Of a DNA stretch of 43,751 nucleotides, positions 1 to 43,751 are shown in pieces. Under the pieces are notes generated by a model that saw only the letters and a list, made by a program, of their open reading frames with translations, was not told the origin of the DNA and searched no databases. How positions within the stretch are numbered: position 1 is the stretch's first letter; every line of letters begins with the position of its first letter. Source of the stretch: Bacteroidota bacterium (GTDB lineage: Bacteria > Bacteroidota > Ignavibacteria > Ignavibacteriales > Melioribacteraceae); assembly GCA_021812705.1 (NCBI GenBank), contig JAKAMT010000006.1, forward strand, positions 1 through 43,751. The letters are read 5' to 3'. The position numbers were made by a program, and so were the translations under genes.

Positions 1-65
1 GAGAAAGTATGAAAGAACTAATCAATTACCGGCATTGATAACTATTCACTGCCGTCATTCAAATT

Positions 66-404
66 GTGGAGGTTGCGGGAGTCGAATCAGCCTTCGGCTG
101 ACAAGCTTTAATCGACTTCGGCGATCCGCGTCCGAAACTAAAATTCAATGAACCTCTACGCACATAGTCTTTCTTTTTGTAGAGGTGGCGGGAGTCGAAT
201 CAGCCTTCGGCTGACAAGCTTTAATCGCCTTCGGCGATCCGCGTCCGAAACTAAAATTCAATGAACCTCTACGCACATAGTCTTTCTTTTTGTGGAGGTG
301 GCGGGAATCGAATCAGCCTTCGGCTGACGAGCTTTAATCGCCTTCGGCGATCCGCGTCCGAAACTAAAATTCAATGAACCTCTACGCACATAGTCTTTCT
401 TTTT
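66..404 (-). repeat. Three tandem 113-bp repeats (66-178, 179-291, 292-404), each a partial copy of the tmRNA 3' end interrupted by a ~39-bp double palindrome
   Basis: gtggaggtggcgggagtcgaa...ccgcgtccgaaactaaaattcaatgaacctctacgcacatagtctttctttt recurs at exact 113-bp period and matches 405-478 apart from the insert tcagccttcggctgacaagctttaatcgccttcggcgat. Confidence 0.95.
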
Positions 405-405
405 G

Positions 406-753
406 TGGAGGTGGCGGGAGTCGAACCCGCGTCCGAAACTAAAATTCAATGAACCTCTACGCACATAGTCTTTCTTTTAATTTCGCACCGTCAGCATCGA
501 AAGACAGATTATGCCGGAGCTATTCCGAAATTGATTTCGCCTCTTCTATCCGGAAGTTCGATTCAGCTATCACGCCAAGCGGCGTTCTGCAGATCCCGGC
601 GTGAGGGGAAATGAAGAACGGCTGCTTTAATTAAGCAGCTAAAGCGTAATTAGATTCGCCTTTTATTTTTTTTACCGTCGTTTTACGTGTCTACGGAGAA
701 CACGGTGCGCCATTCAAAGAACTATTAATCCCGTCGAAGCCAGTGTCACCCCC
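406..753 (-). ncRNA. ssrA: tmRNA (transfer-messenger RNA)
   Basis: Minus strand begins GGGGGTGACACTGGCTTCGACGGG and ends GCGGGTTCGACTCCCGCCACCTCCA. The acceptor stem GGGGGTG/CACCTCC pairs with one G.T. A tag ORF ending GESNYALAA-stop lies at 631-660, with the stop inside a hairpin (gctgctttaattaagcagc). Confidence 0.95.
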
Positions 754-799
754 AGAACAACAGTTAAGAGTGAATAGTGAATAGTTTTTAGTGCTACTG

Positions 800-1354
800 C
801 TATCTATTCCTATGCCACTCTGTATCTGGGTAGCCCGATGAAAGATTTTCAAAACGTGCCAGAACAAACAATAAATCAGAAAGACGGTTCAAATATACTT
901 CAATCTGATGATTAATGCTTTCGGAATGTGAAAGAGTAACTACTTCCCTTTCTGCACGTCGGCAGACCGTTCTTGCATGATGAAGAACTGCCGCGCCTTT
1001 TACTCCGCCCGGCAAAATAAAATTTTTAAGCTGAGGCAGTTTAGCATCAAATTTATCTATCCAAATCTCCAGTTGCGTTATATATTTATCATCAATACGT
1101 TTTATTACTGAATTAGGATTTTCCTTTTCAAGAGGAGATGCAAGATCACTTCCTACAACAAACAGTTTATTCTGAATCTGATACAATGCCTCTCGAATTT
1201 CTTCATTTGCAACTCCGACAAGTGCGATTCCTATTACCGCATTCAATTCATCAATTGTGCCGTATGCTTTAATCCTCTGATCGTCTTTCCAGACTCTTTT
1301 TCCGCCGAAGAGAGAGGTCTCTCCATTGTCGCCCGTTTTAGTATAAATTTTCAT
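800..1354 (-). CDS. Cob(I)alamin adenosyltransferase, PduO type
   Basis: N-terminus MKIYTKTGDNGETSLFGGKRVWKDDQRIKAYGTIDELNAVIG; RTVCRRAEREV motif. Confidence 0.93.
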   Translation of the reverse strand: MKIYTKTGDNGETSLFGGKRVWKDDQRIKAYGTIDELNAVIGIALVGVANEEIREALYQIQNKLFVVGSDLASPLEKENPNSVIKRIDDKYITQLEIWIDKFDAKLPQLKNFILPGGVKGAAVLHHARTVCRRAEREVVTLSHSESINHQIEVYLNRLSDLLFVLARFENLSSGYPDTEWHRNR

Positions 1355-2445
1355 TCGTTGTTTTTCACTTCCGATAAATGAAGCAGAATATTTTTATCGC
1401 CGCTGCGTGCAAAAAATTGTTCGCCATTTTCTGCACCCTTCTTTTTAATCAGCGCCAGACCTTTTGCATCCGGGAAAATCTCTGTGACAGGTGAAGTTGT
1501 AACGCTGCCTGCATCTGAATCAGTCGAGTCGTATATTTCCTGCACCCCGTTGAATTCTTTTACGCCGTTAAAAGTGAACTGAACCAGTTTTCTCTGCACC
1601 TTATTATAAGTGTCGATTCGGGCAATCACTTCCTGCCCTATATAGCATCCCTTAGTAAAGCTGATTTCATGCAGCAGATTTACCTCATGCGGATTCGAAT
1701 TCTGGTTAATTTCATTCGGGTAAGCGGGAATTCCGTTTTCAATTCTGAACGCGTTGAATGCATCTTCTCCGACGAGGTCGAAATCGAAGACGCTTTTTAT
1801 TTTGAAGAGATGTTCAATGAATTCAGAGCAGCGTCCTCTTTCCAGAAGAAGTCTGTAAATCTTTCTACTTTTATTTTCGGTATTGCAGAAAAGATGAAAA
1901 GTAAATCCGTCAACATCGAACCGCTTTACCGCTGTATCATCCAGGAGGGCATTTTCTTTTCCAACAAGCAAAGAGAGAAAAGATTCTGTTTGCCTTCCTA
2001 TCAAATCAAGAAGAAGATAGTTGCTTGATACATCTTTCAATTTTATATCTTCGGCAATGATAAATTTATTAATCCAACTGAAAAGTCTGTCATTCTGCGC
2101 GGCGCTTCCTACCAGTAGACATTCTTCTTCCAGTTTTATGAGAGAAGTCCTATCTATAAATTTTCCTTTTTCATTAAGGAAGAGAGTATTCCTTTTTTCA
2201 AAATTCCTGATATCCTTAAGAGCATTGGTTGAAATTCTATGAAGGAAATCGAGAACATCTGCACCTGTCAGACTCAGAATCACAGGTTCAAAATTTATCT
2301 TCAATCCAACGCCGTTCTTCAAGAGATTATATTCTTCCGCCGTCGAATTAAATTTTTTAAATGTGTTATTATCTTTAACACATTGCGGATACTTGTTTAA
2401 TAAATATTCGCTGAACGCCAGCAAATTGTGATTTTCCTGAAACAT
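1351..2445 (-). CDS. YgfZ/GcvT-like folate-binding protein
   Basis: KGCYIGQEVIAR signature of the YgfZ family; overlaps the previous gene by 4 bp. Confidence 0.88.
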   Translation of the reverse strand: MFQENHNLLAFSEYLLNKYPQCVKDNNTFKKFNSTAEEYNLLKNGVGLKINFEPVILSLTGADVLDFLHRISTNALKDIRNFEKRNTLFLNEKGKFIDRTSLIKLEEECLLVGSAAQNDRLFSWINKFIIAEDIKLKDVSSNYLLLDLIGRQTESFLSLLVGKENALLDDTAVKRFDVDGFTFHLFCNTENKSRKIYRLLLERGRCSEFIEHLFKIKSVFDFDLVGEDAFNAFRIENGIPAYPNEINQNSNPHEVNLLHEISFTKGCYIGQEVIARIDTYNKVQRKLVQFTFNGVKEFNGVQEIYDSTDSDAGSVTTSPVTEIFPDAKGLALIKKKGAENGEQFFARSGDKNILLHLSEVKNNE

Positions 2446-2468
2446 TTTTACCTGTACTTAAGAAGTGA

Positions 2469-3326
2469 TTAATATTTTCTAAACCAGCGGGAACTCCGGT
2501 CCGTAATATACAATTGTCTTTTTTGGCTCCAGTAGAATGGAACTGAATCGAGAACACGGATAGATACTAACGAATCGTTTTTTGATTTGCCCGTTGTAAA
2601 TCTGTATTCGTAGTAATCGGGATATTTATCATTATTTACATTCGCAATAGTTCTCTTCAATGCCAATGCCGAGTATGTTTCCATCAAATGAGGTTTATTA
2701 CGCCAGCCGTCTATCATAAAGAAGTTGTAATTTCTGTGGCCGCTTATTATGCCGTCTTCAAAATTAAGTTCAATATATTTTTCATTTTTAGCCGGCCATT
2801 TTTTTATAGTCATTCTGTTAAAACCGCCGTGGATCGGGGCCTCAGATTCCCACAATTTGTTAATCTCGCCGTTCTTGCATTCAAAAAGAGTGAGCCAGAA
2901 AAATGCAGTGCCCAATTTAGTGCTGTCTAAATTTATATAGCTTGATTCAAATCCAACGACATTCTTAGCTTCAATTTTGCGCTCGGATTGTTTTGATTTG
3001 GCAATCATACATAAAACATAATTGCTAGTATCTCTAAAATAGATAACTGCAGATTTAGGAACGTTATAAGTATAAGTTCTATCAAATTCGACCAGGTAGG
3101 ATCCGGGTTCATAATTTTTCAGGATATATTCTTTGAGCGAGATCGTATCGCATTCGAAGCGGTTTTTGGTCTGTTCCTTCTGAATATCCAAATTATACTC
3201 TCTGAGAGTCTCATCTTTTGCCGTCGAAGTCGCGGCATCTCCTTCTGCCCCTCCTTTTTTACCGGAACATGCGGCATTGAGAGTTGCAAGAATTGAAAGC
3301 ACTATAAAAAATTTATAGAGTTTCAT
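2469..3326 (-). CDS. Hypothetical lipoprotein
   Basis: Signal peptide and lipobox-like LNAAC at the N-terminus; no recognised domain. Confidence 0.7.
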   Translation of the reverse strand: MKLYKFFIVLSILATLNAACSGKKGGAEGDAATSTAKDETLREYNLDIQKEQTKNRFECDTISLKEYILKNYEPGSYLVEFDRTYTYNVPKSAVIYFRDTSNYVLCMIAKSKQSERKIEAKNVVGFESSYINLDSTKLGTAFFWLTLFECKNGEINKLWESEAPIHGGFNRMTIKKWPAKNEKYIELNFEDGIISGHRNYNFFMIDGWRNKPHLMETYSALALKRTIANVNNDKYPDYYEYRFTTGKSKNDSLVSIRVLDSVPFYWSQKRQLYITDRSSRWFRKY

Positions 3327-3359
3327 TCCGGGATCCTATAAGTTATGATAAATTCCATT

Positions 3360-4730
3360 TTAAGATCTCGAAAATTCATCGATGAATAATGCAGAAGCAT
3401 ATAATCCCTTTTCAAAATTCTCCACCAGAAAATGTTCGTTCGGAGAATGTATGTCATCGGAATCGAGTCCCAGGCCCATCAGCACTGCGGGAGCTTTAAG
3501 CTGATTTACAAAATCTACTACAACCGGAATTGAGCCGCCCTCGCGTGTAAAAAATGTTTTTTTGCCGAACGCTTTAGAAACAGCAGTTGCGCCCGCAGCG
3601 ATCGCCTTGCTTTCGATAGGCACTACAACTCCGTATCCGTAATGGAGCGTGCGCACATCAACTTTTACACTTTTAGGCGCTAACGATTTTACATATCTTG
3701 AGAATTCTTTTGCAATTTTAACGGGATCCTGATCAGGAATAAGCCTCATGCTTATTTTTGCCGTCACCTTTGAAGGAAGGACAGTTTTTGCGCCTTCATC
3801 CGTAAAACCGCCGATAATTCCGTTGCAATCAAGAGTAGGACGCGCCCACAGTCTTTCCAAAGTTGAAAATCCTTTTTCTCCCTGCAGTTCCTTAACACCT
3901 ACTTCTTTGGCATACTGCTTATCTGATAGTTTGAGAGCTTTAAAATTTTCTCTCTCTTTCTTGCTCAACTTTAAAACATTTTTATAAAAATTCGGAACAG
4001 TAACTCTGCCGTTCTGATCATGAAGCTTTGAGATAATTTTTGCGAGTTCATTGATCGGATTTGCGACAGCACCGCCAAAGCTGCCCGAATGAAGATCTTT
4101 ATCAGGGCCTACCACCTCAACTTCCATATATAGAAGTCCGCGCAATCCATATGTAATTGTAGGAACACCTTTTGCATACATGCTCGTGTCTGAAATCAGC
4201 ACGGTATCGCATTTGAGCAGTTCCTTCTGTTGTTTTAAAAATTTAACGAGACTTTCGCTGCCTACTTCCTCTTCTCCCTCAAGAATAAATTTCACATTCA
4301 GAGGAAGTTCGTTCAATGTCTTAAAAAATGCTTCGACAGCTTTTACATGTACAAAGTGTTGACCTTTATTATCATTTGCTCCGCGAGCCCATATTTTTCC
4401 GTCGCTTATTACCGGGTCAAACGGCGGATTTTTCCAGAGGTTCAAAGGATCTACCGGCTGAACATCGTAATGCCCATAAATCAGAACTGTCGGTTTACCG
4501 GGTTTTTCCAGCCATTCGCCGTAAACAATAGGATGTCCTTCGGTCGGGAAAATTTTTACCTCATTCATTCCGGCATCTTTCAACTTCTTCGATGCAAATT
4601 CTGCGCATCTGAGCATATCATCTTTGTGAGCAGGAAGCGCGCTTACGCTTGGAATTTTTAAATATTCTTTCAATTCCTCCAAATAATTTTCGAGATTATC
4701 TTTAAGATAATTTAGAACAATTTCCACCAT
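3360..4730 (-). CDS. M20 family dipeptidase/peptidase
   Basis: YGHYDVQPVDP, RGANDNKGQ, EGEEEVGSE and HSPNEHF motifs. Confidence 0.93.
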   Translation of the reverse strand: MVEIVLNYLKDNLENYLEELKEYLKIPSVSALPAHKDDMLRCAEFASKKLKDAGMNEVKIFPTEGHPIVYGEWLEKPGKPTVLIYGHYDVQPVDPLNLWKNPPFDPVISDGKIWARGANDNKGQHFVHVKAVEAFFKTLNELPLNVKFILEGEEEVGSESLVKFLKQQKELLKCDTVLISDTSMYAKGVPTITYGLRGLLYMEVEVVGPDKDLHSGSFGGAVANPINELAKIISKLHDQNGRVTVPNFYKNVLKLSKKERENFKALKLSDKQYAKEVGVKELQGEKGFSTLERLWARPTLDCNGIIGGFTDEGAKTVLPSKVTAKISMRLIPDQDPVKIAKEFSRYVKSLAPKSVKVDVRTLHYGYGVVVPIESKAIAAGATAVSKAFGKKTFFTREGGSIPVVVDFVNQLKAPAVLMGLGLDSDDIHSPNEHFLVENFEKGLYASALFIDEFSRS

Positions 4731-4943
4731 TCCTCCGGTTGACTGAATACTGTATTATTGTATTTGAACGTAACTCGACAAATCAAATTTACAGTTCTAA
4801 CTTTCCCCATTCAAGTCTTTAGTCATATTTTAGATGCCGGAAGAGACATGCATCACTGTGAATCCCAACTCAAAAGCCACTATTCTCTTTTTAATCTTTT
4901 CAATTTATGGTAAATTTCGAACACGAAGCGGAACTGTACTTAA

Positions 4944-6305
4944 ATGATCATTACAAAATACATACTGAAAAATCATCTGATCCCGTTTTTATTCTCTGTA
5001 TTTATTCTGCTCTCCGTTTTTATACTTCAATATATGGTAAAAATGGCAGACAGGCTGGTAGGAAAGGGACTTAGCGTATGGGTGATAATTCAGCTTGTTA
5101 CTTACAGCCTGGCCTGGATGGTAGTATTGGTTGTGCCTATGTCCGTGCTGATAGCAACTTTGATGGCATTCGGAACAATGTCTCAGAACAATGAGATTGC
5201 AATTTTGAAAGCTACCGGCATGAGTTTGTACAAGATGATGATTCCTCCTTTCATTGCCAGCATTTTTGTAGCTCTCTTCCTCGTTCATTTTAACAATAAT
5301 ATATATCCTGATGCCAATCATGCGCTTAGAGTTTTATTGGAGGATATATCGCGCAAAAAACCTACGCTCTCATTAGTCCCCGGAGTTTTTTCGCAGGAAG
5401 TACCGAACTATTCCATATTAGTAAGAGAAATAGATCAGAGCACCAATCAACTGAAACAGATAACCATTTATGATTATTCACAATTGCCCAAAGTGAATAT
5501 CGTTACGGCAGCCACAGGAAGAATTTATTTTTCTCCGAATCAGAAAAAATTGATGATGGATCTCTACTCGGGCGAAATTCACGAATCGGACAACACCGAA
5601 AAGAAGATTTACAGAAAGCTGCGGTTTGAGAGGCACAAGATTGCAATGCCGGCAGATCAATTCACATTCGAACAGTCATCTGCCAACAGCCAGAGAGGAG
5701 ACCGTGAACTGGGAGCCAGGCAGTTGCGGGTTCTGGCAGACAGCGTTAATGATCTTCAAGTAAAATTTTTACGTGATTACGACGAAAGAATCAGAAATAT
5801 GCTTAAATACTCTCCCTCCCCCGCAGACAATTTCGGGAATCAGAATCAATATGTTTATTTGAAAGCGCAGCAAAAGATCAGAAATGATGAAGCATCCATT
5901 CACGATATAATGTTGAGGCTGGATTTTAACGATAAAGATTACGACAAATACTGGGTCGAAATTCATAAAAAATATTCTCTCCCCTTTGCATGCATTGTTT
6001 TTGTTATGATAGGCGCGCCGCTCGGATCTATGATGCGTAAAGGCGGTTTCGGCATGGCGGCAGGAATGAGTTTAATCTTTTTTCTCATCTACTGGGCATT
6101 CCTTATCGGAGGAGAAAAATTAGCGGACAGAGGAATTCTTTCACCATTAACGGGAATATGGAGCGCGAACTTTTTCTTGGGAGCGCTCGGTATATTTTTG
6201 ATGATCAAGAGCGCGAGAGAAAAGGTCACAATCAGTTTCGATTTCATTAACAAACTTCTTCCCAAAACATGGCGGGCGCCGGAAACCGATGATGAAAATT
6301 CTTGA
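4944..6305 (+). CDS. LptF/LptG (YjgP/YjgQ) family permease
   Basis: Six-TM permease pattern with N-terminal MIITKYILKNHLIPFLFSVFILL and a C-terminal TM trio; tandem with a paralogue. Confidence 0.88.
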   Translation: MIITKYILKNHLIPFLFSVFILLSVFILQYMVKMADRLVGKGLSVWVIIQLVTYSLAWMVVLVVPMSVLIATLMAFGTMSQNNEIAILKATGMSLYKMMIPPFIASIFVALFLVHFNNNIYPDANHALRVLLEDISRKKPTLSLVPGVFSQEVPNYSILVREIDQSTNQLKQITIYDYSQLPKVNIVTAATGRIYFSPNQKKLMMDLYSGEIHESDNTEKKIYRKLRFERHKIAMPADQFTFEQSSANSQRGDRELGARQLRVLADSVNDLQVKFLRDYDERIRNMLKYSPSPADNFGNQNQYVYLKAQQKIRNDEASIHDIMLRLDFNDKDYDKYWVEIHKKYSLPFACIVFVMIGAPLGSMMRKGGFGMAAGMSLIFFLIYWAFLIGGEKLADRGILSPLTGIWSANFFLGALGIFLMIKSAREKVTISFDFINKLLPKTWRAPETDDENS

Positions 6306-7374
6306 CCGCTACTTAGTGAAACAGTTTGTGCAGACAATCCTCTTTGGGTTGCTCGCGTTTACACTACTTTTTGTTGTGATCGATTTGATGGAAAATCTGG
6401 GCGATTTTCTGGATCAGAACGTGCCTACCAAAACAATCATTAACTACTATATTGTATTTATTCCTGAGATGGTACGACTGATGACACCGGTTGCTGTTTT
6501 ACTTGCCAGTTTGTTTACCGCCGGCAAAATGGCCAACCTGAACGAACTTACCGCTATAAAAGCCAGCGGAGTTAGCCTTTACAGATTTATGGCGCCCTTT
6601 ATAATTACCGCGGCATCAGTAAGTATTTTTTCAGTTTATTTCGGAGGCTATCTTGTTCCGATCGCGAATAAAGAAAAAGTTTTTATTGAACAAACCGCAA
6701 TGAAAAAAGGTATTGTCTTCTTCGGCAATAATATATTTTTCCAGGACAGCAAATCGAGAATAGTGACAATCGGCTACTATGATGCGGCGCAGAAGCAGGC
6801 GAATCAGGTGAGCATTCAGGAATTTAATCCGGCAGACCAGACAAAATTAATAGCAAGGACAGACGCGTTCAGAATGAATTACGATTCCACCAAAAGCTCA
6901 TGGTATGTATATGAGGGAATCACAAGAACTTTCTCAGATTCGACCGAATCGGTGAATAAATTCGAAGCTAAGGAGTTCAGGGAACTTAATTTTAAGCCGA
7001 AAGACGTAATTCAAAAGCAGCGCAAGCCCGAAGAGATGACTCTGAGCGATCTTAAAAATTTTGGGGAAGAACAATTAAGAACCGGAAACGACCCAACTTC
7101 TACAGAAATTGAATATCATTCCAGGATTGCGTTTGCATTTGCGAGCATGATTGTTGTTCTGTTCGGTCTTCCGATCTCTGCCAACAGGAGACGAGGCGGA
7201 CTGGCCATTCAGTTCGGAATAAATCTGCTGATAACATTTATATATCTGGTATTCATGAAAGTAAGCCAGGCTTTTGGTAAGAGCGGTGTTATGAATCCCC
7301 TTGCGACGGCCTGGTTTGCGAATGTAATATTTCTCATGGCGGCGCTTTACAATATCAAACGCGCACAGAAATAA
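6289..7374 (+). CDS. LptF/LptG (YjgP/YjgQ) family permease
   Basis: MKILDRYLVKQFVQTILFGLLAFTLLFVVIDLMENLGDFLD; overlaps the preceding permease by 17 bp. Confidence 0.9.
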   Translation: MMKILDRYLVKQFVQTILFGLLAFTLLFVVIDLMENLGDFLDQNVPTKTIINYYIVFIPEMVRLMTPVAVLLASLFTAGKMANLNELTAIKASGVSLYRFMAPFIITAASVSIFSVYFGGYLVPIANKEKVFIEQTAMKKGIVFFGNNIFFQDSKSRIVTIGYYDAAQKQANQVSIQEFNPADQTKLIARTDAFRMNYDSTKSSWYVYEGITRTFSDSTESVNKFEAKEFRELNFKPKDVIQKQRKPEEMTLSDLKNFGEEQLRTGNDPTSTEIEYHSRIAFAFASMIVVLFGLPISANRRRGGLAIQFGINLLITFIYLVFMKVSQAFGKSGVMNPLATAWFANVIFLMAALYNIKRAQK

Positions 7375-7390
7375 TTTTACTCTGTTTTGT

Positions 7391-9631
7391 TTATTTTGTT
7401 TTCATTTCGAATACGCCATCCCAATTCTGATCGGGCGGATTTTTCATATAGAACTCGCATCTCTGCATATAAACTTTAGATGGATAGTCGCTGAGTTTTT
7501 CGAATGACCGTTTAAAGTAATCGTGAGCCGCATCAAAACTTCTAAGCCGGTAAAGTTCGATCGCCTGTTGATAGAGATGAATCTCTTCGAGAGCTTTCTC
7601 GGCTTTCTCATCACCTTTAATGCTTATCAGTTCAAAAACTTTGGCTGGCTTCTTTTTCCCTTTTACCCTGATAATATCCAATTCTCGCGCAAGAATTTTT
7701 TCTTTGCATGCTTCGTAAGTGGATTCACCAATCATAATGTTGGTGCCGTATTCCTTATTGGCGCCCTCGAGCCTCGAAGCGAGATTCACATCGTCGCCCA
7801 GCACAGTATAATCGAATCTTTTTTCTCCTCCTATGTTCCCCACTATCACATCGCCTGTATTAATTCCTATCCTTATTCTAATCTGCACTTCCCCGGAAGC
7901 AGACCACAGATCTCTCATCTCCGCCAATTTTTCCTGCATCTTCAGTGCCGTTAAACAGGCATTGAACGCATGGTCGTCAGTCTCAATCGGCGCTCCCCAG
8001 AATGCCATAACAGCGTCGCCAAGATATTTATCCAATGTGCCTCCGTACTGAAGCACCAAATCTGTCATCGCGTTAAGATATTCATTTATAAAACGGACTA
8101 GTTCTTCGGGCGATTTGTTCTCTGCGAATGTTGTAAATCCAGCTATATCGCTGAAGAGAATTGTAATATTTTTTCTCTCACCGCCCAGGCGAAGTTTTTC
8201 GGGATGGCCTATAAGCTCGTTTACTACGTCTTTGTTAACATACTGACTGAACATCCCCTTGATCACCACATTCTGATGCCTTTCTTTTATGAAATGATAT
8301 GCAGTGCTGCTGAAATACCCTATCACCACAGTCAATGAGGGACTTACTATTGCCGCAACTATTTTAGAATGGATGAAGAGGAAGAAGCTCAGTTTATAAA
8401 TTCCATAAATTAACGCAACCGATATAATCAGATTGACAATTTCTATAAGGAAGCCGGGCAGCTTTTTAATTTTCCTGAGAGCGGAGGTAGAATAAAATGA
8501 GATCACCGCTATAAGTATAAGCAGAATTATTTCGCTTGATTTAGATTGTTGACTTAAAAAATTCCCGCTCAAAATATTTTGCACTATGTTCGCATGAAAT
8601 TCAACTCCGTAAATGAGATTGTCCCCTTTTCTCTCTCCTTTTGCAAATGAACAGGCAAGAAGATCGCGGTCCTCCGGCATTGTTGAGCCGATTATTACCA
8701 CTTTGTCTTTAAAAATATTTTTTGTGCTCTCCTCGGAGCGCAGCAGATCCCACGAATTTATCTCCTCACCGTAATTAATTTCGTCGTTCGTTTTGAAATC
8801 CATGTCGTCAATCACATCAATCAATTTGACATGCGGGAACGTGCGGCTAGGTCCGTAAAAATTAATCAGTACACTCGACCTATCGAAGCGCGGAATTCTT
8901 TTACCGCCTAAGACAAAATAATCAGATTCAACAGAAGCAGTATCTGTTCCTTTCCTTCCCAGATACTTGCTTACGAGTGCAAATCCAAAACTTGGCACCC
9001 TTTTGTTTGTAATATCCGTTTTGCGGAACGGGAGATACCTTCTGAAAACCTGATCGAAATCGGGCGGCACCTGAACTATTCCGAGAGAACTGTCGGCATC
9101 GTAAAATATATTTTCATAATTGTATTTTTTTTTCTTATAAGTTGAATCGTTGAAATATGTGATATCCCTTCCGCTCTCTGACTTTTGAGATTCCCACACT
9201 TCATCAATCTTGCCGGCGACCACGACATTCCGGAATTTCTTAATCGCATTTTCAAGTTCGGTATCATTTGCCGCGGAGTATTTATCCGGATCTGACATGC
9301 TTACATCGATGCCGATAACTTTAGCGCCAGCTTTAGTCAAATTCTGAATTGCCTTGGCATATATGAAACGCGGCAGATGCTCTAAATTATTCGGGGGAGG
9401 GATCTGATCATATAGATCCTGAGTAATTTCAACTATGACCACCTTGGATGAATCGCCAAGATCGATTTTACCCCGTTCCAAAAATCTTTTGTCAATCAGT
9501 TTTAATTCAAGCTCTTTTAGAGGCGAGAATGTGAAAACAAAATCCTGAGTCAGAATAATAGAAATAAGAACGGCGGCGGTCACCCAAAAAAATTTATTCA
9601 GAAATTCGGTTTTAAACTTGCCGCCGTTCAT
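7391..9631 (-). CDS. CHASE2-domain transmembrane adenylate cyclase (class III)
   Basis: N-terminal TM, large CHASE2-like extracytoplasmic region, three TMs, then ILFSDIAGFTTFAE...GGTLDKYLGDAVMAFWGAP...RIGINTGDVIVGNIGG...VLGDDVNLASRLE. Confidence 0.93.
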   Translation of the reverse strand: MNGGKFKTEFLNKFFWVTAAVLISIILTQDFVFTFSPLKELELKLIDKRFLERGKIDLGDSSKVVIVEITQDLYDQIPPPNNLEHLPRFIYAKAIQNLTKAGAKVIGIDVSMSDPDKYSAANDTELENAIKKFRNVVVAGKIDEVWESQKSESGRDITYFNDSTYKKKKYNYENIFYDADSSLGIVQVPPDFDQVFRRYLPFRKTDITNKRVPSFGFALVSKYLGRKGTDTASVESDYFVLGGKRIPRFDRSSVLINFYGPSRTFPHVKLIDVIDDMDFKTNDEINYGEEINSWDLLRSEESTKNIFKDKVVIIGSTMPEDRDLLACSFAKGERKGDNLIYGVEFHANIVQNILSGNFLSQQSKSSEIILLILIAVISFYSTSALRKIKKLPGFLIEIVNLIISVALIYGIYKLSFFLFIHSKIVAAIVSPSLTVVIGYFSSTAYHFIKERHQNVVIKGMFSQYVNKDVVNELIGHPEKLRLGGERKNITILFSDIAGFTTFAENKSPEELVRFINEYLNAMTDLVLQYGGTLDKYLGDAVMAFWGAPIETDDHAFNACLTALKMQEKLAEMRDLWSASGEVQIRIRIGINTGDVIVGNIGGEKRFDYTVLGDDVNLASRLEGANKEYGTNIMIGESTYEACKEKILARELDIIRVKGKKKPAKVFELISIKGDEKAEKALEEIHLYQQAIELYRLRSFDAAHDYFKRSFEKLSDYPSKVYMQRCEFYMKNPPDQNWDGVFEMKTK

Positions 9632-9646
9632 AATTTTGATGAATGT

Positions 9647-12055
9647 TTATATCGTGAGTCTGGTTGTGAGCCCGAATATTGAGTTTGTAGCTACATCCGG
9701 AATTCTAAATACTCTTGCCTGGAAAATAAGATTCAGATTTGCCAGCACATTATAATCGGCTGTAAATTCAAATGCCTGTCTTTTGAAGTCTCCAAAGCTG
9801 GGACTTAATAGAGCCGATAGTTGCAGTTTATCTTCCAGCATCTTGTACTTTCCGCCCATCGTAAGTGTAAAATAGCTCATGTCTGTTCCGAAAAGCTGGC
9901 TGGAACTGAAGACTAGTCCAAAAAATGAAGTAATCTTTGAATTCCAATAGCTTGTAAGATTGAATGAACCGGTGTTGAATTTAGTGTCCAGATTCAGAAA
10001 ACTATTATCTTCCTTTGTTGAAGTAGAAAATGAAAATGAAGAACTGTGTTTTGTGTAGAGATTAAAATCATAAGACATCTGTACCATTACCCTGTTTGTA
10101 TTATCGTCAACCGAGTAGAGCTGTTTTGTAGGATCAGTCTTGCTTATTCCGTTACTATTCTGATTCTGAGTGTAGCCTATGGTAATGTTCGGAAAATCTG
10201 CGCGCGGGAAAATTGAAACCGATGCGCTCACCGTCTTATAAGTTGTTGTTGCAATTTTTGTCTTCTGAAGATTATCCTGCAAATCTTCGTAACCGAAAGA
10301 GATAAATAATTTGTTGTCTATCATCCGTATGCGGTCTGTAAAATTTATTCCTTTAACATCAGTCCTTAAAAATGACTGGCCGAACGACTGGAAATCATTT
10401 CCGCGGTATATATAAGAGCCTCTCAGGTTATTATTCAGATAATTTAAAGAAAGAGCCGCTTCCGCCGCAACGGATGCAAGTTCCTGCGGATTCCAAGGAC
10501 CGAGATACTGGTTTACAGTAATAAAGCTGCCGATGATGTCTCTTACTTTTTTTACAACGTCTTTATCAACATTAAAATTTGTGTTGCTTCCGAAAATCTG
10601 GTCTATCTGCTGATCGGAGATGTTTCCGCCCGATATATCGCTGTTGTTCAAACTTACCGCCGCCTGGCTGGTGAACATAATATTCTGATGATCGAAAGCG
10701 AACATAAGATCCGAACCAAGAACAAGATTCTCCGCCGGACGCGCACCCAGATCTATTGAACCGACATCATCTTTCGCATGCAGGTAACTCAAACCGAACT
10801 GAAAATTTTCTCCGGAACCGAATGACGGACGCACAGCCAATAATTTTCTTGAAAATGTTCCGAGCTCAACCTGCGCGTATGGGAACCCGTACTTGGATTG
10901 ATTTACGGCAATTACATCGCTTTGAAGAGTTGCGTCTGAAGTGGCGCTGTATCCCTGTAAAAATTTTCCTTCGATCGCCCGGTCGGTTTCTCCGTATGCC
11001 GCCTGCATATTGATGAATCCCAAATTCAAAGCGGTGTTAAGACCACGCACTCTCTTACCGTCCAATATTAAATTCGGAAAACGCGGATAGGCATCGCCAA
11101 GCTGCAGTTCAAAAACATCGCCAGCTTTGGCTGAAAGACTATACCGGTTGTAAGGCTGCCTTGAACTGACTTCTTCCGATGTTAAATAACCGTTCGCATT
11201 GAAACTCCAGGCGCCAGCCGCAGCATTGAAATCAGCTCCGATATTATTATACCAAGTCGACTGCGAATTAAATGCTTCGCTTCTTGATTCCCCTTTCAGA
11301 ACTCCGTTGTAAGTCCAAACACCGGGCGCGGCAAATTCTGCGGTTGTAATCTGGAAGCTTCTTGACGTGGAATGGTATAATTTTCCATCCTTGTCATAAA
11401 CGTCGACTCTGACAGTAGCCGGTCCGCCAGTAAATTTTGAAGAAAGATTGTCGCCGCTCAGAACCAACAGATCGCCGGTAAAAACTGCCAGCGAAGAGAT
11501 ATCTTCATTGTTGACAAATATTTTTGTTTTTGCCGGGTCTACATTATCCGGAGCTTTGAGAAATGAAATGGAAATAAAAAGTTCCTGTTGCGTTAAATAC
11601 TCTCCTGCGCTCGGGCTAAGGAATAATATCTCTTTTTCTTTCTCCGAAACCGATGCGATGCTTATCTGCACCGGCGGAACGCCTTCCTGAACGCCTACCG
11701 GATAAGTCTGCGCAGTGCCGTTCTTTAAATTTATAATAAGATAATACTCCATCAGAGGAGGCAAAACGAATTCCGCAGGGATGGTTACCGCAGCGGTTGT
11801 GCCGGTAATCAGCATATCGGCCTTTTTAAATTCTGATTGCCCGAAGGTTTTATATGCAATCTGAACGGTGGAAACATTATCGGCTGAGAAAAGCTCGGCT
11901 TTAATTACCAGCGGCGTCTGTTCTTTTGCTTCTCCGACACTGACGCCGGAGACTATATTGCTTATCTGCGCAAAGACAGAGGTGGCTGTCAGAAATAAAA
12001 TCAGAAAAACTTTTGCGGCTGAATAATGATTTAACAATTCTTTTGTTCGGCTCAT
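9647..12055 (-). CDS. Large secreted protein, probable outer-membrane beta-barrel with N-terminal Ig-like region
   Basis: Signal peptide (LILFLTATSVFAQ) and alternating polar/aromatic strand patterns through the C-terminal half. Confidence 0.65.
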   Translation of the reverse strand: MSRTKELLNHYSAAKVFLILFLTATSVFAQISNIVSGVSVGEAKEQTPLVIKAELFSADNVSTVQIAYKTFGQSEFKKADMLITGTTAAVTIPAEFVLPPLMEYYLIINLKNGTAQTYPVGVQEGVPPVQISIASVSEKEKEILFLSPSAGEYLTQQELFISISFLKAPDNVDPAKTKIFVNNEDISSLAVFTGDLLVLSGDNLSSKFTGGPATVRVDVYDKDGKLYHSTSRSFQITTAEFAAPGVWTYNGVLKGESRSEAFNSQSTWYNNIGADFNAAAGAWSFNANGYLTSEEVSSRQPYNRYSLSAKAGDVFELQLGDAYPRFPNLILDGKRVRGLNTALNLGFINMQAAYGETDRAIEGKFLQGYSATSDATLQSDVIAVNQSKYGFPYAQVELGTFSRKLLAVRPSFGSGENFQFGLSYLHAKDDVGSIDLGARPAENLVLGSDLMFAFDHQNIMFTSQAAVSLNNSDISGGNISDQQIDQIFGSNTNFNVDKDVVKKVRDIIGSFITVNQYLGPWNPQELASVAAEAALSLNYLNNNLRGSYIYRGNDFQSFGQSFLRTDVKGINFTDRIRMIDNKLFISFGYEDLQDNLQKTKIATTTYKTVSASVSIFPRADFPNITIGYTQNQNSNGISKTDPTKQLYSVDDNTNRVMVQMSYDFNLYTKHSSSFSFSTSTKEDNSFLNLDTKFNTGSFNLTSYWNSKITSFFGLVFSSSQLFGTDMSYFTLTMGGKYKMLEDKLQLSALLSPSFGDFKRQAFEFTADYNVLANLNLIFQARVFRIPDVATNSIFGLTTRLTI

Positions 12056-12098
12056 AAAGATTCCTCAAACATTTTTAAGGAACACAATTAAAAAATTA

Positions 12099-12797
12099 TT
12101 ATTTCTCTGAACTGTAATATTCAATAACGACCGCGCCTTTGTTGGTCATTATAGTAACTTTTTTCGTGTTTAAAGTTCTAGCCTGTCTCCCCTTGGCCTT
12201 GTCGGCTTCGGTCGACTGGGTGATATTAAAATTCCCTTTATCATCCATCCTTGCTGTGTTGCCTGCAGTAACGGTTCCCAATTTTTGTCCCGATGTGGAA
12301 GTCAATTCTGCAGCTCCCGTTTCGAGCGAAAAGGTAAGATTCTTTTCACCGTCCACTTCAAGAAATCCGGCTGTGCCGCGTATAGAAGCAACAGCGGTCG
12401 GAGTTGTGAACTTGAATTCCTCATCTTCGCTCTGTTTGTTCACTTCGAAACCGATGAGGCCTTGATTCACCACTGTGTTCTTATTTAATTTTTTTGCGTT
12501 TTTATCGCCATAGATATTAAGGATCGCATTCTCTTTTACACGCAATATACCGGATCCGTCTGTAAATAAGATAAGCGCCAAAGATTTTGCACCGGTTCTT
12601 ACTTCCTCTCCGTTTCTTAACGGCAATCCGGTTTTAGCTTCTTCCCAGTCGCTGCCCGATTTTCTGTAGGTAACATCCTTCACAATTTTTTTTACCAATG
12701 CAACCGGTGTATCGTCTCCTCCGGAATTTATCTGGCCGGGCTGGAATCCGAAGAGGAACGGAAGAATGCAAATGAGGATTAAATTTTTTGCTCTCAT
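12099..12797 (-). CDS. Secreted FecR-domain protein
   Basis: Signal peptide followed by a FecR fold pattern: LPLRNGEEVRTGAKSLALILFTDGSGILRVKENAIL...TPTAVASIRGTAGFLEVD. Confidence 0.88.
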   Translation of the reverse strand: MRAKNLILICILPFLFGFQPGQINSGGDDTPVALVKKIVKDVTYRKSGSDWEEAKTGLPLRNGEEVRTGAKSLALILFTDGSGILRVKENAILNIYGDKNAKKLNKNTVVNQGLIGFEVNKQSEDEEFKFTTPTAVASIRGTAGFLEVDGEKNLTFSLETGAAELTSTSGQKLGTVTAGNTARMDDKGNFNITQSTEADKAKGRQARTLNTKKVTIMTNKGAVVIEYYSSEK

Positions 12798-12810
12798 AAT
12801 TTTAGCAGCC

Positions 12811-13866
12811 TCACTTTTGGTTAGGAGTGAATTTTATTGAAACGATTGAATCTTTATTCTGCATCAGCCAGTTGAGCAGGTTCATCAGCTCCATCTGATC
12901 TATGCTTTTGTTATTCTCGTCATAAATTTTATCTATGCTGATCTCCCCTTTCAGTATGCTCTCAATAAATTTCTGATTCACATCGCCTGTTATAAGTTCG
13001 ATCAGTTTCATCAGTTCGGGTGAGACGGCAACCGTTGGAACTTCGCCCGTCTTATTCAGAATGAATGTAACCGGCACAGTTGAAATGGGTGAGCCGTTTT
13101 CGTTTCCCGGCACTACGGCAGTTACCATCACAACAATCTTTTGACCGCCGAACCATTCACGTTTTAGAATAGTGCGCAAATCTACAGACGTAACATCACC
13201 CACATCGGAATTATCTATAAGCGGATTGGCCCCTTTTAATGCGGCTTCTGGGCTCGAACTGTTTTCGGGAACTATGTTTGCAAGGATCTTATAGCCGGTT
13301 GCGCCGGGCACTTTAGTCCAGATTGCAATTACGGAACCAACATCATAACTGTTCGATTCGATTGGAGCTATAAGTGAAATTGTAGGAGAAGGATTCAAGA
13401 AGACAAGTTCCTTGTAATCCTGACTTAGAAAAGCGTTACTTACATCGTACAGGCGTGCTGTTATGCCGATGATTCCGGTCGGTTTTCCTTTTGAAACTAA
13501 ATCTGTAACAAGATCTTTGTCCCACGTTCCGTTTCCGTCTATAGTACTTCCGAAATCATCATTAAAAACAATTCTGGATAAAAACGGAACGGACTTAAAA
13601 GTAAAAAGCTGCCGGAATCCTGAATTGGAATCTTTTTTCCAAACTACAACTATCTCCACCATTACCTGCTTTCCTTGCGGGAGAATAACCAATCTTGCAA
13701 TTCTCGGCTGGTTGACAAGCCCTTTCGAAATTACCAATCCTCCAAGATCCAGATTGGTGAGATCGGAAACTTCCAAAGATATACTGGCCGTTTGCGATTT
13801 AAGATGGCTTGGTGAAATAAGTGAAATAAATAGTATGAAAATGACAATAACTCTCTTCATCATCAC
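12811..13866 (-). CDS. Hypothetical secreted protein
   Basis: Signal peptide MMMKRVIVIFILFISLISPSHLKSQ; first gene of the CHASE2/FecR operon. Confidence 0.72.
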   Translation of the reverse strand: MMMKRVIVIFILFISLISPSHLKSQTASISLEVSDLTNLDLGGLVISKGLVNQPRIARLVILPQGKQVMVEIVVVWKKDSNSGFRQLFTFKSVPFLSRIVFNDDFGSTIDGNGTWDKDLVTDLVSKGKPTGIIGITARLYDVSNAFLSQDYKELVFLNPSPTISLIAPIESNSYDVGSVIAIWTKVPGATGYKILANIVPENSSSPEAALKGANPLIDNSDVGDVTSVDLRTILKREWFGGQKIVVMVTAVVPGNENGSPISTVPVTFILNKTGEVPTVAVSPELMKLIELITGDVNQKFIESILKGEISIDKIYDENNKSIDQMELMNLLNWLMQNKDSIVSIKFTPNQK

Positions 13867-13994
13867 TACTCCTATTTTCTTGAAAAGGGAGGAAAAGCTT
13901 TAATTTTAGAATTAACCTAATTATTTCTTTTCTATTTAACAAGAAATCATTTTATGATAATGTCAAGTGCAAATCTTCCCCCTTTTAGGACTCT

Positions 13995-14321
13995 TTAATT
14001 AATCTTCTCGTTTTTCTCCCCGGTCACAAAACCGAATTGAGGAGTAGGCTGGGCATCAATTTTGATTTCGCCGAAGCGCGATTCGAATTTATCGATATTA
14101 TCTTTCAGAGCGCGCATGAGCATCTTCGCATGCTGCGGAGTGGTGATAATTCTTGAAAGCACTCTTGCTTTCGGCACACCCGGTACAACCCTGGTAAAAT
14201 CTATTACAAACTCTGCGGGTGAATGGGTTATGATTGCCAAATTTGAATAGATCCCCTCGGCTTCTTTCTCGCCAAGTTCGATGTTGATCTGCTGCGCGTT
14301 CTGATCATTGTTCTGGTTCAT
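13995..14321 (-). CDS. DUF3467-family protein
   Basis: EGIYSNLAIITHSPAEFVIDFTRVVPG...ARVLSRIITTPQHAKMLMRALKDNI pattern. Confidence 0.85.
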   Translation of the reverse strand: MNQNNDQNAQQINIELGEKEAEGIYSNLAIITHSPAEFVIDFTRVVPGVPKARVLSRIITTPQHAKMLMRALKDNIDKFESRFGEIKIDAQPTPQFGFVTGEKNEKIN

Positions 14322-14347
14322 TTATTTTCCTCTTCGATATTCATAAA

Positions 14348-14380
14348 AAACCCACAAACCTTTTTAGGGCTTGTGGGTTT
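14348..14380 (-). terminator. Rho-independent terminator downstream of the TPR gene
   Basis: aaacccacaa/ttgtgggttt 10-bp inverted repeat followed by a T run on the minus strand. Confidence 0.85.
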
Positions 14381-14400
14381 TAAATTAATTAGAAATAAAA

Positions 14401-15561
14401 TTACTTGTACTGTTCTGCTTTTTTGAAAGCTTCTTCAGCTTTATCTTTTTCGCCTAAGTTGGCGTAAACCTGACCAAGACTTAACCATACTCTGCCTTCA
14501 GTCGGTTTAATTTTTAAATATTTCTCCAGATACGGAGCCGCTGATCTGTATTTGTCAAGATAAACTTTATCATTCGATTCTTTTTTAATTGCTTCATCTC
14601 TCTGATCGTTTCCCCAGCTGATGAAAGTAGCCGCCAAATTGTAATTAGCGTCAAGATTCTCTGAATCAATTTTCAGAACATTTTCGAATATGGAAACTGC
14701 TTCCTGATATTTTTTCGATTTCAGAAGAACAACACCGTAAGCGTACTGAACTTCTTTACTTGCGCCCGGTTTTTCTGCCAAAGCTTTGAAAGACTCCATC
14801 GCCACTGCTAATTTGTTCGAAGAATAATATGCATTGCCTAACTGAAGAAGAATTTCGGAATCAGTCGGAAATTTTGTTCTCCCTTTTTCCAGAACATTAA
14901 CAGCCTTGTTGTACCATTCCAGAGCGCCTGTGCTGTCTGCGGCATTTTTTGTCGCAGCAAAAGTATCCATCTTCTGAGAACCTTTCATCAAAAAGATCTG
15001 ACCGAGTCTCGAGAAAGCGAATGCCGGTCTGCCGAGGGCAACCAATTTTTCCATAACAGGAATTGCGGAATCTGTTTCGCCCATATTAAGATATGCAGCA
15101 GCAACGTTTTCGTATCCGATTGTAGAATCCGGCTCGCATGCAATTGAATTGTTGAACTGGTCTATCGCCTTGCCGAAGAAAATTTTCATGCTGTCTTCTT
15201 TGGTGGTCTTGATAGCATTGTTAAAGAAGCTAACGCCTTTATTAAAAGATGTCTGCCATGTATATTTCTTATAATCTAATATCTGTGGTTCAAATTTTTT
15301 GCTTACTGCCAATGAATTATCAAAAGATTTCAACATCTCTGTAATGTTTCCCTCTTCGCTGTAAAGGCCGCCCAAAAGGAACCAACCTTCATCGCTCTTC
15401 GGATTTTTCTGAACTTCTTTCAATAAAATGTCTTTAGCTTTGGCATATTGTTTCTGATTGATATACATCTTTGCACCTGTCAACTCCGCGGACGCACATT
15501 CGAAAGCTGTGATACCCAGAACCATGCTTAGGATGCTTAAGCTGATTAATATTTTTTTCAT
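14401..15561 (-). CDS. Secreted tetratricopeptide repeat protein
   Basis: Signal peptide and multiple TPR motifs (AKDILLKEVQKNPKSDEGWFLLGGLY; EEAFKKAEQYK). Confidence 0.88.
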   Translation of the reverse strand: MKKILISLSILSMVLGITAFECASAELTGAKMYINQKQYAKAKDILLKEVQKNPKSDEGWFLLGGLYSEEGNITEMLKSFDNSLAVSKKFEPQILDYKKYTWQTSFNKGVSFFNNAIKTTKEDSMKIFFGKAIDQFNNSIACEPDSTIGYENVAAAYLNMGETDSAIPVMEKLVALGRPAFAFSRLGQIFLMKGSQKMDTFAATKNAADSTGALEWYNKAVNVLEKGRTKFPTDSEILLQLGNAYYSSNKLAVAMESFKALAEKPGASKEVQYAYGVVLLKSKKYQEAVSIFENVLKIDSENLDANYNLAATFISWGNDQRDEAIKKESNDKVYLDKYRSAAPYLEKYLKIKPTEGRVWLSLGQVYANLGEKDKAEEAFKKAEQYK

Positions 15562-15742
15562 TTATTCTCCTTGAATTAAAAAAATGTCAATTATTTTGCG
15601 TAAAAATAAACATTTTATGATTGGTAAGTCAAGGCATATTTCCCCGTCGAACCTCTATTATCAACCAATAATGTATCGAAAACCCAAATTGATTTTCGGA
15701 ACGCAAAGAGATAATTTTGAATCGGCATAAAAGGAAAATAAA

Positions 15743-16831
15743 ATGAATAAAGAAGAGATTATAAGGGGCGTTCCCAAAGTTCTTCTGCATGACCATCTTG
15801 ACGGCGGTCTGAGAACTTCTACAATAATTGAACTTGCGAAAGATTTGAAATACGATAAACTGCCTACATCGGATGCCGGCGAACTGGCTGAATGGTTTCA
15901 CCGGGGAGCAAATAAGGGGAATTTAGTGGAGTACCTGCAGGGATTTGAACATACCTGCGCTGTAATGCAGACTAAAGAAGCGCTTGCACAAATTGCGTAT
16001 GAAATGATGGAAGATATGAGCAAAGACAATGTGTGTTATGTCGAGACAAGATTCGCCCCTGTCTTCCACACGGGCAGAGGGCTCTGGTACGAAGAAATTA
16101 TAACCGCCGTTCTGGAAGGATTAGAAAAAGGGAAAAGAGATTTCGGAGTCGGGTACGGACTCATACTCTGCGGAATGCGCAATATGAAAAACACACTTGA
16201 GATCGCGGAGCTCGCCGTGAATTTCAGAAGAAGCGGAGTGGTTGGATTCGACCTGGCGGGTGAAGAAGGGGGCTATCCTCCCAAAAAACATCTTGAGGCA
16301 TTCCAATTTATTAAAAAGGAAAATTTCAATATAACGATTCATGCCGGCGAGGCATTCGGAAAAGAATCGATCTGGCAGGCAATTCAAATTTGCGGCGCGC
16401 ACAGGATCGGTCATGCTACACGCCTGATAGAAGATATGGTTTTTGATCCGCAGGGAAATGTTCTTGCTCTTGGCCAACTGGCCCAATATATCCTCGATAC
16501 CCGGCTCCCGCTTGAAATTAATCTGCTCAGCAATGTTCATACAGGCGCAATAGATAAACTGGAAAATCATCCGTTTATAAAATTGTATAAAGAAAAATTC
16601 AGAGTTTTCCTGAATACGGACGACAGACTGATGAGCGATACAACTCTTACAAAAGAATATGTAACCGCGAGCGAACTCTTCGGCCTTAATCTCGATGATG
16701 TTGAGAAACTTAATATCAATGCGATGAAATCATCTTTCATTCCGTATAAAGAAAGACTTCCATATATATACAATGTAATTAAACCCGGTTATCAGAAGAT
16801 GCGGGAAAAACTTCTTTCATTAAACGCTTAA
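15743..16831 (+). CDS. add: Adenosine deaminase
   Basis: PKVLLHDHLDGGLR, GFDLAGEE, NITIHAGEAFG, RIGHATRL and LNTDDRLMSDTTLTKEY motifs. Confidence 0.93.
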   Translation: MNKEEIIRGVPKVLLHDHLDGGLRTSTIIELAKDLKYDKLPTSDAGELAEWFHRGANKGNLVEYLQGFEHTCAVMQTKEALAQIAYEMMEDMSKDNVCYVETRFAPVFHTGRGLWYEEIITAVLEGLEKGKRDFGVGYGLILCGMRNMKNTLEIAELAVNFRRSGVVGFDLAGEEGGYPPKKHLEAFQFIKKENFNITIHAGEAFGKESIWQAIQICGAHRIGHATRLIEDMVFDPQGNVLALGQLAQYILDTRLPLEINLLSNVHTGAIDKLENHPFIKLYKEKFRVFLNTDDRLMSDTTLTKEYVTASELFGLNLDDVEKLNINAMKSSFIPYKERLPYIYNVIKPGYQKMREKLLSLNA

Positions 16832-16853
16832 CTTATTCAGGATAAATTCTATT

Positions 16854-17192
16854 ATGGCAAAACCTCTATTTAAGAATTACACTTTGGACCTTGATCAGAA
16901 TGAGAAAAAAATCTTGACCACATTCTGCAAAACAATTATTAAACAGATGACTGCGGATGAACGGTTCGCTGCGGACTTAAGAACTTTTAATTCTATCATT
17001 GAAAAAATAAATTCCAGTGCCGAAGAAATAAAACTGACTAAGGATGAGAAAACAAAACTGGGATTCAGATTAAAAGAAAATGTGGATCACATGAAAAAAC
17101 AGGCATCCAAAGGTTTCTTTCTGAAAAGATGGTTCTACAAATCAGCTTATTCGCAGTACGACAAACTATATCAAAATCATTTTACGAATTAA
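16854..17192 (+). CDS. Hypothetical protein (112 aa)
   Basis: Intact ORF fitting between add and hutU, same strand. Confidence 0.6.
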
Positions 17193-17203
17193 AATTTACT
17201 GCC

Positions 17204-18853
17204 ATGAAAAATATTATTAAAGCACCGGTCGGTTCTAAAATTACCTGCAAGGGCTGGGTTCAGGAAGCCGCGATGAGAATGCTGATGAACAATCTGGATC
17301 CCGATGTTGCAGAGCGCCCCGATGATCTTATCGTCTACGGCGGATCCGGCAAGGCCGCAAGAAATTGGGATTCGTTCAACGCAATAATCTCATCGCTCAA
17401 AAATTTGGAGAACGATGAAACTCTCCTGGTGCAGTCGGGAAAACCTGTCGCTGTTTTTAAAACTCACGCAAACGCACCAAAAGTTATCATCTCAAACGCA
17501 ATGCTGGTGCCCGATTGGGCAACGTGGGATGAATTCAGAAGATTGGATAACCTTGGACTCACAATGTACGGACAGATGACTGCAGGAAGCTGGATCTACA
17601 TAGGCAGTCAGGGAATTCTTCAGGGCACTTACGAAACATTTGCAGAATGCGCGCGCCGGCATTTTAACGGAACATTGAGCGGACGGCTTCTGGTGACTGC
17701 CGGACTCGGCGGAATGGGAGGCGCTCAGCCTCTAGCTGCAACAATGAACGGTGCCGCATTCCTCGGAATAGACGTAGACAAAACAAGAATTCAAAAACGA
17801 ATTGACACCGGCTACCTGGATGTGATGACCGCAGATCTAGATGAGGCTTTAAAACTTGTCCTGGACGCTAAAGAAAAAAAGAGTCCCCTCTCGGTCGGCT
17901 TGATAGGAAACGCAGCGGAAATCTTGCCGGAAATTCTGAAAAGAAATATAGTGCCGGATGTGCTGACCGATCAGACCTCTGCCCACGATACATTGAACGG
18001 ATATGTGCCGATGGGAATGAGTTTTGACGAAGCCCTTTCACTTCGCAAAAGCGACCCTTCCAAATATATCTCTCTTTCCAAAAAGACAATTACCGTGCAT
18101 CTGAAAGCAATGCTTGAATTTCAGAAACGGGGTTCTGTTACTTTTGATTACGGCAACAATATACGCGGGGAAGCAAAAGAGAACGGCGTTGATAATGCGT
18201 TCGACATCCCCGGATTTGTGCCCGAATATATCCGTCCCCTCTTCTGCGACGGCAAGGGTCCATTCAGATGGGCGGCACTTAGCGGTGATCCGAAAGATAT
18301 TTTCGAAACTGATAAAGCGATTATAGAAACATTTCCTGAGAATAAAGCTCTCATTAGATGGATTGAACTCGCACAGAAAAAAGTTCACTTCCAGGGATTG
18401 CCCGCAAGAATCTGCTGGCTCGGCTACGGCGAAAGAGCCAAAATGGGAAAGATATTTAACCGCATGGTTGCTGAGGGAAGAGTAAGCGCGCCTATTGTTA
18501 TCGGCAGAGATCATCTTGACTGCGGATCTGTAGCATCACCCAACCGGGAGACAGAAGCAATGATGGACGGGAGCGATGCTATTGCAGATTGGCCTATTCT
18601 GAATGCGCTCCTTAATGCTATCGGAGGTGCAAGCTGGGTTTCCGTTCATCACGGCGGCGGAGTGGGAATAGGCAAATCGATTCACGCGGGAATGGTGGTT
18701 GTTGCAGACGGTTCTCCTGAAGCAGAAGCAAGATTGGAACGCGTGCTCACATACGATCCCGGGATGGGAATTGTGCGCCACGCAGATGCTGGATATGAAC
18801 AAGCCGTTGATAACGCAAGGAAATTTTCAATAAAGATTCCAATGCTTAAATAA
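17204..18853 (+). CDS. hutU: Urocanate hydratase
   Basis: [36 protein letters not shown] and [16 protein letters not shown] motifs. Start placed at ATG 17204 ([10 protein letters not shown]), not at the ORF-track start 17129. Confidence 0.94.
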
Positions 18854-18876
18854 CTTAAATGAATTTGAGGTGATAA

Positions 18877-19821
18877 ATGAAAGTGTTAATTGCAGACAAA
18901 TTTCCTGATAATCATATTCAGACTTTGAAGAATGCAGGATTTGAAATTATGTATGAGCCGAAAGCCGGCGAGAATGATATTCCTAATCTGGTCAAGGATG
19001 CAGAATTCATTGTTGTCCGTTCTACTAATGTGAACGCAGCAGCAATCAACGCCGGCACTAATCTTAAAATTGTTATCCGTGCCGGCTCGGGTTATAATAA
19101 TATTGATGTAGCCGCGGCGACCGCTAAAGGAGTATCCGTGTCAAACACTCCTGGCAAAAATTCGATCGCTGTCGCAGAACTCGCGATGGGATTAATGATA
19201 TCGCTCGACAGAAAAATTCCGGATAACGTAAAAGATTTCAATGGCGGTGTATGGAACAAGGCAAAATATTCCAAAGCGGAAGGCCTGTACGGAAAAACAC
19301 TTGGAATTATCGGAGTCGGAAATATCGGCAAAGAGATTGCAAAACGCGCCCAGTCTTTCGGCATGAAAGTAATCGGTTATGACGTATACAAAACCGAAGG
19401 GATAGGCGTGGAATATATCGACGATGTGGAAAAATTGATTTCACTTTCGGACGTAATCACTCTTCATGTTCCTGCAAATCCGCAGACCAAGGGAATGTTC
19501 AATGATAAACTGTTCGGACTTATGAAAAAAGGCGCTATACTTCTGAACACTTCACGCGCGGATGTGATTGACGAAGACGCATTGATAAAGGCGGTTAAAG
19601 AGAAAGGTATTTTAGCAGGAGTGGATGTTTTCAAAGGCGAACCGGAAGGCAAAGACGGCGCCGTTTCATCAAAATTGCAGAATGTATACGGAATTTATGT
19701 TACGCATCATATCGGCGCATCGACAGAACAGGCTCAGGATGCAGTGGCTGAGGAAACCGTAAAAATTATTGTGGAGTATAAAAATTCAGGAGCGGTTTTA
19801 AACTGCGTTAACAAAAAATAA
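18877..19821 (+). CDS. D-isomer 2-hydroxyacid dehydrogenase (phosphoglycerate dehydrogenase-like, no ACT domain)
   Basis: GKTLGIIGVGNIGKEIAKRAQSFGMKVIGYD Rossmann motif; LLNTSRADVIDEDAL. Confidence 0.88.
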   Translation: MKVLIADKFPDNHIQTLKNAGFEIMYEPKAGENDIPNLVKDAEFIVVRSTNVNAAAINAGTNLKIVIRAGSGYNNIDVAAATAKGVSVSNTPGKNSIAVAELAMGLMISLDRKIPDNVKDFNGGVWNKAKYSKAEGLYGKTLGIIGVGNIGKEIAKRAQSFGMKVIGYDVYKTEGIGVEYIDDVEKLISLSDVITLHVPANPQTKGMFNDKLFGLMKKGAILLNTSRADVIDEDALIKAVKEKGILAGVDVFKGEPEGKDGAVSSKLQNVYGIYVTHHIGASTEQAQDAVAEETVKIIVEYKNSGAVLNCVNKK

Positions 19822-19850
19822 ATTTCGTTGATAAATTAATCTTATAAAAA

Positions 19851-19876
19851 AAGCGGCTTTTGAGCCGCTTTTTTTT
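19851..19876. terminator. Bidirectional rho-independent terminator
   Basis: aagcggcttttgagccgctttttttttgg hairpin with flanking A and T runs, between convergent genes. Confidence 0.85.
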
Positions 19877-19906
19877 TGGAAAAAACCAGTTAACCTTCGA
19901 GGTTGT

Positions 19907-20167
19907 TTATGCTGTCGCTTCGTATACGCTGATGAACTGACGGTTGTTTTTCTTTCTTTCGAATTTAACAACACCGTTAACCGTAGCGAATAACGAATGA
20001 TCTCCGGCTAACATTACATTTTTGCCGGGATGAAAATTTGTCCCTTTCTGACGGACTAAGATAGAACCGGCTGTAACTTTTTCGCCGCCGAATGCTTTAA
20101 CTCCAAGATACTGCGGATTACTGTCGCGACCGTTTCTTGATGAACCTTGACCTTTTTTATGTGCCAT
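19907..20167 (-). CDS. rpmA: Ribosomal protein bL27
   Basis: [48 protein letters not shown]. Confidence 0.98.
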
Positions 20168-20181
20168 TATTTCCTCCGTTC

Positions 20182-20490
20182 CTAAGCTATCTTAGTAACT
20201 TCAATTCTTGTTAATAATTGTCTGTGTCCGTTCTTTCTCTTGTAAGAAATTCTTCTCTTCTTCTTGAACACAATCACTTTTTCATCTTTAAGATGTTCCA
20301 ATATTTTCGCCTGAACCTTTGCGCCTTTAACAAGGGGTGTACCCACTTTCGTAGACTTATCATCACCAAGAACTAAAACTGAATCGAATGTAATTTCAGA
20401 ATTCGGTTCGGCTTTTAAACGCGGGACATAGTACTTATTATTTTCAAGGACTTTAAACTGCTGTCCTGCGATATCAACTACAGCAAACAT
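20182..20490 (-). CDS. rplU: Ribosomal protein bL21
   Basis: [25 protein letters not shown]...[21 protein letters not shown]; upstream of rpmA. Confidence 0.98.
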
Positions 20491-20503
20491 CTTTCCTCCA
20501 AAT

Positions 20504-20552
20504 GCTCAATTTTTGAGCCGTAAATGTAATAAATTCCTCTTATCCATGTCAA
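20504..20552 (-). promoter_or_regulatory. Putative rplU promoter and leader hairpin
   Basis: Minus strand TTGACA (20552-20547), TTACAT/TATTAC at 15-17 bp spacing, then GCTCAA-AAA-TTGAGC hairpin (20504-20518) before a GGAGG RBS. Confidence 0.35.
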
Positions 20553-20637
20553 TAAATCCGGCATTAATTTTTCAAGTTTTCGACAATACCGTCTAAAGTT
20601 CAGGAGAGGCCGGGAATCCCCATTTTAGCTTAAAAAG

Positions 20638-21639
20638 CTACAAAATTATTTCTTTTTGAGATTCGGCGGATTCATACATAGCTTCCAAAAGGCGCATAAG
20701 CACTACTGCATCTTCACTGCTGGAGGCAAAGGGGCCTTCCTGCCGTATCATTCCGACAAAATGCTTCAGTTCGTTCTCATACGATTTCTTGAACAGATTT
20801 GTATTTTTTGATTGATTAGGAAGTGTGTAATCGATCCGGTTGGTCGCTACCCGCTTATATGCTCTAAGCGGATTCAGATGCGCCGTGCCTTCGGTTCCGA
20901 ATGCGGCAAGATGGAATTTGTCCCATTCCGCGTGAAGATCCCAGCTTACTTCAAAACTGATTATATGATCTCCCTCAAAACGGATCATACCAACCGCAGA
21001 GTCTTCCACGTCTTTAGTGTTGTGAGAAAATTTTTGAACCGAAACGCTCTTCATTTTATGATCGTCCATTATCCAGAGCGCCAGATCCAGAATAAGAATT
21101 CCAAGATCTATTATTACTCCGCCGCCCGACTGACTCTTGTTGATGAACCATTTCTGTTCGCTGCTCTGCTTGCGCAGCCAGCCGCATCGTATATAAAAAA
21201 TATCTCCAAGTTCACCGCTTCCCAAAAGGCTTTTCATAAGCATCGCATCGGGACGGAATCTCAGATTCATTCCAACCATAGCCTGTTTCTTATATTTTTT
21301 GGAAGCGGCATTTATCTCTCTGGCTTCTTCCAAATTTCTTGAAATCGGTTTTTCAATGAGAACATGCCTTTTCGATTTTAAACATTCAATCGCAATTTCT
21401 GTATGAGAATTTGTAGGGGTTGCAATAATCACGGCATCGCAATCCTGCTGGGAAAGCATCTGCTGAAAATCTGTATACTGATTTTTTATGCCGAATTTTT
21501 CGCCCACCGTTTTAAGACGCGTTTTGTTTATCTCCGATACCGCGACTAACTCGACATTCGAAAGTTTGGATAGAATTGGAAGATGGACTAACTGAGCAAT
21601 TGTGCCTAGTCCCACTACCGCGATTTTTGTTTTTTCCAT
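20638..21639 (-). CDS. Gfo/Idh/MocA family oxidoreductase
   Basis: KIAVVGLGTIAQLVHLPIL; DAVIIATPTNSH; HVLIEKPISRN. Confidence 0.9.
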   Translation of the reverse strand: MEKTKIAVVGLGTIAQLVHLPILSKLSNVELVAVSEINKTRLKTVGEKFGIKNQYTDFQQMLSQQDCDAVIIATPTNSHTEIAIECLKSKRHVLIEKPISRNLEEAREINAASKKYKKQAMVGMNLRFRPDAMLMKSLLGSGELGDIFYIRCGWLRKQSSEQKWFINKSQSGGGVIIDLGILILDLALWIMDDHKMKSVSVQKFSHNTKDVEDSAVGMIRFEGDHIISFEVSWDLHAEWDKFHLAAFGTEGTAHLNPLRAYKRVATNRIDYTLPNQSKNTNLFKKSYENELKHFVGMIRQEGPFASSSEDAVVLMRLLEAMYESAESQKEIIL

Positions 21640-21659
21640 AGGAGCACCGTAAAGTGATT

Positions 21660-23555
21660 TTATTTTTTATTCAAAAAAATTTTTATTTTTTCGGTCAATC
21701 CGTCAGAATCGATTCCCAAAATTTTATGAAGTTCTTTCTGAGTTCCATGATCGATGAAATGATCCGGCAAACCGAGCCGCAAAATATCTCCTTTGTATTT
21801 CTTCCCAGAAAGATATTCCATCACTCCGGAACCGAATCCCCCTACTATCGTATTCTCTTCGAGTGTTAGGATTTTATTGAACCGGTTCGCTATCTGATCG
21901 AGCATATTTTCATCCAGCGGTTTTATAAATCTCATATTCACCACTTCACATTTTATTCCGTCGTTCAAAAGTTTTTCGCTTGCTTTCTGCGCGTATTCGA
22001 CCATATTGCCCACAGCGAGAATCGCAACATCTTTCCCTTCTATTAAACATTCCGCTTTGCCGATTGGGATTTCCGAAAATCCATCCTGCAGCTTAACACC
22101 TAGTGCCGAACCGCGCGGATACCGGACAGCAACAGGCCCGCCTTTATAGTTCACCGCCGTAAAGAGCATGTTTCTCAGCTCAGCTTCATCCTTAGGCGCC
22201 ATTATAACCATGTGCGGTATGAGCCGCAGATAGGTAAGATCAAATGTTCCGTGATGTGTCGGCCCGTCGGCTCCTACCAATCCAGCTCTGTCCAGAACAA
22301 AAACAACATGAAGTTTCTGAAGCGCCACATCATGAATTATCTGATCGAATGCGCGCTGCATGAATGTTGAATAGATAGCTACAACGGGAATAATTCCCTG
22401 AGTTGCCAAACCAGCAGCGAATGTGACTGCATGTTCCTCTGCAATGCCGACATCAAAAAAGCGATCCGGCAATCCATTTTTCAGAATATCAAGCCCGGTG
22501 CCGTCAGACATTGCGGCGGTAATGCCGATAACTTTAGGATTTTGTTTTGCAATTTCTAAAAGCGCTTCTCCGAATATTGAAGTGTATGACGGCGCCGCTC
22601 CCTCTTTTTTTATCGCTTCTCCCGTCACTTTATCGAACGGAGTTGCCGCGTGAAGTCTCTGCACGTGCTCTTCTGCAGGTTTGTATCCTTTTCCCTTCTC
22701 GCTGGTAGCATGGACAAGAATTGGTCCGTTATACTTTTTTACATGCTCGAACATTTTTATCAGCTGATCCAGATTATGCCCGTTCACCGGTCCGAAATAC
22801 CTGAATCCCAGTGCCTCAAAAAGCATTCCCGGCGTTAGCATGGATTTAATTCCAGATCCGAGTCTCGCGGTAACTCTTCTAATTCCGTCTCCGAAGTTGT
22901 CCAGCTTGCCGGTAAGATCCCAAATTGCGCCTTTGAATTTATTGTACTCAGGATGCGAGATCATTTCGCTGAAATAATTGGAGATCTGCCACACATTGGA
23001 GCCGATGGACATATTGTTATCATTGAGCACGACAATAAGATTGCTCTTTATGATTCCTGAATTGTTCATTGCTTCGTAGGCCATACCTCCGGTCATTGCG
23101 CCGTCGCCTATTATGGCAATAACTTTTTTATCGCTCTTGTTTATATCTCTTGCCACAGCCATCCCCAGTGCGGCGGAGATTGAGGTTGATGCATGCCCTG
23201 CGCCGAAAGCGTCATATTCGCTCTCCGACCTTTTTAAAAATCCGCTTATTCCGTTAAGCTGGCGGATTGTGCCGAGCTTGTCTCTTCTGCCCGTAAGGAT
23301 TTTGTGCGGATATGCCTGATGGCCGGTATCCCAGACTATCAGATCATTCGGCGTATCAAAAACTTTATGAAGAGCTACGGTTAATTCTACCGTGCCTAAT
23401 CCCCCGCCGAAATGACCTCCTATCTTTGATATGACATCGACCATATATTCGCGGATCTCGGTGCAGAGAGTTTTCAGTTCATCGAGTGATAAAGCGCGGA
23501 TATCTTTCGGAGAATCCACTTTGAACAGAACTTTATATTTTGACTTATCGGTCAT
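21660..23555 (-). CDS. dxs: 1-deoxy-D-xylulose-5-phosphate synthase
   Basis: GGHFGGGLGTVELTVALH, GDGAMTGGMAYEAMNN, DRAGLVGADGPTHHGTFDL. Confidence 0.96.
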   Translation of the reverse strand: MTDKSKYKVLFKVDSPKDIRALSLDELKTLCTEIREYMVDVISKIGGHFGGGLGTVELTVALHKVFDTPNDLIVWDTGHQAYPHKILTGRRDKLGTIRQLNGISGFLKRSESEYDAFGAGHASTSISAALGMAVARDINKSDKKVIAIIGDGAMTGGMAYEAMNNSGIIKSNLIVVLNDNNMSIGSNVWQISNYFSEMISHPEYNKFKGAIWDLTGKLDNFGDGIRRVTARLGSGIKSMLTPGMLFEALGFRYFGPVNGHNLDQLIKMFEHVKKYNGPILVHATSEKGKGYKPAEEHVQRLHAATPFDKVTGEAIKKEGAAPSYTSIFGEALLEIAKQNPKVIGITAAMSDGTGLDILKNGLPDRFFDVGIAEEHAVTFAAGLATQGIIPVVAIYSTFMQRAFDQIIHDVALQKLHVVFVLDRAGLVGADGPTHHGTFDLTYLRLIPHMVIMAPKDEAELRNMLFTAVNYKGGPVAVRYPRGSALGVKLQDGFSEIPIGKAECLIEGKDVAILAVGNMVEYAQKASEKLLNDGIKCEVVNMRFIKPLDENMLDQIANRFNKILTLEENTIVGGFGSGVMEYLSGKKYKGDILRLGLPDHFIDHGTQKELHKILGIDSDGLTEKIKIFLNKK

Positions 23556-23573
23556 TCCGGTAGATTCCTCGCA

Positions 23574-23789
23574 TTACTCTTTAGAATTATTTTCAAGCTG
23601 TTTTTTCAGTTCGGTCACTTTAAGCTCGGCATCTTTCAATGCGGCAAAACAATTTTTAGCCAAGCCGATTCCCTCTTCGTATAATTTGATGGACTGATCG
23701 AGTCCTGCATCGCCGCTCTCCAACGCATCGGAAATCTCCTGCAGGCGGCTGAGCATCTCTTCAAAATTATTCTCTTTCTTCTTGCTCAT
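23574..23789 (-). CDS. xseB: Exodeoxyribonuclease VII small subunit
   Basis: FEEMLSRLQEISDALESGDAGLDQSIKLYEEGI; next to xseA. Confidence 0.93.
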   Translation of the reverse strand: MSKKKENNFEEMLSRLQEISDALESGDAGLDQSIKLYEEGIGLAKNCFAALKDAELKVTELKKQLENNSKE

Positions 23790-24994
23790 TTTATTTTTAC
23801 CTCTCCGTCATAAAATTTTATTTCAAATGAATTTTCATCGGCCAATTTATTTTTTCTCGTAATATATTTTCCGTCCTGGCTAATTAACGTAAATCCCTTC
23901 TTGAGCACATTTTCTACATTATGCGGTTCTATTTTGCTCTCCAGAAGTTTCATTCTGTTCTTAATATCGGAAATTTTTATTTCAAGGTTATTCTGAAATC
24001 TGTAGATCAGATTATCCAGCAGCTGGGATTTCCGGTTAACCAGATCCTGCGGAGAACGGAATCCGTACGACGAAATAATTTTCCGGATCCCTGTTTTGTA
24101 ATCCGAAATAATTCTTCCCATCCTTTCATTGAATGAGAAAGAAAATTCCTTTAGAAGCGCCGAGAGCTCGGCTTTATCCGGTGTAGCCAGTTCCATTGCA
24201 GCAGAAGGGGTTGCCGCTCTCAGATCCGCCGCAAAATCCGAAATCGTAAAATCAATTTCATGACCAACCGCGCTGATAACTGGAATATCAGATTCGAATA
24301 TTGCGCGCGCAACAATCTCTTCATTAAACGCCCAGAGATCTTCCAGCGAACCGCCTCCTCTTCCGACTATTATTAAGTCGATATCGTTTTGTTTGTTAAG
24401 GAGGCGAATATTCCGGGCAATTTCCTCCGCGGCGCCTTCTCCCTGCACTTTGCAGGAAGCTATCACCAGTTCCACTAACGGATATCTTCTTGCGGCAATG
24501 CTTTTCATATCCTGAAATGCCGCGCCGTCCTTTGCGGTCACAATTCCAATCTTCGAAGGGAATTCGGGAATCGGCTTCTTGAACTGCTCGTCGAACAATC
24601 CTTCCGCGGCGAGTTTCTGTTTTAATTTTTCAAATGCCGCCTGGAGCTCCCCTACTCCGGCCGGTTTCATAGACCTTACATCTATCTGATAATTCCCTCT
24701 CGGCGGATAGACGGTAATCTTGCCGGTGATTATGACTTTCATTCCGTCCTGCGGAGTAAAAAATACATAATTGTTCACGCCGCGCCACATAGTGCAGCTT
24801 ACCTGTGCACCTGAATCTTTTAAAGTGAAATACCAATGCCCCGATACGTGAGCTTTAAAATTGGAGAGTTCTCCGATGACGCTTATGTCGGAAAAATTTT
24901 CTTCCAATGTCTGCTTGATAAAACCGGTTATCTCGCTGACCGATAAGATATTTTCTTTTGATTCCTCTTTCCGCTTCAAATCTGATCCGCTCAC
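23786..24994 (-). CDS. xseA: Exodeoxyribonuclease VII large subunit
   Basis: [22 protein letters not shown] and [28 protein letters not shown]-like motif. Confidence 0.96.
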   Translation of the reverse strand: [402 protein letters not shown]

Positions 24995-25824
24995 AAATTC
25001 AGTGAAAAAAAGTTTGAATACAATCCGATGGAAAATTCGTGGAAATTTTTCCCGTCGGAAACCGTTTGGAAATTATATCTGTACCTTAAATAAAAAGTGA
25101 AAACATTCTGAATCTGAAAAAGTCCGGCTGAAATTTCAGCGGACAAACCGTTGTATCCTTTAAAGTCGGTAAACGTTCCAATGCCCGGAGCTATATATTT
25201 GATCCCTTCAACGAGCACCATCTGTTTGTAGCCGAGCCGGAGATAATTTTTTCTCTCCGCATTAAAAATATAAGAATATTCCAACCCAATATAACCGGCG
25301 GGATAATTATATCCGTTCGAATAAAAATTAATCAGCGGAATCTCCTTGCTAAGCGACCACCGGTGCCCGCTCCCTTCAAGAAGATAAGCCGGAGCAGGAA
25401 TTGCAAAAATAACTGCGCCCAGACAGATGCTGAAAATTCCCGGGTCTTTCTCATCGGGAATCACAAAACCGTCCGGCAGTTTAACTTCATATAATTCCGA
25501 TTTGGTCTCGTTTCCCGCGCTGTCTGTTGCCACAATGTGGTACAAAATTCCCCTCTGCAGCTTCAGTTTCTCTGCCCCCAGTTCAATTTTATGATCCTCG
25601 GTCAGGTTTTTTGAGACATCGTAGGAACTCTTATCGTCCAAAATTATTTTCGACCTGCATCTTTCGCTTGTAAAAAAGGAGAGAACAAATTTATGCGGTT
25701 CATCCGGCGAGATATATGAATCAATTATCATAATCTCGATCTTGCCCGAAGCGGAAGAATCCGTCTGTGCGCTTAATTTAAGGGCAAAGAATAAAATTAT
25801 TAGAATGGTTTTCAGGATACGCAT
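24991..25824 (-). CDS. Hypothetical secreted/outer-membrane protein
   Basis: Signal peptide (MRILKTILIILFFALKLSAQ); 4-bp overlap with xseA. Confidence 0.65.
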   Translation of the reverse strand: MRILKTILIILFFALKLSAQTDSSASGKIEIMIIDSYISPDEPHKFVLSFFTSERCRSKIILDDKSSYDVSKNLTEDHKIELGAEKLKLQRGILYHIVATDSAGNETKSELYEVKLPDGFVIPDEKDPGIFSICLGAVIFAIPAPAYLLEGSGHRWSLSKEIPLINFYSNGYNYPAGYIGLEYSYIFNAERKNYLRLGYKQMVLVEGIKYIAPGIGTFTDFKGYNGLSAEISAGLFQIQNVFTFYLRYRYNFQTVSDGKNFHEFSIGLYSNFFSLNL

Positions 25825-25982
25825 GAAATTATTTTTTTATCGCGGATAAAATTAAACTTTTTTGAGGTAATATTTTTGAATTTCTTTCCTCCCGAAATTC
25901 ATATTTGATTTCGAAGCGTGGAACGAATTGACTATATTTGCACAGCAAAAGGAAAGATTATCCAGTATAAAAAAGGGCTCTC

Positions 25983-26753
25983 TTGAAAATTCTTATCTCT
26001 AATGATGACGGCATAGACTCTGCGGGAATTTCCGCATTGGCAAAAGAATTAAAAAAGATCGGGGATGTAACTGTTATAGCACCGAGAACAGAGCAGAGCG
26101 CGGTTGGCCACGCCATAACTATGAAAATTCCGCTTAGGATTACCGAATATTTCAAGAACGGTGATTTTTTCGGGTATGCGATTGACGGAACTCCCGCCGA
26201 CTGCATCAAGATCGGCATCAGAAATATATTGAAAGAGCCGCCGGATATCGTTCTATCGGGCATAAATTGCGGCTCGAACACCGCAATTAATATTATCTAT
26301 TCCGGCACTGTTTCCGCCGCGCGCGAGGCTGCAATAATGGATATACCTTCAATAGCGGTCTCAGTGACAGATCATAATCCCAAACATTACGAGTATGCGG
26401 CAAAATTTTCCGCCCGACTTACTCAAATGGTAGTGGAAAAGAAATTAAAAACAGGAACGCTTCTGAATGTGAATGTGCCGGACTTGCCTGAGAGCGAAAT
26501 TGCCGGCGTCCTTTTGACCCAGCAGGGGAAATCGAAATGGGACGATATCTACGAAGAAAGAAGAGATCCTTACGGAAGAAAATATTACTGGCTCACGGGA
26601 AATTTAATTCAGGCGGATGCAACTTTGGATACGGATCAGTTTGCGGTTAGACAGAATTACGTTTCCGTCACACCGGTTCATTTCGATCTTACCGATTATG
26701 AAATGTTCGAATCTATGAAGAACTGGCATTTGGATAAAATGCTGAAACAATAA
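25983..26753 (+). CDS. surE: 5'-nucleotidase SurE (TTG start)
   Basis: MKILISNDDGIDSAGISAL; VLSGINCGSNTAINIIYSGTVSAAREA. Confidence 0.96.
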   Translation: MKILISNDDGIDSAGISALAKELKKIGDVTVIAPRTEQSAVGHAITMKIPLRITEYFKNGDFFGYAIDGTPADCIKIGIRNILKEPPDIVLSGINCGSNTAINIIYSGTVSAAREAAIMDIPSIAVSVTDHNPKHYEYAAKFSARLTQMVVEKKLKTGTLLNVNVPDLPESEIAGVLLTQQGKSKWDDIYEERRDPYGRKYYWLTGNLIQADATLDTDQFAVRQNYVSVTPVHFDLTDYEMFESMKNWHLDKMLKQ

Positions 26754-26766
26754 CTCAGAAAACTTA

Positions 26767-28902
26767 ATGATGCGGCAGAGCGGATTTAGCATATTTATCG
26801 GCGGCAGCACACCGCTTTTTATTTTGTTTCTTATTCTGATTGCACTCTTCTCTTTCTATATCTACAGATTCACAATTCCCAGGGTCTCCGGCAGAATTAA
26901 ATATCTCCTATTCGCAATCAGATTTTTAATCCTCGCTCTGATACTCTTTGTTATCTATGAACCGGTACTTACTCTCATAAACAGAGAGGTCAATGAATCG
27001 AAAACTTTTATCTATGCAGATAACTCGAATTCAATAGCAGCTAAGGACAGCTCAAAAAGATCCGGCCAGGTCAAATTTATTTTGGATGAACTTAATACCG
27101 GGAGCGGAATAAGAACAAAAAATTTTTCTTTCGGAGCAAAAATTGATTCCGCTAAAACCGACGGAGAATTAGATATCGATTTTAAAGAACCGCTTACAAA
27201 TTTTTCAAAAATCATTCAGCACATCAGAAAAAACAGCGGATGTATAAATTCTGCTGTGATTATAAGCGACGGGATCATTACGGACGGGGTCGATCCTTCC
27301 TACTACGCCGAGAGGCTGCAGGTCCCGGTTTTTACTATCGGAATCGGAGACACCACACGCAAACGCGATATTGAAATAACCGATCTCCTCTTCAATCAGT
27401 TTGTTTACGCGGGAAGGCCTGCTCAAATTGAAGCTGTAATTTCAAATTTCGGATTTGCAGATCAAAAGTGCCGGATCACTCTTAGCGAGGAGAATAAAAT
27501 TATCGCCTCGGAAGAGATAGTTTTAGATGCAGCGGGAGTGAACAGGGCTGCTTTCAATTATAAACCCGCGAGCGGAGGCGAAAAGAAATTAACCCTCTCG
27601 ATTGCCCCTCTTCCCGGTGAATATTCCTCCGCAAACAACAGCCGCACATTTTTTCTTAATGTGATTGATGCTAAAATAAAGATCTGCATTGTTGCGGGAG
27701 CGCCTTCGGCCGACCTTGCAGCAGTAAATGATGCGTTGAGCGCCGATAAGAATTTAAGAATTAAAAAATTGGTCCAGATTTCGCAGAATAAATTTCTGAA
27801 CGATGAATCTGCATCGGTGATAGATAGTGCGGAGATTCTCTTCCTTCTTGATTTTCCTCAACCGAACAGCTCCCCCGGCTTAATAGAAAAGGTTCTCTCC
27901 TCAATCAGCAAGAATAAACCGTTCTTTTTTCTTCTATCCGCTAACGCAGATCTTTCGAAATATGCGAGCCTGGCAAAATATCTTCCGTTCACTATTTCTA
28001 AAAATACAAATGAATCTATCGCTGTTCAGCCGGAATTAAATGCCGGCGAATACTCTTCCTACTTCTCTTCTGCAAACAGCAGAAAAGAATTATGGGATAA
28101 ACTTCCTCCCGTACTTCAGATAAACGGAGAGATAAAAGCTAAACCGGGCAGCACCGTGCTGGCTTCCACACGTATTAAAAATGTTGTAACCGGAAATTCT
28201 CTAATTATCTCTTCCGATCTGGGAGGGAGCAGAGTTTTTTCAATACTTGCGTCGGATATCTGGCGCTGGCAGCTTCAGACTGCGGAAAGCAATCAGGACT
28301 TTTTCCCGAATTTTATGAACGAAATTGTAAAATGGCTCTCTCTTTCGGATCATCAGAGCAGATTCAGAATAACGACAAACAAAAAAATCTATTCACCGGG
28401 CGAAGAAGTAATTTTTTCGGCGCAATTGTATGATCAGACAATGACACCCGTAGATACGGCAAAGATTGATTTAAATATATCGCACAACTCTAAAATCAGC
28501 GAACTGACTTTCATATCTGCAGGGAATGGCATCTACACATCATCATTCAATCCATCGGAACCGGGCGATTATAAATTTACCGGAAAAACAAATGCAGCCG
28601 GATTGACGAATAATGCTGTCTCGGGCAGATTCAGCATAGACGAAATTCCAGCCGAAAAAATTGACACCCGCATGCGCGAGGCCTTTCTGAAAAGTCTTGC
28701 AATTGCCACCGGCGGAAATTATTATTCAATTGAGAATCATTCTCAGCTTGCAGGTATCTTAAAAAAATTGAATGCCAACTCTTCCAAGGAATCTTTTTCA
28801 AAAAAAGAATATTCTCCCTACAGGGATGAATGGATCCTGGCACTAATTGTTCTCCTCTTCTCTTCCGAATGGTTTATAAGAAAAAGAACAGGGATGATTT
28901 AA
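26767..28902 (+). CDS. Predicted membrane protein with a VWA-like domain
   Basis: N-terminal TMs, YADNSNSIAAKDSSKR (DxSxS MIDAS-like), VFTIGIGDT, C-terminal TM. Confidence 0.65.
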   Translation: MMRQSGFSIFIGGSTPLFILFLILIALFSFYIYRFTIPRVSGRIKYLLFAIRFLILALILFVIYEPVLTLINREVNESKTFIYADNSNSIAAKDSSKRSGQVKFILDELNTGSGIRTKNFSFGAKIDSAKTDGELDIDFKEPLTNFSKIIQHIRKNSGCINSAVIISDGIITDGVDPSYYAERLQVPVFTIGIGDTTRKRDIEITDLLFNQFVYAGRPAQIEAVISNFGFADQKCRITLSEENKIIASEEIVLDAAGVNRAAFNYKPASGGEKKLTLSIAPLPGEYSSANNSRTFFLNVIDAKIKICIVAGAPSADLAAVNDALSADKNLRIKKLVQISQNKFLNDESASVIDSAEILFLLDFPQPNSSPGLIEKVLSSISKNKPFFFLLSANADLSKYASLAKYLPFTISKNTNESIAVQPELNAGEYSSYFSSANSRKELWDKLPPVLQINGEIKAKPGSTVLASTRIKNVVTGNSLIISSDLGGSRVFSILASDIWRWQLQTAESNQDFFPNFMNEIVKWLSLSDHQSRFRITTNKKIYSPGEEVIFSAQLYDQTMTPVDTAKIDLNISHNSKISELTFISAGNGIYTSSFNPSEPGDYKFTGKTNAAGLTNNAVSGRFSIDEIPAEKIDTRMREAFLKSLAIATGGNYYSIENHSQLAGILKKLNANSSKESFSKKEYSPYRDEWILALIVLLFSSEWFIRKRTGMI

Positions 28903-28923
28903 AGAATAAACCGGGGTTTTTTA

Positions 28924-29325
28924 ATGCCGTTCATAATTTTCGACGAAGCTCATAAAGTGGGATTCAAACCGATCGATTCGGATCATAAAAAAATTGCCTC
29001 TCTCGCAAATAAACTGTACAGATCGGTTTCAAAAAATGATCTTTCTTCATTCAGTTTAACTTTTTCAGAGTTCCTGAATGCCCTGGAACTGCATTTCAGA
29101 AATGAGGAGAAGCTGATGAAAGAAAATAATTTTCCCGGCTATTATTCGCACAAACTAGAGCACGACAGATTTTACAATCAGGTTCTCTCGTTTACGAAAA
29201 ACAAACCGGGTAAAAAGATCATAATCGAACCGGCAAAGCTGGAGAGAATCAGGAACTGGTTCTTTAATCATATTGAGATAAACGACCGCAAGTGCGGTGA
29301 ATTTTTAATAAATAAAGGGTTCTAA
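28924..29325 (+). CDS. Bacteriohemerythrin
   Basis: Di-iron ligand pattern DSDHKK...LHFRNEEKLM...HKLEHDRF...FFNHIEINDRK. Confidence 0.92.
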   Translation: MPFIIFDEAHKVGFKPIDSDHKKIASLANKLYRSVSKNDLSSFSLTFSEFLNALELHFRNEEKLMKENNFPGYYSHKLEHDRFYNQVLSFTKNKPGKKIIIEPAKLERIRNWFFNHIEINDRKCGEFLINKGF

Positions 29326-29339
29326 AGCCGGCCGTTTAA

Positions 29340-30023
29340 ATGAAAAATCTGATTCAGTTATTGGATTTTTTTCTCCCGCGGTTTTGCCAATGCTGCAAAT
29401 CCAAATTGGAGAGCGACCAATTAATCGCATGCGAGACATGCCTCTCCAAAATTAAACCTGCGACAGATGAGAGATTAAAATTCGAATTCGAGAAGAAATT
29501 CAGAGACGCAAAAGTTATAAGCGGATTTGATTCGCGTTATCTGTTTGAAAAGGAGGGGGAACTTCAGAATCTCATCCACGCACTGAAGTATGAGGGAAAA
29601 TTCAGGATCGGCTTATTTCTCGGCAGAAAATTAGGAGAAAAAATTGAGGCGCGGATATGCGATTGGAAGCCGGATTTTATTATTCCCGTGCCTCTGCATC
29701 ATCTCAAAAAAGCGGAAAGAGGATTCAATCAGTCATACTATTTGGCAAAAGGGATGAGTAGATTTTTAAATATCCCGGTGGCCCAAAAATATTTGAAGAG
29801 GATCCGATTCACCGAGACTCAGACCAATTTAACGCTCGATGAAAGAGCAGACAATATGCTGGGAGCTTTCAAAGTTAAAAAAAGAGAGATGGTTAAGGGG
29901 AAAAATATTCTGATTGTTGACGATGTTATAACTACAGGAGCCACTGTTTCCGAATGCGCAAAAGTTCTGTTGGAAAACGGTGCTTCAAAAGTTTTTGCGG
30001 CTTCGGCGGCAGTAGCAGATTGA
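29340..30023 (+). CDS. ComF family phosphoribosyltransferase-like protein
   Basis: CxxC zinc-like motifs near the N-terminus; RGFNQS, ILIVDDVITTGATVSE PRTase motif. Confidence 0.92.
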   Translation: MKNLIQLLDFFLPRFCQCCKSKLESDQLIACETCLSKIKPATDERLKFEFEKKFRDAKVISGFDSRYLFEKEGELQNLIHALKYEGKFRIGLFLGRKLGEKIEARICDWKPDFIIPVPLHHLKKAERGFNQSYYLAKGMSRFLNIPVAQKYLKRIRFTETQTNLTLDERADNMLGAFKVKKREMVKGKNILIVDDVITTGATVSECAKVLLENGASKVFAASAAVAD

Positions 30024-30036
30024 TTGGGGAGTGGAA

Positions 30037-31068
30037 TTATTTTTCTTTCAGTTTGTCGGGTATTGTAAAACTTACTTTTGTACCCTTTCCTTTATTGCTT
30101 TCGATTTTCAGTGTCCCTCCGTGCATCTCGATCAATTTATTGCAGAGCAAAAGTCCGAGTCCGCTCCCCTTCTCTCCGCTGGTGCCTGCAGTGGAACTAT
30201 TAACGCCTATCTTGAAGAGGGTCTCCTTTTGCGCATCCGTCATTCCAACGCCGTTATCCGAAATGCTTATTACGGTCATTCCGCCGGACTGTTCTCCGCT
30301 GACCTTGATCATACCGCCCGGCCGCGTGAATTTAATCGAGTTAGTCAGGAGATTTTGAAGCACTGAGAGGATCATATTAAGATCCGCATAGATCCAGATA
30401 TTTTCATCCAGGTCATTCAGCATAATCACTTTCTTGGCATCCGCAATCATTTCAAGATTGTTAATTGCCCACTCTGCTTTCTCTTTCATCAAAAACGGTT
30501 CGGGATTAAATACCATTCGCCCGGTCTGCACTTTAGTCCAGTCTAAAAGATTATCTAAAAGCACAAGCACATTGCGGCCGACATTATTAAGTTTTGAGCC
30601 GAACTCTTTTATCTCTTCCGGTCTCAGCGCTTTGTAATCGCCGTGAAGTATCTCTGCAAGTGTAAGGATCGGCTGAAACGGGCTGCGCAAATCGTGCGCT
30701 ATTATCGAATAGAAGAGATCTTTATTTTTATTCAGCTCCTCCAGCTCGTTTATTCTTTTTAAGTGAGCAGACTCTAATTCTCCTCTCTCTTTATCTTCTT
30801 TTTTTATTTTCGAAATAAGGAAACAGAAACAGACAAACAAAATTAAAATGACTGCAAAAATTATTATCGATGTAGTCAGCAGAACAGATTTTAATTCGCC
30901 TATCCGGCTAGTTGCTCCCGATTCATAACCGGATGATATTTTTTCGGCAACTTCCGCCACGGAGGAATAGTTGATGAAAATCAGAATTCCGGCGGATAAC
31001 AAAAGCAGAAGGGCCAGCACAAAAAAATTATTCAGATTCAGTTTGACGGGAGATGCATATTTCTTCAT
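30037..31068 (-). CDS. Membrane sensor histidine kinase
   Basis: Two TMs; YSIIAHDLRSPFQPIL H-box; SDNGVGM and GSGLGLLLC boxes. Start placed at MKKYASPVK (31068) rather than 31143. Confidence 0.92.
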   Translation of the reverse strand: MKKYASPVKLNLNNFFVLALLLLLSAGILIFINYSSVAEVAEKISSGYESGATSRIGELKSVLLTTSIIIFAVILILFVCFCFLISKIKKEDKERGELESAHLKRINELEELNKNKDLFYSIIAHDLRSPFQPILTLAEILHGDYKALRPEEIKEFGSKLNNVGRNVLVLLDNLLDWTKVQTGRMVFNPEPFLMKEKAEWAINNLEMIADAKKVIMLNDLDENIWIYADLNMILSVLQNLLTNSIKFTRPGGMIKVSGEQSGGMTVISISDNGVGMTDAQKETLFKIGVNSSTAGTSGEKGSGLGLLLCNKLIEMHGGTLKIESNKGKGTKVSFTIPDKLKEK

Positions 31069-31439
31069 CGGTAAATTCCCCTGTATCCTAAAACGCTTAT
31101 TAATTATACCTATAGTTAAGACAGTTTTAAGGAATCCATCCAAGATCGGATAGTGTTACTTAATTATTTCCGGTCAATAAGTCAATTGCGGCCTTCAGCA
31201 TGAGGACCGCTTTATATCCTAAATCACATTCCTCGCGTAGGAATACCCCCTCATTCCCTGAAAACAGATTTACATCTTTTAATAAAGAGTTCGGCTGGTA
31301 TTTAAATGATCAGTTAATTCTTAACGGCGGTGTTCAAGTTATTAACAAACAGACTCCCATGTATAATCTAGTATCGTTTATAATTTTCAATCGGACCCCC
31401 GTTCAGATTGCCTCTCTTCAATTTTAACGGAGAGCATAT

Positions 31440-33056
31440 TCACAATGCGGAATTTTCTTCTTTAACTTTTTCTAAAAAACGGACTCTGAATTTGCTGCCT
31501 ATATTTTTTATGCTTTCCACATCCACCACCGCGTTATTCAGCTCGCAATGTTTTTTTACAATGGCAAGGCCCAGACCCGTGCCTTCGAATAAACGGGAGT
31601 AACTGTTATCTTCCTGAGAGAAGACTTCGAAGAGGAACGGAATATATTCTTCCTTTATACCAATCCCCGTATCCTCCACTTCAACTACAATCTGCTCCTC
31701 TTCATTCATATAGACAGTCGTTTCAATCTTGCCTGAGGTCGTGTACTTGAAACTGTTGTCTATCAGTTGTTTAAATATCTGCTCCAGTCCGTACTTATCT
31801 GCTATGATTTTGGGCGATAAGATTTTATTAGTAAGAATGAATTCGATATTTTTTGCTTTTGCGCGGGCAGAATACGATTTATAAATTTGTTTTAAGACAT
31901 CATCATACAGATCGACTTCCGAAATAATTTTTTCGTAGGTGCCGGTTTGAAGCTGCGCCATCTCCAATATCAGATCGATAGTTCGCTTGATCCTTTCCCC
32001 CTCTTCCTCGATTATTTTAATGCTGTGATTGGTCTCGACAGATTCATTGAAGCCCGATTCGTTCTTCAGCAACTGCACCATATTCATAATCACATTCAGC
32101 GGGGTGCGGATTTCATGCGACATTGTTGCAAGGAATTCAGCTTTCAGCTCTTCGATCTTTCTTTTTTTGGAGAGGGCTGTAAGATATGCGTACTCGGCAT
32201 TTTTTAACGCCGTTATATCATGCACTAAAACCTGATAATACGGCTGGAGGACGCCGCCGATGGTGACCGTATTTGCGCTCTCCCTGAAATAGCCGATACT
32301 CCAATCTTTTCTTATCCACTCCGATTCAAAATCTTTTACTCTCCCGTTTTTTCTTAGATGGGATTTGAACTCTTCTCTTTTTTCCTTGTTTAAAACGCAG
32401 TATTCCTCAAATACACGATTCGGCAGCGAACCGATATTTTCGTAGCCGAGCATTGATAAAAATATTTTGTTCGCGCTCTTTAAATTCCCGTCGTAAAATA
32501 TTTCATAATATCCGATCTCTGCGTCATCATAAATTTCTTTAGCCAGCGTTTCTTTATTTAGAAGAAACACATTAGGACTCATCTTATCTGATATATCTTT
32601 TATGCAGAGATATCTTCCAAGGTAATAATTGTTGATATCGTAAACGTTCTGGCATACAAGGGAGATCCATTTTACTTCCCCGTTCTTTTTGATTATTCTG
32701 AATTCATCCGAAAAGAAATTCATCCCCTCCAGCATTTTCGATTCTTCTCTTACAAACTTATTTAAATCTTTCGGGTGAATTATTCTCTTCAGGAATTGAC
32801 TGTCATCGCCGAACTCTCCGGGATCATATCCGCTTATAAGCCGGCATCGCGGGGACATGAAACTGATCTGGGAATCCGGATTGATCCAGCTGATCCAATC
32901 GTCTGAAAATTCAGCGATTAATTTGAAAATTTTCTCATTGAAATCGGCGTACTTATTCTGGGGTTGAGAGGGCTGGTGTGGTTTTTCGGTAAAAATTTCT
33001 TTTTGACCGGAGTCGGCACCATCATTCAGGTGCCTCAGGTTCTCCTCTTGCATCAA
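31440..33056 (-). CDS. PAS-domain hybrid-less sensor histidine kinase
   Basis: PAS-like segments; ATMSHEIRTPLNVIMNMV H-box; VEDTGIGI and GTGLGLAIVK. ATG may be 33053 (TTG at 33056). Confidence 0.92.
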   Translation of the reverse strand: MMQEENLRHLNDGADSGQKEIFTEKPHQPSQPQNKYADFNEKIFKLIAEFSDDWISWINPDSQISFMSPRCRLISGYDPGEFGDDSQFLKRIIHPKDLNKFVREESKMLEGMNFFSDEFRIIKKNGEVKWISLVCQNVYDINNYYLGRYLCIKDISDKMSPNVFLLNKETLAKEIYDDAEIGYYEIFYDGNLKSANKIFLSMLGYENIGSLPNRVFEEYCVLNKEKREEFKSHLRKNGRVKDFESEWIRKDWSIGYFRESANTVTIGGVLQPYYQVLVHDITALKNAEYAYLTALSKKRKIEELKAEFLATMSHEIRTPLNVIMNMVQLLKNESGFNESVETNHSIKIIEEEGERIKRTIDLILEMAQLQTGTYEKIISEVDLYDDVLKQIYKSYSARAKAKNIEFILTNKILSPKIIADKYGLEQIFKQLIDNSFKYTTSGKIETTVYMNEEEQIVVEVEDTGIGIKEEYIPFLFEVFSQEDNSYSRLFEGTGLGLAIVKKHCELNNAVVDVESIKNIGSKFRVRFLEKVKEENSAL

Positions 33057-33101
33057 CGATTTTCCTCTCCCTTAAAGATCATTTGCATAATTCATTAAAA
33101 A

Positions 33102-33158
33102 AGTGGAATTGAAAATTTTTTAAATCCTTACAGCCGGAAGGACATTTTCAATTCCACT
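33102..33158 (-). terminator. Long terminator-like stem-loop between the LytTR regulator gene and the PAS histidine kinase gene
   Basis: Perfect 15-bp inverted repeat agtggaattgaaaat / attttcaattccact with inner tcctt/aagga; TTTTTT follows on the minus strand. Confidence 0.8.
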
Positions 33159-33208
33159 AAGAGGGTGTGTGCAAAAGTAAGAGCCATATAGTGCGGGTAT
33201 AAGCGATA

Positions 33209-33241
33209 TGCGACGAACGATTATATATTGCGACGAACGAT
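33209..33241. promoter_or_regulatory. Two perfect 13-bp direct repeats (tgcgacgaacgat) at 20-bp period; candidate LytTR operator
   Basis: 33209-33221 and 33229-33241 are identical. The complement ATCGTTCGT is close to LytTR half-site consensus. Confidence 0.5.
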
Positions 33242-33253
33242 AAACTGCGTCTT

Positions 33254-34057
33254 TTAGCTGAAATAGTTCTTTATCCTGCCGTGATAACGCTGGCTTACTT
33301 CCAATCTCTTGCCGCTGTGCTTCATTATCACTGCAAGCCGGTTGCTTGGCAACGGCTCCATTTTACTTACATAATTCAGATTTATAATTGTCTGCCTGTG
33401 AATCCTTAAGAACTGCTCATCGGGCAGCATTCTTACCCAATGAATCATCGGCTTCCTCATTATATATCTCCTGCCGTCAGTCATATAAATGCGCGTGTAG
33501 TCTTTTAAACTTTTTATATACTGAATTTCATTAACCGAATAAAACCCGGGCGATCTTTTGTCATTGATAAATATGTGCCCTTCGTAATTCAGTCTTTTTT
33601 CCGGCTCGCCGGATTCCATTGACCGGACGGATTTTCTTCTTCCGTTCCCGTTCTCCTCCGAATCCCGGTTGAAACTTTCGGCAATTTTTTTACGCTTCTG
33701 CAGCTGCGTTCTGATTGCATTCATCAGTTCATTGTTTGTAAACGGTTTGGTTATGTAATCATCGGCTCCTATATTCATTCCCTTTCGAAGATCTTCCCTT
33801 TGAGTCTTTGCAGTAAGAAAAATAAAAACCGGCATCATCTTTTCATCCAGCTTTTTTAATTCGGTCAGAAGTTTGTAGCCGTTGATATCCGGCAGCATGA
33901 TATCGCATAGTATAAGGTCGGGATTCTCTTCCATAATAATTTTCATTCCCTTCTCGCCTGTGTGAGCAAGGAATGCGTTGAACCCCGTCTCCTTCAGATA
34001 AAGGAATATATTTCCACCAAGATCAACATTATCCTCAATAATCAGAATCTTTTCCAT
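33254..34057 (-). CDS. Response regulator: receiver plus LytTR DNA-binding domain
   Basis: KILIIEDNVDLGGN...LILCDIMLPDINGYKLL...TAKT...DDYITKPF; C-terminal YIKSLKDYTRIYMTDGRRYIMRKPM...FLRIHRQTIINLNYV. Confidence 0.94.
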   Translation of the reverse strand: MEKILIIEDNVDLGGNIFLYLKETGFNAFLAHTGEKGMKIIMEENPDLILCDIMLPDINGYKLLTELKKLDEKMMPVFIFLTAKTQREDLRKGMNIGADDYITKPFTNNELMNAIRTQLQKRKKIAESFNRDSEENGNGRRKSVRSMESGEPEKRLNYEGHIFINDKRSPGFYSVNEIQYIKSLKDYTRIYMTDGRRYIMRKPMIHWVRMLPDEQFLRIHRQTIINLNYVSKMEPLPSNRLAVIMKHSGKRLEVSQRYHGRIKNYFS

Positions 34058-34852
34058 TTAAACGCGTATCCTGATAATGACTTCCGTTCCTTCATTTAAT
34101 TTGCTTCTGCACTCCACGCGTCCGCCATGCATCCTTATCAGATTTTTAATTATAGCCAGCCCCAAACCCGCGCCCCCTATCGGGGCCGCATTCTTTCCTC
34201 TGAAAAACGGCTGGAAAAGATTTTTCATGTCGCCCGGATCGATTCCGATTCCTTCATCCCTCACAGACAAAAGAATCCATCCCTTCTCCCTTCTGACATC
34301 AATTTTTATTTGTCCGCCGTCGGGAGAAAATTTGACCGCATTGCCGATAAGATTTATAAGAATCTGTTTTAAAATAAAAGCGTCGCATTTAATGCTTTTT
34401 ATTTCGCGATCAATATTTACGCCGAGCAGGTGCTTATCGCCGATATTGACTACGACCTCTTCCAGAATTTCATTTATGATTTTTCTCGGATCGCACCGCT
34501 TCAGAATTATTTTCTTTTGAACTGTTCTTAATTTGTAAAGTTCGGTTATGCGCTCCAGAGTGTCTGTGAGGATGGAGATGGATCTTTTTATCTTTTCTAA
34601 TATCTCAAGTTCTCTTTCCGTATTTCCTTTTTTGATGTAGAATTCCAGAAGTTCGGCTGAACTTTGCATTGTCGCAAGAGGTGTACGGAACTGATGCGAA
34701 GTGGAAGAGATAAATTCCGACTCCATTTTTTTCATTCTCATATCCGGAGGAGATTTTTTAGGTGTGATCTTCGCATTCCCTTTTTTGCCGGATCTTTTTG
34801 ACCCGGATTTTGCGGAAACGGATTTTTTAGAAGCGTGTCTACTTTTTTTCAT
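34058..34852 (-). CDS. Soluble histidine kinase with Lys/Arg-rich N-terminal tail
   Basis: STSHQFRTPLATMQSSAELLEF H-box; VRDEGIGIDPGD; GGAGLGLAIIK. Stop codon abuts the regulator start codon. Confidence 0.92.
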   Translation of the reverse strand: MKKSRHASKKSVSAKSGSKRSGKKGNAKITPKKSPPDMRMKKMESEFISSTSHQFRTPLATMQSSAELLEFYIKKGNTERELEILEKIKRSISILTDTLERITELYKLRTVQKKIILKRCDPRKIINEILEEVVVNIGDKHLLGVNIDREIKSIKCDAFILKQILINLIGNAVKFSPDGGQIKIDVRREKGWILLSVRDEGIGIDPGDMKNLFQPFFRGKNAAPIGGAGLGLAIIKNLIRMHGGRVECRSKLNEGTEVIIRIRV

Positions 34853-34911
34853 CTCTGCCCGGTAAATTATTTTTTTAATCGCCGCGGGAGAATAAGTGAA
34901 TTAAAGCTTCA

Positions 34912-36540
34912 TCACATCTTGTCGGGCGCCGAGACTCCCAGTATGCTAAGACCGTTTCGCAGGACGGTCTGCACCGCGACCGCAAGTGAGATTCTTGCTT
35001 CGGCAAGTTTTTTCTCGCTTCCTATTATGCGGCATTCAGTATAGAAACGGTGGAAAAGAGAAGCAAGCTCTTCCAGATATATTGTTATTCTGTGAGTCTC
35101 GTAATTTTCCGCGCTGTAGAGAACATCATCGGGGAATTCGAATAATTTTTTCAGGAGATTCTGCTCTTCCGGTTTTGAAAGGAGACTTAAATTTTCGAGG
35201 GAGCTTTCGAGCCCCTCTTCCTTTGTCATCCTAAGAATGGAAGAGATTCTTGCATGAGCATACTGAAGATAGAAAACAGGATTTTCATCCGATTGTTTTT
35301 TAGCCACATCGATATCAAAATTCAAATGACTTGTAATGCTTCTCATATTGAAAAAGTAACGTACCACATCGCTGCCCACTTCGTCCGTAAGTTCATCCAG
35401 CGTTATATAGTTGGCTTTACGGGTCGACATTTTAACTACTTCCCCCTTATCCATAATTGTAACGAACTGGTGTATAAGCACTTTTATTTTTTCTGAATCG
35501 TATCCAAGCGCTTTAAGACCGGCAAGGACATCCGGATATGTGGCGTTATGATCGGAGCCGAACAGGTCGATCATCAGATCGTACCCGCGTTCAAATTTTG
35601 TGATATGATAGGCAATGTCCGGAAGACGGTAAGTAGGCTCGCCGGAAGATTTTACAATCACTTTATCGGCCTGATTGCCCAGTTCCGAAAGTTTCAGCCA
35701 GACAGCTCCTTCACTTTCGTAAGAAAGAGATCTTTTTTTGAATTCGCTCAGAAGATTTTCAATTCTGCCGTCTTCATACAGCACGTGCTCGTTGTAAAAA
35801 TTCTTCATCTTGATCTTGATTCGGTCAAGTGTTTTTATGATATCCGCAAAGATCTCTTTTTCAGCCGCCTGCTTGAATTTTCCTTCGGCATTCTCTTCAA
35901 CCAGAGAATCCCCGAATTCCTCTTTAAGTTTTGCGGCAATCTCTTTTATATATTCACCCTGATAATAATCTTCCGGGAATTCACTCCCTCTGTTCAAAAG
36001 TTCAAGATAACGGAGACGTACAGAGTCGCCCAGCACGCGCATCTGCCTTCCGGCATTGTTGAAATAGTATTCACGGTCAACTTCATAACCGATCCACTCG
36101 AGCATATTGCCTACAGTGTCTCCAACCACGGCGTTTCTGCCGTGCCCTACAGTTAACGGTCCTGTGGGATTTGCAGAAACAAATTCCACCATTGCTTTCT
36201 TGCCGGCATATTTTTTCGATCTTCCGAAATTCTCTTTCTTCTCGAAAATTTCCTTTATGATATTCGTATTGTAAGAAGGGATGAAATAAAAATTGATGAA
36301 TCCCGGTCCGGCAATCACAACCTTCTCAATTATTTCATTGTCAAACTCCAGATTTGAGATTATTTCCGCTGCAACTGCCTGCGGTTTCTGCTTCAGTTTT
36401 TTGGCAAGTATCATTGCGGCGTTGGTGGAATAATCGCCGTGTTCTTTCTGGGCCGGCACGGTAAAAGTGATATCTATATCGTTCAGATAGGTAAGTTTCT
36501 TTTTTGTTTCATCAAAAAGCTGCAGCAGATAGTTCTTCAA
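34912..36540 (-). CDS. argS: Arginyl-tRNA synthetase
   Basis: VEFVSANPTGPLTVGHGRNAVVGD; DLFGSDHNATYPDV; C-terminal LGVSAPDKM. Confidence 0.97.
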   Translation of the reverse strand: MKNYLLQLFDETKKKLTYLNDIDITFTVPAQKEHGDYSTNAAMILAKKLKQKPQAVAAEIISNLEFDNEIIEKVVIAGPGFINFYFIPSYNTNIIKEIFEKKENFGRSKKYAGKKAMVEFVSANPTGPLTVGHGRNAVVGDTVGNMLEWIGYEVDREYYFNNAGRQMRVLGDSVRLRYLELLNRGSEFPEDYYQGEYIKEIAAKLKEEFGDSLVEENAEGKFKQAAEKEIFADIIKTLDRIKIKMKNFYNEHVLYEDGRIENLLSEFKKRSLSYESEGAVWLKLSELGNQADKVIVKSSGEPTYRLPDIAYHITKFERGYDLMIDLFGSDHNATYPDVLAGLKALGYDSEKIKVLIHQFVTIMDKGEVVKMSTRKANYITLDELTDEVGSDVVRYFFNMRSITSHLNFDIDVAKKQSDENPVFYLQYAHARISSILRMTKEEGLESSLENLSLLSKPEEQNLLKKLFEFPDDVLYSAENYETHRITIYLEELASLFHRFYTECRIIGSEKKLAEARISLAVAVQTVLRNGLSILGVSAPDKM

Positions 36541-36559
36541 AAATTTTCTCCGTTAAAGT

Positions 36560-36910
36560 TTAATCATCATTCTTGATTTTAATTACAGGCGCGTCGCCCC
36601 AAAGTTTTTCCAGATTGTAATAGCTTCTGGCGTCTGCCTTAAAGATATGCACAATAACATCAAAATAATCCAGTATTACCCAATTCAAAGTTTCGTACCC
36701 TTCTTTATGATAGCATCTGATCCCGTTCTCATGAAGTTTCTGGTCTATCTCATCGGCGATAGCTTTTACCTGCTTATCGGCATCCGCGGAACAGACAACA
36801 AAGCAATCCGCAATTCCAGAAAGTTTTCTTAAATCAAGAATATTTATATCGAATCCCTTTTTAGATTTGATCAGTTCAGCAATCATTTTTGAAAATTTTA
36901 TAGGATCCAA
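36560..36910 (-). CDS. rsfS: Ribosomal silencing factor RsfS
   Basis: DILDLRKLSGIADCFVVCSA-like segment; NWVILDYFDVIVHIF...YYNLEKLWGDAP. Confidence 0.95.
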   Translation of the reverse strand: MDPIKFSKMIAELIKSKKGFDINILDLRKLSGIADCFVVCSADADKQVKAIADEIDQKLHENGIRCYHKEGYETLNWVILDYFDVIVHIFKADARSYYNLEKLWGDAPVIKIKNDD

Positions 36911-36931
36911 TTTTTCCTCATTCCTTTCTTC

Positions 36932-36983
36932 AATTTATAATTTATCATTTATAATTTATCATTTATAATTTTTAATTTATAAT
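36932..36983. repeat. AT-rich 14-bp microrepeat (ataatttatcattt)
   Basis: Two perfect 14-bp units at 36937-36950 and 36951-36964, with degenerate flanking copies. Confidence 0.85.
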
Positions 36984-37472
36984 TCATTTATACGGTTGCA
37001 GATTGAAATAATCTCTGCCAATAACTACAGTTACATCGAGCAGGTAATCTTTGTTCAGCTGCTGAATGACGTTTTCATTTTTGATTCCGAGCGCTTTTGC
37101 AACCTTCAGCGCGTTAGCACTATTTCCGGTTCTGTCTATAACCAGGCTTTCCCCCACATCATCGGAAATATAATTGCCCGATTTTACCACATCCAGATTT
37201 TTGGAGCGGAGGAAATCTGTGAATTTTTCTGCAGCCCCGCCCGCGCCGCATCCGTTGAGCACCTCAACCTGAACTATTTCGCTGGCTTCTTTTTCATTGA
37301 CTGCCAGATCTTTACTCTTTCCCCCGTCGGATAATTTAATGTAAATCGAATAACCCATGTAAATTATTACCGCGGATAAAAGAATTATTGAGAAATTGAG
37401 AAACAAATTGTAGGAGGTGGATTTAAATCCTTGTCCCGATCTGGATTTTTTTTTGTCTGATTTGCCGTTCAA
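36984..37472 (-). CDS. Membrane-anchored LytR C-terminal (LytR_C) domain protein
   Basis: N-terminal TM; VQVEVLNGCGAGGAAEKFTDFLRSKNLDVVKSGN...VVIGRDY. Confidence 0.82.
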   Translation of the reverse strand: MNGKSDKKKSRSGQGFKSTSYNLFLNFSIILLSAVIIYMGYSIYIKLSDGGKSKDLAVNEKEASEIVQVEVLNGCGAGGAAEKFTDFLRSKNLDVVKSGNYISDDVGESLVIDRTGNSANALKVAKALGIKNENVIQQLNKDYLLDVTVVIGRDYFNLQPYK

Positions 37473-37534
37473 TTAGGATCGCGTTTAAATTTTGTAAAAG
37501 TTTAAACGCAATTTAGTAAAAAACTATCTCTTTC

Positions 37535-38038
37535 TCAGAAACCCCAGTCGTTAAAATAATTGCCTCTGTAAAACGGTGAATATCCTCCGTATCCGTAGCC
37601 GTAAGGATACATTCCGGCAGGAATATTCTGGTACTGAATAAAGATATTCATCTTATCGCTCGGCTTGTAGGTGAGCTGCGCGCGGCTCAGGTAAACGCCG
37701 TTTATCTGCTTCGAAAAATCATTGCCGAATGTGTTGTAAGGAGAATTGACAATGCTTATATCGGTCTCGAGTTTGAGCACATCGCTGAATTTGTAAGCCA
37801 TGCTGTTTGTGTACACGCCCAATGCCATTGAACCGTAGCCGCCGAAGGCTGAATATGAGAGCCCGAACGAATGATGCATCGTGAAATTATCCGGATTTAT
37901 AAATCCAAGCAGCGACCCGAATGAATTTGTCTTCACTATTCCGTTCATGATATTGGGCTTGTTATCGGAATCGGTTTTGAATTGCGCGAATGAAACCGAA
38001 GTATATATAAGCAGGGCAAACAGAATTACTTTTTTCAT
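37535..38038 (-). CDS. Hypothetical secreted/outer-membrane protein
   Basis: Signal peptide MKKVILFALLIYTSVSFAQ; Gly/Tyr-rich C-terminus. Confidence 0.65.
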   Translation of the reverse strand: MKKVILFALLIYTSVSFAQFKTDSDNKPNIMNGIVKTNSFGSLLGFINPDNFTMHHSFGLSYSAFGGYGSMALGVYTNSMAYKFSDVLKLETDISIVNSPYNTFGNDFSKQINGVYLSRAQLTYKPSDKMNIFIQYQNIPAGMYPYGYGYGGYSPFYRGNYFNDWGF

Positions 38039-38159
38039 ATTATCACCGATATTTTGTTTCTTTTACAGCATCAGGAGAAGAAATGTTTCTGATCTCCTCT
38101 GCAATAATATATCAATTTGGCTTAAAGAGTAAACACATTTTTTTCCCCGTCCGCCTTAA

Positions 38160-38657
38160 TTATGCGTTCACCCTTACAATCATTTCAATTTCAACAGGGG
38201 CATTCATAGGCAGTTCGCTAACGCCGACGGCGCTGCGCGCGTGCTTGCCCGCCTCTTCAAAAACCTGGGCCAGAAAATCCGATGCGCCGTTCGCAATTTT
38301 CGGCTGACCGTTAAAATTAACCGCGGAACTTACAAAAACGGTGACTTTAACTATCTGATCCACCTTATCCAGCGATCCGATTAATCCCTTTACTGCAGAG
38401 AGGCAGTTGATTGCAGAAATCCTGGCGCATTCAATCCCTTTCTCCTCCGTCACTTCGTAGCCCACCTTGCCTTCCGCATGCAGTTTGCCGTTCACAAACG
38501 GAAGCTGCCCCGAAGTAAAAATTAAATTCCCGCTCTTCTGAGCCGGGACATAATTAGCCAACGGTTTCGGCGCGGTGGGGAGTTCATATCCCAGCAGCGA
38601 TTTGATTTTTTCTTCAATCATTTTAACCTCAGGAATTTTTTCATTTAAATATATCAA
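38160..38657 (-). CDS. RidA/YjgF family protein
   Basis: GNLIFTSGQLPFVNGKL; KHARSAVGVSELPMNAPVEIEMI. Confidence 0.9.
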   Translation of the reverse strand: MIYLNEKIPEVKMIEEKIKSLLGYELPTAPKPLANYVPAQKSGNLIFTSGQLPFVNGKLHAEGKVGYEVTEEKGIECARISAINCLSAVKGLIGSLDKVDQIVKVTVFVSSAVNFNGQPKIANGASDFLAQVFEEAGKHARSAVGVSELPMNAPVEIEMIVRVNA

Positions 38658-38735
38658 AAAAAATAAAATAAATTAGCCGAATCATTTTCTCATTCATCGA
38701 CGGCTGATTATCTTTGCACATTCAATTGGAGAAAT

Positions 38736-39506
38736 TTGATGACCGGCGAAAAATTTGAAAAGCTTTGGGAAGTGATGCTTCGCCTTCGTAAAGAGTGCCC
38801 GTGGGACGGAGAGCAGACCCACGATTCGATCAAAGCGGCGCTGCTGGAGGAAACCTACGAAGCTATTGAAGCAATAGACATGAAAGATTACAACGAATTG
38901 AAATCGGAGTTGGGAGATCTGCTTCTGCATATTGTTTTTCACGCCGCTATTGCCCGGGAAAATAATATTTTTTCGATCGATGATGTCATTGATTCAATTA
39001 CTGACAAGATGATACGCCGGCATCCGCATGTGTTCGGAGATGTTAAAGTGGACGGCACAAAAGATATTCTGCGCAACTGGGAAGAGATTAAGATGAATGA
39101 AGGAAGAGAGGCGCTTCTGGACGGCGTTCCTAAAAATATGCCCGGACTGGCCAGGGCTTTCCGCCTTCAGGAAAAAGCGAGCAAAGTTGGATTCGACTGG
39201 GAGAAGAAGGAAGACGTGTGGAAGAAAGTGATTGAGGAAATTGAAGAGATGCATGAGATGGAACGTGCAGGCAACACGGTCGAATTTGAAAAGGAATTGG
39301 GGGACGTCTTTTTTGCGCTTACAAATTACGCCCGCTTTCTTGGCGTTAATCCCGAAAACGCACTGCGTTACACAAATGAAAAATTCATTGCCCGGTTCGG
39401 CTATGTAGAGAAAAAAATTAAAGAGAGCGGCAGAAAACTTTCGGAATCTACTCTGGAAGAGATGGATAAATACTGGGAAGAGAGCAAAAAAGTTTTAGGG
39501 AACTGA
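38736..39506 (+). CDS. mazG: Nucleoside triphosphate pyrophosphohydrolase MazG
   Basis: CPWDGEQTHDSIKAALLEETYEAIEAID; EKELGDVFFALTNYARFLGVNPENALR. Confidence 0.96.
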   Translation: MMTGEKFEKLWEVMLRLRKECPWDGEQTHDSIKAALLEETYEAIEAIDMKDYNELKSELGDLLLHIVFHAAIARENNIFSIDDVIDSITDKMIRRHPHVFGDVKVDGTKDILRNWEEIKMNEGREALLDGVPKNMPGLARAFRLQEKASKVGFDWEKKEDVWKKVIEEIEEMHEMERAGNTVEFEKELGDVFFALTNYARFLGVNPENALRYTNEKFIARFGYVEKKIKESGRKLSESTLEEMDKYWEESKKVLGN

Positions 39507-39526
39507 TAAATATATAACGCCGGAAA

Positions 39527-40429
39527 CTATTTGCCGTTGTTATTGTAATGCTTCTCGTACGCGTTGATGATGTCTTTTACAAGTTTATGGCGTACCACAT
39601 CAACCTTGTCGAAATAAACAAAGCCCACTCCTTCAATTCCCCGCAGAATCTCCTTCACCTGCACCAGTCCGCTCTGAGAATAACTGGGGAGATCTATCTG
39701 CGTGATGTCTCCGGTGATTATCGACTTTGAATTCGGACCGAGCCGGGTTAAAAACATTTTCATCTGCATTCCGGTCGCATTCTGCGCTTCATCCAGAATA
39801 ACGAAGGCGTTATTCAAAGTCCTCCCTCTCATATACGCAAGCGGGACTATCTCTATTACCCCCTTCTCGATATAATTTTTAAGCTGTTCACCCGGAATCA
39901 TCTCCTCCAACGCGTCGTACAGAGGCCTTAAATACGGATCTATCTTTTCTCTGAAATCGCCCGGAAGAAAACCGAGACTCTCGCCGGCCTCAACAGCGGG
40001 ACGCGCGAGAATGATTCTTTTAACAATTCCTTTTTTAAGCGCAGCCACGGAAAATGCTACTGCTAAATATGTCTTTCCGGTTCCCGCCGGACCAATAGCA
40101 AAGCAGATATCGTTTTCCTTGACTACTTTTATATAGGCAATCTGGTTCGGAGTCTTTGCCTTGATAGCGTCTTTCTTGGAGTAGAGAATAATATTATCGT
40201 AATCGTTCTCGCTGATAATTTCTTTCCCCTGAAGCGTGAGATCGATTATTGTGTAAACATCATTCGGCTGAAGCTTGCCGGTTGTGTTCAGGACAAATAT
40301 CATCTCTTTAAAAACTTTTTCTATAGCGGCCACTTCTTCCGCCACTCCCTGAATAATAATTGTATCTCCGCGCACGATTACATTTGAGGAAAATCTTTCA
40401 TCAACAGGTTTAAGATTTGCGTCGTTCAT
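39527..40429 (-). CDS. phoH: PhoH family ATPase (true start probably upstream, see findings)
   Basis: CFAIGPAGTGKTYLAVAFSV; RPAVEAGESLGFLPGD; NAFVILDEAQNAT; TGDITQIDLP. Confidence 0.95.
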   Translation of the reverse strand: MNDANLKPVDERFSSNVIVRGDTIIIQGVAEEVAAIEKVFKEMIFVLNTTGKLQPNDVYTIIDLTLQGKEIISENDYDNIILYSKKDAIKAKTPNQIAYIKVVKENDICFAIGPAGTGKTYLAVAFSVAALKKGIVKRIILARPAVEAGESLGFLPGDFREKIDPYLRPLYDALEEMIPGEQLKNYIEKGVIEIVPLAYMRGRTLNNAFVILDEAQNATGMQMKMFLTRLGPNSKSIITGDITQIDLPSYSQSGLVQVKEILRGIEGVGFVYFDKVDVVRHKLVKDIINAYEKHYNNNGK

Positions 40430-40504
40430 TCCGATGAAAGAGAGGAGATCAACATTTTCTATCTTAACAACTTTTTCTAACTGCGTAACTGCCTCCGGGA
40501 AAAT

Positions 40505-40541
40505 AAAAAAGCCCTCTTCAAAAAATGAAAAGGGCTTTATT
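40505..40541 (-). terminator. Rho-independent terminator downstream of the LysM gene
   Basis: aaagccctcttcaaaaaatgaaaagggcttt hairpin with T run on the minus strand. Confidence 0.85.
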
Positions 40542-40577
40542 TAATTTATTGCTTAACACTTTTAGATCAAGAAATCC

Positions 40578-41345
40578 TTACTTAACTTTTTTTGGAGCCG
40601 GAGCTGCAGCTGCAGCAGGTTTCTTTTCTGCCGGAGCCGGAGCTACTGCAGGCGCCTGTGTCTGGGTTGGCGGAGCCGGTTTGTAATTTCTTCTGATCTT
40701 ATCGTATTTCGATTTTTCTTCTTCAGTCAGATTAGGAATCTTGAAGATCTGTTTCGGGAAGATAAGATCCGGATTCTTTATCTGGTCTCTGTTTGCTTTG
40801 TAGATTACAGGCCAAGCAAACGGATTTGCGTAATGTTCTTTTTTCTTTGCGATGTTCCAGAGATTGTCGTTTTTAACTACTGTGTAGTTGATCTCTTTAG
40901 GAGCAACAACCCATGCATCCAATTTTCTCTGAAGCTGATTATGTACCTGGTCAAAAAATTCAGGAAGAGCGCTGATTTTATTTTTCTTCATCGCATCCAG
41001 TTCTGCCTGGCGGTCTGCTTTTTCAGGAACGCGGCCGTCAATCTTTGCGGTCAGATCTGCGAGCTGTTTTCTGAAATTGTCAACGTCGGCTTTTTTAGCG
41101 CCGAGCATTGCATAGGTTTCATTCACACAGTCGTCGTATGATTTAAGTCCGGCATTTATTTTTTTGAGATTGGCAACTTCAGCTTTTAAAGCATTCAGTT
41201 CTGCAGTGAGAGAAACTCTTCTCTCGGTAAGGCGGTTCATTTCATTCTGCCATTCTTCTTTGGTCATTTCTTTCTGCTGCGCAAAGATATTGACAGAGAG
41301 AACCATAGCAAAAAAACTCACTAACAATAATTTGTAAAATTTCAT
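40578..41345 (-). CDS. Secreted coiled-coil protein with LysM domain
   Basis: Signal peptide; YTVVKNDNLWNIAKKKEHYANPFAWPVIYKANRDQIKNPDLIFPKQIFKIP LysM; Pro/Ala-rich C-terminus. Confidence 0.9.
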   Translation of the reverse strand: MKFYKLLLVSFFAMVLSVNIFAQQKEMTKEEWQNEMNRLTERRVSLTAELNALKAEVANLKKINAGLKSYDDCVNETYAMLGAKKADVDNFRKQLADLTAKIDGRVPEKADRQAELDAMKKNKISALPEFFDQVHNQLQRKLDAWVVAPKEINYTVVKNDNLWNIAKKKEHYANPFAWPVIYKANRDQIKNPDLIFPKQIFKIPNLTEEEKSKYDKIRRNYKPAPPTQTQAPAVAPAPAEKKPAAAAAPAPKKVK

Positions 41346-41375
41346 TTAAGCCTCCGTCATGAATAAACTTATTAA

Positions 41376-41645
41376 TTACATCCCGATTTTTTCGAGATTC
41401 TTTTTGGTTTCTGCTTTTTCTTTTGCGCACTGATCAAGTTTTGCATTTTTTTCGGCAATTTCTCTTTCTATGGCAGCTTTTTCAGCTTTGAGAGATCCTA
41501 CTTCTTTTTCAAGCGCTTTAACTTCAGAGCGAAGGGCTTCTAGTTCAGCCATCTGCTCTTCCGAAACTCCGCTGCAGCCTGTCACACTTACCATTCCTGC
41601 AAACAGAAGAACTATAAGCGCAGAGTTGATGATCCTTTTCATCAT
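41376..41645 (-). CDS. Small coiled-coil lipoprotein (Lpp-like in layout)
   Basis: Lipobox VTGCSG followed by heptad-rich EEQMAELEALRSEVKALEKEVGSLKAEKAAIEREIAEK. Confidence 0.8.
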   Translation of the reverse strand: MMKRIINSALIVLLFAGMVSVTGCSGVSEEQMAELEALRSEVKALEKEVGSLKAEKAAIEREIAEKNAKLDQCAKEKAETKKNLEKIGM

Positions 41646-41737
41646 TTCACTTCTCCTTTATATTGATGATTTGAATTTTGCGCGATAAATATAAGAATTT
41701 TTCAGTCTAAATAAAGTGCATATTTTCATTTTATCAT

Positions 41738-42415
41738 CTAGATCAGGCGTTTTTCTACAAAGCTCGAGTATTTTTCCCCCGCTATAATAAGATGATCGAT
41801 CACCTGAATATCCATAATTTTACCGGCTTCGGCTAATTTTTTTGTCAATGAGATATCTTCGTTGCTGGGATCGGGATTGCCGCTGGGATGATTGTGCAAC
41901 AGAATTATGCTTGCCGAATTATTCTCTATCGCCGTCTTGAATACCTCGCGCGGATGAACTAAACTGGCGTTTAAATGTCCCACAGAGATCAGCTCCATTC
42001 TTATCACCCGGTTGGATGAATTGAGGCAGACCACGTAAAATTCCTCTTTCAGTTTATCCCGCATGACAGGAATAAAAAGTTCGGCGATATCGGCGGGAGA
42101 AACGATTTTTTTTACGGAGAAAAGTTTTTTCTGAAAATCTGCCCTCCTGTTGATTTCGAAAGCTGCAAGGAGAGCGGCCGATTTGTCTTTTCCCACGCCG
42201 GGGCATTTTTGAATCGCCGCCGCGGTTTGAGAAGTGAGATTGTTCAATCCCCCTGCGCTAGTGATAAGATCGTACGCAACCTGCAGCACGCTCTTCCCTT
42301 TTGTTCCGGTGCGCAATAGAATAGCTATTAGTTCCGCATCGGTCAGACTCTGCGCGCCGCGCAGCAGCAATTTTTCACGTGGACGGTCATCGATTGGAAG
42401 TTCTTTTACTTTCAT
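41738..42415 (-). CDS. radC: RadC-family JAB/MPN+ protein
   Basis: RPREKLLLRGAQSLTDAELIAILLRTGTKGKSV; LLHNHPSGNPDPSNEDI. Confidence 0.96.
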   Translation of the reverse strand: MKVKELPIDDRPREKLLLRGAQSLTDAELIAILLRTGTKGKSVLQVAYDLITSAGGLNNLTSQTAAAIQKCPGVGKDKSAALLAAFEINRRADFQKKLFSVKKIVSPADIAELFIPVMRDKLKEEFYVVCLNSSNRVIRMELISVGHLNASLVHPREVFKTAIENNSASIILLHNHPSGNPDPSNEDISLTKKLAEAGKIMDIQVIDHLIIAGEKYSSFVEKRLI

Positions 42416-42602
42416 AGCTGCTCCCCATAGATTTTCTTATATAACTTTATCCATTACCGGAGATTAGAAATCGAAGAAGCGTACAATTTTACTTAAGCGT
42501 AGAGGTTTTGAAAATGTGTAAGACAAATTTGAGAAAAATAGTTCTGCAGTTAAATTAGTTTACCGATCAATTTTTAACGGCACTCAGTATAGCGCATTTA
42601 AT

Positions 42603-42878
42603 TTAACGTATGCTTATCTGTAATGTTTTACCCAGTGCTTCTAAGTAACTTTTAAGTGTGGATAAACGAATATCTTCGGCATGGTTTTCAATTCGGGATA
42701 TTGCGGACTTTTTAGTGCTCATTTTTTCCGCCAGCTCTTTTTGCGTTACACCGACTTCTTCCCTTGCCTGACGAAGCAATACTCCAATTTTGAAACTTTC
42801 GTAACCTTTTTCAAAATTTTTAGAGAATTTTTTACTTTTTCTTTTTCTTTTTACTATATATTTATCCAGATCATCCAT
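42603..42878 (-). CDS. XRE-family antitoxin-like HTH protein
   Basis: [56 protein letters not shown]. Confidence 0.88.
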
Positions 42879-43056
42879 TTTGGTTCCTCTCTAAAAAATC
42901 TTTTTTTCTGGTTTCAGCAAGTTCTATCTCTGTTTTAGGTGTTTTTTTAGCCTGCTTTCTAAATCCATTGGTTAAAACTACAAAATTTGATTTGTACCAA
43001 AAACCCAGCAACCGGAATTCATTTTTTCCAAAACCAGTTCTTATCTCCCAAATATC
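42871..43056 (-). pseudogene. 5'-truncated or frameshifted RelE/HigB (Gp49-like) toxin
   Basis: Minus-strand frame reads [61 protein letters not shown]-stop, with an in-frame TAG immediately upstream (43057-43059). It overlaps the antitoxin start by 8 bp. Confidence 0.8.
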
Positions 43057-43213
43057 CTAACTTCCTTCTAAATGATAAAGTTAACCTATTTGTGAACCAA
43101 AGTAAATACTATTACGGACGTTAAATGCGCCGAAGCATAATTACCGGTTCCGCTGTTTCATCTTTTCACTTAAGCGCATGCCATGCAATATATAGTTGAT
43201 ATATAAATTTTTA

Positions 43214-43666
43214 TCAATTTTTTAAAATAATGCTTACGATTCTCTCGGGACCAACTACAATTGTGAATCCTGTCTTAGAGTGTCCGTCATTTCCTATCTC
43301 TTTACCCACCCCTTCAAGAGTGACAAAATCTTTAGAGATAACTACACTTACCGGATCACTCATATTTTCAGTCTTCAGCAGATTATCTGGTACTTTAAAT
43401 CCTTTGAATGAATTTCCGCCGCCCCCAAGTTTAGCCGGTTTACGAAAATATTCCTGCGCTGAAGAAGCGATCTTCTTCAGATCCGCGAGCAGAGCATCTC
43501 TACTAATATTAACCTGCTGCTGAGATACAGATGGAATTTTTTTTGATGATTCCGTACTGCTATTTTCGTTTGAGGAGTGTTTTTGGTAGAAAGCGAAAAA
43601 CAAAACTAATATCAGTGTGAGAATGATGCTCTTGTAGATTTCGACATAAAACATTCTTTTTTCCAT
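43214..43666 (-). CDS. Hypothetical membrane-anchored protein
   Basis: Single N-terminal TM (IYKSIILTLILVLFFAFY); intact ORF, no recognised domain. Confidence 0.6.
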   Translation of the reverse strand: MEKRMFYVEIYKSIILTLILVLFFAFYQKHSSNENSSTESSKKIPSVSQQQVNISRDALLADLKKIASSAQEYFRKPAKLGGGGNSFKGFKVPDNLLKTENMSDPVSVVISKDFVTLEGVGKEIGNDGHSKTGFTIVVGPERIVSIILKN

Positions 43667-43751
43667 GATATACCTCCCAGTTGTAAAATAAGTTTATATA
43701 TTAATTTTAGCCGAATGACCGCCCTGTTTTTAAGCCGAAGATCCCGCCGCA

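Follow-up and report, generated by a model that had tools for sequence, protein, structure and literature searches.

Hairpin-bearing partial copies of the tmRNA gene next to a GIY-YIG nuclease gene in a Melioribacteraceae genome, probably part of a homing-type selfish element

In a genome of the family Melioribacteraceae, the tmRNA gene (ssrA) is followed by tandem partial copies of its own 3' end, each opened in the T-arm by the same double hairpin, and on an overlapping contig these copies lead to a small GIY-YIG nuclease gene. This array is probably part of a homing-type GIY-YIG selfish element resident at ssrA, a reading to which we assign a probability of roughly 0.7 and which presumes that the element cuts and moves.

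The window analysed (43,751 nt) comprises all of contig C16, one of 277 in the genome, with the array at the contig edge, 65 bp from its end. The tmRNA gene, the presumed target, is intact at positions 405-753 of the minus strand, encodes the tag GESNYALAA according to ARAGORN, and matches Rfam family RF00023 over its full length (176 bits, E 3.9e-70). TRF, run on the window, detected a tandem repeat at 64-425 with a period of 113 and 97% matches. Downstream of the gene's 3' end, and likewise on the minus strand, three 113-bp units occupy 404 to 66, namely copy 1, closest to the gene (292-404), copy 2 (179-291), and copy 3, the most distant (66-178). Each unit repeats the final 74 bases of the tmRNA region, opened in the T-arm by a 39-bp insert, which is composed of two 15-nt hairpins and a 9-nt spacer and takes the place of one T-stem base in each ssrA copy. 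In RNA sense the split T-arm reads GCGG/ATCGCCGAAGGCGAT-TAAAGCTTG-TCAGCCGAAGGCTGA/TTCGACTCCCGC (slashes mark split points, here and below), and the intact gene reads GCGGGTTCGACTCCCGC. The hairpin scan placed the inserts, all on the minus strand, at 313-351 in copy 1 (hairpins 313-327 and 337-351), 200-238 in copy 2 (hairpins 200-214 and 224-238) and 87-125 in copy 3, where hairpin 87-101 is perfect and 111-125 has one mismatch. A first-pass annotation had described the three tandem partial copies, the same double hairpin in the T-arm of every copy and the sequence divergences between copies, and all of these are present in the window, as seen with ARAGORN, Rfam, TRF, the hairpin scan and the sequence itself. 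Elsewhere in the window TRF reported an AATTTAT tandem repeat of 7.6 copies (36932-36984).

The nuclease gene could not be seen in the first-pass annotation because it lies just beyond the contig edge. Contig C85 (6,193 bp, locus L005) overlaps the window end in reverse orientation and contains, in order, the tmRNA interior, the ssrA 3' end, two hairpin-bearing copies, the shared flank and a GIY-YIG ORF. The flank, at 1-65 of the window (minus strand, towards the ORF), is an identical stretch in C85. The ORF has 89 codons (L005:442-711; PF01541, E 8e-12) and runs into a further hairpin-bearing ssrA 3' end (L005:672-755), so that in C85 the nuclease gene has two copies ahead of it and one behind, and C16 has three in its array. 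Since the two contigs disagree and the ssrA end beside the C85 contig end has an aberrant acceptor, the copy number of three is insecure; whether it is three or two is uncertain, and the three copies of C16 either depend on the assembly or vary within the population. This disagreement, together with the position at a contig edge, is what an assembly artefact would produce, an explanation that is hardly credible given hairpin-bearing copies on two contigs of this genome, hairpin-bearing tmRNA copies in two other genomes, and hairpin-bearing tRNA copies in a single-contig genome and in isolates.

Five more GIY-YIG genes were found in the same genome at the first search. Three of them adjoin the tRNA-Pro, tRNA-Val and tRNA-Ser genes, and each is bracketed by partial copies of its own tRNA, with short palindromes splitting an arm or standing in its place. 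Two other GIY-YIG genes of this genome (L009 and L010) lie among palindromic repeats (GTCATTCCGAGCGGAGACGAGG; TCATTCCCGCGAAAGCGGGAATC), which suggests a wider link between the GIY-YIG nuclease fold and palindromes. A partial tRNA-Gly copy with a hairpin in place of the anticodon arm was also found at L008:735-820, with no nuclease gene of its own adjacent.

The arrangement is general in the family. A profile built from five such GIY-YIG proteins had matches in 52 of the 57 Melioribacteraceae genomes, and about 100 loci were read. Of 143 nuclease genes, 117 were no more than 600 bp away from a tRNA or tmRNA gene, 94 downstream and 23 upstream of it, and all 117 shared its strand; most of the remaining nuclease genes were at contig edges beside hairpin-bearing tRNA fragments. 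A partial copy of the same tRNA was present in 80 of the 87 loci with an annotated tRNA. Fragmented assembly does not account for this, since five such loci occur in genome G018, a single 3.3-Mb contig. Identity between the partial copies and their own tRNA is 99.5%, over segments chosen by that similarity, which requires a recent origin or continual homogenisation.

Several loci show variations on this arrangement. At L057:773-2035, hairpin-bearing tRNA-Ser copies are repeated in tandem with a period of ~203 bp, several of them without a nuclease gene in between, like the window array. Two complete tRNA-Met genes surround the nuclease gene of L081 and have paired T-stem changes (CTAGGTTCAAGTCCTAG vs ACAGGTTCAAGTCCTGT), perhaps representing a hybrid target. 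GIY-YIG genes of the same kind were found inside protein genes in L096, L113 and L066, flanked by inverted repeats such as CCCGTGAGATA..TATCTCACGGG; in L096 and L113 the insertion is in a tyrosine recombinase gene, at HTFRHS/FATHLL.

Comparison of the tmRNA locus among relatives showed a conserved upstream region, with a cobalamin adenosyltransferase and then a GCV_T-family protein, and a downstream region that is empty, or occupied by this element type or by a second GIY-YIG type. Element presence at the same site is patchy, and exact hairpin-bearing tmRNA copies were found in 3 of the 164 genomes of the order with the patterns searched. The tmRNA copy of one of these genomes, G056, has a double hairpin that differs from the window's and lies precisely at TTC/GA, and G042 has a relative of the window insert whose hairpin-1 stem bases differ but remain paired. 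Unit number differs at one syntenic tRNA-Ser, where G018 carries two complete units and its sister G048 an intact tRNA with nothing more than the remnant of a nuclease gene upstream of it; searches for empty sites at tRNA-Asn and tRNA-Asp found no synteny that could be used. In G004, of the same genus, several decayed tmRNA 3'-end copies lie downstream of the tmRNA with no nuclease gene seen there (L032), apparently the remnant of an old element. The second GIY-YIG type is located directly after the tmRNA CCA end in L031, L039, L040 and L145, and consists of a conserved leader of ~130 nt, the GIY-YIG ORF and the leader repeated. This leader appears to be structured (GGCGAAGT..GAAGCCG..CTCAAAACTACGCC), had no Rfam match, and is possibly a structured RNA partner; leader-like sequence was also found 3' of the tmRNA in L016, L017, L024, L035 and L038.

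The 3' ends of ssrA genes are classic integration sites, and the first-pass annotation had proposed that the array could be stacked att-site remnants. Part of this proposal held, in that the element does lie at the ssrA 3' end and repeated partial 3' ends flank the inserted nuclease gene. However, no integrase was found among the 30 scanned window proteins or, by reading, among the C85 ORFs, and the enzyme that the loci share is a GIY-YIG nuclease. The copies also carry hairpins, which att sites do not, and other tRNA loci carry partial 5' ends, making integrase-borne islands a very improbable source. A group I intron or other known RNA element was also rejected: in the loci scanned, cmscan reported neither an intron family nor another known RNA element from Rfam, and the ORF lies outside the RNA gene, which is intact.

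The survey contained 88 distinct split points, and the sites recur per tRNA. The anticodon arm is swapped for a hairpin of similar length at 28/46 in tRNA-Val and tRNA-Pro and at 25/43 in tRNA-Lys. Other splits are at 21/22 in the D-loop of tRNA-Ser and tRNA-Arg, at 35-38 in the anticodon loop of tRNA-Ser, and at TTC/GA in the T-loop of tRNA-Ser, Glu, Lys, Pro and Ala, as in the tmRNA of G056. Some partial copies carry hairpins in two or three arms. The insert stems have a mean of 5.86 bp, against 3.18 (sd 0.09) in shuffled inserts and 3.21 at random places in the same loci, and the GC content of the inserts is 60% vs 36% in the loci. The commonest T-loop insert is composed of two 11-nt hairpins. 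Thirteen different T-loop insert sequences had 97.1% pairing and 18 two-sided changes, compared with 3.6 after shuffling and no more than 2 in slid controls; a single long hairpin instead of two was rejected, with 76.9% paired and 5 two-sided changes (slide -2). G-U pairs are absent from this T-loop double-hairpin set and are rarer in inserts than in intact tRNAs (3.7% vs 6.7%), which hints mildly that the pairing counts at the level of DNA and not of RNA.

The first-pass annotation had also suggested that the array might be a source of small RNAs resembling the tmRNA 3' end, or a REP-like palindrome that would have inserted once and been amplified together with its flank. The hairpin within each unit and the tandem amplification of the hairpin-carrying copy agree with the REP-like reading, but the palindromes are not a dispersed family. 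Hairpin motif 1 has 7 sites in the genome, 6 of them at this ssrA locus, and motif 2 has 5, all there; outside the array 6 hairpins were counted in the window, compared with about 5 in the control. At most of the tRNAs surveyed, GIY-YIG genes come with this pattern too, leaving little room for a palindrome that entered a duplicated ssrA end with no link to the nuclease. A REP/RAYT system was likewise rejected, as the motif counts and the hairpin scan did not show the genome-wide dispersal of palindromes. The sole partner gene found with the hairpins is the GIY-YIG gene.

All 17 representative nucleases contain PF01541, and the invariant residues Y5, Y16, R26, H30 and E62 are the GIY-YIG catalytic Tyr, Arg, His and Glu. 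On a tree of 183 nucleases, built from a short alignment and with many forks unresolved, the target isotype required 67 changes compared with 123.5 when shuffled (none of 200 shuffles was as low), and the hairpin arm 22 compared with 33.1. Target specificity follows the protein clade, and the Ser-targeting clades unite Ignavibacteriota, Balneolaceae and candidate-phylum bacteria. The nuclease of the window is a divergent, long-branch member of this set. That target choice tracks the protein speaks against a role at the RNA level, in which the hairpin-bearing partial tRNA would act within the nuclease mRNA or as a guide RNA directing the nuclease to the tRNA gene. The strict same-strand placement, the continued identity of the partial copies to the resident tRNA, and the maintenance of structure without sequence conservation would suit such a role; no common scaffold RNA was seen, and the scarcity of G-U pairs favours pairing at the DNA level, so that we regard it as improbable.

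The best profile matches among solved structures were UPF0213 (E 1e-15) and SLX1 (2.6e-8), which share the GIY-YIG domain, and I-TevI was far weaker. SLX1 is a structure-specific repair nuclease, and neither UPF0213 nor SLX1 is known to have a tRNA-linked element form. Because these are the nearest solved proteins, a nuclease that reads structure is a serious, if rather doubtful, alternative: the single-domain enzyme would recognise hairpins extruded from tRNA genes, and the inserted hairpins would be working parts, namely binding, insertion or decoy sites, and more than disabled cut sites. The location of the inserts in or in place of arms is consistent with this, as are the two-sided changes of the T-loop double hairpins and their lack of G-U pairs. 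On the other hand, isotype-specific protein clades imply that sequence is recognised too, and the covariation could stem from palindrome-correcting repair and not from selection.

Under the preferred homing reading, the element consists of a small single-domain GIY-YIG nuclease gene bracketed by partial 3' ends of its target. The anatomy seen fits a homing-type element, with a nuclease gene, an essential target that is retained, partial copies of that target in which one site is destroyed, and tandem amplification. The nuclease would recognise its RNA gene and cut it in a loop-encoding stretch, namely the T-loop in tmRNA and, depending on the tRNA, the D-, anticodon- or T-arm. The nuclease gene would then be inserted as the break is repaired from a copy that bears the element, keeping an intact RNA gene on one side, while the partial copies on the other side would retain homology for recombination with the presumed cut site replaced by a hairpin. 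The hairpin may mark the cut site, and the hairpin-bearing copies would escape recutting. Breaks and unequal recombination between copies could make arrays grow or shrink, with or without the nuclease gene. Counting against homing, the intact RNA gene beside the nuclease should stay cuttable, and destroying a cut site would require less than the hairpins seen, which in some copies occupy two or three arms; homing accounts neither for the escape of the intact gene nor for the use of a perfect hairpin. The divergence of the nuclease at the window array and the near-identity of the partial copies to their own tRNA also count against it.

This kind of element is apparently widespread beside tRNA and tmRNA genes in many phyla. 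In a GTDB scan with a narrower alignment, seeded with RNA-linked proteins, a tRNA lay no more than 300 bp away in 72 of the best 80 of 545 relatives, and the nearest one invariably shared the strand; about 60 of these best 80 had partial tRNA copies. These fractions describe this clade and not all GIY-YIG proteins. The isolate hosts included Zunongwangia, Flagellimonas, Flavobacterium, Pedobacter and Mucilaginibacter, and the metagenome hosts Ignavibacteriota, Balneolaceae, Acidobacteria, Chloroflexi, Planctomycetes, Margulisbacteria and several candidate phyla. A Zunongwangia atlantica isolate has four tandem 316-bp units at tRNA-Arg, and the same architecture was found in Flavobacterium, a WWE3 genome and a planctomycete genome. 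The WWE3 tRNA-Ser copy has a D-loop double hairpin arranged as in the family of the window, with different letters. A bacteria-wide mobile class is a tentative extension, in which a one-domain, structure-reading GIY-YIG nuclease would attack hairpins of tRNA and tmRNA genes and the hairpins of the copies would be active in insertion, immunity or amplification. A phage origin was rejected, as the nuclease family is nearly absent from 2.9 million viral contigs and 50,697 phage records.

Among known systems, a mobile endonuclease ORF in Allomyces atp6 reportedly carries a replacement gene end (Paquin, in 1994). The likeness is a nuclease ORF that travels with a copy of the target's end restoring the gene; the atp6 element differs in affecting a protein gene in a mitochondrion, and no hairpin-marked copies are known there. 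Hairpin elements of Allomyces and other mitochondria are short, single or double, and some are inside RNA genes (Paquin 2000 via PMC2800124); they differ in being dispersed and untied to partial gene copies and a nuclease gene. The closest studied case is SegB of phages T4/T6, a free-standing GIY-YIG homing endonuclease in the tRNA region (PMC13096335, PMC2988022), whose cut sites map to tRNA genes with the motif RAWTSGAAC and which drives tandem segmental amplification (PMC13096335). We read this motif as the opposite-strand sequence of the tRNA T-loop, which is where the tmRNA copies of the window are split. SegB shares with the present family a GIY-YIG nuclease beside tRNA genes and tandem amplification; it differs in being phage-borne, whereas the present family is chromosomal, and no hairpin-swapped partial tRNA copies are described for it in the article sections covered. 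The open-licence literature yielded no description of this arrangement in bacterial chromosomes, and one may exist elsewhere.

Stable-RNA genes are favourite landing sites of mobile DNA, usually via integrases. The elements described here point to another, apparently widespread, way of occupying them, with a nuclease gene of ~80 codons, the essential RNA gene left whole and the spare copies marked by hairpins. This would account for many orphan genes annotated as 'GIY-YIG nuclease family' and for many annotated tRNA fragments, and would offer a bacterial counterpart to phage SegB amplification, with testable predictions on cut sites.
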